From contig NC_088205.1 in NCBI RefSeq assembly GCF_037126465.1, forward strand, positions 30,921,482 through 30,985,481: a stretch of DNA of 64,000 nt, written 5' to 3'. The position numbers and the translations under genes are program-made. The notes under the pieces were generated by a model that saw only the letters and a list, made by a program, of their open reading frames with translations, did not search any database and was not told the DNA's origin. The DNA is from Ornithodoros turicata. Lineage: Eukaryota; Arthropoda; Arachnida; Ixodida; Argasidae. Below are positions 1 through 64,000 of this stretch, one piece after another (position 1 is the first letter of the stretch; each line of letters opens with the position of its first letter).

Positions 1-115
1 TGAAAGTCGAGTGCAATAGGGGTGGACGGTATGTGTCTTATCAATGTTCTTTAGCTTCACGAGTCTGTTCAAGGCCTTACACCTACCCGTCCACCCCTAT
101 TGCACTCGACTTTCA
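1..115. repeat. Fold-back (hairpin) repeat
   Basis: Bases 1-29 are the exact reverse complement of 87-115, and the match continues imperfectly inward. The whole 115 bp can fold into one hairpin. It has the look of a small fold-back MITE or one arm pair of a longer element cut by the window edge. No coding potential was seen. Family unknown. Confidence 0.75.
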
Positions 116-521
116 GTACATTTTGCTGCTTGGGTTTCGCCTTTCACCATATGAGACGCAGGCTCTTTTCTTGGCGCCGCCGCCGGGTACGCGGATTTCA
201 AGCGATACCAGAGCGAGCGTATACTGAAAAAATTGTTGGAGTTCTGTTGTTGCGTGAATGACGAGCAGCCGTCTCGTACAAAACCAAAACAGGAAGAAGT
301 TTATTTCGGTAGCCAGTGTCTTTAAATACTATTATCGCTGGTGTGGCGATAACAACGCCACCGGGGATAGAACACAGCGGGTAAGGATAAAAATACGGGA
401 GGCGCGTAACAACATGAGATAAGAGATAACAGTCTCGCAATATCTATCATACGATCTATAAACAAGACCGCTACACCTCCTCCCTAAGATTGAAGTCACC
501 TCGTAATGTCACATCACCGTA
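116..521. other. No recognised feature
   Basis: About 400 bp without a recognisable gene or repeat. Short open frames on both strands look like chance. It lies beyond the 3' end of the gypsy pol remnant that follows on the minus strand, where a 3' LTR would be expected, but I could not delimit one. Confidence 0.4.
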
Positions 522-770
522 TCAAAGATTCAGTCGTTTAGGCGGACGCACCTTGCGCCCGTATCGTGTCACTATCGGAGAATGTTCGGGGGCCTGTTGT
601 CCAGCATTCGGTTGATGACTTGTGAACATTGCCGGGGAAGTAGGATCTTGACTTGCAGGAGAAGCAAGATCCGAAGTATCAGTAGTCGAAGTTTCCCCAG
701 AAGGCAGTTTGACCCTCGAAGGCGTCACGGGAACAAGGTGGTAACGGATACAATCCAGCAATTCATTGAT
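522..770 (-). pseudogene. C-terminal tail of Ty3/gypsy pol
   Basis: The minus-strand frame ends with ...TRYGRKVRPPKRLNL and a stop, the usual last residues of metazoan Ty3/gypsy pol proteins. It is proline and serine rich, as the tail after the integrase commonly is. It is separated from the integrase frame (which ends near 962) by about 200 bp of unrelated sequence, including a run of 21 G (792-812). Either an insertion or a decayed stretch cuts the tail off. Assignment rests on the motif and on position behind the integrase. Confidence 0.65.
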
Positions 771-779
771 AACTAACGC

Positions 780-1000
780 GAATTCTGTTTCGGGGGGGGG
801 GGGGGGGGGGGGCGTTTACCTGGTGCCTTGTTTGCGTGATATCTTTTTGATAACCTTGTGATAATTTGTGATTACAGCATGACGGCCTTGGCTGCCACTA
901 GGGGTCGGGTGTGCATTTGGTGTATTTAAGATGTGTCATTGCCATTAAAGTTGTTTGTCAGTCAGTGCTTCGTCTGTGTTGTCTCTTTGTGTCCCCTGCA
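780..1000 (+). repeat. Poly-G tract and LTR-like insertion in gypsy pol
   Basis: A G21 run at 792-812 is followed by about 190 bp with LTR-like features on the plus strand. It begins near TGTGATAATTTGTGATTACA, has a TATTTAAG TATA-like box and an ATTAAA poly(A)-like signal, and ends in T-rich U5-like sequence before CCCCTGCA. It separates the integrase frame from the pol tail. No clear target duplication was found, so a solo LTR is only a suggestion. Confidence 0.35.
792..812 (+). repeat. G21 homopolymer
   Basis: Uninterrupted run of 21 G. It may form quadruplex structure and is prone to length error in assembly. Confidence 0.9.
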
Positions 1001-2690
1001 CCGGGGTTTTATCGCTTTTAGAACAAGGTGATGGCGGTTGCGTTGCACCGTGCCGGTCGGTACCTCAACAACAAACGATCTCGGCCGCTGTGCTGGGCTG
1101 AGCACACGTCCCCAGCATTTCAAGTCTGATACCCATACCTCTCCCCCAAAAGTCAGAGAGGTTAAGGGAGCTGCACGATGACGTCTATTGTAGTAGGTAG
1201 TCTGCATTACCTTCAACGAGGCGTCTTTGGCTTTAAACGCACGATGATCTGGCTGGGCAGGATCAAGAGTGTCCGGGAGAACGGGGAGGCGTGTATTAAA
1301 GCGACGCCCCATAAGCAACTGTGCTGGCGATAGGCCTGTTGGTACTGGAGAGTTTCTGTAGGACAGCAAAGCTAAGAGGACGTCGTTGGATTTCTTCATG
1401 ACGTCCTTTACTGTTCGAACCATTCGTTCAGCTTCTCCACTACTCCTAGGGTACCGCGGACTGCTGGTCTCGTGGCGGAAACCATAGGAGCGTGCAAAGC
1501 TTGCGAACTCGCTTGAACAAAACTGAGGTCCGTTATCAGTCCTTCGAACGTCTGGGATCCCGAAACGGGCAAGGAAGCTTTTCAAGGCGGTGATAACCTG
1601 GCCTGACGTTGTAGGAGGAAGGCGGATTACCTCAGGATAACGGGAATAATAGTCGACCAAGAGAAGATGTTCTTTTCCCTTGAAGTGAAAAAGGTCGGCT
1701 CCAAGACGTTGCCATGGTCTAGTTGGCGTAGGTGTCACAAGTAGGAACTCTCGATGCTGACTTTTAGTCTCTGCACAATTTCGGCAACCCGCGATGAAAT
1801 GCTTGAGCTCCATTACACACTGAGGCCACCAGACAGATTCTCGGGCCCTCTCTCTGCATCGACGTAGTCCGAGATGACCCTCGTGTAGGAGACTCAGAAT
1901 GTCTCTGCGAAGTGATACCGGAATCACCAGTTGTTGGTTGTGGATCAGCAAACCATTGTAGACGCTCAGATGTGCTCTCTCCCTCCAATACGGTAAGAGA
2001 CCTAGTGGCACTTTTCGCCGGTCAGGCCATCCTTTTTTACAGAACGAATTGACCGTCGAGCATTCCGAGTCTTGTAGCTGATGCTGACGAACAACATCGA
2101 CGGTTATTGCAGAGGGCAAGTGAACGCTGCTCATCACTTCGCTTATAAAAGGTTCGATAGAATCTGCAGCCGGCTTGTCTGCAGAATCGCATGGTGCCCG
2201 CGATAAGGTGTCAGCCATTGCGAGAAGTTTGCCGGCAACATGCTTGACGTCAAACTGATAGCGCATTAGCTTTATGCGCATTCTTTGAATGCGAGGCGGG
2301 AGCATTTCCAAATCCTTAGACCCAAGAAGTGGTACCAGGGGTAAATGATCTGTTTCGACCAAGAAAGAAAGTCCTCGTAGATAGTGGTCGAAGCGTTGGA
2401 TGGCCCAGACGATTGCTAGATATTCTTTTTCTGTTTGACTGTATCTTTGTTCAGCTTGAGTTAAGGAACGAGATGCAAAGGCCACCGCTCTCAGTTCACC
2501 TTCTGGTTGCTGCTGAAGCAAAACGGAACCAAGACCAAAGGAGCTGGCATCTGCCGACACGATAGTGGGGTATTCTGGATGGTATTTGGCCATACAAGTG
2601 TCCGAGCTGAGGACGTCTTTGAGGAGGTTGAACGCTATCATTTGATCTGGTCCCCCAGATCCAGGTAATGTTCTTGCATAGAAGTAAACG
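962..2690 (-). pseudogene. pol: Ty3/gypsy pol: RNase H and integrase
   Basis: Long minus-strand frame of about 575 codons. Domains in order: the RNase H start (ADASSFGLGSVLLQ), then the EKEYLAIVWA and ETDHLPLVPL blocks, then the integrase zinc region (GHLGLRRCRERA... C-x2-C as CRNCAETK). The catalytic core follows with GADLF, TDNGPQF and SSGEAERMVRTVKD, matching the D, D and E positions of a retroviral-type integrase. The first listed codon is GTG next to a transposon junction, so it is not a real start. Upstream, a C5 run at 2652-2656 marks a one-base frame change: the W-x-W block before it reads in another frame. The RT half of the same element lies at 5461-6250, beyond an inserted element. 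Confidence 0.9.
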
Positions 2691-3101
2691 CACACTAAAC
2701 TTTTTACACCCTTTCCAGTGTAAAAATGGTGTTTGATAACTCACACCTATTTGGGTGTAAAGTCTGTAGGGTGTAAGCAGTTACACCCCTTAGAAAGGTG
2801 TACCTCTGTATTTGCTTTTGAAAATTTATTACAGCATTTTAAAGATTGAGACCGTGACTTGAATGTAGGCCGCACCATACACCGGTAGTGACGTCATTTT
2901 TCTGTCAAATAGTCATTTTGCTGAATGCTGAATGGTCCTATTCACGGGAACGTGCTCTAACTTTTGTACCTGCCTTGATGCGTTTCATGCTGCGCATGGG
3001 AATGAAACTTAGACTTCGCTTCCATCGAATTACCGTCGTTTTGCACTCACTGTTCGTGACGTCACAGTGAGTAGGAAACCGAAACGGGATATGGTTCAGG
3101 T

Positions 3102-4738
3102 CAGGGTGTCGAACCGCAAAAAATACGGGTTCGGTTCTGGTTCGGGTTCGCGTTGTTTTGATTTCGTTCCGGTTCAGTTCCGGTTCGGCCACGCCAAAAC
3201 TCGAACCGGTTCGCAGCCCCGAACCGGTTCGCGAACCGGTTCAACGCTTCCGTTTTATATGTTCCATAAAACTGATTTTATCAGGAAATGCGTGGCTAAT
3301 AGCTTACTGCTGTTGTCTGCATTGACGTCTCTAGCGGTGATGTAGCCCTTTAGCGAGAGAAATGAGATCAACCTTGTGAGGGGCCGAAAGGACCGTAGGG
3401 ACCTGGTACCTATTGGCTACTTTCTTGATATTGTGGGAAAGTCGATGAACATATGGCAAAATGACCGGTCTAACAGGTGGCCTTTGCCTCACCGTATCCC
3501 GTTTTGACAGTATCGAAGCCATCAGTCTCTCAGCAATGCTCGTGATGATATGACGGTTAGTTGACGCGGGGTATCCTGATCATATCATCAGGAGCATTGC
3601 TGAGAGACTGATGGCTTCGGTACTGTCAAAACGGGATACGGTGAGGCAAAGGCCACCTGTTAGACCGGTCATTTTGCCATATGTCCATCGACTTTCCCAC
3701 AATATCAAGAAAGTAGCCAATAGGTACCAGGTCCCTACGGTCCTTTCGGCCCCTCACAAGGTTGGTGGCCTCTGTGGCATGGTCAAAAAAGTTGAACGAG
3801 GGGTCGTGTGTGATATTGCTCATTCCCAGCAATTCGTGCCCTGTTCTTCTGGTGTTATGGTACTTCTGGTGTTATGGCCCTGTTGTTCTGGTACATATTA
3901 GTTGCGAGTGACGCTTGTGTTTGTGTGCTTCCTTCAGTCCCTGTCTTCCGCGTCCCACCATCTCCTACTAAGATGGACAGCGTAACATAGACGACAGTAC
4001 TTGCCGGCACACTGCCTTCGCAGCGTGAATCGATCTGAAACCGTACTGAAGCATGTCGAAAATAAGCCTGCCAGCCTCCGAGCTGACAGCAGTGTACTAG
4101 TTAATCCACAACACAAAGGCAATGTGTCACGACATAACTGCGCTACCAATAAGCAGAACCACATTTACTTTTCAAACCACGACCAATCAAACAGGCACCG
4201 TTCTGCGTACGCTCCTTCTCTACTTCTTATGTTTCTGACTTGTTTAATTTGTACTGCTCACATGTAAGGGGAAATCCTGGGCGCTTATTTGATCACGTAT
4301 TCGTCCTGTAGAGCTACATAACTGGCCTACTCCATTCCTGTTTCATTCGTAGGCGTGGCACCTCGTCTCTGAAGAGTAGACGCCGCAACGCGTGCGGGGC
4401 GCTAGCCGCGGCACTCACAAGGACAACTTCGCTTCAACATGTTAAAAAGACGCTGAAAGTATACTTACTATACGTCGTCGTCTGACTGCTAGGTGAAAAT
4501 TTCGGAAATCCATGATATAGGCGCGTGATGATGATACCAATGCGTCTTCGTTCGGGGATAGAAAGGAACTCTTATGCTGACTTCTTTTATGTCCGAACCG
4601 TTTTGTTGCGAACCGGTTACCGCTATTATTTTTTACGGTTCTGCTCCGGTTCGGGTTCAACAGTGTCATAAAAATTTCGGTTCGGGTTTGGGTTCGGTTC
4701 CGGCAAAAATAACGGTTCGGGTTCGGTTCGACACCCTG
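3102..4738. mobile_element. Non-autonomous hAT element, copy 1
   Basis: Starts CAGGGTGTCGAACCG and ends CGGTTCGACACCCTG, a near-perfect inverted repeat with the CAGNG start typical of hAT. It is flanked by an exact 8-bp duplication GTTCAGGT at 3094-3101 and 4739-4746, the hAT signature. Both subterminal regions (about 3105-3245 and 4590-4735) are dense in GGTTCGG-type repeats. No transposase was seen. The core at about 3950-4440 matches, in reverse, the core of the element near 55.3-56.7 kb. A Penelope-derived hairpin lies inside at 3370-3763. The element sits within the CACTA-like element A. Confidence 0.88.
3370..3763. repeat. Inverted duplication of a Penelope RT fragment
   Basis: Arms at about 3370-3553 and 3579-3763 are more than 97 percent identical in inverted orientation, with a spacer of about 25 bp. 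Both arms encode the same peptide outward, with blocks RPPVRPVILPYVHRLSHN and KKVANRYQVPTVLSAPHK. This resembles the region downstream of the RT palm in Penelope-like elements (PYVHGLSHNLKK-type signature). Each arm is a fragment without a catalytic region. A transcript through it would fold into a long hairpin. The Penelope assignment is from family resemblance. Confidence 0.7.
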
Positions 4739-5460
4739 GTTCAGGTGTTCGATTTAATTCAATTACTTGAAAACTATTTCATTTTCAGATGTGTCCTTGC
4801 ACATACAGTATGTACGCCGGGAGGAGAACGTTATTGAGCCGGAATCTGAATACCCGCTGGGGTCCCTACTGTCCCTTTTTAATCTGCTTTTGCTTTGCCA
4901 TTCTGATGTCATTCGAACGCCGCATTAGATTGAAAGAGTTTCATCATTTTTTTTTTTTCCTGCATGGTTGTGTATTCGTACATATTAAGTGCAGTCCATT
5001 ACTGCCATGCCCATGTTCACCTCTGAGACCCTAAATAAAATATAAAATATCCACAGTTACTGGTCTTGGTAGTTGGCCTGTGTAAGAAGTCGGCTGGCAT
5101 CATTTGAAGCATACCATTTAATTATGTGCAGTTCTAAGTAATGTGCATGATGTTCAGTGCCACACTTAAAAACACTGGAGTGCATGGACTATCCTCACAG
5201 CACAGAACGAACAGAAGCTAAGGTGCATAAGTCCCATCGCTGTTAAAATTACAGAAATGCTGCGTGCAGCTCATCCGCCTTTTACACCCTATGGGCCTGA
5301 TGACCTTCTCACGAAGGGGTGTAAAAAGCAGACAGAAGGGCGTAAACAGCAAGATACACCCCCTTTACACTCAAATAGGTGTCAGACAGTTAAGTGTGGG
5401 GTGTAAATTGTGCAATACGCCCTTTTAACACCTAAAGAGGTGTGAAATTTTTTAGTGTGC

Positions 5461-6250
5461 GGATGGGAGCGGTGATGGTCGACAAGTCGGGAACGAAACG
5501 ACCAATGTGATTAAGCATGCCTAACAAACGGCGAATTCCGCTGACATCCTGTGGTGGCGGTAAAGCTCTGATGGCCTTGATCTTCTCAGGATCTGGCATT
5601 ATCTCGGTGCTACTGACGACAACCCCGAGAAAATGCACGGAGGGCACGCCAAACTTGCATTTGTTGATGTTCAATTTGACACCTGCGTCGTTTAGTCTCT
5701 TGATGACACTCTTCAGACGAGCGTCATGCTCCGCTCTATCGACGCCAAAGACCAAGACATCATCGATCATGCACACGACCCCTGGAAGTTCTTCGACGAT
5801 TCGTGACATTGCCCGCTGAAAAAATTCAGGGGCTGAAGCTATCCCGAAAGGAAGACGCCGATAACAATAACGCCCAAACGGCGTAATGGATGTTGTTAAT
5901 TCTTCGCATTCAGATTTCGAGAAGACCTTCGCACCGCTCAGTTTGGTTTTTTCAGGTCAGGTCAGTTTAGTTTGGTCAGGTCGACGCACAAATGGTAGCC
6001 TCCAGTTTTCTTCCGGACCACGACCAACCCAGAACACCATTCAGTCGGGTTGTCGACTTTCCTGATGACTCCCTGCTGCTCCAAGTTGAGGAGTTCTTGC
6101 TTCATAGTATTGAATAGCGGCAAAGGCAAACGTCGCGAGGTACTCAAACAGAACGGCTGCGCGTCAGAACGTAGTCTGATGCGATACTGTTCTTGCAGCT
6201 CACCTAGACCCTTGAATAAGCTGTCTTCCGCGTGAGACGGAGTCCTTGAG
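5461..6250 (-). pseudogene. pol: Ty3/gypsy pol: reverse transcriptase half
   Basis: Minus-strand remnants reading from about 6250 down to the junction at 5460. They run through LFKGLGELQEQY, an RT N-terminal block (QGVIRKVDNPTEWCSGLVVV), then FGRYCYRRLPFGIASAPEFF and the catalytic block VVCMIDDVLVFG, where the second D pair is present. They continue through HFLGVVV and the thumb to ...STITAPIR, which joins the RNase H half at 2690. The stretch that should carry catalytic motif A (LDA..GF) is missing between AKVFSK and ELTT, and a short CAGGTCAG repeat (5956-5985) breaks the frame there, so the RT is dead. Confidence 0.85.
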
Positions 6251-6357
6251 CTGTCGTCGTCGAGGTTGCGCCAACAAATTGTACAACGTCAAGACTTTCG
6301 ATCGCCGTAAATCCTATTGATACTGTCCCAGAGTGTGAGAATCATGTCCGTGGATAA

Positions 6358-6765
6358 GAACAGGAGTGTGACACTGGATTAGCGCACGATGTTCGAGCAA
6401 GACATCGAGAGACTTTTAAGATACAACGACTGGACTTCGACACTCTATCGTGGTGTATATACGCTCGAGACGACCGTCTGCCCGCGCTGGATAGACCGGG
6501 AATGATCGTGGTCAATACCGATCGACGACAGCAAGCCGGGGAGTTATGGATTCTCTACACGAAAATGAAGGATAAGCTGATTTACTTTGATTCCTTCGGA
6601 CTGCCGCCCATCGAACCCGAGGTGAAACGTCACACCGTCGACGAATATAATGATGTCTGTATTCAGAGCCTGTATTCTCCAATGTGTGGTGTGTTGTTGT
6701 ATCGTGGTGACATTGTTGGTGAAAGGGAAATCACTGAAGAGTATTGTAATCCTGTTTTCCAATAG
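6358..6765 (+). pseudogene. Polinton adenovirus-type cysteine protease remnant
   Basis: A continuous plus frame follows a TAA at 6355 and ends at a stop after ...YCNPVFQ. It shows the block order of the adenain-like protease of Polinton/Maverick elements: YARDDRLPALDRPGMIVVNT, then the position of the catalytic His, then YFDSFGLPP (6583-6609), Gln in CIQSL, and the catalytic Cys in SPMCG (6685). The His position of the G-x-H-W block is Leu here (GELW, about 6538-6549), so the enzyme should be inactive. The C-terminus after the Cys is short. It lies 7 kb upstream of a Polinton polymerase on the same strand and may come from the same insertion. Confidence 0.75.
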
Positions 6766-6769
6766 TCTC

Positions 6770-9250
6770 GCCGCTAATGACCTAAAATCAATAAGGATGC
6801 TAGAAAAGTTGTTTGTTACTTAAAAAAGTGTCAGCAAACCAAAATCCATACCAGTGATGAACCCCGAACCACGCATTGGGGCGATGCGTTCGTTGCTGGT
6901 AGGAATGCCCAATCCCCGAAAAAACTCCGAAAAACGTACAACTTGGCCACCCGAGTAACGTCCCTGCAAGCCCCGCGGATCACCCGAGCGATCAAGCTGG
7001 GATGATACTGCGTGCGTCTTTTGAAGTATTGCAGTGAAGCATGCATGCAGCTCAGAGATCGCGGTAGCCCCTCCTCCCGCTACCCGCCCACTGCCGGGGC
7101 TCAGAATGGCGAAGAGCACTGAAACCACTGCTTTCGAATAGCAGAAAAACATATTTATTTCCTAAGCACAAATGTCCTTGTACACAACACGTACTATAAA
7201 TGAGAGTACAAAAACACACTGTTGGAAAAAACCTCTGGAACACAGCGGCGGTGCAAGGTGTAACCTATTCTCGCTTCACAAACACATTCACAAACTTCTC
7301 TAACCTCTCTCGGAAGGGAGAATAGTAAATGGGTGGGTAAAAGTGAACAGCTAACTGAGAAATGTTTGGATACAGGGCGTCCCAGCTAATGTGAACCACG
7401 GGTTTAAAACAGGCGAAGCTTCTACGCGAACAGCAGATGCTGAACCTTGTTAACAGCGTGATCTGCCTACCCGTTTTTTCCCTCAATGCTGCTAATAAAT
7501 AACTTGGGGATGACAAAGCAAACCTTTTCACTTATTATATAGGGTCGATGTATCAACCACAAGGTTTAGACTGCGTTGAGAAACACCTACCCCCGTGTCT
7601 TCGTCAAAGTACACCTTTTTTCTTTTTTCAAGAAATATGCACCGCGTTACAAGCTGTAAACCCACAGAAAAGGTGGACATTTTTTCACATACGTGTGGAC
7701 GCTATTCTATCGAAACGCATAAAGCTCGCGTAAAACAGATTGTCACCTCTGATATTATTTCGTATCGTGGTAATTTCGTGATCTTTTTGCTGCGAACATT
7801 GTCTACGCAATGCGTGCACTGAAGCAAACACATGGAATGTGTGTTTACTCAAGACAGCCTACAACCTTCAAACTTACAGCTCGGCCCAAAAATAAATTAT
7901 TCGAGACAGTACAAATTACTCACACTTAATTTGTCTCAAGGAAAAGATACATGTGAACAAAGCATACTACTTTTCGAAACATTCAACAACTGTTCTTGAT
8001 ATACAACACTTACAGCCCTTTCTTGTTGCATTCCTCGTTCCATCATATGTAGCTGAGACAAACTGCACATCACAAAAGATTTCGATTTTTCCCTCGCATA
8101 ATAGAGTTTCAAGGAACAACGTTTCAAGTCAGATCACAAGGAAATATTGTGTACAGTACTTCAATTGGATAAACTATGCTCTAGAAAATATCACACTATA
8201 ACTTCCCTCTGCACTTTTGGCAAGCAGATCTACTCGGCTGCGAAACAGTATCGCATTGCAACTCGCCTGCATAAATGTATTTTTCAATAGAGGTCTTAGC
8301 AAAAAAAAAAGATAGTGCTAGAATGGATGTAGTACTCAAGAACAACAACTTTATTACCTGCAGTTACTTTATTACAACACCAATAATAACAACTTCATTA
8401 TTACAAGTTTATTATTATTGTAGTACTCAAGTAAGTATTACGTACCACCGCGGATATTGAACCCCACGAGAGAAAACAGGGTTACAGGAGGTAAATAATT
8501 CATCGACAAATTTATACACTGGATGAACCTTCGAGCGGGCAACATTCTGGTCGTTTGCGCATGCACGAGAACATGACAAGACAGTTTCAAGGCTGGAAAT
8601 GGATGATTTGAGTGTTATAAGCACTTTAGTATGCAGAGTAAAGCACATACGAATGACAATCTTGCCCCAGATTGAGAGCGCTGAAGTTCTGTTTTGAAGT
8701 TCTGTGTCACATAATCTGACATCAGTTGACACAGGATCAGTCTACTGGTGTCCCTTTCGTCACTGCCCCCGCATCTCAGAAGAACGTGCACCCGCAACAT
8801 TGAGAAAAGCCATGAGCTACTCAACTGAAGAAAACAGAACTTTACGCACAACCTTATCCCAAATACATGTAGACAATGCGCGTGGAGTATACGTGCGATT
8901 GTGCAGAACGTACCAATTATAGCCTTTGTGATGGTAAAGAGAGACATCGAATCGCAGAAGCTCCTGGCGATATTAGAATGGCTCCCTCAATATGTCATTT
9001 TCTGCAGGTCCTTCCCTTGGTGCCGTTGTTAACTTGGCCAAAATGAGGTCAAGCCACGCGGTGTGGTGAATAAGCTTCCTGAACAAGCTTCATGGTATGC
9101 ACCATTCTGATCACTTGAGCTGTAAAGGCTAAAGTAAGTGATATAAATTGCTTTGTGCGCTTTCGCTGGAAGCAAAGTGGAGGTATTTACTTCCGATGTG
9201 GGGAGATCTCCTGAGACGGACCTCGAGAAGCACCTATTAACACCCTAAGA
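6770..9250. other. AT-rich stretch without recognised genes
   Basis: About 2.5 kb with only short open frames. A GC-richer block at about 6850-7110 stands out inside AT-rich sequence. Around 8340-8430 there is imperfect TTATTACAA-type simple sequence. I see no protein motif, RNA gene or terminal repeat that I can defend. Confidence 0.4.
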
Positions 9251-9867
9251 CCTAGAAGAAGAAACAACGTACAAAAGATGCAATCTGCCACAAAATCAAA
9301 GGAAACGTTGAAAGCTGCATACCTGTGACCGATGTGCCAAGCATCTGCTCCGCTGCTGCACGCAAGATGTTGGCATCTAAACAGCAGATGACATTTTTTA
9401 CGTCAAAGCACATGATTGTTTCACGGGTACAGAGTGTCAGAAATGTGTTTACATATTTGGAAATATGTGGAACATGAATGAAATGAAAAAGAAGAAAAAT
9501 GGAGATGTAGGCACTCGTTAAGAGCACCAGTTCGTCACGCACAATATCTGGGAGAAAGAAAAGGAAATAAATTAATGACAGAGGGAATCGTATGCTTGGT
9601 ATAGTACGCGTTCCTTCTTTTCTTTTTTATAATGCTGACTACGGAATTATGATATGCAATGCACTTCTAACTAGGAAACTGTTCCTACCATGTGCAGGAT
9701 ATACACTTCAGCAGTACGGGGGAGAGGCCGCTCATCTTGTTGATTTCTGCTTGGGATACGCACAGCTGGAACGGTTTGCTTTCCAGTTAGTTCACCATAC
9801 AGCAGGCAACGCATCACAATATCGTTTGGGAGCATCTCTATTGGCATACCATACTGTGAAGTTTGTG

Positions 9868-10870
9868 CGCCTGGTTGCCTTATTGGTGGGACTGAGACAG
9901 CTGCGCTGACTGCCTCAGTGCCTGAAGTAGACGCTCATCCATTTCCCTCGTCTGCCACTGCATCGTTGTATACTTGGCGGACTGTATGGGACTCTGTGTG
10001 ACAATGTCGAAAGCGATATGAAGCACATAAAGTGTCAAGGTCATCCAGCGGTTCTGAAATTTGGGTTGGATTGGTTTGCCGACTACGCTGAAAGCATTTT
10101 CAAAAGCGTTTTGTATGGCTGGAAATACATAATTCTGCGTACCCCGATGGGAAATGTATGGTCCGGATGCCCAACTTCATTCATTGCATGATGAATGCCT
10201 TAATTTTACCAGCGTTAAAGAACAACACGTTCAATGCAAGGCCACGAAACAGTGGAATGAATCATACGGTGAGAATAGGGTTGCCACATAGATGGAAGCG
10301 TACGACACATCCTGGATTGGTCTGCGCTTTTCGATGCTGCAGCAGGGACAGCGTGACAGCATTTCTCCTATTTTCAACAAAGAGTGATCGTGTTCTGTAA
10401 CAGTGACTCACTTGACATACAAGAGCCAGGGCTCTCAGTGCGGGGAAACAGTCGTGCTGCAGGAGTTTGCGGGACAGAATTTTCTACAAAGAATACTGTA
10501 CTGACTCAACGCTTCCCAAATTGTGGTAATAAAGATTAATTTACCTTGAACGTTGCTCAAGTCCATGTATGTCAGTGGAGAGCATCCTTCAGAATTGCAC
10601 TCTGAATGAACATCTGTACAAGCGTCCATGCACTTTAGTCATCGGCACTTTGCGATCGCTAACGCCTGTTCCGTACAAGTGTTGCTCAAATGAGCCGTAT
10701 CTGAACCTCGCTGGTGTAACACATGTATTTCTCCTTCTGTGGCTTCATCGGAAGCGTCTTGATAAATGTCCCTGACATGCGAACCACTTGTTTGAGAACT
10801 GCGGGATAGAAAGGCACCGTGTTCCGCTGGACCTGTTGCGCTGGACACATTGGACCGCTGTTATTCGTAT
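9868..10870 (-). pseudogene. Possible two-exon gene of unknown family
   Basis: On the minus strand an open stretch from about 10870 to 10544 contains one in-frame TGA near 10640 and ends at a good donor (CAAG|GTAAAT). A second open stretch from about 10175 to a TAA near 9868 contains YVFPAIQNAFENAFSVVGK and RWMTLTLYVLHIAFDIVTQ, a helical, non-repetitive sequence ending QSAQLSQSHQ. A sensible acceptor (GAAG|TTGGGC) precedes it. I do not recognise the family. It could be a decayed host exon pair or a transposon-borne gene. The plus-strand frame at 9592-9909 overlaps its end and is judged a shadow. Confidence 0.3.
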
Positions 10871-10879
10871 CATCATACC

Positions 10880-11640
10880 CTGACTGAGCGTACCAGCTAC
10901 CCTCGTCGCCGTCACATTGTTACATTCGCCGCTGTACCTTACGGAACGTATCGCTTACAGGCTCTCACACACGGGGACACTGACATTTCTTCGAAATGTG
11001 CGTGATGGCATCCACATTTTTTGGCACCTCAGCGTACAGTCTGGTTCCAGAGTCATGTCTTTTCTCGCAGCTACACTCACAAGCAGTCAAACAAATGAAC
11101 ATTTGCCGCTAGTAGCCATCTTAGCTCCGCACAGTGGCAAATGATGGACTTCCGAAACTCGCTCACAATTGTAACACCTCCAGCCTGAAACCCGGACGAG
11201 CTTGCTAACGGTTTGAACGTTTGAACCTCGCTCCCACTGGGCGCCTAGAAGCAGCGCAAGTCGCGCACCTTTATTAAAACCACAAAATAATGGATGTTGC
11301 TATGCGAAAACATGAAGAATGAAATTGATAAATTTTACATCGTGTTCGGTAGCGATCATATGAAGGATCACGTAGTAAAGTTACGAAATGCAGCCGCAGT
11401 TGCGTACCGCGCAAGCGCAGTTGGAGGCGCGAAGGTTTCGCCAGTCCTCCTCAGGTAACCGAGGATGCGGCTGTAGAGTATGTACCACTGCGCCAATCTA
11501 CAACGTTGCAAGCTCATTGGCCCAGACTGCGTGCGCGCTCCGATTGGTCGACAACGTTTTGAAATCGCATTTTGTACGCGCCCATGTGTGTGCAGCGTCC
11601 CGGCGGCCGTTTCAGCATAGTTTCGAAATAGCTCGCATCG
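10880..11640. other. No recognised feature
   Basis: About 760 bp without a supported gene or repeat. Short open frames occur on both strands only. Confidence 0.35.
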
Positions 11641-12370
11641 GTTGGCACGGCGTCCGTCCTCTTGTGTTCCGTGCTTCGGTGATGTCAATCGGCAGAACAG
11701 TTTGTGATTCTACGCGTGTTGTGCTGTTCCTGGACACGACTGTTATCCCACGTACAGTCTATCAACTACGGAACTGGAATGCTTCGTGGGCTGGTGCGGT
11801 TGGAGCGTGAAGAACGCGTTCGGGCGCCGTCGGATTTTGAGGCCTGACAACAAAGACAGGATTACGATTACGTGCAGGACAAGCGCCTTTTCAGCTCTGC
11901 AAACAACGAAAGAAGATGCTCATTATAAAATCGGCCGGCAAGGTGTCCTCTTGTGTTTCGTGTTTCGGTGATGGCAGAACAGTTTGTAGAAGTGTTCGCT
12001 GGATTTATTCATGCGTCGATGTGATTCAACGTGTGTTGTGCTGTTCCTGGACACGACTATTATCCCACGAACAGTCTATCAACTCCGGAACTGGAATGCT
12101 TCGTGAGTTGGACCGGTTGGAGTGTGAAGAACAAGCGCGGGCCCCGTCGGATTTCGAGAGCTATGTTTCTTTTTGCTTCAAGTTCGAACTTAGTTACAGT
12201 GCGTCAGCAACGCAGTGGACTTTGTATTCACAGTGCACCCATGTACCAGATCTTTGAATCAGTGCTTTGTGTCAAATAAATATTTCTTTTAGCCAAGAGA
12301 AGCTTCAGTTATTTTGAATATCTGGTGACGGCGGTAGGCGTGAAATCCGGTAGAAGTCGATGGTAGCCAG
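11640..12370 (+). repeat. Dispersed repeat with internal duplication
   Basis: Two successive similar segments (about 11660-11850 and 11940-12170) share blocks such as GTGCTGTTCCTGGACACGAC and CAGTCTATCAACT. They are followed by an AATAAA signal at about 12275 and TCTGGTGACGGCGG. Related sequence occurs at about 35900-36161 and 39449-39830, where a later LTR element splits it. The organisation (poly(A) signal near the end, then a conserved tail) would fit an LTR or a non-autonomous retroelement, but ends and duplications were not found. Confidence 0.4.
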
Positions 12371-12399
12371 AACCGGTCGAAAGGCTAGCCAAAGTTAAG

Positions 12400-12540
12400 G
12401 GTCCTGATTGGCCGACAGGCATTGCATAATTTCTACAACGTTGCACTCTCATTGGTCGTGTGCCCAATGTTGTGTGAATTATCTCAAACTATGGGCTCTA
12501 TGGGGAGCTGTTGGAGCCTGGTTTCGCGGCGTCTGCATTC
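12400..12540 (+). repeat. Dispersed repeat containing AACTATGGGCTCTAT
   Basis: The stretch with CCTGATTGGCC, GCCCAATGTTGTGTGAATTA and CTATGGGCTCTATGG matches sequence at about 53920-54220 and again at 54970-55060 (CTGAATTATATCAAGCTATG, GGGCTCT). At least three copies therefore lie in this window. No coding potential was seen. Family unknown. Confidence 0.5.
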
Positions 12541-12854
12541 TCGCAGGCAGCTCTCACAGGGATGAATATGGGACGATTTCCTATTGCTCGCTCCCGGAGG
12601 TCCGGGGGACGACGCATGGATCAACTCATCCCGATGAAGCCGTGAGATGAAAACGGGATGATCTGGGAATCATATGTGTTTGCTGGGGTGTTCTTTATTC
12701 TCTATAGCTCCCCACAAACTATATACTTGCTTAGGCGATGAATATGCGTTATAATCCTTTCTTTATGTAGCTCCCTATCATACTCTATCGATATAGCTTC
12801 CTATCATATCAGCCTATCTATACACCTTCCTAATCCATCTCTACGACCACTACA

Positions 12855-13122
12855 AACCAAGGTCGTGCTGTAGACTGGGAGGTGGTGGGTTCGAATCCTA
12901 CCGCCGGCTGTGCTGTCTGAGGTTTTCCCTGGGTTTTCCGAAGACTTTCCAGACGAATGTCGGCACAGTTCCCCCTGAAGTCGGCCCAGGACGCATACTA
13001 ATCCCTCTGTCCCCCACTCCTTCCTGCTGTCCTCTCTCCGTCTGTCCACATCTGTACGCCGCTCATAGCCACAGTTGCTTCGCGGTGCTAACACGCAATC
13101 AAAAAAAAAAAAAAAAAAAAAA
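12855..13122 (+). mobile_element. tRNA-derived SINE (Ruka-like), 5'-truncated
   Basis: Contains a pol III B box (GGGTTCGAATCC at about 12888), a non-tRNA body (CCGCCGGCTGTGCTG..., GTCGGCACAGTTCC) and a 22-base poly(A) tail at 13101-13122. A perfect 15-bp target duplication TCTACGACCACTACA brackets it (12840-12854 and 13123-13137), which fixes both ends. No A box is visible, so the copy is truncated at the 5' end. The body resembles the tick Ruka SINE. Related pieces lie near 35.54 and 54.0 kb. Confidence 0.85.
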
Positions 13123-13330
13123 TCTACGACCACTACATGATTTACGACCTCCAGACCATGGGAGTACGCGGAAGCAAGCGAGCTTTGATATAAAACAGAT
13201 GGCCCCACGTGTTGGGACATGCATCGTGGCTGCTGAAGCTCGATGACCTCATTTCTTGAAAAACATGATTTACGACCTCCAAACCGCGGAAGCAAGCGGG
13301 CTTTGATATAAAACAGATGGCCCCAAGGGC
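13123..13330 (+). repeat. ~120-bp tandem duplication with TATAAAA
   Basis: Two copies, starting near 13137 and 13264, share CATGATTTACGACCTCCA and GCTTTGATATAAAACAGATG. Each contains a TATAAAA box about 40 bp before a GGCCCCA block. The second copy is followed at 13349 by another TATA-like box (TATTTATAAG). It may be promoter-like material, but no gene start is proven. Confidence 0.5.
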
Positions 13331-13950
13331 ATGCAGCATGGCTGCATGCTTATTTATAAGCCGCAGGAGCGCCTCGGGGGGAACAGTCTGCTTCGAGCCA
13401 CAACTCGCTTCATAAGCAAGTTATTCACCTAATTTGGTGCACGTTTTTTAAAGGTTGCTTTTATTTTCAGTGCCTAGGTGTGTATTCTGCTTTTTTGACC
13501 CTTACGATATTGAAGATGAAGAGCTATCGGAAGACGATTCTCGGGACGGCGCACCTCCTACACTGTCTGCTTATGTGATGTGATCACACCCCGACGTGGA
13601 TATATCCTTCCTGCCCATCTTCGAGACAGTAACAGTGCATTTAGAGGTATCGCCAAAAGGTTCGTGCTACTGGCATCTGTTCACGATCAGGGAGTAGGGG
13701 ATTTGCGACAATATTTAAATTAATCATTTTCATGATATGGTCGCTATATTGAGAGCGTAGAGAATACCCTTTAGGTTTTGCATTAGTTCCGATGTCTTAA
13801 TAATAAAGGAAATTCGGGGGGAGATAATCGCGCACATCGCCCACTTTATGGCTTTGCTCGTGAAGTTCACAGCGCCGGGGCTATCGCAAATACTTTGGTG
13901 GACGTGATTCAGGAGTCCACCGGCGCGTCGAAAATTATCAGCGGGAAGGG
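13331..13950. other. Region upstream of the Polinton polymerase
   Basis: Begins with a TATTTATAAG box (about 13348) and a GC-rich leader. A short acidic open stretch near 13480-13580 reads FFDPYDIEDEELSEDDSRD before a stop. I do not recognise it. The remaining sequence shows no gene, and no Polinton terminal repeat was found. Confidence 0.35.
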
Positions 13951-13954
13951 AGCG

Positions 13955-16900
13955 GGTTCGTGTCCACCGACGTTCAAAGCGTTCAAATGTGTATTTCCGC
14001 AGTGAAACCTAAAAAATTCGGACGCGATGTGGTACTTCCCGCTCATTTGGCTAAACGTAGGAACGTGCAATCGAATATTCATTTACCAGCACGTAAGGAT
14101 GGCGAGTGTTTTAAATACAATACACTCGCCCTCCTCTATCCACAGGAAAGGAATTCGTGGAAAAGAATGTGAAAATTATGTGGCAGGGTACTGTTGGCCT
14201 AGCTGCTTCCCCGTGTCCTACTCTCATCTGGATGAATTCAAAGACAAAAACAAGATATCCGTGAAATCCACGGAGCTAAAAGCTGGAAAGAAGAAGATAT
14301 CCGTGTACGTATACGAGTACGTAGGGAGTGCACGTATCGCGATGCCAAAAACTGGAGTGCGAAAAGAAAATTCATTTGTTGGCTATAGATGAAGATTTTT
14401 TCAGAATCAAGTCCCTCGAGCGGTTACTGATGAGAGACAAGAGGTCTTGCTCGTGCTCTTTTAAGGAAGAAAAGAGCATGGCGAAGCATCGCTGTCTGTG
14501 CGCGGACGTAAACGAAATCCTATTGGAATTTTGTGAACCGGGAAAAATTTTTGTAGAATTTTGTAAAATACAGTACATGCAGCAGTACAACTGTACGTCG
14601 TCGCGTTGGAGACGGAGAGAGTACTCGCGCCCAGTGGTGCTGGCATGCAGCGTCATGTAACCTCGAGCTTCTGCGCCGTGCTCGTGCGCACCTACGACTC
14701 GAAGGTGATGCATATCAGGACGCACCACGGTGAAGATTCCGCGAGGCAGTGCACGAAGGCTTTGATGGAAATGCAGGACGAGATGATCTCCCTGAACGCC
14801 TGCCCCACCGCAATAGTGCTGAATGATGAGCAACGGGCCGAGCACAGAGCTGCCACACACTGCGCGTACTGTAAACGGAAGTTCGCGCAAGATCTACCCC
14901 GTGTCCGACATCATGACCATTCCAAGCATTGTACTGCCGGCGAGACAAATTACATTGAGACGCTGTGCAACCCCTGTAACGTGGTGTGCACGATGAGAGA
15001 AAAATTACCGATCATAGTGCACAACCTGGCCTATGATTTGGCCGGACTCCTGCGGGAATCGCACCTTCTCGGGTGGAAACGACCTCCCTTCATCGTGGCC
15101 AGTTCCATGGAAAAAATTCGATCGTTCGAAATTGGCACCTTCCTATTCAGGGATACCATGCAGTACCTAAATTCGTCGCTGGGAGAGCTAATGGAAACCG
15201 TCAAATCCATGGGGGCGCAGAGGCGTTCCAATGCCTGAAGCAGGTATTTGGAGACGACTACGAAATTTTACTCTGTAAAGGTGTTTTCCCGTACAGCCAC
15301 ATTAGCTCTTTCGCGGTGTACGATAAATTGGTTCTGCCCGCAAAATTCGTCTTCTGAAACGATCTGACTGGAGAGGATATAAGCTGGAGCTAGTACACGC
15401 TGCACGTATTTGAACGTTTTGGATGCTCGAATCTGAGGGATTATAAGGCGTTGTACCTGAAAACCGATGCCCTATTACATGCTGACGTAATGCAGCACTT
15501 CGACGCCTGTGCTATGATGCGCGCAGATTGGAATTGCTTCATTGCGTTGCTCATTGCGTTTCTCTTGATCATTGACGAGGACATGTACAGAACCATTGAA
15601 TGGGGTGTTAGGCTCTGTCAGGCGAGCAGGCGTCACTTACAGGCTAACAACCCTCTGTGCAGTGGCTATGATCTCGACAAAGAGGAGGTGTACCATATTG
15701 TACATAGATTGCAACAATCTACGGACTCAGTTTGATAAAACACTTCCCCGTCAGTGATTTCGAATGGGTCGAGGATTTTAGCTCCGTGAATTTTATGCGT
15801 TCCCCACGGGTTAGGACGTGGGGTACGTGTACGTGAGCGAGTTGGAGTATCGAAAATCTATCCACGCGCTCACGTGGTACTTCACCCTGCCTCATGACAA
15901 GGCGGTCGTCCCGAAGGGATGGCTCTCGCCGTTCCAACGAGGGCCCCTCGAAGTATTAATGTATCAGCCCGCGAACAGCACAAAGCTGCTGCTCACGTGC
16001 AATGACAAGGTCGAGTACATCGTTCATTACGCGCTGCTCGTACTCTATTGTAGATTGGGCATGAGGGTGAGGAAAATTGACCCAATTCTAAAATTTTGTC
16101 ACGCACCATTCCGGAGTTCCTACATTGAGGACAATGTTGCCAGACGCGTTGCCTCGGGCACGACGTTCAAAACCCCAAATAATGCGGTCTTCGGAAGAAC
16201 GCTGCTAAACAAATTTAATATGCGAGATATTCGAGTAGCCTTCGATGAGGAGATGGCGAGTCGTCTCGGCAGTAGGGTGGAATGCGTGAGAAAGGAAATT
16301 ATGTCCCCCGATTACGTCATGTACAAAATGCGCAAAAGAAAACTGCAATGCGATTTCCCCCTGCCGATTGGCTTTAGGATTTTAGAACTGAGTAAATTAG
16401 CCATGTACTTGTTCTACTACGAAACACTGCTGAGTAAGCTCACTCATCTGGTGATTACCTGCTACTTTGACACAAATTCTCTGATCCTCGGCCTATTCTG
16501 CAAGCACTACGAAGATCAGTTATGTGCGATCGCCGACGACCATTTAGATTTGTCTTCCTTCGATCAGAATCATCCACTGTACAGTGAGAGGAATCACGGT
16601 AGGCTTGGCGCGTTCAAAAGTGAAACTGGTAGCGTACCCATAGAGGAAGTAATATGCTTGAACGCCAAAATGTACTCCATCAAATTAGCCTGGGGAAAAC
16701 AAATTGCAAGAGCTAAAGGGGTCAAAAAGAACATAGTGCGCAAACACCTCCTCTGTGATACGAACAACGATACCCTATTCAAGCACACTAGCGTATCGCA
16801 TGAACAGGTGTCAGTAGTGGGAAAGAAACAGTACATGTACACCATCAGAAATGTGAAAAGAAGTCTGATGGTGTACGATGACAAACGATACCTCCACAAT

Positions 16901-16968
16901 GACGTCGATTCCTACCCGTACGGAAGCTGCGAATGTGGTAAGCTCGAGTGGATGACGTAGATAGCGGG
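13955..16968 (+). pseudogene. Polinton protein-primed DNA polymerase B
   Basis: About 3 kb reading through several frames in the order of a Polinton/Maverick pPolB. The N-terminal part runs from CFKYNTLALL to DEFKDKNKISVKST. A cysteine-rich segment CAYCKRKF...VRHHDHSKHC lies at about 14860-14940, and the KGVFPYSHISSF and LYLKTDALLHADV blocks at 15270-15490. Motif A YIDCNN is at 15701-15718 with a one-base frame change directly after it, then KGWLSPFQ, motif B NNAVFGRT (about 16178-16201) and motif C YFDTNS at 16463-16480. Family members have YxDTDS, so the second catalytic Asp is Asn here. The last 380 codons (15818-16960) are one open frame. Frameshifts and the Asn make it a pseudogene. Confidence 0.85.
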
Positions 16969-16998
16969 ATTTCACCATGCGTTCTTTCCCCCCTCAGA

Positions 16999-17453
16999 TA
17001 ATGCAGAGGATGAGAAGTGACTACGTCACTGGAAGGATGTGGGTACTTCGTCCGCTTCTCGCTCGTCTGGTGCACGCTGGTGCTGGACCCCGGCAACTCT
17101 ACTGCGAGCATCAAGCTGGAGAAGGATAGCACACCTATGCGCACGAATGCCTTAGCGATATCTTGGCCACGAGAGAGTGGCACGTGGTACCTATGCGCTC
17201 CGGCATTAACCTGGACAGGAACGCTACTCGATCGCTGCACACGTGCCTTCAATCGCTGGGTTTGAGTGACGGCTACGACGATATCCAGTGCACGTGGAAG
17301 TGTCAACTCATGGAGGATGAAATTTTTCTTAGGCGCTGTCCCAGAGACGTCCACATGATCCGTCACTTCCGAGGAACCACACCCAGCATCAAAAGAATCA
17401 ATCTTTCCAAGACTGCCATGATTTTCCCCAAACATGAACTCAATAAACGTTGA
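16999..17453 (+). pseudogene. Small gene behind Polinton polymerase, unrecognised
   Basis: Starting at ATG 17001, about 150 codons run to a stop at 17451-17453, with one in-frame TAG near 17126. The AATAAA of ACTCAATAAACG overlaps the stop region. The second half is cysteine-containing and well formed (HVVPMRSGINLDRN..., CLQSLGLSDGYDDIQCTWKC). It follows the polymerase by about 40 bp on the same strand, so it was probably part of the same Polinton. I do not recognise the product. A long antisense frame over this region is treated as a shadow. Confidence 0.45.
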
Positions 17454-17496
17454 AATGTATTTCTTTTGTCTGTCTAAGATAGCACCACAGCAGGGC

Positions 17497-18520
17497 TGTT
17501 GGGGTGGCCAATCAGCTGGCTTAGAAGGAGCCAATCAGTGCAAAGTGGAACCGACCAATCGGAGGAGGGGGTATTGGCAGGATAGGCTCGCCGTTGTTGG
17601 CCACACAGAAGTGGGCGTCGTCACGACTATAGCCAAAAAAAAAGAAACAAGAAGAACGCAAAGCAAAACAAAACACAAAGGAAGGACGGACGGATGGAGG
17701 ATAGAGGAGGTTGAAGGATTGGGATGCGGTGAGGTGCACGAGTTCATCGGGGAGAGTAGAGTATTAGATGGGTCAATGAGCAAGGCCTGTCTTCAGCAGG
17801 AAGAGAATGTGGTTTCTTGCTTTGGTGGAATGTTCGGCAGAAGAACCAGCGGGGTAGAGGATGTCCGCTAGTGTGCCCAAGGTGGAGCGAGAGAGATGGG
17901 CTTCGCGCGCAGAATGGTGTACTCGGCAGTCTCGCAGGATGCGTTCGATTGTTTCGGGTTGTTGACAGTGGCCACAGCTGGTGTCACCCCTGGAGCCGAT
18001 TTTGAACAGCTGAGAGTTGGTGAACGCACACCCAGTGCGTAGCCTATGGAGCATGGTCTGGATGCTTCGAGGAAGATTTTTCATGTCGACCAATCGGCGA
18101 TCAGTAGGGAGCAGTATGCCAACCAATTAGTGGGCTTAGAATGGACCAATCAACGTGCGAGGGGCGGAGCCAAGCTAGCTAATTAGCATAAAGAGGCGGA
18201 GCCACGATCAGTAAGCTTAGCGTGGACCAATCGATGGTGGAGACGACTCATTAGCATAAAGGGGCGGATTTGCAGTGGACCAATCAGCGTGACGAGGGCG
18301 TAGACAAGCCAGCTCATTAGCATAACAGGTGGAGCTATGGCCAACCAATCAGTGATCAGTAGGTTTGGAGCAGACCAATTAGCGCGAAGTGGGCGGAGCC
18401 AAAAAGGGGGCATGTGCATCAAAGTGGAGCCACCAATCAGAGGGCTTAGAACTGGCTCGTGTTGGATTAGAATTGGCTACTGTTGCATCAGAATTGGCTT
18501 CTATTGGATTAGAAAAAGGA
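17497..18520 (+). repeat. Degenerate CCAAT / GC-box tandem array
   Basis: Outside the LINE insertion (17563-18086), the sequence is a loose repeat of about 60-75 bp built from GGACCAATCAGCG, GGGCGGAGCC and CTCATTAGCATAA. TTAGCATAA occurs near 18183, 18251 and 18317. At the 3' end the motif turns to ATTGG forms (GAATTGGCT, about 18470-18510). It mixes CCAAT boxes and GGGCGG boxes at regular spacing. It could be a diverged satellite or promoter-derived repeat. No gene start follows directly. Confidence 0.6.
17563..18086 (-). mobile_element. 5'-truncated LINE 3' end with 11-bp duplication
   Basis: Flanked by the exact 11-bp direct repeat CGACCAATCGG (17552-17562 and 18087-18097), so this is one short insertion in minus orientation. 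The minus frame ends a LINE ORF2: the LPRSIQTMLHRLRTGC block, then a zinc-knuckle-like CGHC...H..C region (CGHCQQPETIERILRDC). The 3' UTR contains GTCGTGACG...GGCC.ACAACGGC.AGCC, which matches the tail of the SINE near 54.08-54.12 kb. It was inserted into the CCAAT array. Confidence 0.85.
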
Positions 18521-19440
18521 CGTTCTTATAGCGGTCCCCGTCATACTACTCACAGCATTTGTCAATGCAATAGTGGGCTGCAATGATCATGCTGTCTCAC
18601 CTCAGGGGTGTCATGCTCCGCTGAGGAAGTTAACTGTAAACATGAAAGCAGATGAGCGAAGAGAAAAGAACGGATACACATCCTCAATATATTACATAAA
18701 TATCCTGTTAAAATATGGTTTCTAAGATTATGTTAAACGAAGTCTATTTTTATGAACAGTGCACCACCTGAGTTTGTTGACTAGATTCGGTAACTCCTAT
18801 TTTGTCTTCTTTTACTTTTTTTTTACTCTCCCTCCCTCTCCCTCTCGTGAGCCGTAAGCGGCCGCAAGGTTCCAAATCACGCAGATGAGAATTAACCCAT
18901 TTACACAATCCTGAAATCTGTGATAGCATTTGGACCACACGGACTGAGAGATCTTTGTTCGCCCCAATAACGAAAAGTACTCACACTTTTGCTACAAACA
19001 CGAATGTCCGCTACAAACACGAGCAGTCGATGGCACCACACCGTCTTTCCAGTCCGACGGTCCGATTGCTTCGTGGCATCAAAAGCTGTCCGTCTCGTCA
19101 CTGGGAAGCATATGATATTAGATTCCCGGCGAATATTGACGTGAATTAGGGCAACCAACCATCCAACATCGTCTGGGCACGTCGGTGAAAACCACAGGAT
19201 GCGAGTGCGATCGACTGCGACCATCGCGCGGCATCATAGAGACTTCCACTCCCGATGAACGCATACGCGGGATCCTACGGCGCATGCTCCTGGTGGGACC
19301 AGAGCACATCACGATGACGTGTCGCGGACCCGGCCGTGGTCCCGTCAAGTTGCTCGCTGTGTCTCCGCGCGGCAGCTCGCCAAGGCGCGGCGCCAGCTGT
19401 ACTCCCTTCGCCGCTCCGTTTCAATTCGCTCTCGAGAATA
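18521..19440. other. No recognised gene
   Basis: Contains a CCCT-rich simple tract (about 18825-18846) and GC-rich sequence at 19140-19440 with frames open on both strands but no family motif. Confidence 0.35.
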
Positions 19441-19536
19441 CTCCTCACATGACGAAGATAAAATTTTGATTCCAGACTCAGAAAAAAAAAGTTTTCTTTC
19501 TGATGAAAACGAGAAAAAAATCATTTCATAGTCCCT
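19441..19536. mobile_element. Right end of a second TTAA-type element
   Basis: The sequence ...TCATTTCATAGTCCCT stops at a TTAA (19537-19540) that lies at a conserved TTAACG position of the adjoining ~270-bp repeat. Reverse-complemented, the end reads TTAA-AGGGACTATGAAATGA, sharing AGGGAC with the element at 19913-23746 but differing after that. The left end was not found, so the length is unknown. Confidence 0.5.
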
Positions 19537-19912
19537 TTAACGCAAATCTGCAGTACCTGCTTTTGTCTGGATTGCCGTAGACTGCCGTGTATTCCAGGAA
19601 GAGAGCAGAAACCCGGAATTTCCCTCGTTGGCGTGGGGCAAGAACCTAGACTTTCCCTCCAAATGAGGTCCAGTAATATTGAGTTTCCCTCCACAAGAGC
19701 AAGCTGTAAAACCTCCAGTGATGAGGCATGCAGCAGTACGCCCATTATTAAAGACATAGGCCTGCATGCCCTTAGTCGACGGCTGTACGCCCCGATTGTG
19801 GGTTTATACGTCCTTGACGCAAATCTGCCGTACCTGCTTTTTTTTGATTGCCGTAGACTGCCGTTGCTCCCAGAAAGAGGAGCAGGAAGGAACCCAGAAT
19901 TTACCTCCTTAA
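19537..19912 (+). repeat. ~270-bp tandem repeat array, left part
   Basis: One unit and part of a second, starting TTAACGCAAATCTGC (19537) and TTGACGCAAATCTGC (near 19809), period about 275 bp. Each unit contains GAACCTAGACTTTCCCTCC-, GCATGCAGCAGTA- and AGGCCTGCATG-type blocks. The second unit is interrupted at a TTAA by the element at 19913-23746 and resumes at 23751. Confidence 0.85.
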
Positions 19913-20254
19913 AGGGATAGTCGCATCCGGAAGCGTGTTCCGGAACTATTATGGTCATGTTCCCTGTCGTTCATAATGTACGCCGGCAAATTTTCTCCGC
20001 ACAAATCCACTTGGTTGACTCAGAAACGATATTTAAATGTTCGCGCTTCTTGCGCGCACGGCAATCCCCGCAAGGCGCCGACACTGGATGACGTCACCCG
20101 GATAAACCAACCATCAGGAGGCGCTCCTTCCCGTCGCAGATTCTGTGTGTGTCTGAGCGTGCGTCTGACCCTTTTTCTTGTTGTCTTGTCGCGTTTGCTT
20201 TGAAGTACTTTGAACTACGGCGTGTGGCCTAGGATTTCACGCCGTGGACGTGTG

Positions 20255-21404
20255 ATGTCACAGCCAGGAAACCGGTGCTACGTGCTCGGGTGCAGAAAGA
20301 CTTATAACGCGAATCCCGAGCTTACATTTCACCGACCTCGCAATGGCGAAACGAAACGAAAGTGGGAGGCAGCGATCGCCAGCCACTACTATGGTGTGGC
20401 CCAAGGATTGAATGTTTCACGCGTCTGTTCCTGTCATTTCGCCGCCGACGACGCCTATTTTGGTGAAGATGTATCGCAAGTTCGGCTCGGGCTACGGCAG
20501 AAACAGAAGCGGCTGAAGATTGACGCCGTGCCTACCACATTCGATCAGGAACAAGGGCGGGAACCAGTAACGGAGGTAAGTGACAATCTTGCGTGGTCAC
20601 AGCTACGCTGCGATGAAAAATATCAGTTGTCACAGTAAACATCATCGCGAACACCTGGCCACGCCGCCGATTCTAACGTCACAGTCACAGCGGCTACTAA
20701 TGTACACAAATTATTACAATGATTGCAGCATCCTGACGCAATAGTACGCGTACTCTAGAGAAAAAAGATTGATGTGTTGTTGCTGTGCTAATTGTCGCCA
20801 GTATTATGCAGGAGTAACGTAACACTCCCACAAGACAGCGTTATTCTAATGTTATTGCAGCTAGTGGATGTTTCTACAGTTCATAGTGTAAGCATGATGG
20901 CAGCATTCAGGGATGTGAAAACATTGCAATCTGTGTTTGGCTACGTCCGAGACACTTGCATCAGTATTCTACTGCAGCCTTGTTGCTAATTTCTGGCTCT
21001 ATTTCAGGCGGCAGCAAGCACGTCAACGGAATCAACTGGATTTGGTATGTTTTGTCAAGCCACGAAAATATTGCAATTCTTTTTGCACGTCCCACAAAAT
21101 AATGGATATGTACGAGCCCTGAAAATTGTCGAGTTCTGTGAAAGGAATCTTGTGTGATGCGGCTGCCAGCGTTTATAACGTAATGTCGACAGGAAAATAA
21201 CTGTGCCAGTGAAATAGGGACCGCAAAGGGGAAGATTTATTTGCATAGTCATTTTCATGTTTGTTATTCTACCCGCTAGGCCCTCAATGTATTCTTTTGA
21301 GTGTTAACACTCAAGGCCATATTTCAGATGTGGAGGTCATGGCTGAAGCAAGTGCTGGGGACCCACTTCACGGCATATCTCACAAGGGGGTTGTCATCCC
21401 CTGA
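20255..21404 (+). CDS. THAP-domain protein, four exons
   Basis: ATG at 20255 opens a THAP domain: zinc ligands C..C in CYVLGC and C..H in VCSCHF, conserved W in KRKWEAAI, and the closing AVPT motif in LKIDAVPTTF. THAP domains bind DNA and occur in P-element and Kolobok-type transposases. Splice sites fit in frame: exon 1 20255-20575 (GAG|GTAAGT), exon 2 20861-20887 (donor GTAAGC), exon 3 21008-21044 (donor GTATGT), exon 4 21328 to the TGA at 21402-21404. The sum is 462 nt, giving 153 residues. The protein is only a THAP domain plus a short acidic, Ser/Thr-rich tail, with no catalytic part. An AATAAA follows at about 21561. The frame start at 20210 is TTG and is not used. It could regulate or target the element's transposase. 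Confidence 0.75.
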
Positions 21405-21563
21405 TTCCAGGAAGAGGAAAACAATGGACACAGACTTGCATAGCGTATTAGTACACCAGATATGGATCTCCCAACATGAACCCTCCTAACATCCCTGTGG
21501 CAGCATACCTGTAACCACCCAGACTTCACACCGCATTAATTTAGAACCACAGCACAACATAAT

Positions 21564-21626
21564 AAAATAGCTTAGGTTTATTTGCCTCCCATACATAATG
21601 GGAGGCAAATAAACCTAAGCTATTTT
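21564..21626. terminator. Perfect 28-bp palindrome, likely shared 3' end
   Basis: 21564-21591 and 21599-21626 are exact reverse complements with a 7-base loop. Both arms contain AATAAA when read on the proper strand (AAATAAACCTAAG), so each of the two convergent genes meets a poly(A) signal within a hairpin. It lies between the THAP stop (21404) and the P2X7-like stop (22052). Function is inferred from position. It could also be an end-to-end footprint of a small MITE. Confidence 0.55.
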
Positions 21627-22051
21627 GTTATTCCCACTCCGTCATACTCCACTGTACAATAAATCGATACAATTATAGGGTCATTCTTTATTCCCGTCAC
21701 TACACCCACCTCTGCACTAACTTAGTGCAGTACAGTCTGGATTTGATGCCAGAGCTAATACCGCCACGTGTAGTAGTTTTTGCTGTACAGACGGGTAGAC
21801 AGTCTGTTGACTGCAACTGGAGATACAGAGTGACAAGACAAAACATCCCCCACACTGCAATGACGAAAAGACCACAGCTATAGTATCCTCGAAAACCTCT
21901 GATGGGAGGCAAGGGGGATGACCAAGGGCTCACTTACACGAAGTGTGCCTATGTCAGCAAAATTTTTGTCTTGCCGCTACATGTCTCCAGTTCCAGCCAT
22001 CAGTATGCACCAGCTTGTCTCTCTTGCCAAGACACCCTTGTTTCGATGGTC

Positions 22052-23484
22052 CTAACGCTGATAGCCTTGATAAGACGTAGACGGGAACTCCCTCCTGATT
22101 GCTCGGACAACGCATCCAGGAACCTGGAACTGGCTTGGGCCAAGGTATCCCCAGACCCATCTGAATGACGAGTATGCCGTGAACCTCAGGGAGCTGGAAA
22201 AGACAACACCACATGGCATTTCTTTTTGTTTAGCATCATATCTTGTGGGCATTTGCATACCTGCCAAATCTCCAGCAGTGTTGGGAAGACAATGGCCAGA
22301 ACAGAAGAACAGACACTATCCCAACCTTGGATAGTTCAACCTTCAAAGCCTGTGCATTCATTCCTTAGTTCCAGGGTCTCCCGCATTTTGAATGTGGAAG
22401 GTTGGCAGGTGTGCAATATAGTACAACAGAAAAATGTCCGCCTCTTTCAGGATGAGCCCGATTCCAAATGTTAACTCCCTCCCAAACCAGCTTCCCTCCA
22501 ATTTCGGCAAAATCCAATTTCTCCCAAAATATGTTACTCTTACATTCTTCAGTAACATGCTTCCCCCCTTTCATTGGCTCCTCAAATGCTTCTGCTTTCC
22601 TTCAGAGTTTAAAATTCCCACTGGATTCAATCAGGGTTTTGTGTTGCCAATCAGGGCATGGCTAACTGGCATAATTGAAAGCATGTCGAGACTAGCTGAA
22701 GCGGCTGTGTTGCTTCACTTTTCCTAATGGAATTGTTGGACCAGGATTCTCTGGATCGTTCAACGGCTGCCGTCCACGCTTATGATTTATGGGGGACAAA
22801 CTTGTGTAGGCCAAACAGCTACTGAGAATAGTGGCCCTTTTGTATACAGCCCTTGTCCACTTTAGGTGCGACAATTTGCATAACCAACAACACCCGACTA
22901 GCACTCGAGTTTACCCTTCCGAATCTTGATTGGGGGGGGGGGGTCATTTAAACCGAAAAATTCATTACGGTCGTAATCATATAGCAAACGAGAGAGCACT
23001 GAAGCAGGCTTACCTGTGGTCCTGGGGATTGAGTCGCCTAAAATGTTGATCGTAGCGGCAGCATTGAGGCGCGTACACCACTAGAAGCTCTCTACGGAGG
23101 CAGATGTCCCTGAGTAATGGGTGTTGTGTTATGCACTGCACGGCGGCACTGTTGCACATTTCTACCACCATGGGAACAGAATGGCAACACGGGCGCTCGT
23201 CGGGCTCCTGTGGGTCGCAGACTCCACACAGACACCTGCCGATTTCAACATTCGAAACTGTTTCGCACATCCGACGGCAACCAGGCAAAGAGATACGTCA
23301 CCTAAAAATGTCATCCAGCGGGTTAGCCGCAGCCACATCTCTTGGATGGGTCGGCGGGTTCCAGAGGCATTGGGTCCGTAGAGTATGGGTCATCATCCAG
23401 CATTAACTCGTCGCCGCTACCGCTAACATGTTCGTCAGAATCTCCCCCAGACAGGGAAACATCACTCTCGTTTTCCGACTCCAT
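22052..23484 (-). pseudogene. P2X7-ballast-like protein, three parts
   Basis: ATG at 23484 opens an acidic N-terminus (MESENESDVSLSGGDSDEH) of about 50 codons. The frame then needs one base shift near 23325-23350, where the next frame reads PLDDIFR, and an in-frame TGA (23298-23300) follows. The cysteine-rich domain follows: GRCLCGVC, RPCCHS and CITQHPLLRDICLRRELLV, as in the C-terminal ballast domain of P2X7 receptors and many stand-alone tick and cnidarian proteins. Exon 2 ends at 23014 (CACAG|GTAAGC). Exon 3 is 22193-22052 (acceptor TTTTCCAG), reading SLRFTAYSSFRWVWGYLG and VVRAIRREFP to a TAG, with matching splice phase. No membrane segments were seen. It is convergent with the THAP gene. 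Frameshift and TGA suggest decay or a missed intron. Confidence 0.65.
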
Positions 23485-23750
23485 GTTTCCTCCCTTCACT
23501 TCGCGATCGCCAAACAGGCGCGCGGCTCGCATTTGCCCAGGGCGCGCGCTGATTGGCCTTATCCCTGTGACGTTTGCTCCCACTTTTAGAGAGCGAGGGC
23601 GCAAGTATTCCGGTTTCTTTTTCATCGGATTGCGCGAAAAGTACGCCGCGGATCGAAATGGTATTTTCGGGCCCACTTCAGTGGTCGGCAAGGAATTAGA
23701 ATTTGCATTAGTTTCGAAATTGACCTCGGAGAATGCGACTGTCCCTTTAA

Positions 23751-24450
23751 CGTGGAGCAAGGACCTAGATTTTCCCTGCAAAAGAGGTCCAGTAACCTTG
23801 AGTTTTCCTCCCCAAGAACAAGATGTAAAGTCTGCAGCGGTGAAGCATGCAGCAGTAAGCCCTTTATTAAGGACGTAGGCCTGCATGTCCTTGTTGGAAG
23901 TCTGTACGTCCTGATTGTAGGTTTGTACGTCCTTAACGTACATGCTTTTGTCTGGATTGCGTAGACTCGTGTATTCCAGAAAGAGGGCAGAAACCCAGAA
24001 TTTCCCCCCTTAGCGTGGAGCAAGAACCTAGATTCTCCCTCAAAAAGAGGTCGAGTAACCTTGAGTTTTCCTCCACAAGAGGAAGCTGTAAAACCTGCAG
24101 CGGTGAGGCATGCAGCAGTAAGCCCTTTATTAAGGACGTCGGCCTGCATGCTTATTGGAAGTGCCTACGTCCTGATTGTAGGTTTGTACGTCCTTAACGT
24201 AAATCTGCCGTACATGCTTTTGTCTGGATTGCCGTAGACTGCCGTTGGTTCCAGAAAGAGGGGCAGGAACCTTAAATTTCCCTCCTTACCGCGGAGTAAG
24301 AATCTAGATTTTTCCTTCAAAAGAGGTGCGGTAACCTTGAGTTTTCTTCCACAAGAGGAAGCTGTAAAATGTGCAGGGATGAGGCATGCAGCAGCCGTTT
24401 ATTAGGGCCGTACGCCTGCATGTCCTTGTTGGAAGTCTTCGTCTTCTTCG
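23751..24450 (+). repeat. ~270-bp tandem repeat array, right part
   Basis: Continues the array left at 19912. CGTGGAGCAAG-type blocks recur at 23751, 24014 and (diverged) 24290. TTAACGTA-type blocks recur at 23934 and 24195. Units carry AGAGGTCCAGTAACCTTGAG and GCATGCAGCAGTAAGCCC. The last unit is truncated near 24440. Open frames on both strands recur with the repeat and are not genes. Confidence 0.85.
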
Positions 24451-25339
24451 GTGATAAAGAATGTTATGTATTCGGTCAGTAATCGTGCGTCAACGCTTCG
24501 TCTGTGATAGTTAACGGACGCCAAAGGGAGAATATGTAGCGACGTCATTGACGAATGCTGAACGATGGCTCCACCACATTTATGTGTAGGGACTTCACCA
24601 CAGATGTCCTCGATGTCTCTATCTGCTCGAAAGATGTCTGTAGAAAGGCGTCATGGTCTACGGACTGTGCACTGTTAAACCCGTACCTTTTATTGTAACT
24701 TTAGAAACATGTAACTTCTATATAGACGTAGATTTCGAGATTTCTTATAGGTTACACCATTGTAACGTATATTTAGAGGTTAAAAGCGACCAAGGTCATG
24801 TCTTTACAACACGAATAGAAGTTACATCTCGGAAAAACAAAACAAAAATAGCTTGTTGTAACTTATAAATGTACCCTCTACTCCGACACTGTAACTTCTA
24901 AGCGAAATCTCCAACGATAATTTCTTTGTTAGTTTCTTATCGTTTGTTTTCCTTCTGTTTTTCAGCGTAATGCCGCGTTTCAGCTTCCCATTCGAGACGA
25001 CAGTTGCGAATCTACGCTGTTATTTTTTATCTGTTTCAGCGTCATTTATACGTCGACTACATGTTATCAATGCTGTATGAACACAGATTATAAGTTCGCA
25101 GTCTGGAATACTGATAGTATGTTTCTTTCTAAAGGGTGGAAAACCATTGTCAATGCCGCAACCACCAAGATTTCCGATTTCGCTGCGTAGCCGAGCCTGG
25201 TCTAGGTCTATCCACACTGAGAGCGGTTTCCTTGAAACGCTTAACGCTCGTCGTCCGTCCGTTAACAAGTGTAATCTGTTTTAATCAGTGGTTTTCCTCG
25301 CGTTTATCATAGTATAGTCAGGAAAAACGGAAAAGCTAG
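24451..25339. other. No recognised gene
   Basis: AT-rich sequence with several GTAACTTCTA/TTACA-type short motifs (24690-24900). Nothing coding is supported. Confidence 0.35.
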
Positions 25340-25470
25340 ATGTCGCTAGCAAACAAGGATATTTTCGGTGTTCTCAGGGGAAAGTGTAGTGAGTGCGAAG
25401 ATTGCAAAGAATATATAACCGAAAACGAACGTCACCACCGCAGCCCTAATTCACACACTTCATACACTGG
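25340..25470 (+). CDS. Candidate first exon, Cys-rich small protein
   Basis: ATG at 25340 gives MSLANKDIFGVLRGKCSECE and continues DCKEYITENERHHRS to a consensus donor GTAAGT at 25471. The GKCxxCxxCxEY block resembles the start of a small zinc-binding module found in many tick proteins of unknown function, whose second Cys pair is absent here. No partner exon was identified downstream. It may be a decayed or orphan exon. Confidence 0.4.
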
Positions 25471-25474
25471 GTAA

Positions 25475-26270
25475 GTGTACATTTTGTGCTAGGTATACGT
25501 GCGTTATTTTGATAGCAAGAGCTCTTAGCGCATGTTTGTTGTGATTATGGCAAGCGTTTTGCGGTCCTGCATATGAACGCCACTTACGCTTGCTACTTTT
25601 CTGCTCTTACTTGGTCGCCAAGTCAATACACCGGCGTGCATTTTGCGAGCAAGACTCAATCGCGGAGTGAACGCCTTCGCGCATTTATGCTGCTTTGTAC
25701 CTTGTGCTTTGTACAGATTTGAATGGTTCCGTAAATGTTACTCCCATTGCCCAAACTTTTGTTCCCAGGATCCCACATGCAGGTTCACATACCGTCACCA
25801 GCGCAATGCAGTACCTCAAAAACTCGTCCCAGAGCGCCTCCAACGCTGATAACGCAGTAATGTAGTGTCTCCTGCGTTACTGTACACTCATATTCCTCAA
25901 GGTTGTGTGCGTTTTATGTAATACTGTATTGCCGTTTGCGCTCGCCTCTGCAACACGAATGTGGAATAATTTTTTTTCTGCTGCAATTCTCCATTTCGTT
26001 GGGTCTGTTGAGCTTAGCAAACATAGGTCAGTTGTTTTGACTCGCTGGCTTCCTCGCACTTTTATGCATTGCTTCTCACTTAGAAGATAGTTTTTTCCAC
26101 ATACATGGTTAAGCGACCATGGTTTCTCCTCACATGAGAATCGCACTTGTGTTCAATGTGTCACCTCTCGACAGACATCTGTTTTTGTAATATACATATG
26201 TTCAAGATCTCCTTTTCTGCTGGTTCATTTTGGTACCTTGGTGTGTTCTGTAAATGTCTGTCCATATCCC
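25475..26270. other. No recognised gene
   Basis: About 800 bp of mixed composition. Short frames only, no family motif or terminal repeat. Confidence 0.35.
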
Positions 26271-26275
26271 ACGCA

Positions 26276-26485
26276 CAGGGTGTTTGTTTTTATTCGCATC
26301 ACACCAGCGCTCATTTGACACGTGGGTTATGTTAATTTTCGCAAATTAACCCATCCGTAGTTACAAACATTTCCGACATTTCCTGACGCATGTGTTTGTA
26401 ACTACGGATCGATTAATTAGCAAAAATTCACATAACCCACCTGCCAAATGAGCGCTACTCTGTTGCGAAAAAAATGAACATCCTG
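26276..26485. mobile_element. Fold-back MITE
   Basis: A 210-bp near-palindrome. It starts CAGGGTGTTTGTTTTTATTCG and ends CGAAAAAAATGAACATCCTG, with inner arms such as TCCGTAGTTACAAACA / TGTTTGTAACTACGGA. Arms are about 95 bp around a short centre (26372-26388). There is no coding sequence. A clear target duplication was not seen, so the superfamily is open. Confidence 0.7.
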
Positions 26486-26559
26486 TATAAAAAGCCGCAC
26501 GTTGGCGTAACCTTTACGGGCAGGTGCTGGATTGAAGGCCGTAACCTCTAATTAGTGGG

Positions 26560-26675
26560 TTTCCTTGTAACTTTTATAAAAGGTACTGCTCAGAGGGTAC
26601 CTGGTAGCTTCTGAAATAGAGGGTAAAATATTGCGATTTTTTACCCTTTACTAAAGGGTACCGAGTTAAGAGTGA
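26560..26675. repeat. Short region with repeated GGGTACC / TTACCCT motifs
   Basis: Contains AGGTACTGCTCAGAGGGTACC, then TTTTTACCCTTTACTAAAGGG and a second GGTACC directly before the LINE fragment. The motif pairs are in both orientations, like the subterminal repeats of small DNA elements. Ends were not resolved. Confidence 0.35.
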
Positions 26676-27205
26676 TGATGGGAGAGGAAGTGATCACCTT
26701 CCGATATACATAGCGATCCGTGGATGCGCCATGCAACGTGGCAATAGGTCCGTTCGTCTGGTTAACTGGAAGGTGTTCCGGGAGCGATGTGAGGTGTCAT
26801 CACAGCGGGAGATGACCGCAGACCTCTTCTCGGAGGTGTTGACAACTTCTCTTCGTGAGTCCTCGAAACACGTACCTGTTGCAGCAGGACATACGGGCTC
26901 TAGTCCCCAGGTGGAACTGCTACGTGCTTGCCGTAGAAGAGCTGAGCGAAGAGCTCGACGCACGGGTTTACTTTCCGATATTGTCGCAGCGCGTCATTCA
27001 CTTAGAGCTGTGCAACACAGGTTGAGAGCCCTTGATCGACAGCGTTGGCGCCGGTTTTGTGAGACGCTGTCGCCCTTCAGCAGACCCGCCAGAATTTGGC
27101 AAGTTGCGCGTAGCCTGCGCGATGGCCTTCGACGCACCAATCCATTGGGGTCACTTGCTCTGATCCTCAGCAAGTCTGAGGTAGACGTAGCTCTGGAGCT
27201 ACGTC
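26676..27205 (+). pseudogene. I-type LINE ORF2, endonuclease end to linker
   Basis: Begins inside the APE-type endonuclease with the closing SDHLPI motif (about 26691-26708). It then reads the endonuclease-RT linker with VNWKVFRERC, RRRAERRARRTG and RWRRFCETLSPFSRPARIWQ, a pattern shared by tick I/Jockey-like LINEs. It stops where a BEL/Pao fragment on the opposite strand begins and continues at about 28045. The 5' part is missing. Confidence 0.75.
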
Positions 27206-28042
27206 TTCCAAACTGAGTTCCAAAACAGGGAATGGCCCAAAAGCTCGTAATCAAAAGTGCGCGCTAGCCGTTCTCGTTCATCGTCTTCGTCTTCATTGAA
27301 ATATTCCACATCCTCCCGCGGCGAATGACGAGTTCTAAACTTCCAGATGAAATAGGCCTTGAACAGCAGTCGTGACGAACTTGCCGTTAGTGTGTTTGAC
27401 GACACATAATCGCACAGTGCCGTCTTGCCCAGGGAACGTCTTCACCACCCTTCCTAAATTCCACATGTTCCGTGGCAACTTGCTCTCGATGAGGACATCG
27501 CCCACCGCTAACTTCGTCGTAAAGGATGAGGAAAAGTGATGAGCTGATCGTAGTTGCAATAAATAGTCTCGCTTCCAGCGTTGCCAAATATCATTCATGA
27601 CCTTTTCTCGGTATCTCAACCGACGCGTAATCTTGCGGTCGAGCAGTCATTGTTCGATGAGGTGACCGATGGAGGTAGCGCAATACTTCTTTTGCCCAAA
27701 AGAAAGTGAGACGGTGTCAGAGCATCAAACTCGTCTGGGTCGTTTCCTACGTAGGTTATGGGACGAGAGTTTAAAACCGACTCTACCTCTGTCATCAACG
27801 TTCGCAGCTCTTCGAACTGTAGGCAAGCTTTCCCAAGAACTTTTCGAAGTGTATTCTTCACGGTCCGGATCAACCTCTCCCACCATCCTCCCCCACCATC
27901 CTCCCCACCAGGGAGCTCCAGGGAGGATGTATCTCCATGTGATTTTGTGACGCGTGAAGTACCCGCAGACATCTGAGTCTGTTGTCGCTTTCCATAGAAT
28001 GCGAAGTTCTTTGTCGGCCTTCTTGAAACTTCTGCGGAACTG
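27206..28042 (-). pseudogene. pol: BEL/Pao integrase C-terminal fragment
   Basis: On minus, from about 28042: the block FKKADKELRILW, then GGWWERLIRTVKNTLRKVLG, LNSRPITYVG and LTPSHFLLGKR, the usual integrase end of BEL/Pao. The DUF5641-like tail follows: KVMNDIWQRWKRDYLLQLRS, LPRNMWNLGRVVKTFPG and a last block ...VQGLFHLEV. Frames shift twice, so it is dead. It sits between two halves of a LINE reading frame, with no LTRs and no obvious target duplication, which suggests a fragment captured by deletion or repair. Confidence 0.8.
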
Positions 28043-28454
28043 TGGCGGCGGCTGCGGAAGCTGCGGGAACTGCAACGTTTCATACCAACATGGTTGAACT
28101 TCGTGAGGATCTTGAGCGTATAACGCTCCCGTCGAACGCACAGCTGGAAGCGGATTTTTCTCTGCCAGAGCTTAAAACTGCCCTTCGTTTGTCCCGACCC
28201 AAATCGTCCCCTGCTGCAGACTGGATCACCTATTCAGCTCTTCAAAATCTTGGCACTGAGGGACTTCGAACCTTGCTGTTTATATGCAACAGCTTATGGA
28301 GATCTGGCCAGGTACCCGCAAGCTGGAAGGAAGCCATGGTGGTCCCGTTGCTGAAGCCTGGCAACACGCCCGTCGCACCTGTCCTCTTTCCGTCCAGTTA
28401 GCCTTACGAGTTGTGTTGGTAAGGTGACGGAGCGGATGGTTTTACACAGGCTGG
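28043..28454 (+). pseudogene. I-type LINE ORF2, RT start
   Basis: Resumes the LINE after the BEL fragment: FSLPELKTALRLSRPKSSPA, DWITYSALQNLG, then VPASWKEAMVVPLLKPGN. After a one-base frame change it reads RPVSLTSCVGKVTERMVLHR and the first base of the next codon. There it is cut by the CACTA-like element B. These are the N-terminal fingers of a LINE RT. Confidence 0.8.
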
Positions 28455-29548
28455 ACACTAAATTTCAAAACACCCTTTTTGGTGTAATTCGGCGGTATCA
28501 TAACTGACTCCCTTTTTGGTGTATATCAACACCCTCTGGAATAGTTACACCCCTCAGATAAGGTGTATTCCTTACACCCAAATTGGTGTATTTCAACGGT
28601 ATCATAACTGACTCCCTTTTTGGTGTAATCCTACACCCAGTGAAATCTGTACACCCTTCTGGAAAGGGTGTAAATGGAGTGCCACATGTGTCGTATATGA
28701 GACACGGCGAAATGAAGTCCGCGAACGCGTCTGAGGAATGTCTGAAGATGCCATGGCTGGGCTTTGGAATCCCAGCAATCTAATTCCAGCAACCACTGTA
28801 AGCCAAACTGATACAGATACATAAATGATACGGATGATACAGATGAATACATATACATAAATAAAATAAAATAAAATATCGTAAAATATAATAAAAATAA
28901 AATAAATAAATACAGATATTAGTACAAATTTTGTTCACTTGAACATACAGTTCTTCATGGTTTCCTGTTTGTTAGTGCAGTATGTACCCTTGTATTCGTT
29001 ATGCAAATGCTCTCTTCCTCTGTTTTGTGAATACACAACTTTTTGCTCTGCCAATCCTTTATCGTAATTCTTTTTTGCTGAATATGCACTGCACTTGCTT
29101 ACCACACTGTATTGGGCTGACATCTGACATAATGTCCACAAAAACATTGGGCAGGACAAGTATTTTTTACTTTATGGTATTAGCTAATGATGAAGTCATG
29201 TCGTAAATGTTAGGTACTGACAGCACAAGAAGGTAATTCGTTATTCGCCACATATCCATTCATTGCCTTTTCTTCAGAAAATGTAAAACTGGAACACATG
29301 TTTCACCCACTGTGGATGTCCCCCAAATAAAAGTCTCATTAGTATATATGTTGTTCATTTACACCATATTTACACCAAAATGTGATAACACGTTGGAAAG
29401 AGGGTGTTTCGAAACACTAACACCCCATTAACACCACTTCTGGCGACTGTTTTTTTTTCATAGAAGGTGTAATAGGGGAGTATATGCAATGTTACACCCT
29501 AATTACACCTCAAACACACCTAAAAAGGTGTTCTGAAATTTACAGTGT
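28455..29548. mobile_element. CACTA-like non-autonomous element, copy B
   Basis: 1,094 bp between ACACTAAATTTCA at 28455 and TGAAATTTACAGTGT ending at 29548, flanked by GG on both sides (28453-28454, 29549-29550). Removing it and one GG restores the LINE codons (..RL-EWWLE..) across the junction. Both ends contain many GGTGTAA/TTACACC motifs in both orientations (28470-28675 and 29355-29525). The interior is AT-rich and non-coding. It is the same family as copy A by ends and subterminal repeats. Confidence 0.8.
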
Positions 29549-31608
29549 GGAATGGTGGTTAGAAAGGAATCACGATTTTCCTGATGAGATGGCGGGCTTC
29601 CGTCGGCACCGTAGCTGCAATATATGTTGCTTGTGCGGCGTTGCAGCATATATTGCAAGAGGATTGTCGAGGCTGTTTTCCTTGATGTCAAACATGCCTA
29701 TGATACGGCCAGTCATACTTATGTATTGCACACCCTCCTCCGGGCTAGAGTGTCTCGCAGGCTTTTTGTCTGGGTGGCTCACTTCTTGTCCAACAGAACC
29801 ATTTTCGTCCGCACCCGGGACGGTGACACGCAAAAAAACAGTTTTCACCCAAGGCGTTCCTCAAGGAAGTGTATTAAGTCCCATCCTCTTCAATTTGGTT
29901 ATGGCGGAAATCAATATGGCGGCGTTGCGTTCATCGCAAAGTTCAGCTCTCTGTATATGCAGACGATGTGTGCGTTTGGACCACCGGTAAATCAAGGCCA
30001 GCGATTCAACGCCGCGTTCAAAACTCGTTAGATGCTGTTCAGCATTACTTCACCAAGGCTGGCATGGACATCTCGGCTGAGAAGACAGTTGTGCTCCCAT
30101 TCACGCGGAAACGCATGAGCGCCTTCCCTCTTTCGCTAGGCAATAATACACTCTGCGAAGTGAAGTGCCATAAATTCGTGGGTGTTATCTTGGATGCCAA
30201 TCTCTCGTGGAGCGCCCATATCAGGTACCTGGAAGCGAAAGTTCAACGCTGGACCAATGTCATCTCTCACTTCGCTGGCGCTGCATGGGGGATTGATCAG
30301 GAAGCGCTCCTATCAATTCATGGGGCATTGGTTCGGGGAACCATTCTCTACAGCCTCCCGGTTTTACACGGCATCTCAAGAACTTCTGAACAAAGGCTTC
30401 GGTGTATGTTGGCCAGAAGCTTGAGGGTCTGCCTCGGTGTACCCCGTGCCGCTGAAATGCGCATGGTGGTGGCAGAGGCCTGCGAGCTCCCAGTAGAGGT
30501 TTTACGTCTCAGAGAAACTGTGCGCCATTAACTATACCTCGTCGCGGAGCACCGTCGTCACCCCTTGGTTTCGAAGCTCAAAAGACGGAGGCAGAGCAAC
30601 GTTTCTCGCTGCATCGCTGCTGTAAAGCCGTTGCTACCGGCTTTTGTTGGAAGCTCAGTCGTCCCCAGGTCCCCTCCGTAGATCTTTTCGGTACCTTCAA
30701 TCTCTACTACCATTCCTGGGCTCAAGAGCAAGAGGGATCACGTTGCAGCACCCGTGTTGAAACAACTTGGGCTAGACATGATGCAGTGGCGTTACCCTTC
30801 GCACACTGCAGTATTCACAGATGGGTGGACCAACTTACACTGCTCCACTGCTGCCTTTACAATTCCGACTATGTCGTCGTGCCACGCATACCGTCTCTCG
30901 CACCGCACCTCAGTCACGTCTGCAACGATGCATGCCATTTTGTTCTTCCTCAGGCACATTCCATCCGCCGCTATCAGCAGCTGGGTGATATACTGCGACT
31001 CCAAGGCAGCTCTCCAGTGTATAGCGAACATGGGTATTCGTGGATCACTTGCGCCTGTGGTTGTGGACATACTGGAGGAGCTATGCCGTCTTGAGATCAG
31101 CGGGGACTCTATCTACTTCCAGTGGGTTCCTGCACACTGCGGCATACGCGGTAATGGAGAGGCTGACGCTGCAGCAGCTGCGTATCATTCCCGATCAAGC
31201 GTGCGGATTACCCTCCCCAAAGACGACAGGCGAACCTTCCTAAATGATGTGGTGAGGCCTCTCGCACATGCGCAATGGTCTCGTGACGTTCCATCAAGAG
31301 TTCTGATGCGTGAAGTGGACCCTGACTTTGGCTTCACCGTGCCTTCTCGTGTGCCTGGCCAGTTTGCGTCGCTGATACACAGGCTTCGTTTTGGGGTTCC
31401 ATTCACCCCCCATTTCAAGCATCTGATCGGCCGCTCCGACTCTGTGCTCTGCTCTCGCTGTGCTGTTTTGGCGGATACCAAGCATGTGCTCCTCGACTGC
31501 CATCTTTACACCTTCCAAAGAGCAGCTCTGCAGTGTCGCCTGCAGTCGATCACGGCCGCACCATTCATATTGGCAACCATTCACAACCATTCTCGGCACT
31601 TGGTCTAA
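29549..31608 (+). pseudogene. I-type LINE ORF2, RT to RNase H
   Basis: Continues the LINE with WWLERNHDFPDEMAGFRRHR, RT motif A in VFLDVKHAYD, motif B in FTQGVPQGSVLSPILFNL and the catalytic YADD at about 29954-29965, the last in a shifted frame. After the thumb (30000-30530) an RNase H follows: FTDGWTN, YCDSKAALQC and WVPAHCGIRGNGEAD. A C-terminal knuckle-like SVLCSRCAVLADTKHVLLDC ends at the stop near 31608. RNase H after RT places it in the I/Jockey-like group. Several frameshifts inactivate it. Confidence 0.88.
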
Positions 31609-32400
31609 CCAGATCTACCATCGCCAAGCTCTTGAGTATTTTAAAAATTTTCTCCAGGACACTGGTCTCTTCTCTATACCCTATGATGTGCCTGCGTACC
31701 TGTGTGCTGTGTGTGTGTTTTTGTGTGCTGTGGTTTTGCCTACTGTTCTGATGTCTTACTGACTCCACTGACTATCGATCCTATTTAGCATCGTTCAGCA
31801 CCTCATCATCAGGACACATCTCATCCTGCCCATTGTGCCTTGGGGTAGAGGGCCGCACCTTATGTGGCGAATTTCCCCATTCATTATCGTTAATTTATTT
31901 GTTGTTGTTGTTGTGATAGTTAAAGTAGTTGTCAAGTTGCCCAAGCATAGCTTGACAACCTTGGCAGGTTCTCTTCGCTGCTTCTCTACGATATGCGAAG
32001 CATCGTGTATGAAGACTCACGACGCCACATACAAGAAGAGGCCAGGTTTTGTTATGATGCCCGATATCCACATCGCTAGTCACGACGAAGCTCACTATGA
32101 ATACAAGTACGCAATTGCTCCGGCACCACCGATGCGACGCTCTTGAACGTCTTTGCATTATTGCCGGCCTTGTTACCGTCGTGTTTCAGTATTGGGTTGA
32201 GGATACGAGTTTCTCTCATGAGCCAGAACGGGTATTGAAGCGACACACATACTTGGTGTTGTTCCGTCGCCGTGCGCCGTTTCCGGACGAGGAGCTCCTC
32301 TCCTGCGGGTGGTGGCCGCTAGCGAGGCCCCATATCATCTGACACAACGAGTGCCTCGAGATCGGGTTTTATAAACGGTTTACGACGCGATCATTGACGT
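31609..32400. other. LINE 3' region and unrecognised sequence
   Basis: The probable LINE 3' UTR runs to a (GTT)n run at about 31901-31914, which may be its tail. Beyond that there is no gene. Open frames at 31835-32340 lack any family motif. Confidence 0.4.
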
Positions 32401-32435
32401 CGGCGCCACAGCAAAGTGCCACTTAGAAATCGGTT

Positions 32436-32590
32436 TTGCATTGGTCTGGGTGCGAATGTGAACGAGTGCGTACTACCGCTCCATATACGCGCGGCGCGGG
32501 TACAGCTGCTTGCGCCGCAGGCAACCGGGTGCAATATTGTGAAGGAGTGCGTACTGCCGCTCCGTTTACACGCGGCGCGTGTATAGCTCC
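32436..32590 (+). repeat. Two ~85-bp direct repeats
   Basis: The block GAGTGCGTACTACCGCTCC (32464) recurs as GAGTGCGTACTGCCGCTCC (32546), each followed by CGCGGCGCGGGT/CGCGGCGCGTGT and ACAGCT/ATAGCT. A (CA)n run follows. Confidence 0.6.
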
Positions 32591-32600
32591 TAGTGTTGTT

Positions 32601-32627
32601 ACACACACACACACACACACACACACA
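32601..32627 (+). repeat. (CA)n microsatellite
   Basis: Thirteen uninterrupted AC dinucleotides. Confidence 0.95.
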
Positions 32628-32639
32628 TAAAAAGGCGTT

Positions 32640-33700
32640 GATGAGATGGGGCTCATGCCGGTCAGCAGGCTGGGCGCTGCCCCAGTGTCATTTGTAGATA
32701 GTGAGAGGCGTGTTCCGGCCTAGTTTTGTTACGAGGCCGAAACACGTACCACTTTTTCGGTGTTAGTAGCTAAAGAATGCCTCGCAGTAAAAGTTGCCTT
32801 AGAAGCTTGTCGAGAGGCCGGAGGCATGAAGGAAGCGCAGGGGGGTAGCCGTGACCGCCCCCTGGTTGTGCAGGACAGGGCCGGTGCAGAGTGGCCAAAG
32901 AGAAGTTGGGGTAACCAAGTTGTCGTAAGTGGCGTTGGAAGACGCACGAGTCGTAGAAGGAGATATTGGTTGCAGGGTAACCGATAGCGCTGAGTACTGG
33001 CTTCCACGCAACAAAGTTGTGCAGTTGGGTGAGTTCAACTGGCGCATTTTATGCAGGAGTGAGGGTATACGTGCAACATTCATTCGAAGGCGATGGAGAA
33101 GTGATTCTTCAGCTCTATTGTAATGACAGGCAATAGTAGTGTCCTGCAGGGTGTCAATAAGTCTTAAGAAAGGATCGTAAGAGGTAGTGTCCGCTAGGAA
33201 CTGTTGGGTACAGACATAGCGCCAACGGCAGATGTGCTGGGAACAGGCAGAGGCCGTTGGGGTAGAGGGGTAGTAGGGATAGCCCCAGTAGATGTAGCGC
33301 GTCTCGCCATTGTGTCTACGCGGGTGTTACCAAGGAGGCCTACGTGTCTCGGGATCCGTTGAAGCGTCACAGAATGGCCATTGGCCGCGAGTTGGGTGAG
33401 AGTCTGAAGTATGAGTGCGTGGAGAGTGCAATGTTGCTATGGCGAAAAGAGAGCAGGAGACCCACAGCGTACAGGACGGGGAGGCTGTAACGCAGTGTCC
33501 CCGACACGAGGGCCTGGTGGACGCGATGAAGGTCAGAGAAAGACGGGCCCCAGGATGCACCAGCGAGGGGAAGCCGTCAAGGTAGAGCGAATGCCTGCAG
33601 AAAGATTTGCACGAGGACGCCATTGCAACAGTAGGGGCTCTAGATTTGCTCCGACGTACAGCAGGGGCTCTAGGGTGTTATTTTGTTTAATTGAGTTCTG
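32640..33700 (-). pseudogene. Decayed LINE RNase H and C-terminal region
   Basis: On minus, from about 33430, an RNase H C-terminal pattern is readable: LTQLAANGHSVTLQRIPRHV, then GLLGNTRVDTMARRAT, matching the QWIPSHVGLxGNExAD block with several substitutions. Further down (about 33110-32980) LLHRLRMNVARIPSLLHK and SPNC mark the LINE C-terminus. Frames break repeatedly. It is older than the I-type LINE nearby and in opposite orientation. A short poly-G (33710-33718) lies at its 5' side. Confidence 0.6.
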
Positions 33701-33730
33701 TTGACTTAGGGGGGGGGGGTTGCCCACATT

Positions 33731-33882
33731 ATATAAGACGTCTTCCAGACGCAGGCTACCTCGTTTACTTGTCATGGCGGAGAACGACGGAGCAGACGCA
33801 CCCGTACATATCGCTCACATCCGTTGTTGTCATCCATTTTCTGACGAAATACTTAATAACGTATTATCTATTTTCCGGTTAA
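33731..33882 (+). CDS. TATA box and short open frame, unrecognised
   Basis: A TATATAAG box at 33731 lies about 40 bp upstream of an ATG at 33774. The ATG opens 36 codons (MAENDGADAPVHIAHIRCCH, then PFSDEILNNVL) to a TAA at 33882. The spacing suits a pol II promoter and a first exon, but no consensus donor is convincing. Unknown function, possibly chance. Confidence 0.25.
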
Positions 33883-33884
33883 AA

Positions 33885-35520
33885 TAACGGCACACGCGTG
33901 CCTTCACACAAATTTGAAACTAAGCATGACTGAAACAAATTGGCGATGAATAGATGGTGTGAGTAGAGCTTGCCCACCATGAACAGGGCGAGCGGGGAGA
34001 CTTGCAGGAGACTACCCAAATTACCGAAATACTGAATACTGTGGGGCAGTAACTGATGAATAGGGTCTGTAAAAGTGGCCTATAACGACCTCACTTCCGC
34101 AACGAGAATGCCTGTAGACGTGTACCGGTACTGAGAAAAGAAAAGTGCCAATTGTGTTATGTACCGCTCTGGTAGTCTTCGGGTCCCTTGTGGTTTTGGG
34201 AGGGTGCCATTGCTGCCTGGTTCCACATCAGTACTGTCGGCATTGATCACGTCCTCAAGCACATTACTATGTTCCTTCGTGTCCCTCGTGCACGATAGCA
34301 TGTCCGGGATCGTTGCACTGTGTGTCCCCGGCCACCGTGGGCTTCCGCAGGCTGGATGGCTGGCAGCCTGGAGGGCGGGTCTGGTTTTTACTCTCACTAT
34401 CATTGCAACTCTATGATTGTCTTTGAAGTATGCGCAAGGGCTTATCAATGATGAAGAGTGAAGAGGGTCTCCAAACGAGATTTCAAAGATTTCAGATTTC
34501 CCCAGGCGAAGCATAAACAGTAGCGGTGTGAATAGTAGCGCCGCTATGTATAGAACACTACATTCATCTATGGGCACTACGAAGCAACGACACAGCTGTG
34601 GCGGGACCTAGCACGTGTGCAATCTGACAGGGAACCCTACACAGTAGCACGAACCGAGTTTACGGTGATGGGAAGCAGTGAATGGGGCGTGCGAACGTTA
34701 GTTACAGAGATTCGACAGCATTTCCATGCCATCTTAACATTTTTACTCCGGGAAACGGTTGTCTTGGCATAAAAATATTTATTGCACTACCGGGGTAAAC
34801 GGCGGTGGGAGGTTAAACCTCTTGAATCGGAACCATCGGCAAGGCGTCTATGCGACGTCTACCATGGGGCAACAGTATTATAGTAAATGCGATAGCGACA
34901 TTAAATTTCTCACTGTTGGGGCTTCGGTGTCCGCGTCACGTCACGCCCGTTTGTTTCTTTATAGGCACCGGTTCAGTAGGGAGATTTAGAAGGATTGGGG
35001 AGATTAGGACAGATTTAGCAGATTGGAATATCTTTGCGATAACGGTTCCGAAAATATGATATGCCAAGCACCTGATTCCTTTGAAGTGGCTGCCATCGCA
35101 TTGCTGATCATGGATTTGACAGCTTCCTGTAGTGTATAGTTTAAGTAGAGATCTTTGAATGTGCTAAAACTCCCTAAATGTGCGCTTCTTTTACAGCGGT
35201 AGCTGTTATGTGCAGACCTACTGCTAGTTCCGTGACCTGCGTAGTTCGCACAAAACGGCGAACGCTGCGACACAAAAGGAAAGCGAAAAAAAAAAAAGCG
35301 TATTGGGTGAGGGCGCGTACAGAAGAGGCCATCACACCACCGCGCAGCGCGCGGACGCTGGAATCCGTGTTGATGGCTTCAAGCAGGCGTCAATAGCTCC
35401 CCGTCTTCTCGGCACTAAAAGAATATCGCCGCGTCATAACCACGTGGTATTATGGCGTCAGACAACATAACAGATGCCTACTGGCCGAAGTACACTGCGC
35501 GCGATTGGTTGAGAAAGTTT
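33885..35520. other. No recognised gene
   Basis: About 1.6 kb with open frames on both strands. The longest is 165 codons on minus at 34080-34577 and lacks any motif I know. No terminal repeats were seen. Confidence 0.35.
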
Positions 35521-35524
35521 CACC

Positions 35525-35735
35525 AGCTCGCGTGCCTCAGTGGTCAGCGGGCTGGCCATGTCACATCGAGACTGGGAGGTACCAGGGTTCGAACCCCGGT
35601 GCCGGCTGTGCTATCTGGGGCTTTTCCTGAGTTTTCGTCAGACGCTTTCAGACATATGTCGGCGCAGTTCCCTTAGAAGAGTGCCTAGGATGTATATTCC
35701 TCCAGGGCATTAGGCGTGACGTTGTTCTCCTGAAA
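35525..35735 (+). mobile_element. tRNA-derived SINE fragment (Ruka-like)
   Basis: Has an A-box-like CCTCAGTGGTCAGC (about 35535) and a strong B box GGGTTCGAACCCC (about 35585). The body GCCGGCTGTGCTATCTGGGG and ACATATGTCGGCGCAGTTCC matches the copies at 12.9 and 54.0 kb. The tail (GGCGTGACGTTG) ends near 35730, and no poly(A) is seen. It is followed by an inverted pair of 28-bp tail-like sequences (35731-35816). Confidence 0.7.
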
Positions 35736-35737
35736 GC

Positions 35738-35816
35738 ATTGATGAAAGCATTTCGCCGTTGTCGACCTCACAGACAGGCCGACACAGAGAGGTCGACAGC
35801 GGCGAAATGCTTTCAT
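35738..35816. repeat. Short inverted repeat
   Basis: GATGAAAGCATTTCGCCG...GTCGACCTC is repeated inverted as GAGGTCGACAGCGGCGAAAT, GCTTTCAT, about 28 bp per arm. It resembles two opposed SINE/LINE tails. Confidence 0.6.
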
Positions 35817-35899
35817 TAGCACCACCACTACCTTGGCAAAGTTTCGAAATCGCCGACAGCCCACTCTTTCGCGGGCAGCCGTCCTGGCGTGTACCTGCA

Positions 35900-36161
35900 A
35901 GCGGAGTGGCAGCGTCTTGGCGATGTCGGTTGAGAACAACGTATTGTGTCCAAAGAGAAAGTGTGCTTGGATTTGTTCGTGCGTTACGGTGACTCTGCCC
36001 GTATTGTACTGTTTCCCGATGCAAGTATGATCCTACGAACAGTCTAGCCATTTCGAAGCTGAAACGCAGCGGGGAGCTGACGCCTGAGGAACAATTTCGA
36101 GCGCCGTCGCATTTTCAAATACAGTGACAACGAAGACAGGATTTGGAGCGACACAAGTATT
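35900..36161 (+). repeat. Dispersed repeat, left half split by LTR element
   Basis: Similar to part of the repeat at 11.64-12.37 kb (CGAACAGTCTA, GAGCGCCGTCGCATTTTCAA, GACAACGAAGACAGGATT). It is interrupted at GTATT by the LTR element and continues at 39449-39830, where an AATAAA (about 39739) and GAGTCGATGGCAGCC match the right part of the 12.3-kb copy. Confidence 0.5.
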
Positions 36162-36574
36162 ATTGTAACTCCGCCGTTTGGGTAGCGTGAAGACGGACTC
36201 CAACAAACTATGCAGGGAAATGGAGACAGACGCCGGTAGGCAGAATACGGGGGAAGGCGACACAGTATATATTTACATCATTTGTACAGACTGGTGACGG
36301 ACATACGTCCGAAGTACAGAAGGCGATGAGCACCCGATGTCGGATGCTTTTAAAACCAACGAAGGCGAGAGTGTCCCGCTTTCTCTATTCCAGGAATACA
36401 TCCCCTGCTTTGTTCGACTTCTTCGCTGCGTCCCAGCTTTATTGTTCGAAGGAGACCGCAGGTCTGTTTTCGGGATGGTTCCTTTTCTTCCCTGGCGTAG
36501 CTGCTCCCAAAAGACTTCTCAACTAGGTCGACCCACGATGCCAAATTCTCGGAACTTGACCTTGAGTCATAACA
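36162..36574 (-). repeat. 3' LTR of gypsy-type element
   Basis: 413 bp, differing from the copy at 39031-39443 at three positions that I could see. Read on minus it starts TGTTATGACTC and ends TTACAAT. A 5-bp duplication GTATT (36157-36161 and 39444-39448) brackets the whole element. Confidence 0.92.
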
Positions 36575-37275
36575 GGTCGACGGCGGCCCGGGTTGATCTC
36601 GCATTGGATAACAGTCCAACACTGATATCTAGTCGAGATCGTCCATTGAAGACACTGCACAACGTGACGTATTTCCCAACGCACGCAGTGACGCACACAC
36701 ACACACACCAGATGAAGACCTGAGTCCAACATACAGTTACACAGGTGTCGTTGCATCTCTTCGTGATTCAACAGTAGGTTGCTCAAAAGGCAACAAGACT
36801 GACACAGAATCCATAAACCAGTTTGCAACTTGCAAGCGACAACTCCACTGTAGTCAATCCAGGCTTACTACCAGAAAAAAAATGCTGATATTGAACTTCG
36901 CTTAATGGATCTTTCCCCATTTCGACAACAATGCAACAAAGGAACAATTCAGACTGATCTGACCAGCTGGCAGAGAACTATATTTGTGCTAATATGCACC
37001 GCTATCTCTTTTGCCCATTTTTCAATTCCGACAGAACGACACAGAAACAGATTACACCGTTGCAGTTATCACACAGAAAACTTCGTCTGAATTCTCTTAA
37101 CTCAAAAATCATATACGCGGTTCACATTGCTCAGTAGATCTGATAAGAACGCTTCAAAGTCAACTACCATTACCCAGGAAGTCAGATCCGATTGCAAAAA
37201 GTGTTTTGATCGTTACGTACCGTAACATATGCAAATCTATCCCTCGTTACCGCATCTAAAAACATCACATGATTT

Positions 37276-38762
37276 CTACCTACGATGTCTGAAACTTCTT
37301 CTCTCACGCCGTTGTTCACAACTTCGCTTTTTCTTTGTGGTGGCCTTTCCATAGTCGCATTCCGAATCCATTCTAAGACCGTTTCTACGCGCTAGATGTA
37401 CCGTTCGATTGGAAAGTATGTACGATAAATCATGTGGAAGCGCGTCTGATACAGCAGCCGTTGTACTGAATTCTCCAAATGTTCCACGCAAGCGTACGTT
37501 TGCTAGAGGCAGGCTGATTTCCTCACCCAAGGCCTGTCGCACCCAAACACGTCTCCCAGTGTATTCATGCTCCGGAACGTACGAGGCGTGAACAATATCA
37601 ATCGACGCTCCCGTATCGCGCAGAACCCTGCATTTCTTGCCATTAACGTTGCGAGTACTCAAATACGGCTTGAAAATTGATTTGTCTTCGTTATCCCTCT
37701 GAAATGCCATGGCCACGTACGCCTTTCGGCACCCTGCTGCTATGTGCCCTTCTTCGTGGCACTTATAACACACTACTGGCTTATTTCTTTCAAAAGACGC
37801 TCTAGCGTCTCTTTCCCTACGATTTGGCTTCTCACTTTCTGTCGAGCTTTCTGATTCGCGGTCAGAATCGCTTTCATTAGCAGATTCACTAGAACCAATT
37901 TTCTGCTTTCTTTTCTTTAGACCAGAAAAGGACCTGGTATTCTGACGCATTGCCACGTTCTTTCTCTCACGCAAGTTCGAACCCCTTCGTGACACATATT
38001 CATCCGCCAGATCTGCGGCATTCTCCACTGTGACAACCCCTGATTTGTCGCGCACCCAATTTCGCACTTTATCCGGTAACTCCTGGAGAAATTGCTCAAG
38101 CGCGATCGCCTCAAGAATCTTTTCGGCATCTCCAAATGCTTCAACACTCTTCATCCATTCTAGCAAGTTTGCTTCTACATCGAAACCTCGCTCGGCGAAA
38201 CTTTCCACCTTTCTACTCGACCCGTCCCTGAATCTCAACCGAAATGCTTCTGCTGACAAACGAAACCTCTTGAGCAAGCTTTGTTTCACCTTGTCATAAC
38301 TTTTTCTTGCGCGGAAAGTCGAGCAATGCTATCCGCCGCCTCGCATGGCAGTACCGTCATCAACCTCGCCGACCACGACCCTTTTTCGTAACCCTCTCGT
38401 TCGCAAACACGTTCAAAATTCACTAAAAACAGACCCATGTCTTGCCCTACTTTGAACGGTTGGAGAAGTTTCGACATATCTACGCTCTCGGGTCTTTGAG
38501 GGGACTCCGCGGTACCAGACTGCCGTCTAACAGCCAATTCTAATCTTAGTTTCTCTATTTCCCTTTCATGATCTTTGGCCACTTTTTCTCTTTGCTTTTT
38601 CTCTTCTAACGCCTGAAGGACCTCCTGTACATCATCCTCACCCAAGTCACTTTCTGTTATCGCTTGAATAACCTCTGCCTTCCGCGCCGTACTGCCTATT
38701 TCAACCCCAAATTCCCTGCAAACGTGAATCAAATCTACTCTCAGCCAACGCGTCAGATCCAT
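37276..38762 (-). pseudogene. gag: Gag-protease of the LTR element
   Basis: ATG at 38762 (the in-frame upstream TTG is not used) opens about 155 codons with a charged coiled-coil segment (LEEKKQREKVAKDHEREIEK). The frame ends near 38286. The second frame takes over within an A5 run (about 38306) and reads a SCAN/gag-like FQ-rich capsid region (RFRDGSSRKVESFAERGFDV). A zinc knuckle CYKCHEEGHIAAGC lies at about 37725-37768 and an aspartic protease motif DTGASIDIV near 37600. The shift could be programmed (A-run) or a mutation. The protein ends after the protease, with no pol following. Confidence 0.82.
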
Positions 38763-39030
38763 CTCGCAGCCCCTTTTTGACAATGTTGTCTCCAGCTATC
38801 TCGAAATCAAAATATGCAAATATTTCGAGTATAGCACCCCTACAAGCTTGAATTGAATAACCCACAATTCGAAAGCCTGGACAAACTACAACAAAGTCAT
38901 GCACTCACTCGCTGCATTCCGATACATGGATCCGGACAGCCCTTGTTCACCATTCGAGCCTTGAAGCCAATTTCATTGCTGCCCTGTGTTGCTGGTGCGT
39001 TGTAGCTGATTCCACCGCTGCCATCCAGTT

Positions 39031-39443
39031 ATTGTAACTCCGCCATTTGGGTAGCTTGAAGACGGACTCCAACAAACTATGCAGGGAAATGGAGACAGAC
39101 GCCGGTAGGCAGAATACGGGGGAAGGCGACACAGTATATATTTACATCATTTGTACAGACTGGTGACGGACATACGTCCGAAGTACAGAAGGCGATGAGC
39201 ACCCGATGTCGGATGCTTTTAAAACCAACGAAGGCGAGAGTGTCCCGCTTTCTCTATTCCAGGAATACATCCCCTGCTTTGTTCGACTTATTCGCTGCGT
39301 CCCAGCTTTATTGTTCGAAGGAGACCGCAGGTCTGTTTTCGGGATGGTTCCTTTTCTTCCCTGGCGTAGCTGCTCCCAAAAGACTTCTCAACTAGGTCGA
39401 CCCACGATGCCAAATTCTCGGAACTTGACCTTGAGTCATAACA
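39031..39443 (-). repeat. 5' LTR of gypsy-type element
   Basis: Partner of 36162-36574. Read on minus it is upstream of gag. The primer-binding region begins eight bases inside it. Confidence 0.92.
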
Positions 39444-39448
39444 GTATT

Positions 39449-39830
39449 CGCCGTTTCGTTGTTACCTCTGCGGCACTGCGAGCAACCAAACAAGATGCTC
39501 ATCGTGAAATCGCACGCACTCATGTGAACCTCGCTCGCTTCCAAGAGTAGACTGTCTTGCAAATTCGAACTTGGTTTGTCGTATTGCCAACTGTAGAACT
39601 GTATTTTGTTGGTTGTTGAACACACGTGAAAACACGAAAACACGTGTTGTGAAAACACGAACTTGGTTTGTCACGGACGCAACGATCTGTACGTACGGTG
39701 AATATTTGCGTCAAACTTTTGAGTCAATACGATGCATCAAATAAATGTGTTAGTTGTTTAGGGATACGAAATAACGGGTGTCTGCCAAGAAAATCAGTAG
39801 AGTCGATGGCAGCCACATAGAAATCATAAA
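39449..39830 (+). repeat. Dispersed repeat, right half
   Basis: Continuation of 35900-36161 after the LTR element. It contains a local duplication of AACACGTGAAAACACGAA-like sequence (39605-39665), an AATAAA near 39739, and a tail (CATAGAAATCATAAAGCGAG) that recurs inverted at about 53880-53925. Confidence 0.5.
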
Positions 39831-40444
39831 GCGAGACTAGAAGCAAAGGCCTGAGGAGGAAAATGGGAGAGAGCAAAGGAGTTGAACGGAGGGACTTTCC
39901 TCCTCAACGGCAAAGCGCGGGCTTCGTCATATTGTAGTAGCCGAAGCCGACTGGAAGTGCATGAGCGCCAGATAACCAAGCCAATCAAAAAAAAAAAGAA
40001 AAGAAAAAAGAATGGCAGCTGGTGCAGGTACGTATTCGTTTTTCTGCCTCCCGAATGTGCCTCCCCAAATATTGTACGCTGCAACGTCATGCTAGCCTTT
40101 TATGTCAGGTCACGTATACCTGTTTCAACCGCAGGTTGTGCTAGCATGACAAATAATGTGTGTAAACGTGTACGCTGCGTAATTTCTTACGGCGATGGAA
40201 CGTCAATACTCAAATTTTCAGTGCTACCGATATAACTTGGCCTGTGCAAGAAGTTTAGATATTGCAAGCTACTCTGTCATATTGAAAAATGCATGACCGG
40301 TGATGTGGGTTGATATGTGACCTTCATTGAGCTCGACGTTCTTCACTAAGCAGACACACAGACATTGAGTAAACGTAGGACGCTTGACGCAAAAATATTG
40401 AAGGAGAATTTGCACATGTAACGAACATGACTGGTTGAGCTAGT
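39831..40444. other. No recognised gene
   Basis: A-rich run at 39988-40010, otherwise unremarkable. No supported coding region. Confidence 0.35.
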
Positions 40445-40660
40445 TTATTGGTCTTGTCGTGACCTCCGCCTCACTGGTTCATGAAGAGCACTTGTTTTGT
40501 CAGTTTGCTCATGATGTAGGCCTTCTGGGATTTCTGTTAGCTTGCGGGACAGTTCGTGCAGCCTCAGCAGCAGGAACCGCTTCATGATCACTTTCACCAG
40601 TGAGATGATATGTTCGGGCTCAGAGCTGTAGTGGTCCAATAGATGTTCTTGATCTATGTA
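40445..40660 (-). pseudogene. Possible C-terminus of THAP/P-type protein
   Basis: Minus frame with EHIISLVKVIMKRFLLLRLH and ELSRKLTEIPEG, ending RRRSRQDQ and a stop. This helical, basic ending resembles the extreme C-termini of P-element/THAP9-type proteins seen in ticks. It has the same orientation as the THAP exon at 52789-52996. The two could be ends of one gene into which the 11-kb element was inserted. The evidence is resemblance and order only. Confidence 0.35.
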
Positions 40661-41494
40661 GTGGACTTTATGGTAGAGTTATGCTACATTGTTCATGACA
40701 ATGTGATTAGCCAAAACAGACTTCTTTTAACCGTTTTAACCGTTTTATCTGTGTCAGACTTCTGCTCAATTCATTTTGACTTGAAGGAATTTCACCGCAC
40801 GTATATGCATCTAGAGACTGTGTTTTCAAATCTGTTGCTTGCGCTCTCTCATTTTCACAGTTTTTTAAATCATAATTTCACAGGCTGTGGACACTGCAGT
40901 CATCTGCTCTGGAATGACATGAATGTGGCACCGTGCCTCGCAAACAGGTGAAAGCGCTTCATCACCTTCAGAAGTAGGTACCACCAGAGTGTGGAGCCAA
41001 GCATTAATAGTAAAGCTTTGTACCACAGTACAACTAAACAGTTTTCAGTATTTGCTTATTCATTGTAATACCCATTTCTTAGGTGCACTTTACTGTGTAC
41101 TACAGTAAACATTTAGTAACTGCAACAGCCAGTCCCCAGCACTTCTTGTTTGAGCAAAGCAGTAATTCGACTAGTGGACTGCACTCTACAACAGAGCGAA
41201 TACCCCTGTGCACCATGGTGTGTTTGAGTTGACCATAAGTTTCAGCTAATGTGACGTTTGACTGAAAGAGCGTTCACTGTATAATGCTCGAAATTGAGGT
41301 ATTGATTTTGAACTTACACGTTAGTTACACCTCAGTCATAGCTATTGCATATCTCTGACATTAGTACTTTTCTGGAACTGTTACTTACTTGTACTATAAT
41401 AAAAATCTTGATTATTACTGCCTACTCCTGCCAGAGGTGACAAGATGTAATTATGTAAGTAAGTAAGAAAACAAATGTATGTAATCATTTTCTT
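40661..41494. other. Flank of the 11-kb element, no gene seen
   Basis: AT-rich sequence up to the TSD at 41495. A TAAGTAAGTAAG run lies at 41454-41466. No exon could be supported, although the flanking pieces suggest a gene spanned this site. Confidence 0.35.
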
Positions 41495-41500
41495 GACAGG

Positions 41501-44500
41501 AGTAGTAATGACCCGTATAGAAACTACGGGGGTGAGAAACTACGGCACCCCCTGCCCTGAGCCCTGCGCGTATTTTTCCCTGCGCGGCGCGTCCCTGCGC
41601 GTTTTTTTCCCCGCGCGGCGCGCGTGCGGAGGCTTGTCCGCGCGATTATAACATGCAGAGACATGCAAAGAAGGGTCATACTCAAAAAGTACAGGTGAAA
41701 ATATATTTATTAATGCCAATCAAGTTGAGATATATTTATTAAAGCCAATAGTGCTGGGAATTGTGATGCCAATCAGGTGAAGGAGAAAAACCCAGCCGAA
41801 AAACCTTCACCACTTGTAACAGGGCGGTGCTCGGTTGGAGGGTTGCTGTGGTGGGCGGAGCGTGACCGGAGGGCTGCGCGCTTACCATTCACCCTGGGCT
41901 GACTTCTTTCACCATTTTCCTACTTGGGCCGACTTCATTCCCGTGACAGGTGGGCGGTGCTCGGGTGGAGGGCTGCTGTGGTGGGCGGAGCGTGACCGGA
42001 GGGCTGCGTGCGTGCTTACCCTTCAGCCTGGGCTGACTTCTTTCACAATTTTCCTACTTGGGCGTCGCGTGGCCCGAGGGCTGCGTGTGCGTTTACCATT
42101 CAGTCTGGGCCGCCGACTTTCGTCATTTTTCAGCCTGAGTCGACTTGAATCGTAATTTTTCCAGCTACAACAGGTGTGCAGTTTACATGCAAAGGATATC
42201 TATACACAAAAGTACAAGTGAAAATATATTTATTAAAGTCATTATGAATTATGTTATGACTCTGCGTGAATGGGAAAAACTTAGCCAAAAATCTGAAATA
42301 GAAGGAACACAATACACGTAACAAAGAATATACTTGTTACAGGTATGATACATTAGCATTGAATAGGGATCACAAATCAAACACAATATTTTTATTAACA
42401 GTAATCACAAGTTTTCAATGAATCAGAATTGATAGCGCATTTAAAATATTCTTAATCAATACGATTACAATCAAAATTACAAATTATATTATAAAACGTC
42501 TAATATTCCTATACGTGAGAACCATCAGTGCAATAGCGGGAAGTTTTGATAGTTGTATGCAGTTAAATGTGAACAGCAGAGACTCTGGAGGACTATGGGA
42601 CAGGAACACAAGAGGAAATAAAATCTATACCACTACATTGGTTAATCAAAACAACATAGTAATCTATCATTCAGAAAATGAAAAAATCAAACTCATCAGG
42701 AAACAGACATGTTAAAAATGAACTTCACCACATAGCACGCTCCTAGCCAACAATCAGAACAAAGAATGACACGAACACAAGAGGAAATAAAATCTATACC
42801 AATACAAAGAAGATATTCCACTTCACTACATAGCACTCTCCTAGCCAACAAACAGAACAAAGAACGACACGAACACAAGAGGAAATAAAATCTATACCAT
42901 TACAAAGAAGATATTCCACTTCACCACATAGCACACTACCAGCAACAAGCAGAACACGAACGACAAGAACACAAGAGGAAATAAAATATATACCAATACA
43001 AAGAAGATATTCCACTTCACCACATAGCACGCTCCTAGCCAACAAGCAGAACAAAGAACGACACGAACACAAGAGGAAATAAAATCTATACCATTACAAA
43101 GAAGATATTCCACTTCACCACATAGCACACTACCAGCAACAAGCAGAACACGAACGACAAGAACACAAGAGGAAATAAAATATATACCAATACAAAGAAG
43201 ATATTCCACTTCACCACATAGCACGCTCCTAGCCAACAAACAGAACAAAGAACGACACGAACACAAGAGGAAATAAAATCTATACCATTACAAAGAAGAT
43301 ATTCCACTTCACCACATAGCACACTACCAGCAACAAGCAGAACACGAACGACAAGAACACAAGAGGAAATAAAATATATACCAATACAAAGAAGATATTC
43401 CACTTCACCACATAGCACGCTCCTAGCCAACAAACAGAACAAAGAACGACACGAACACAAGAGGAAATAAAATCTATACCATTACAAAGAAGATATTCCA
43501 CTTCACCACATAGCACACTACCAGCAACAAGCAGAACACGAACGACAAGAACACAAGAGGAAATAAAATATATACCAATACAAAGAAGATATTCCACTTC
43601 ACCACATAGCACGCTCCTAGCCAACAAACAGAACAAAGAACGACACGAACACAAGAGGAAATAAAATCTATACCAATACAAAGAAGATATTCCACTTCAC
43701 CACATAGCACACTACCAGCAACAAGCAGAACACGAACGACACGAACACAAGAGGAAATAAAATATATACCAATACAAAGAAGATATTCCACTTCACCACA
43801 TAGCACGCTCCTAGCCAACAAACAGAACAAAGAACGACACGAACACAAGAGGAAATAAAATCTATACCAATACAAAGAAGATATTCCACTTCACCACATA
43901 GCACACTACCAGCAACAAGCAGAACACGAACGACACGAACACAAGAGGAAATAAAATATATACCAATACAAAGAAGATATTCCACTTCACCACATAGCAC
44001 GCTCCTAGCCAACAAACAGAACAAAGAACGACACGAACACAAGAGGAAATAAAATCTATACCATTACAAAGAAGATATTCCACTTCACCACATAGCACAC
44101 TACCAGCAACAAGCAGAACACGAACGACACGAACACAAGAGGAAATAAAATATATACCAATACAAAGAAGATATTCCACTTCACCACATAGCACGCTCCT
44201 AGCCAACAAACAGAACAAAGAACGACACGAACACAAGAGGAAATAAAATCTATACCATTACAAAGAAGATATTCCACTTCACCACATAGCACACTACCAG
44301 CAACAAGCAGAACACGAACGACACGAACACAAGAGGAAATAAAATATATACCAATACAAAGAAGATATTCCACTTCACCACATAGCACGCTCCTAGCCAA
44401 CAAACAGAACAAAGAACGACACGAACACAAGAGGAAATAAAATCTATACCATTACAAAGAAGATATTCCACTTCACCACATAGCACACTACCAGCAACAA

Positions 44501-47484
44501 GCAGAACACGAACGACACGAACACAAGAGGAAATAAAATATATACCAATACAAAGAAGATATTCCACTTCACCACATAGCACGCTCCTAGCCAACAAACA
44601 GAACAAAGAACGACACGAACACAAGAGGAAATAAAATCTATACCATTACAAAGAAGATATTCCACTTCACCACATAGCACACTACCAGCAACAAGCAGAA
44701 CACGAACGACACGAACACAAGAGGAAATAAAATATATACCAATACAAAGAAGATATTCCACTTCACCACATAGCACGCTCCTAGCCAACAAACAGAACAA
44801 AGAACGACACGAACACAAGAGGAAATAAAATCTATACCATTACAAAGAAGATATTCCACTTCACCACATAGCACACTACCAGCAACAAGCAGAACACGAA
44901 CGACACGAACACAAGAGGAAATAAAATATATACCAATACAAAGAAGATATTCCACTTCACCACATAGCACGCTCCTAGCCAACAAACAGAACAAAGAACG
45001 ACACGAACACAAGAGGAAATAAAATCTATACCATTACAAAGAAGATATTCCACTTCACCACATAGCACACTACCAGCAACAAGCAGAACACGAACGACAC
45101 GAACACAAGAGGAAATAAAATATATACCAATACAAAGAAGATATTCCACTTCACCACATAGCACGCTCCTAGCCAACAAACAGAACAAAGAACGACACGA
45201 ACACAAGAGGAAATAAAATCTATACCATTACAAAGAAGATATTCCACTTCACCACATAGCACACTACCAGCAACAAGCAGAACACGAACGACACGAACAC
45301 AAGAGGAAATAAAATATATACCAATACAAAGAAGATATTCCACTTCACCACATAGCACGCTCCTAGCCAACAAACAGAACAAAGAACGACACGAACACAA
45401 GAGGAAATAAAATCTATACCATTACAAAGAAGATATTCCACTTCACCACATAGCACACTACCAGCAACAAGCAGAACACGAACGACACGAACACAAGAGG
45501 AAATAAAATATATACCAATACAAAGAAGATATTCCACTTCACCACATAGCACGCTCCTAGCCAACAAACAGAACAAAGAACGACACGAACACAGGAGGAA
45601 ATAAAATCTATACCATTACAAAGAAGATATTCCACTTCACCACATAGCACACTACCAGCAACAAGCAGAACACGAACGACACGAACACAAGAGGAAATAA
45701 AATATATACCAATACAAAGAAGATATTCCACTTCACCACATAGCACGCTCCTAGCCAACAAACAGAACAAAGAACGACACGAACACAAGAGGAAATAAAA
45801 TCTATACCAATACAAAGAAGATATTCCACTTCACCACATAGCACGCTCCTAGCTAACAAACAGAACAAAGAGCGACACGAACACAAGAGGAAATAAAATC
45901 TATACCAATACAAAGAAGATATTCCACTTCACCACATAGCACGCTCCTAGCCAACAAACAGAACAAAGAACGACACGAACACAAGAGGAAATAAAATCTA
46001 TACCAATACAAAGAAGATATTCCACTTCACCACATAGCACGCTCCTAGCTAACAAACAGAACAAAGAGCGACACGAACACAAGAAGAAATAAAATCTATA
46101 CCACTACATTGGTCAAACTCATCAGAAAATAGACATGTTAAAAATGAACTTCACCACATAGCACACTCCTAGCCAACAAACAGAACACAATCGACAAGAA
46201 CACAAGAAGAAATAAAATCTATACCACTACATTGTCAAACTCATCAGAAAATAGACATGTTAAAAATTAACTTCACCACATAGCACGCTCCTAGCCAACA
46301 AAGAACGACACGAACACAAGAGGAAATAAAATCTATACCACTACGAAGAAGATATTCCTAATCGAAACAACACAGTAATATATCATTCAGAAAATCAAAC
46401 TCAGCAGAAAATTAATATTCCTATACGTGAGAACCATCATTGCAATAGCGTGAATATCTGACATAACATTTCGAGCACAATAGACAATCTCAATTTCATA
46501 TTACTCAACTTTTAGTTTCTTATTAAGTGAATAGCATAGACGTAAGGAAAAACGAGAAACAACACAATCAACAGATACAATTAATAGAGAGCCAAAACCT
46601 GCGCACCATCCAACACATAGAGAAATAATAGCTAATCATTCTATCAAAGGCGAAATAGCAAAGACTTAACAATATAGCACAGGCTTAACGCTGAAGAACA
46701 GAGGAACACGCGGCTACACGTAAACATCAACAGAGGAAAATAATCTATCATTGAATCATCATAAAATCGATCAATATACAATTTTCGTTCTAACAAACAC
46801 TACGAACCTTGATGGAGGTATCCAAGACATAGGAAATATGCATGGTTTTCACTCTTTTCCTCAAAGCCGGGAGACTTTATGTCTCTATCTATGTGACCAT
46901 AGCACAGCGCATGCTTTATCACTCAAAGGGTTAGGGGCTATATTACTTCGTCCAGCAAACGGGGCGCTCTAGAGGTCAGATAAGAGAGTTCAAAGGCGAT
47001 ATATTTTATTGTGCAGCACAAATAGATGTCGATATCACTTGCTGGGGTCACTATCTTTTCGCATCCTTTCCCTGAAACGGAAATCTTTCGTCAAAGTGGT
47101 TGACAAGTCGGCTAAGTTTATAGAGATGCGATATTGTTATTGAAGATGTAGAGAAAGTCCAAATTATTAATTGGTAGCAATGATACTCAATCAAAAAGAG
47201 AAACAAATCTAATTACATCAATTTTTGTAATATCTTGCAACAGAAATTTCTAATGGACCACACAGAAATATCAAATGTGAAATGCAACTCAGAGTTATGA
47301 GGCATTCCCATCTTAGAGGTACTTACTTATGTCATGCGAGTGAACAATTGGAACAAATACAAGACAATAATTATCTCGAGCGGTAAGTTCACAACTCATA
47401 GAATATCAGTCGAGTGAATACTTGAAACAAAATCAAAACAATAATTCTCACGACAGGTGGAGATTATAGCATTCTAAACCAGAT
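41501..47484 (+). repeat. Left terminal inverted repeat arm
   Basis: From outside inward: a GC-rich outer part with GCGCGG repeats (41560-41645), two to three copies of a block with GGTGGGCGGAGCGTGACCGG (41855, 41973), AT-rich sequence, the 97/194-bp satellite (about 42720-46350), then 1.1 kb of inner arm. The inner arm includes a matched open stretch at 46751-46972 that also occurs in the right arm (50060-50281) with two residue changes. That frame starts at TTG, so coding is doubtful. The satellite is bracketed on both sides by copies of CCTATACGTGAGAACCATCA. Confidence 0.9.
42720..46350 (+). repeat. 97-bp satellite arranged as 194-bp dimers
   Basis: Monomers of about 97 bp (CACTTCACCACATAGCAC, GAACACAAGAGGAAATAAAA) alternate between two forms. 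One has ACTACCAGCAACAAGCAGAA, the other GCTCCTAGCCAACAAACAGA. From 42890 to about 45800 the dimer repeats every 194 bp with almost no divergence, about 15-16 dimers. Outside that stretch only single monomers of the second type occur. The minus strand stays open for 124 codons per dimer, but this is a periodic artefact, not a gene family. Confidence 0.95.
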
Positions 47485-47582
47485 AATAAAATTTTAATCA
47501 ATAAAATAAACATAGATATGCTTTTAATTAAGTGTAGATGTGCACTTGAAAACAGAAGAGACAATTGCTCTACATTGAAAAG

Positions 47583-48011
47583 ATGGACAGATTTTGTACT
47601 CGATACCATAAGTCATGGGAAGATGTGATAAAAAACTGCTTCGAAAAGGAGGTGCCGCGAAACGATTTCATTATCGCTGCATTTCAATACGTCCTAGACA
47701 TGGTCGTATTCGGAGATATGGTACAAACTACAGAACTGAAGGTGCAAGAATTTATATGCCGAATCTACAATACTTATAAAAATATCTGCACATCAACGTC
47801 GGAAGGGCCATTGGGATTGATGGCGGAGTTTTTGAGGTTTGCCAACGAAGAATTGAAATACACTAGACCAGATGTAATTGTAATCATTGCAATGGGCATT
47901 GCATATATCAAGAAAGCAGTCGGATCAAATTATCATATACAAGCGGTCTATATCACACGATTCATTACGGATTTGTTGAAATTACACATATCTGAGATGG
48001 AAAGTACATAA
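47583..48011 (+). CDS. Core ORF1, 142 residues, unrecognised
   Basis: First gene of the unique core. ATG at 47583; the frame's earlier TTG at 47565 is not used. It stops at 48009-48011. It is predicted mainly helical (DRFCTRYHKSWEDVIKNCFE, IIAAFQYVLDMVVFGDMV) with hydrophobic helices near the C-terminus (VIVIIAMGIAYIKKAVG, YITRFITDLLKLHI) and six Cys. There is no signal peptide. The overall length and helical pattern recall small viral accessory proteins, but I cannot assign a family. It lies 69 bp upstream of ORF2 on the same strand and probably shares a transcript with it. The region upstream is AT-rich. The frame is intact within a recently inserted-looking element, so it may be functional. 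Confidence 0.6.
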   Translation: MDRFCTRYHKSWEDVIKNCFEKEVPRNDFIIAAFQYVLDMVVFGDMVQTTELKVQEFICRIYNTYKNICTSTSEGPLGLMAEFLRFANEELKYTRPDVIVIIAMGIAYIKKAVGSNYHIQAVYITRFITDLLKLHISEMEST

Positions 48012-48080
48012 AATCTTATCACGTGATATATTCCACTACCACGGCAACGCAATTATTTTCTTCTACCAGTCTCTTCAACG

Positions 48081-48428
48081 ATGTCGAATCAACAGAAGTT
48101 CAATACTGTCGTGCAAGGTCTGATGTATTATCACCTGTTGAAACTCAACAAACATATCAATTGCGGTGGACCACCGGACGATTTTCATCTAATACTCTCT
48201 TGTACGCCATTCAAGAACCTTCATACAAAGAAAGGAAGCATCAATAAGAGACTGTGCAAGCTCATCGCGACAAAGTGGAAGTTGTTGAAGCAATACAAAC
48301 ACGGCGACAACATAGCGCCTGCGTTAATCAACGCTGGATTCAAGCGCCCAATAATCATAATAAACTATTTAATGTCTTCGGAATTCATCAATGAAGACAA
48401 CAAACGAAAACTTCAGAGTTTGAAATAG
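48081..48428 (+). CDS. Core ORF2, 115 residues, unrecognised
   Basis: ATG at 48081 and stop at 48426-48428. It begins MSNQQKFNTVVQGLMYYHLL and contains a basic central stretch (KKGSINKRLCKLIATKWKLL, about residues 49-68). The C-terminal part is GFKRPIIIINYLMSSEFINE, ending RKLQSLK. It is very lysine-rich and probably a helical, nucleic-acid-binding or core-like small protein. The family is not recognised. An AATAAA follows at about 48443, suggesting the end of an ORF1-ORF2 transcript. Confidence 0.55.
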   Translation: MSNQQKFNTVVQGLMYYHLLKLNKHINCGGPPDDFHLILSCTPFKNLHTKKGSINKRLCKLIATKWKLLKQYKHGDNIAPALINAGFKRPIIIINYLMSSEFINEDNKRKLQSLK

Positions 48429-48496
48429 AACTGTAATTTATCGAAATAAACAAGTGTATAAGTGAAACAATAATTGTAATATTTGTCATCATTATA

Positions 48497-48598
48497 ATGA
48501 ATTCTTCGCATCACAATGAAAAACACTTTACATTTAGCATGGCTAGACTGAGAGCAATGATCGCTAAAGAAACGAATAATATTCCACAATTTGTGTAA
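48497..48598 (+). CDS. Core ORF3, 33 codons
   Basis: ATG at 48497 gives MNSSHHNEKHFTFSMARLRA and MIAKETNNIPQFV, then TAA at 48596-48598. It is spaced 68 bp behind ORF2, like the ORF1-ORF2 gap of 69 bp. After the stop a further frame (EFSYRMRPDHQIGF...) continues for about 40 codons, so this may be the start of a longer gene that has since been broken. Unknown. Confidence 0.35.
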   Translation: MNSSHHNEKHFTFSMARLRAMIAKETNNIPQFV

Positions 48599-48599
48599 G

Positions 48600-49547
48600 A
48601 ATTCTCATATAGAATGAGACCTGACCACCAAATAGGTTTTACTCGACTACACTCTGTACAAATTCAACACCCGATGGATAGAATTGCCGGAGAAGGATCG
48701 GTCATTGAAATTTAGAGACATGATACATCGGTCAATGATTACAAAAAGGATCACTAATCTCATGTGAAAACTTATCATATTTCATGAATTAAATTCCACA
48801 GTGCATGTATATTTCTCAATCAGTTGCACTATCCCAGACTTAGTAAAAGAAGAAAAGGCCTCTTTGACAAGCAACCCGATTGGAGTGCGGAACAAATAAA
48901 TAAATATTTTTGTCAAAATAGTTGTCCATTGTTTGAGTAGGAAAAAGGAGCCGTCCAAAGCTTGCAGTGGGGGCCAAGATATGGCAAAACGGGAAATCAG
49001 GCAAGGTAAGTGATCGCGGCGGGCCGTTCGCGACAACTTTTACAATCGCATTGGGGTTCACTGCCTGGGAGATAATACGAAGCCTTCGCGGAAAGCGAAT
49101 CTATTATCAGATACCACAATGCAAACGAAAGATTTTACGAGCACGACGCACAGGCCAAGTCTACGTTTCTAATCACGTAGTCTTCGTAACACACGGCACA
49201 CAAACGTATATGAAAATTTCACAATACGCAAGCTTTAGGTCGCTCACTTTGACGAGCACTCTTTCATGATGTCAGGGAATTTAATCGAATAGATTGATAT
49301 TTTCTGTATACACTTTAACATAATGCGAATTCTTTATGTCGCGGATATTAAAAGTTACGAATATTTTTTCGAACGAAAATTTACTTAAGACTCGAAGAAA
49401 GGGTCACTCGGGTCGACGAACCCGTTTCCAGAAAAAGCAACACGTTCGCGTGCGGTACCGCGTTAACGCGTCGGGCGCAGAATCGCGTTCGGTTTCGGGT
49501 ACAGCATTATGGAAACGCGGCCCGGCGTGTTGCCGAAACGTCTTCGA
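48600..49547. other. Core 3' part with a GC-rich block
   Basis: AT-rich to about 48990, then clearly GC-richer at 49010-49160 and 49390-49545. Open plus frames at 48967-49269 and 49336-49584 include basic blocks (GHSGRRTRFQKKQHVRVRYR), but both start at GTG/ATG positions without other support. The second overlaps the inner end of the right arm. The composition differs from the rest of the element and could mark an acquired piece. Confidence 0.4.
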
Positions 49548-52542
49548 ATCTGGTTTAGAATGCTATAATCTCCACCTGTCGTGAGAATTATTGTTTTGAT
49601 TTTGTTTCAAGTATTCACTCGACTGATATACTATGAGTTGTGAACTTACCGCTCGAGATAATTATTGTCTTGTATTTGTTCCAATTGTTCACTCGCATGA
49701 CATAAGTAAGTACCTCTAAGATGGGAATGCCTCATAACTCTGAGTTACATTTCACATTTGATATTTCTGTGTGGTCCATTAGAAATTTCTGTTGCAAGAT
49801 ATTACAAAAATTGATGTAATTAGATTTGTTTCTCTTTTTGATTGAGTATCATTGCTACCAATTAATAATTTGGACTTTCTCTACATCTTCAATAACAATA
49901 TCGCATCTCTATAAACTTAGCCGACTTGTCAACCACTTTGACGAAAGATTTCCGTTTCAGGGAAAGGATGCGAAAAGATAGTGACCCCAGCAAGTGATAT
50001 CGACATCTATTTGCGCTGCACAATAAAATATATCGCCTTTGAACTCTCTTATCTGACCTCTAGAGCGCCCCGTTTGCTGGACGAAGTAATATAGCCCCTA
50101 ACCCTTGGAGTGATAAAGCATGCGCTGTGCTATGGTCACATAGATAGAGACATAAAGTCTCCCGGCTTTGAGGAAAAGAGTGAAAACCATGCATATTTCC
50201 TATGTCTTGGATACCTCCATCAAGGTTCGTAGTGTTTGTTAGAACGAAAATTGTAAATTGATCGATTTTATGATGATTCAATGATAGATTATTTTCCTCT
50301 GTTGATGTTTACGTGTCGCCGCGTGTTCCTCTGTTCTTCAGCGTTAAGTCTGTGCTATATTGTTAAGTCTGTGCTATTTCGCCTTTGATAGAATGATTAG
50401 CTATTATTTCTCTATGTGTTGGATGGTGCGCAGGTTTTGGCTCTCTATTAATTGTATCTGTTGATTGTGTTGTTTCTCGTTTTTCCTTACGTCTATGCTA
50501 TTCACTTAATAAGCAATTAAAAGTTGAGTAATATGAAATTGAGATTGTCTATTGTGCTCGAAATGTTATGTCAGATATTCACGCTATTGCAATGATGGTT
50601 CTCACGTATAGGAATATTAATTTTCTGCTGAGTTTGATTTTCTGAATGATAGATTACTGTGTTGTTTTAATTAAGAATATCTTCTTCGTAGTGGTATAGA
50701 TTTTATTTCCTCTTGTGTTCGTGTCGTTCTTTGTTGGCTAGGAGCGTGCTATGTGGTGAAGTTAATTTTTAACATGTCTATTTTCTGATGAGTTTGACAA
50801 TGTAGTGGTATAGATTTTATTTCTTCTTGTGTTCTTGTCGATTGTGTTCTGTTTGTTGGCTAGGAGTGTGCTATGTGGTGAAGTTCATTTTTAACATGTC
50901 TATTTTCTGATGAGTTTGACAATGTAGTGGTATAGATTTTATTTCTTCTTGTGTTCGTGTCGCTCTTTGTTCTGTTTGTTAGCTAGGAGCGTGCTATGTG
51001 GTGAAGTGGAATATCTTCTTTGTATTGGTATAGATTTTATTTCCTCTTGTGTTCGTGTCGTTCTTGGTTCTGTTTGTTGGCTAGGAGCGTGCTATGTGGT
51101 GAAGTGGAATATCTTCTTTGTATTGGTATAGATTTTATTTCCTCTCGTGTTCTTGTCGTTCGTGTTCTGCTTGTTGGCTGGTAGTGTGCTATGTGGTGAA
51201 GTGGAATATCTTCTTTGTAGTGGTATAGATTTTATTTCCTGTTGTGTTCGTGTCGTTCTTTGTTCTGTTTGTTGGCTAGGAGAGTGCTATGTAGTGAAGT
51301 GGAATATCTTCTTTGTATTGGTATAGATTTTATTTCCTCTTGTGTTCGTGTCATTCTTTGTTCTGATCGTTGGCTAGGAGCGTGCTATGTGGTGAAGTTC
51401 ATTTTTAACATGTCTATTTCCTGATGAGTTTGATTTTTTCATTTTCTGAATGATAGATTGCTATGTTGTTTTGATTAACCAATGTAGTGGTATAGATTTT
51501 ATTTCCTCTTGTGTTCGTGTCCCATAGTCCTCCAGAGTCTCTGCTGTTCACATTTAACTGCATACAACTATCAAAACTTCCCGCTATTGCACTGATGGTT
51601 CTCACATATAGGAATATTAGACGGTTTATAATATAATTTGTAATTTTGATTGTAATCGTATTGATTAAGAATATTTTAAATGCGTTATCAATTCTGATTC
51701 ATTGAAAACTTGTGATTACTGTTAATAAAAATATTGTGTTTGATTTGTGATACCTATTCAATGCTAATGTATCATACCTGTAATAAGTATATTCTTTGTT
51801 ACATGTATTGTGTTCCTTCTATTTCAGATTTTTGGCTAAGTTTTTTCCATTCACGCAGAGTCATAACATAATTCCTAATGACTTTAATAAATATATTTTC
51901 ACTTGTACTTTTCTGTATGGCTATCCTTTGCATGTAAACTGCACACCTGTTGTAGCTGGAAAAATTACGATTCAAGTTGACTCAGGCTGAAAAATGAGGA
52001 AACTCGGCGGCCCAGGCTGAAAAATGACGAAAGTCGGCGGCCCAGACTGAATGGTAAACGCACACGCAGCCCTCCGGTCACGCTCCGCCCACCACAGCAG
52101 CCCTCCACCCGAGCACCGCCCACCTGTCACGGGAATGAAGTCGGCCCAAGTAGGAAAATGGTGAAAGAAGTCAGCCCAGGGTGAATGGTTAGCGCGCAGC
52201 CCTCCGGTCACGCTCCGCCCACCACAGCAACCCTCCCACCCGAGCACCGCCCTGTTACAGGTGGTGAAGGTTTTTCGGCTGGGTTTTTCTCCTTCACCTG
52301 ATTGGCATCACAATTCCCAGCACTATTGGCTTTAATAAATATATCTCAACTTGATTGGCATTAATAAATATATTTTCACCTGTACTTTTTGTGTATGACC
52401 CTTCTTTGCATGTCTCTGCATGTTATAATCGCGCGGACAAGCCACCGCACGCGCGCCGCGCAGGGAAAAATACGCGCAGGGCTCAGGGCAGGGGGTGCCG
52501 TAGTTTCTCACCCCCGTAGTTTCTATACGGGTCATTACTACT
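49548..52542 (-). repeat. Right terminal inverted repeat arm
   Basis: Reverse complement of the left arm from ATCTGGTTTAGAATGCTATA (49548) to the end. It is nearly identical outside the satellite. The satellite here is reduced to about seven monomers between 50690 and 51400, mostly the CTAGGAGCGTGCTATGTGG form without the regular dimer. The outer GC-rich block is shorter than in the left arm. Confidence 0.9.
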
Positions 52543-52788
52543 GACAGGCATCGTGTGTATACACGACCTCATTCTTGCTCCATTATTTGCTTTCATCTGT
52601 CTTGTTATTCAAAGGCCATACCACTTTTTGCATATGAAATAAATTGTAATGTACCATATCTTGTTCGAGTGTCATTCCTGCATATTTCATGGACAAGTGT
52701 AGAATGAACATCATGGACCCCCGACCAGTTGCAAACGCTGCCAATACCCCGAAAGTGTGTATTGAACACTCTGCATCACAAAATGAAA

Positions 52789-52996
52789 TTAGTATACTAC
52801 CATGCTGCTGTCCTGTTTCCAGGAGAAAATAGTGGGGATAGCACCTGGCTTCAGCCATTTCTTGTTGTGGCTAAAGTAAAAGCATGAGGGCTCGAAGTAT
52901 TTGGAACATATCCTTTGAGTCTGAGAAGGTTGAAAAGACTGCTCAGATACACTTTGAAACCACTGTCTCAAAAGTATGGGGTCATGGTGGGGAAAC
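52789..52996 (-). pseudogene. Decayed THAP-domain exon
   Basis: Minus exon after the acceptor TATTACAG (52997-53004). It reads FPHHDPILLRQWFQSV, then SQTQRICSKYFEP and KKWLKPGAIPTIF before a stop after VVY. This is the second half of a THAP domain: W, the C-x2-H region and the A-(I/V)-P-T motif. The His ligand is Tyr here (CSKYF), so zinc binding is probably lost. The first half (C..C) was not found. It lies 250 bp from the right end of the 11-kb element. Confidence 0.65.
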
Positions 52997-53009
52997 CTGT
53001 AATATTGAC

Positions 53010-53990
53010 AGAAGTACGACCTACGGCACCTCAACAATTCCCATCGCCTATGAATAGAAATAGTGATTTAATTATTTCTATGTCTCCAATAAAGGTGATA
53101 GGGAATGTTAGTGAATAATGACACTCACTTGTGGAAAGATACTCCAGATATGGCAGAATGTCTTGTGTGACTTGGAAGCGCGCATGATTTGTGCTCGAAG
53201 CACAAACACAATTCGGGATAGAAATAGGATAGGCATAGAAATCATAAGGAATCATCCTTATGATTTCTATGGTGTCAGGGTGGTCTTTAGCGACGACAGA
53301 ATGCACCTGAGGCGGTATGTTTGTTTGTGCGCTTACGAGGCTCTTCCGGGAGAGACAAATATTTTTCGGCTGTGGCGGCAGTCCCACAAAGGAGGGACCG
53401 CCAGAATTACCATTCCCAGGGTCAAACCAGTCTTTCAATCGTTTCATTACTCCGTCGGAGTTTCCCCTAATTCCACATGTTCTAACGTTCTAATCAAGGA
53501 TGTCTGGTCAGTTGTTTCAGCCGCTTTGTTTCGTGTGATACAGCGAGCGTCAAAGTCGCACTCCGCGTAATTAGCTTTAGTCAATAACCGCGGCCGGCTG
53601 TCGGCAATTCCGGAACCGAAACTCTGCTAGCTTCCCCTTGCACTGAAGGCCGCCTTTTCTTTCTAGAACAGGTGATTACAGCACGGGAAGGCCGCAGTAT
53701 TACTTACTTCATGTTTATTTTATGCTTACTGCACATTTATTTCCTCGTAAATTGATTACAGTAACAATATTCACCATTGAAACCGAGCTGCCAAGGACAG
53801 CGCGCAGACAGCACTGACGCATGGCAACACTGGCCGCCACAATATGGCGCATCCCTCGTTTTGGCGCAGAGCCAGCGCCACCTTTGCTTCTAGCCTCTCC
53901 TTATGATTTCTATGGGCAGCCAGGACCGACCGAAAGGCGAGCCAAACAGAGAAGCTCCTGATTGGCCCAACGCTAGACATCATGACTCTT
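53010..53990. other. No recognised gene; short palindrome
   Basis: A near-perfect palindrome (ATAGAAATCATAAGGA / TCCTTATGATTTCTAT) lies at 53237-53272. The same motif recurs at 53898 and in reverse at 39821. Open frames of 138-150 codons exist on both strands without motifs. Confidence 0.4.
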
Positions 53991-54365
53991 TTCATTGCTC
54001 GAATGTCTGAATGTCAGACATATGTCGGCACAGTTCCCTTAGAAGTCGGCCCAGGACGCACATTCCCCCAGGGCGTGAGTCGTGACGTTGCCCACATACG
54101 TGAGGCCGACAACGGCAAGCCCTATCACCACCACCACCACCACCACCACCACCATTGCTCGAATGCCCAGTGTTATCTGAATTATATCAAGCTATGGGCT
54201 CTTTCATGGAGGAAGGAAACACATGAGCGGCCGTTTGGAACAGATTTCCGTGGGACCCCTCTGGCGGTCGCTCGTGTCAAAGGTGTCATTACTCGCTCGT
54301 CAATTGTGTACTCGTGTCAATTGTGAGGCCGACAACGGCAAGCCCTTTCATCATCACCACCACCT
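53920..54365 (+). repeat. SINE tail pieces and dispersed repeat
   Basis: 54008-54125 matches the SINE body and tail (CAGACATATGTCGGCACAGT, then GTCGTGACGTTGCCCAC, GGCCGACAACGGCAAGCC). It is followed by a (CAC)n run (54126-54153). 54155-54290 carries the dispersed repeat with CAAGCTATGGGCTC, and a second GGCCGACAACGGCAAGCCC tail follows at about 54327-54348. The pieces appear to be nested or co-mobilised copies. Confidence 0.7.
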
Positions 54366-54369
54366 TGGA

Positions 54370-54960
54370 CAATTGTTTCTCGGCCATTTCATTTGAGGAA
54401 CCGTCATGTTCGTCACTAGGGATCTTCATTGAGCTTTCAGTGCCAGCCTGTTCGAGGATTTTTTCGAGGAAGTTTCGAGGATTGTGTGTTCGGCTTTTGG
54501 AGGACTGCCTGGTGCATCGGATCATCGGATGGGTTGTGTGTCCGTGCAAAGTGTGCTCCATATGTGTGTGTTGGGATTAGTGAACCGTGTATGCTTTCCA
54601 TTCGGCAAACGATGATGTACTGGATGCAATTTAAAGGTATGTGCAAGCCAATAAAATTTGGTGTTTCATGTTCGGTGTGCTTGGAGCATTTTCTTCCTTG
54701 CTTTTTCTTTTTTTGCGAAGCGTGGAGGTAATTTTTGTGTTAGGGAACTAGAGAGGCGCGATGTGTTTCGCGTATTAGTAGGTACAAGTAACCCTCCGAT
54801 ACCTCCGGTAAACTGTGGCTCCTGGCGTCAGCAGGGATGTCGTACCAGTTGCTTCAGGGGTCACATGGCACCTGCAGCTTTCGCAGGCACCGCGTGCCCC
54901 TTGAAGTCATGTGGCACATTATTATTTTTTTAAATGTGCCAGTTGATCCGACGGCACCTA
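54370..54960. other. No recognised gene
   Basis: Open frame stretches at 54430-54730 with a GTATGT donor-like site at 54641, but no family motif. Confidence 0.35.
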
Positions 54961-54964
54961 TCCG

Positions 54965-55110
54965 TCACTGGGTTATTATTAATTATATCAAGCTATGGGC
55001 TCTATCATGGAGGAAGGAAACACAGGAGCGGCCGTTTGGAACAGATTTCCGTGGGACCCCTCTGGCGGTCGCTCGTGTCAAAGCCACCATTACTTCCTGT
55101 CCATCACGTG
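54965..55110 (+). repeat. Third copy of the dispersed repeat
   Basis: AATTATATCAAGCTATGGGC to GGCGGTCGCTCGTGTCAAAG is nearly identical to 54175-54290, about 135 bp. Confidence 0.75.
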
Positions 55111-55299
55111 ATCCTCCCTAAAGTTTCAGTTTAGCAACGCTTTGTTGCTCGCGCCGCTTTCCGTGGTTTTATGCCTTTCCAAAGCCATTTACTCTTAAAA
55201 TGTGAGCACCATTGCTGAAACAACGTTGTGTTAACGTATTCTTACCACCGCTGCGGCTGTCGTTCAACGGAAAGCAGCTCTGTCACTTGAATAAATGAA

Positions 55300-56730
55300 C
55301 ATGTGTTTGGTATAATTCCCGTTACGGAGCACGTAGGAGTGTCCACAGTGTACTGTGGGTGGAGCAATAAAAAAATATGGGTATCGGTAACGATACGGAG
55401 ATCGCGTTGCCGTAAATTTGTAACGGAGATACTTTTCCGATACCAATCTAAAAAGTATCGCGATCCGCAGTCTGATACCGAAAAAGGTATCGATTACTGT
55501 AACGGCGTTACACACAACACTGTCTAGCAGTCAAACGAGGACGTATAATATGCTTTCAGTGCATTTTTTAACGCGCTGAAGCGCAGTTGTCCTTGTGAGC
55601 GCCGCGGCTAGTGCCCCACGCACGCGCTGCGGCTTCTGCTCTTCAGAGAGGAGGCACCACGCGGACGTTTGTCAGACGCAGCGTTTCCAAGCAAACGTCG
55701 CGGCCGTCCTCTGCTAGCAACTGCTGTATATTCTGAAAGGTGAGTGGCCTGCCATAGTCCACCGAATGAAGCAGGAATGGAGTAATGAGCAGGAGTAATG
55801 GAGCAGTTGTGTAGCTCTATAGGGAAAATATGTGATTAAGCAAGCACCCAACATTTCCCTTTACACGTGAGCAGTAAAATTTAAACAAGTCAGAAACATG
55901 CGAAGTGGAGGAGCATGCAGAACGGTCCCTGTATGATTGGTGGTGGTTTGAAAAATAAATGTATCCTTGCTTACTGGTAGTGCAACTGTGTCGTGACACA
56001 TTAGCTTTGTGTTGTGGATTAACTGGTACACTGCTGTGACCTCAGACAGAGCAAGACTTATTTTCGACATGCTTCAGTACGGTTCCAGATCGATTCGCAC
56101 TGCGAATGCAGTGTGCCGACTCAGTACCGACACTTGTGTGAAATGCTGTCCATCTTATTTCGCTTTCTTAAGTGTATCTTGCTGGCACTGTACGTGTGAA
56201 AAAAGCAGTGTTGTACGCATTGCCGACGCGAGGCGAGTTTGCGCCCGGGGCAGGGCAAATCTGAAGCCCCTCTTCCTCTCCCGTTGCCGTCAGAAACCCT
56301 GTAAACATTGCCGAGATCGTAAATTCAAATTCTCTTCATTCTGCTTTATACTGTCCAACCAACCTGCCAGAGCCTGCCGTTCGGCGCCTCTCTGGCGAGG
56401 ACGCCCGGGGCAGCTGCCCCTCTCGCACCCCCGTCGCTGCGGCTCTGGTTGTACGTAACGACGTTACAGTAATCGACACATTTTTCGGTATCGGAGTGCA
56501 ACACGATACTTTTTTAAATCGGTATCGGAAAAGTATTTCCGTTACAAATTTTTGGTAACGCGATCTCCGTATCGTTACCGACACCGATACTTTTTTAGTG
56601 TCCCATCCTTTCTTCACCGACCATATTTCTTACTATTATTCATTGTCACTGGTCCGCTAAGCGCTCGACAAGAAACCTGTGGACACGCCTACGTGCTCCG
56701 TAATGGGAATTATACCGAACACACTTTTTT
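55300..56730 (-). mobile_element. Element related to hAT copy 1, copy 2
   Basis: Outer inverted repeats: GTGTTTGGTATAATTCCC...GGAGTGTCCACAG at about 55304-55351, and its reverse complement at 56681-56727. Inside lie roughly 150-bp inverted subterminal regions rich in GGTATCG/CGATACC (55376-55520 and 56453-56600). The core (about 55570-56130) matches hAT copy 1 (about 3950-4440) in reverse: GGACAACTTCGC-, AGCATG.CGAA-, TTGTGTTGTGGATTAACT-type blocks. No transposase was seen. Subterminal repeats differ from copy 1 (GGTTCG there). Exact ends and duplication were not resolved. Confidence 0.6.
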
Positions 56731-56759
56731 TCTTCGAATATGGAGGAAATAACCACGAC

Positions 56760-57350
56760 TCACAAATACTGTGGTATTGTTAAGGCTTCGGTTCCACTCT
56801 TCCCTGGCATGTCGTAGTTCTATACGTATTTGGTTTGCGGGGGCGCCACCGCCTCGTGACTCGGCCTCGAAGACCCTCGCGCCGGTTCGACTATTCTCTA
56901 GAGAGCCGGCCTGAGATTTTCTCTCTCCCTCGCGCGCGCGCCCCGCCCACCCGGGGCGCGCCAATGGGAGGACGCGTGGGTGGTGTCGGCTGAGTGCCAT
57001 CTGGGGGCAGAGGTTCGAACGTAGACGGGGACGTGCGTTTGGCGATGCTACATCCACTGGGTCGTTCCATCCACCACGGCCCTGAGTTGGCCGGTGAGAT
57101 GGCGCTGCTCGGTCTGTGAACCTAGGGACGCGCGTTCCTTGGGACCGCGAAAATGGTCGGCGATAAGTACTGAGTCATTTCTGTCTCTCTCTCTCTCTCT
57201 CTCTCTTTCTTTCTTCTTTTTTTTTCTGTTTTCGTGGAATGAATTGACGGATTTTGACGGCTCCTGTGTTCGCTTGTTTTTGCTTTTAATAAACGTTTCA
57301 TGATCGGCGTCCTTGAGCGATGCCCGCGTTCGTTTGTTTGTTTTTGCTTT
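56760..57350 (+). repeat. GC-rich, LTR-like block with (CT)n
   Basis: Very GC-rich at 56840-57120 (CGCGCGCGCCCCGCCCACCC), then a (CT)n run at 57183-57206, a T-run and AATAAA at 57288. The string GTTCGCTTGTTTTTGCTTTTAA is repeated at about 57269 and 57327. A promoter-like GC-rich part followed by a poly(A) signal fits a solo LTR, but ends were not fixed. Confidence 0.35.
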
Positions 57351-58560
57351 TAAAGGGTCTCTGACCAGAAGCTGGAGAGCCTTTTCCGCAGTGGCTACCG
57401 ATAGAACAAAAGCACAAAAGCAACTTCATATACGAAAATTCATGCCTCAACACCTCGTAGTTTTCGTAAACTCGAATTTTGAACATCGCGGTTCACGCCG
57501 ACGCTGGCACACCTAGCGTCAAACCAAGAAAACGTACGCATATATAGAAAACTCATCTGGTCATCCCACCGGGATGACGTCAATCGCCCATGCAATCAGC
57601 GCGCAGAATGCCGTCACGTGATCGAGCACTACAACAACAACTTTCAGCAAGAACCAACATTTTTACGCCGATATACTGTTGTCACAATGTCTGGAAATAA
57701 AAAGTATGTATATACTTCGAAATCTACGACCTGTTTTATAACTGCGATAATTCAATTAGCGACTTCCGTGGAAAGAGGAGCTACGAGGCTACGAGCTACG
57801 ACGACTTTCGGGATCCAGCGCGCTATTTCACTGCGTTAGCGTAGTGTGTGTATTTCCAAGTTTTCTTTAGTTATATCTTTTGGAACAACGACCAATTTGT
57901 CGAGGTACAGCCCTTACCTCATTTGACGTGCCTCGGTTGTGTCGTCAAAGCGAGATTATTCGGCGGGCATTCAGTTCCGTACGATACTGCGCGTTCAACC
58001 GCAGCGGCAAGTATGGTTGGCAGCGGATTTTGCCAATCGTATTTGAAGAATGCAGACTATGAGACGGACCCCTCAGTTTGAGTACAAAGAACCTCCGCCT
58101 ACAGCAGTCCGCAGTGGTTTCCTTGAATCTATCTTCCAAGACTGTGACGAGGTTAGTGTCTTCTGTATAATTTATACAGTGATTACTCTCCATGTGAGAA
58201 TTACGTTGTGGCATGCAGATGTTAGGAGACCATTTACGCAACAAAGCAAAATACGGATTAAAGAAAATTGAAGTTTACGCACTAAATCAAAAGATTACTG
58301 TACAATTCGGAGTGTTGTTGAAAGCAGCCATGCCAATGCAGTAAGCAACATTCACAGTACGTAAAATGAAGCTGTGTATTCCGCATCTAGATGTAACATT
58401 ATAATTGTCACAGCAGTGTGCACCAATGTAGTTCATGGCTTCCTTGGACAAGATGTAGAACCAAATGTTGGAAATACAAGGCAGGGATCAAGTACAAGTT
58501 TTCTTCTATTTGTTTTCCTTATAATATGCAGCATGGTGCACATAGTAAAGAAGGGTTCTG
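57351..58560. other. No recognised gene
   Basis: Begins TTTAAAGGGTCTCTGACC, which recalls small TTAA-type elements, but no matching opposite end was found. A possible exon at about 58075-58152 ends at a GTTAGT donor-like site. Unassigned. Confidence 0.3.
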
Positions 58561-58574
58561 GATTCTAAACCAAC

Positions 58575-58700
58575 GCAGTTGAAATCCTTAGTTTACCCCA
58601 GGCTGTACTATTGTTGTCTATTCTGGGGAAACACCAGAGAGGGCAACTACGATAAAATTGCAGTGCAGAAAAAAAGAAAGAAAGAAAGCCTGATACACGA
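58575..58700 (+). pseudogene. LINE C-terminal RT remnant
   Basis: Reads KSLVYPRLYYCCLFWGNTRE and YDKIAVQKKRKK, matching the post-RT block (Y..L.YC...WGNT....L..LQ...) of CR1/RTE-like LINEs. It is followed by unrelated sequence. A further piece of similar LINE C-terminus (VSNWNDVPAHIASEQNVSSF) lies at about 60450-60520. Confidence 0.55.
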
Positions 58701-58704
58701 CAAC

Positions 58705-60283
58705 CATGTCTACAGGCTGTCTACAGGTGCCATGTGCTGGACCCTCGTTGCAAAGAGGCCCACCAGGGGTGCCACTACAATCCGTCCATCCAGCCCCTCA
58801 GCTCCTTCAACACATGCGAAATACAGTAGACAAAGCGTTCACTTGGAAATCAGACATTTACACAAAATTGCCTTGCAAATTCAGGATCTTTTAGCGCCAT
58901 CCCAAACACTTGCCATTACGGTATAAAATCTATCACTGTACCACCTTACAAGGTTCCACTGCTACGGACCAACTACAGAAATCAGCAGAAACTGTTACTC
59001 TTCCGAACAAATTTTTTCAGCTGATTGGAAATGGCCTTCCTGTGTCCAGTTTCAAAACAGAGTTACACAAACTTGTTGAAGTGTTATTAGAGACAGTCCA
59101 CTCTGTTATGTATTTTTTTTTTTTGTGTGTGTGTGAAAATGTGGACAGCTCGGTGCAATTGTGTATTTTATTTATGTGGTTGTGATTTGCTGTATGCTCG
59201 TAGTGGTAATATCTGAGTTATCGCATTTATATGGCTTTTTTTAACAATGTTAGGGTGCTGACTTCATGGAAGTGGAAGGAACAGGAGAGGAAGCCATCTG
59301 GCAATGGTCATGACAGTTGTCCGTCAGGTACGAGACCAATTTCTTCTATAAATGTGGCATATAGAGTGAAGTTGTTACTAACAAAAAGTTTTTTGTTCCC
59401 TTTAAAGGAATCTACAGGCGGTGAGCATGCGTAAGGAATTGACATATCTCAATACAACTTAGACCTGCCTGTTGCACATGAGATGTGTGACTCTACTTAC
59501 ATACACGAGCTTCTGCAGGTTCGATGCATGTATCTTTTGAAACATGAAAGACAGAATGCTAAAAGTATATCTGAGGTGAAAAATTGAGCAGTTCACTGCA
59601 GTAATTCTATCGATATATCTTCAGCATTTTGGGAAAAATATAGTGATGGCAAGATTACCTGTGTTGTACTGCCAGACCATCTGCTATTGGAGTTCCATGT
59701 CCCAGTTATTATATATAATAGCTGTTTGAGGTTATTACATATTTATTATGCAAGTTTTGTGCCTGTGAGTTCCTGTAAATGTGCTCTGCGGTGATCATAT
59801 AGGACAGAGAGCTATGGCTGTATAATAACAGTGACTAATGTTCTCCTGCCCATAAACCTATTCCTAGGTTACATCTGTACCCTTGGAAGTCACTGGAGAG
59901 GCGTGTTCGCTTAGCTCAAGTGGTAAGGGCCCTGGATCGGTAATACAGAAGGTGTGGGTCCTACTACTGGCTAACCTTTCCAGTGACTGCCTTCTTTCAT
60001 CATTCATTTCTTAGGCACTTGATGCTTTGTATGTATTTGCCTTTTCTATGTGTTCCGGTCTCAGAACATCAACTGCCATGTTCAAAAGAACTGGAATATG
60101 CCTCTGCAATGTGGAACCCATCCCAACATCTCTTAATCGACAAAGTAGAATTTGTACAGAACCGCACGGTTTGTTGCTTGTGATTATCATCCTTTTTCCA
60201 GCGTCTCAGCCATTAAAGCCAAACTCTTTCTTACTCCTTTGATTACCAGATGAAAGGTATCAGGACTGGCATTCTTTCATAAG

Positions 60284-60317
<34 letters not shown>

Positions 60318-60330
60318 CAGTCACACTCCT
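58705..60330. other. No recognised gene; tRNA-like SINE piece
   Basis: At about 59909-59975 a pol III-like A box (TTAGCTCAAGTGG) is followed 45 bp later by a degenerate B box (GTGTGGGTCCTAC), suggesting a tRNA-derived SINE unlike the Ruka-type copies. A (TA)n run occupies about 60284-60315. Otherwise nothing is supported. Confidence 0.4.
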
Positions 60331-60439
60331 CCCCACCCCACTTACTGTCAATCCCCTCACAAGTTACTTCCAAGACTTGATGACTCGCACAAAGTACTTG
60401 CTCCACCTACACAAACAAAAAAATTCCTCTACTCTCCGC

Positions 60440-60530
60440 ACCAGCTGATGGTGTCAAACTGGAATGACGTTCCTGCCCACATAGCATCAGAACAAAATGT
60501 ATCGTCATTTATTTCCAATCGATCGTTTTC
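60440..60530 (+). pseudogene. Second LINE C-terminal remnant
   Basis: Short open stretch with FLYSPHQLMVSNWNDVPAHI and ASEQNVSSFISN, like the WN.LP......S...FK end of CR1/RTE-type LINE proteins. Only about 30 codons are readable. Confidence 0.5.
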
Positions 60531-60539
60531 AGATTGAAT

Positions 60540-61575
60540 GAATTACTTTGTGGTGAGTGAACGAATTTTGTGTACATCATTTTGGGATTTGTCCTTTTTG
60601 GATAAAAAACCTCCCACATTTATGTAAATCCCTTCACAAGGGTCTTTAAGTAAACAAATGAAATGAAGAACTTTGTGATACTTTCATAATTGGAGCATTT
60701 TAATGCATATTTTAAAACAGTGGCTGCTAAAAATGTGTTAGACACCGTTACAAAGGCTGCCGTCCGTATCAGGTGAATCATGATTTTTCCCAGAAGCCCA
60801 ATAATGTATAACGCTGCATCACATATGCTATTTTGGAGCAGTCTCTGCAGACATATTATGAAGATATTATCTGAGTGCCACAATAAACTATATGAACCAC
60901 ATTTCATGTTACATCATCTTTGACTAAAACATGCCTATTTGAGTATTCGAGCAGCCCAAGATACAAAGCTTGGTCTACAAGGTCTACATCCTACTCGAAC
61001 TGGGTGTGCACTTTGCACACAAAAGGAAGATTAAGAATGAAAAAATGGCTAGGAAGCAAGCGAACTGAGATTTTACATCATGCATGGAAAATTGAGGTTT
61101 TCGATAGTCAACTTGTGTATAGTGAGCACTTCTGGAGGACTGAGAGCAGGAACCGAGGTCACACACAGGGTAACTTGCATAACAGTCTGATTTACTACCA
61201 CATAACGATCATTAAAATACTTGAGGTGCCTAAACAATACTATTTGGGTGCTATCAGACAGTAGGAGTTCGAACAACACTTACGACATTGACTGAATGGG
61301 TGGACAAAAGGATGCGTCAGAACAGGACTGGATTTGTGTCTGTGGTGGAATTGAGAGCCCAATGTAATTCTTACCAGGCAGAGCAAGCTGATGAGATGGT
61401 TCTTTGTGTCAGGGGTCAGCACAGTGGTTTATCCAGAATCCCAAGCATGGAGGAGTGTTGAAAAAAGTTCGGGGGGAGGGGGGGTCATTATTATAATTGC
61501 ATCATTAGTCTACAGCTGAAATTGCAAGGGCACCCCCTGTGGGGGGTACTTCCACCTAGTATCTTGGGTATTTAA
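60540..61575. other. No recognised gene
   Basis: AT-rich with a short poly-G/GGGGGGAGG run at 61471-61485. Directly flanks the BEL/Pao LTR. Confidence 0.35.
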
Positions 61576-61579
61576 TGCA

Positions 61580-61812
61580 TGTAGTAGTTACTATGGGAAA
61601 GGCTTTGCGTATTGAAGGATCTTGCAGTGTGAAGAAATGACTGTACGACGAAGAGGAAGAAAGCAATGACTGGAAGAGGAAGATGACGTTTTTTTGTTTG
61701 TATCATTTTTTCTTATGGGCTCGAACGGTAGAACGTTGTATCTGTACTCGTAGAATAAATATGCTGTTCTAGAGGTAGGAGTTCTTCCGCTAGGATCCGG
61801 GCGCGACTTTAC
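61580..61812 (+). repeat. Probable 5' LTR of BEL/Pao element
   Basis: Begins TGTAGTAGTTAC and ends ...GACTTTACA, about 233 bp, with AATAAA at 61754-61759. The primer-binding site starts 12 bases further on. The right end is set by the primer site. The left end is inferred from the TG start only, because the partner LTR lies beyond the window. Confidence 0.55.
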
Positions 61813-61823
61813 AAGGAGAAAGG

Positions 61824-61841
61824 TGGTGCCGAAACCCGGGA
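61824..61841 (+). other. tRNA-Phe primer-binding site
   Basis: TGGTGCCGAAACCCGGGA is exactly complementary to the 3' end of metazoan tRNA-Phe including CCA. It precedes the BEL/Pao reading frame and would prime minus-strand DNA synthesis. Confidence 0.88.
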
Positions 61842-61913
61842 GAAAGAGAGACGAAGGACCCCTAACCATCTTCGAAGTATCAGTGTGTCAACGGCTAGGC
61901 CTACCGTTTGAAG

Positions 61914-64000
61914 ATGGAACGCATGGAATGCCTAAAGAGGCGTCGCCAAGGTCTGAGAAGTGCGGTAACTCGAACCGTAAAAGAAGCTACAGAGAAGCTT
62001 GGCGACGTAAACCTTGCAGAAGAAGACATCGAAGTACTTGTTGCTAGGATAAAGAAACAGACAGAGAACTTGGAGAAAGTGGACGCTGAGCTGGAGCCTT
62101 TGTGGTCAGAGGGAGACGTCGACGCGGAGCAGCAAGAGGGCTTCAAGTATATCGACGGGGCAACTGCATTGCTCGCACGGCTACAGTTCAGGCTCGAGCG
62201 AAATTCTACGGCCATAAGTCGGACGTCAGAACGTCAGTCAGGGTCGAGACAGTCGGAGAACGCTGGAAGGATGAACCAGCACGGGAAGCTGCCGAAGCTG
62301 GATCTCGTCAAATTTAACGGTCAAAGGAGGGACTGGTTCGCGTTCTGGGAGCAGTTTCGCCAAATGGTCCACGACAATCAAAGGCTATCCACGTGCGACA
62401 AGTTCCACTATTTAAGAGCAGCGCTTACAGGGGAAGCGGCATCAGCTATCGCGGGGTTGCCGCCGACGGAGAGATGTTACGACGATGCTCTGGAGATCCT
62501 CAAACGACGTTTTGGGAACGAGACGCTTCAGATTGAAGATCACATGAGCAGGCTTACGAACCTGCAACCGGTGAGAGCACAGCACGATGTGAGAGGACTG
62601 AGAAAGCTATACGACGGAGTCGTGTCACATGTGAGAGCATTGAAGGCACTGGGTGTACCCGAAGAGTCGTTCGCATCCATGCTGTATTCAATTATGCTTC
62701 GACTAGTACCTCAAGAGTTGGTGGTCGACTTCAACAAAGGGGCGTTGCAGGCAGAAGCTGGAACAACGAGCCAGAGCAGGAGCGGCCAAGAGGCCGGCGA
62801 CGACAACACCTCAGCGCGTGCAAGCAGCCAGCATGTTGTCAAACTGAATAACTTTTTGGTCTTCCTCAGGGTTGAAGTAGAGAGTCGCGAAAGCTCGATC
62901 TTTACGCGTGAGGGAGACAGGAAAGAGCCGGCGGGATCACACAAGGACAGAGAAGTTAAGACACACGCGAAGAGAGCCAAGAAGCCGTCATCGACGTCAA
63001 CGTTGCTTCACACAGCAGAGGAATACTCGGAATGTTTTTTCTGCAAAGCAAAGGATCACAAGACGGCTGAGTGCCAAGCGACGATTTCAGTAGAAGAAAA
63101 GCTACGCAAGCTCAAAGAAGGAGGGCGATGCTTCAGGTGCACCTTGCCCAACCACGTATCCAGGAGGTGTTGGCGTAAAGTAGAGTGCAGTAAGTGTCAA
63201 AGAAGACATGCTGCTTCTGTGTGTAGTCCCAGGGGAGACAGCTCGCTCAGCACAGACAAGTCGACGTCGGAATCGTCGCAGTTCAGTTTAGAGCTGACTC
63301 GACGCACCAAAGGCCCAGAGACTATACTACAGACAGTAGTCGCTTGGTGTAAAGGTCCGGGGGGAGCGAGCAAAGGCAAGATAATGTTCGACACGGGCAG
63401 TCAAAGGACATTTGTTACTCAACGAACCGCCCAAAAATTGAAGTGTGAGACAGTCGGCCAAGAACGACTGAAAGTAGGAGTCTTTGGGGGACGACAAGAA
63501 GAAAGAACGTTTCGGCTTCTCAGTCTACAGGGTGGCAATGAGTACGACATGGAAGCGCTAGTCACCGACGTCATCAGTGGCCAAAACACACCTACGCCAT
63601 GCTCCTTCATAATCGACAAAATGAGAGCGAAGGACCTTCCAGTCCAGCAGCTGGTGTGTCCAGAAAATGAAGAGGAAATACAGGTTCTCATAGGCACCGA
63701 TCAGTACTGGGATCTAGTGACTGGAAGGATTGTACGACTAGGCAGCAGCATAAGAGCAGTGGAGACACGGATCGGCTGGATGGTACATGGAGTGTCACCT
63801 AGAGCAGGGACAATTCAGCATTGCAATCAAACGTTGGTGCTCAGACTGTCCGTAGACGAAGACGAAGGGAATTCGACGCTAGAAAAGTTTTGGCAGCTCG
63901 AATCCATTGGCGTGGTTCCAGACACGGATGACGAACAAGAGAATCCGGTACTACGTCGGTTCTTCCAAAGTGTGACACAAAATGGAGGGCGCTGTGAAGT
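61914..64000 (+). CDS. gag-pol: BEL/Pao gag-pro-pol polyprotein, N-terminal part
   Basis: ATG at 61914 opens a frame without a stop to the window end (695 codons). Domains: a gag region with the DUF1759 pattern (KLPKLDLVKFNGQRRDWFAF and EILKRRFGN), and zinc knuckles CFFCKAKDHKTAEC (from residue 374), CFRCTLPNHVSRRC (from 406) and CSKCQRRHAASVC. A DUF1758-type aspartic protease follows with FDTGSQRTFV (Asp at residue 493). The pol entry FWQLESIGVVPDT...RRFFQSV leads toward the RT, which lies outside. No frameshift or stop was seen, unlike the BEL fragment at 27.2-28.0 kb, so this copy may be intact and young. Confidence 0.92.
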   Translation, partial: MERMECLKRRRQGLRSAVTRTVKEATEKLGDVNLAEEDIEVLVARIKKQTENLEKVDAELEPLWSEGDVDAEQQEGFKYIDGATALLARLQFRLERNSTAISRTSERQSGSRQSENAGRMNQHGKLPKLDLVKFNGQRRDWFAFWEQFRQMVHDNQRLSTCDKFHYLRAALTGEAASAIAGLPPTERCYDDALEILKRRFGNETLQIEDHMSRLTNLQPVRAQHDVRGLRKLYDGVVSHVRALKALGVPEESFASMLYSIMLRLVPQELVVDFNKGALQAEAGTTSQSRSGQEAGDDNTSARASSQHVVKLNNFLVFLRVEVESRESSIFTREGDRKEPAGSHKDREVKTHAKRAKKPSSTSTLLHTAEEYSECFFCKAKDHKTAECQATISVEEKLRKLKEGGRCFRCTLPNHVSRRCWRKVECSKCQRRHAASVCSPRGDSSLSTDKSTSESSQFSLELTRRTKGPETILQTVVAWCKGPGGASKGKIMFDTGSQRTFVTQRTAQKLKCETVGQERLKVGVFGGRQEERTFRLLSLQGGNEYDMEALVTDVISGQNTPTPCSFIIDKMRAKDLPVQQLVCPENEEEIQVLIGTDQYWDLVTGRIVRLGSSIRAVETRIGWMVHGVSPRAGTIQHCNQTLVLRLSVDEDEGNSTLEKFWQLESIGVVPDTDDEQENPVLRRFFQSVTQNGGRCE

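Follow-up and report, generated by a model that had tools for sequence, protein, structure and literature searches.

Satellites are known for giant viruses, phages and adenoviruses. Virophages and satellite viruses depend on a larger DNA virus and, to our knowledge, the known ones have capsid genes of their own and, in many cases, genes for replication. The symmetric defective adenovirus genomes, such as SYREC of adenovirus 12, carry one viral end inverted at both termini and are helper-dependent. In our literature searches, tick-specific ones included, we found no description of a satellite of animal Mavericks. Among fold-back transposons of Drosophila, Galileo has a target-site duplication of 7 bp. 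Tetris has duplications of 8-10 bp and copies without transposase, and shares with Galileo long inverted arms that contain tandem repeats in variable number (PMC4079207). The Maverick/Polinton elements (polintoviruses, adintoviruses) make 6-bp duplications and terminate in (AGT)2//(ACT)2 or (AG)3//(CT)3; among the end motifs described for vertebrate Mavericks, AGTAGT//ACTACT is the most frequent, and the terminal inverted repeats of intact vertebrate Mavericks measure 46-1,447 bp (PMC8097293).

The window analysed here, a single stretch of 64,000 nt from the tick Ornithodoros turicata, contains an 11-kb element at positions 41501-52542 (Table 1). Its terminal 20-mers form a perfect inverted match: AGTAGTAATGACCCGTATAG is located at 41501 on the plus strand and at 52523-52542 on the minus strand, and a third site was absent from the whole window, even when three mismatches were allowed (expected number 0.00). 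The hexamer GACAGG is repeated exactly on both flanks and, a trivial 1-base match aside, only a 6-base duplication fits this copy among lengths of 1-12. The initial annotation had described ends starting with AG and the GACAGG duplication; both were confirmed, and the ends proved more specific than stated, namely AGTAGT//ACTACT, which is rare in the window (15 occurrences among the 127,990 positions of its two strands, the element's own two counted in). Such ends and 6-bp duplications are common to the element and the Maverick/Polinton family (PMC8097293).

The left arm (41501-47484) is 5,984 bp long, the right arm (49548-52542) 2,995 bp and the core 2,063 bp, in agreement with the inverted repeats of 6.0 and 3.0 kb and the 2.06-kb core proposed earlier. 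Arms of 3-6 kb contrast with the much shorter repeats of intact vertebrate Mavericks, and the palindromic layout and the satellite arrays in the arms also set the element apart from that family; long arms with tandem repeats are a feature that it shares with Tetris and Galileo. Between the two inner arms there are 14 differences in 1,140 sites and no gap, between the outer arms 35 in 1,143 sites, some of them at the boundary of a 47-bp gap, and the arrays comprise 37 units on the left versus 7 on the right. Mere duplication of one arm by the assembler would not produce such a pattern.

Table 1. Features of the element and its flanks (positions in the 64,000-nt window).
Feature	Position	Strand	Remark
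Left target-site duplication GACAGG	41495..41500	.	Exact repeat on both sides
End motif AGTAGT, like (AGT)2 of vertebrate Mavericks	41501..41506	+	Motif from PMC8097293
Outer left arm: GC-rich at the terminus, followed by duplicated subterminal modules	41501..42721	+	Related places elsewhere in host genome
Left satellite array of 37 units, mainly in pairs of 98/96 bp	42722..46344	+	
Inner left arm	46345..47484	+	98.8% identity to right inner arm, no gaps
Core	47485..49547	+	Mostly inside inverted repeat in more complete copies
ORF1, 142 aa	47583..48011	+	Homologous to gene after integrase in autonomous Maverick
ORF2, 115 aa	48081..48428	+	Conserved among copies; without known relative
Stretch corresponding to the 106-bp palindrome centre in other copies	49429..49534	+	96% identical to L057 centre
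Inner right arm	49548..50687	-	ORF-bearing half missing between centre and this part
Right satellite array, 7 units	50688..51398	-	
Outer right arm, terminating in ACTACT	51399..52542	-	
Right target-site duplication GACAGG	52543..52548	.	Exact repeat of left one

At least 39 related arm matches were found elsewhere in the O. turicata genome. Among the nine paired copies examined, five are bounded by AGTAGT on either side and flanked by an exact 6-bp duplication; since these are five separate targets, each with its own duplication (TACACT, AACACT, TGCGAC and CGCGCC in addition to the GACAGG of the window copy), the element appears to have integrated repeatedly. The duplication length implied by the initial annotation was thus found in all four further intact-end copies. 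The remaining four paired copies have AGTAGT at one end and no recognisable duplication. Some copies are near-complete palindromes with a centre of 106-107 bp: L057 has arms of 4,447 bp, 97.5% identical, around a 106-bp centre, and the centres of L059 and L054 measure 106 and 107 bp. The copy at C1:205.8M has about 5.7 kb per arm, and two C1 copies resemble one duplicated locus. The window copy is a deletion derivative of such more complete palindromic copies.

Within each of the five intact-end copies, the first 60 nt of the two ends are identical at 58-60 of 60 positions, whereas between copies the ungapped identity is 22-43 of 60 (10 pairs of left ends). In the adjacent 987 bp, the divergence from copy to copy is about 5%. 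The left outer arm of the window copy is slightly nearer to a C79 arm (3.0% difference) than to its own right arm (3.4%). Matched ends within a copy are also expected from subfamilies, without a snap-back.

Both core frames, previously regarded as small and AT-rich only, show a period-3 signal (reached by 15 of 1,000 shuffles for the 142-aa frame and by 3 for the 115-aa frame) and recur in other copies of the element; an AATAAA is present at 48445, 3' of ORF2. The earlier statement that Polinton genes are lacking did not hold either, as ORF1 is homologous to a 196-aa protein that an autonomous Maverick in this genome encodes directly downstream of its integrase (BLASTP E 5e-14, 27% over 135 aa), with 33 invariant columns in an alignment of five rows. 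In a second Maverick (L072), the ORF1 match is broken into two pieces. Between copies, ORF1 variants comprise 17 synonymous and 27 other changes, a synonymous excess (p = 0.004), and clear constraint was not seen for ORF2 (8 synonymous, 30 not; p = 0.5). No confident fold was obtained for the protein of either frame. ORF1 could be a captured gene, and it may be a Maverick gene re-used for exploiting or restraining the helper.

Six-frame Pfam scans of 46345-49700 and 41501-42721, which cover the outer and inner parts of the left arm, the core and the adjoining stretch of the right arm, detected no PolB, integrase, ATPase or protease domains, which for these parts upholds the absence noted in the initial annotation and distinguishes the element from Mavericks. 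The L057 centre likewise gave no Pfam match to a polymerase, packaging ATPase or adenovirus-type protease, and neither a polymerase nor a Rep or helicase domain was found in the scanned parts of the element, this centre included. With regard to the capsid, the element gave no Pfam match; the 436- and 349-aa frames of an autonomous Maverick gave none either, so Pfam does not inform on capsid genes here. In the copy interiors that we read, the enzyme genes seen were those of nested retroelements (in L054 and L055), including an rve domain in L055 that is part of a nested BEL/Pao element; homologues with an unrelated transposase, which the earlier reading had named as a sign against it, were not seen among these interiors. 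L064, a stretch next to a single arm and devoid of further element sequence, contains what looked by eye like a Tc1/mariner fragment.

Full-length relatives, which it had been suggested to look for, are present in the same host. Maverick-type polymerases are abundant in the O. turicata genome, with at least 91 matches, and two autonomous Mavericks of 16,791 and 16,768 bp, both with PolB, have AGTAGT ends and 6-bp duplications (GAGGCC and CACTAC). Further PolB classes of this genome have frames of 1230 and 1280 aa. The other frames were scanned in the C7 Maverick, where an rve integrase and an A32-like ATPase exceeded the profile cut-off, and Chromo and adenovirus-type protease matches fell below it. 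The two Mavericks are 96.5-99.5% identical inside, yet nucleotides 8-20 differ between them, and each has the same version of these nucleotides at both of its own ends. Beyond AGTAGT, the element has no appreciable DNA similarity to the one Maverick class read. None of 40 compared arm positions lay within 137 kb of the at least 91 polymerase matches, and no intermediate was seen.

We consider it likely that this family is a non-autonomous palindromic satellite of Mavericks (Polintons), replicated and integrated in trans, and that the element in the window is one of its deleted copies. The earlier suggestion of a Polinton parasite with Polinton-type ends and a fold-back-like layout gains support from the copies with 6-bp duplications, the homology of ORF1 and the Mavericks of the same genome. 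Points against the satellite reading are the four paired copies with only one AGTAGT end and no duplication, the C79 arm that is nearer to the left outer arm of the window copy than its own right arm, the broken ORF1 match in L072, the lack of clear constraint on ORF2, the missing DNA similarity beyond AGTAGT to the Maverick class read, and the distance of the compared arms from the polymerase matches. A more complete copy consists of two arms of about 5.7 kb, placed tail to tail across a centre of 106-107 bp; each arm ends in AGTAGT and contains a satellite array as well as both ORF1 and ORF2. We infer that the protein-primed polymerase of a Maverick would initiate at AGTAGT, with a jump back across the triplet repeat, and copy the satellite as a linear molecule. 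The displaced strand, being self-complementary, could fold back so that one arm templates the other, which would explain why the ends are alike within a copy but different between copies. The Maverick integrase would then insert the satellite, leaving the 6-bp duplication. The window copy may have had the ORF-bearing half of its right arm deleted before or after insertion, and its left array may have expanded from about 7 to 37 units. The family itself probably originated when a snap-back duplicated one end of an ORF1-carrying Maverick, by analogy with the defective adenovirus genomes with symmetric ends; the tick element differs from SYREC-type genomes in its many host-genome insertions and in having genes in each arm. 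Like virophages and satellite viruses, it would rely on a larger DNA virus, but only two small genes were found in it. More tentatively, and at less than even confidence, these copies may represent a class of fully palindromic Maverick satellites with two genes per arm, in which fold-back replication rewrites one end from the other and leaves hypervariable bases after the invariant AGTAGT.

Other origins have to be weighed against a satellite replicated in trans. The element could be a full Maverick that decayed by losing its genes, had its repeats enlarged once by inverted duplication and was then passively copied with its locus. The Maverick-type ends, the gene related to Mavericks and the internal deletions would all fit, as would the two C1 copies that look like one duplicated locus; however, five targets with their own duplications indicate repeated integration and, together with the synonymous excess in ORF1 between copies, make such decay improbable. 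An ordinary Mutator- or P-type fold-back transposon, moved by a cut-and-paste transposase and Maverick-like at its ends by chance, would resemble Tetris, which also combines long arms with tandem repeats, variable arrays and no transposase (PMC4079207). Against it, the Tetris duplications of 8-10 bp differ from the 6 bp of five intact-end copies, the rare AGTAGT marks the boundary of each of these five, and ORF1 has a Maverick homologue; AGTAGT ends, conserved ORFs and a presumed replicative route are features of the tick element, not of Tetris and Galileo, and we regard this origin as quite improbable.

An independent small DNA virus of ticks with a palindromic genome, which acquired Maverick ends and one gene and has its own replication route, would account for the near-complete palindromy, the two conserved compact genes and the hypervariable yet matched ends. 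Such a virus is highly improbable, given that polymerase, Rep and helicase domains were not found in the scanned parts and that neither ORF protein yields a confident fold.

If the Maverick satellite reading is right, Mavericks, whose many polymerase genes lie in long open frames, would coexist with their parasite in the tick genome. Sequence alone would then suffice to test whether the satellite is mobilised in trans, what the gene downstream of the integrase does and how Maverick ends are regenerated. Ends that match within a copy yet are hypervariable would be a readable footprint of replication and, if true, the end behaviour common to the satellite and the autonomous Mavericks of the same host would be direct genomic evidence of Maverick end copying.

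The 11-kb element is directly flanked on either side by GACAGG, an exact 6-bp target-site duplication. Its two arms are built alike, each with an outer part that is GC-rich at its end, then an array of units of 98 bp, then an inner part. The satellite arrays of the two arms are collinear at both edges, and the left array has 37 units, against 7 in the right, because one 98/96-bp pair was amplified. The arms were mismatched at 14 of 1,140 sites in their inner parts and at 35 of 1,143 in their outer parts; if rates of 1e-9 to 6e-9 per site and year are assumed, which are not tick-derived and give an order of magnitude only, the corresponding ages are 1-6 and 3-16 million years. The right part of the core (48851-49547), which spans the palindrome centre, was CpG-rich (observed/expected 1.71) and had more G+C than the part with the reading frames.

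Features of the element, its intact copies and the Maverick relative of ORF1 (C, host contig; M, Mb position; L, stretch read; positions without prefix are those of the window)
Feature	Position	Strand	Remark
Element (window copy)	41501-52542		both ends AGTAGTAATGACCCGTATAG; intact ends, duplication GACAGG
Left arm	41501-47484		
Core	47485-49547		
ORF1	47583-48011	+	142 aa
ORF2	48081-48428	+	115 aa
Right arm	49548-52542		
Further copy	C6:10.96M		intact ends, duplication TACACT
Further copy	C5:43.56M		intact ends, duplication AACACT
Further copy	C6:23.16M		intact ends, duplication TGCGAC
Further copy	C1:17.69M		intact ends, duplication CGCGCC
Maverick relative of ORF1	L070:631-1218	minus	directly downstream of integrase

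Elsewhere, the window encodes a gypsy-type polyprotein. The protein P0004, named Anaplasma phagocytophilum and belonging to a 4.4-kb contig, was 55% identical to it; this bacterial record probably contains tick DNA. The 337-aa frame at 37276-38289 (minus) matched a SCAN domain and, weakly, a zinc knuckle and a protease, and is a gag-like protein; a 380-aa open frame at 15818-16960 (plus) had no Pfam match.

Comparison of the left outer arm with the host assembly (1.07 Gb, 379 contigs), in which the window lies on contig C5, gave at least 148 matching pieces in the 40 candidates scored out of 4,025; since only these 40 were scored, the copy number of the family is a lower bound. The left arm of the window itself accounts for one of 40 arm positions listed. 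Inverted arm pairs were found at eight further places, which with the window makes nine paired copies with their ends read. Five of the nine carried AGTAGT at both ends together with an exact 6-bp duplication. An intact end pair was absent in four, with AGTAGT at the left end only at C1:205.8M and C1:212.1M and at the right end only at C4:48.69M and C79:1.30M. The same motif starts all five single arms, which were picked for a match reaching the very end. We also noticed that the copies at C1:205.83M and C1:212.09M, 6 Mb apart, were mutual nearest relatives arm by arm; judged by this similarity, they may be one duplicated locus, possibly a segmental duplication. Other elements were present in or near some copies: within copy L055, a BEL/Pao retroelement (L055:4936-9978) with gag-like, reverse transcriptase (with Pao peptidase) and integrase frames; an RNase-H frame inserted within copy L054; and, on C25, a 133-aa frame (L064:1116-1517, minus) that by eye resembles a Tc1/mariner transposase in its C-terminal part and lies inward of a single arm, where the sequence read is otherwise without element sequence.

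The palindromic layout was clearest in L057 (C1:205.83M), in which an inner stretch of 4,447 bp recurs in inverted orientation at 97.5% identity with only 106 bp between, and the arm, measured from AGTAGT on the left side, is about 5.7 kb. Palindrome centres of 106 and 107 bp were found in L059 and L054, respectively, and the window core contains the equivalent at 96% identity. ORF1 and/or ORF2 occurred in both orientations in L054, L057, L058, L060 and L061 among the nine paired copies, and, among six single-arm places read further inward, in L065 and L068 (one ORF2 copy in L068 being interrupted by the end of the stretch read). Of the other single-arm places, L069 had one ORF set, L066 and L067 had arm or inner-arm pieces without ORFs, and L064 had no element sequence; L048 is a 2.5-kb form without ORFs. 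The window copy is a derivative, since its right arm is reduced next to the centre, which passes almost directly into the inner arm, and about 560 bp present in other copies are missing from its left arm.

The period-3 signal of ORF1 and ORF2 was matched by 15 and 3 of 1,000 shuffles, respectively, and the control stretches (two non-coding core parts and inner arm) were not outstanding (205, 583 and 504 of 1,000). General searches with both frames gave no significant match; Pfam searches covered the window-core frames, the L057 centre and four large frames belonging to L054 and L055. With gapped codons excluded, no in-frame stop was present in 13 rows of ORF1 from eight of nine loci searched (six rows being without gaps). 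Among 11 rows of ORF2 there was one stop. Between copies, ORF1 had 17 synonymous and 27 non-synonymous variants (pooled pN/pS 0.32, p = 0.004) and ORF2 had 8 and 30 (0.53, p = 0.5; no clear synonymous excess), in both cases over mutually related rows and with no mutation-bias model. As far as these alignments indicate, ORF1 is a frame that varies mostly at synonymous sites.

The same genome holds a rich population of Mavericks, apparently a recent one. At least 91 matches to the polymerase family PF03175, all over the cut-off, were scored from 1,253 candidates in the host assembly, many of them in open frames of 1,161-1,282 aa and sharing identical scores, and none was found in 14 control genomes. 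Two Mavericks of the 1,161-aa polymerase class, read in pieces around the polymerase, were 99.2-99.5% identical over the two pieces closer to it and 96.5-98.1% over the more distant piece. They share an end point at ACTACT, with the opposite end at AGTAGT, and have duplications GAGGCC and CACTAC, sizes of 16,791 and 16,768 bp and aligned terminal repeats of about 446-569 bp. Among ten frames of the Maverick on C7, Pfam detected integrase and an AAA/A32-type ATPase over the cut-off and Chromo and protease below it, and six frames had no match at E 0.01; these matches also show, as a control, that Pfam picks up genes of this kind where they exist. Past the end motif, there was no meaningful DNA similarity between the element and this class, the sole match listed being 33 bp in the array (E 0.002). 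At the protein level, ORF1 aligned with the Maverick frame next to integrase (27% over 135 aa, E 5e-14; first by tblastn, 1.2e-11) and matched a second Maverick (L072) in two pieces (tblastn, 3.5e-6). ORF2 had no comparable match in the Mavericks (best E 0.34).

Within each of the five copies with intact ends, the two ends agreed at 58-60 of their first 60 bases; between copies, ungapped, the agreement was 22-43 of 60. The adjacent 987 bp differed by about 5% between copies and by 0.7-3.4% within them. Among 26 arms compared, the own partner was the nearest relative for each arm in four of seven pairs; the arms at C1:205.8M and C1:212.1M were nearest to those of the other copy of these two, and the window left arm was marginally closer to an arm on C79 than to its partner on the right. 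The two Mavericks (ends L074/L071 and L075/L073) had six base differences in the first 60, all in positions 8-20, and the alignment gives each its own version of these positions at both ends. Because ends match within copies and differ between them, the bases directly inside AGTAGT seem to change rapidly and to reach both ends by copying, in satellite and Maverick alike, the Maverick side being two copies only.

We call the element a non-autonomous Maverick satellite because it is Maverick-like at its ends but not, in the parts scanned, in gene content. The characteristic Polinton duplication is 6 bp (PMC10045372). Tetris has a layout like that of the element, but its duplications are of 8-10 bp, in contrast to 6 bp here (PMC4079207). 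An ixodid tick survey reported 453 insertions of adintovirus integrase, every one of them in Ixodes (PMC10675110), and our literature search gave no paper naming both Ornithodoros and Polinton. Vertebrate Mavericks also have 6-bp duplications and most often end in (AGT)2//(ACT)2, and the repeated end triplet has been tied to protein-primed replication through its jumping-back step (PMC8097293).

We infer that a Maverick polymerase would copy the tick element starting at its AGTAGT ends. Since each strand is self-complementary over kilobases, the displaced strand could fold and undergo conversion with one arm as template, and such folding and templating would hold both ends alike. A Maverick integrase would then act in trans, giving insertion with a 6-bp duplication. 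ORF1, as a compact relative of the integrase-neighbour gene, may help to recognise the ends or to recruit the helper enzymes. The family itself, we propose, could have originated by snap-back of one Maverick end, for which symmetric defective adenovirus genomes offer a comparison.
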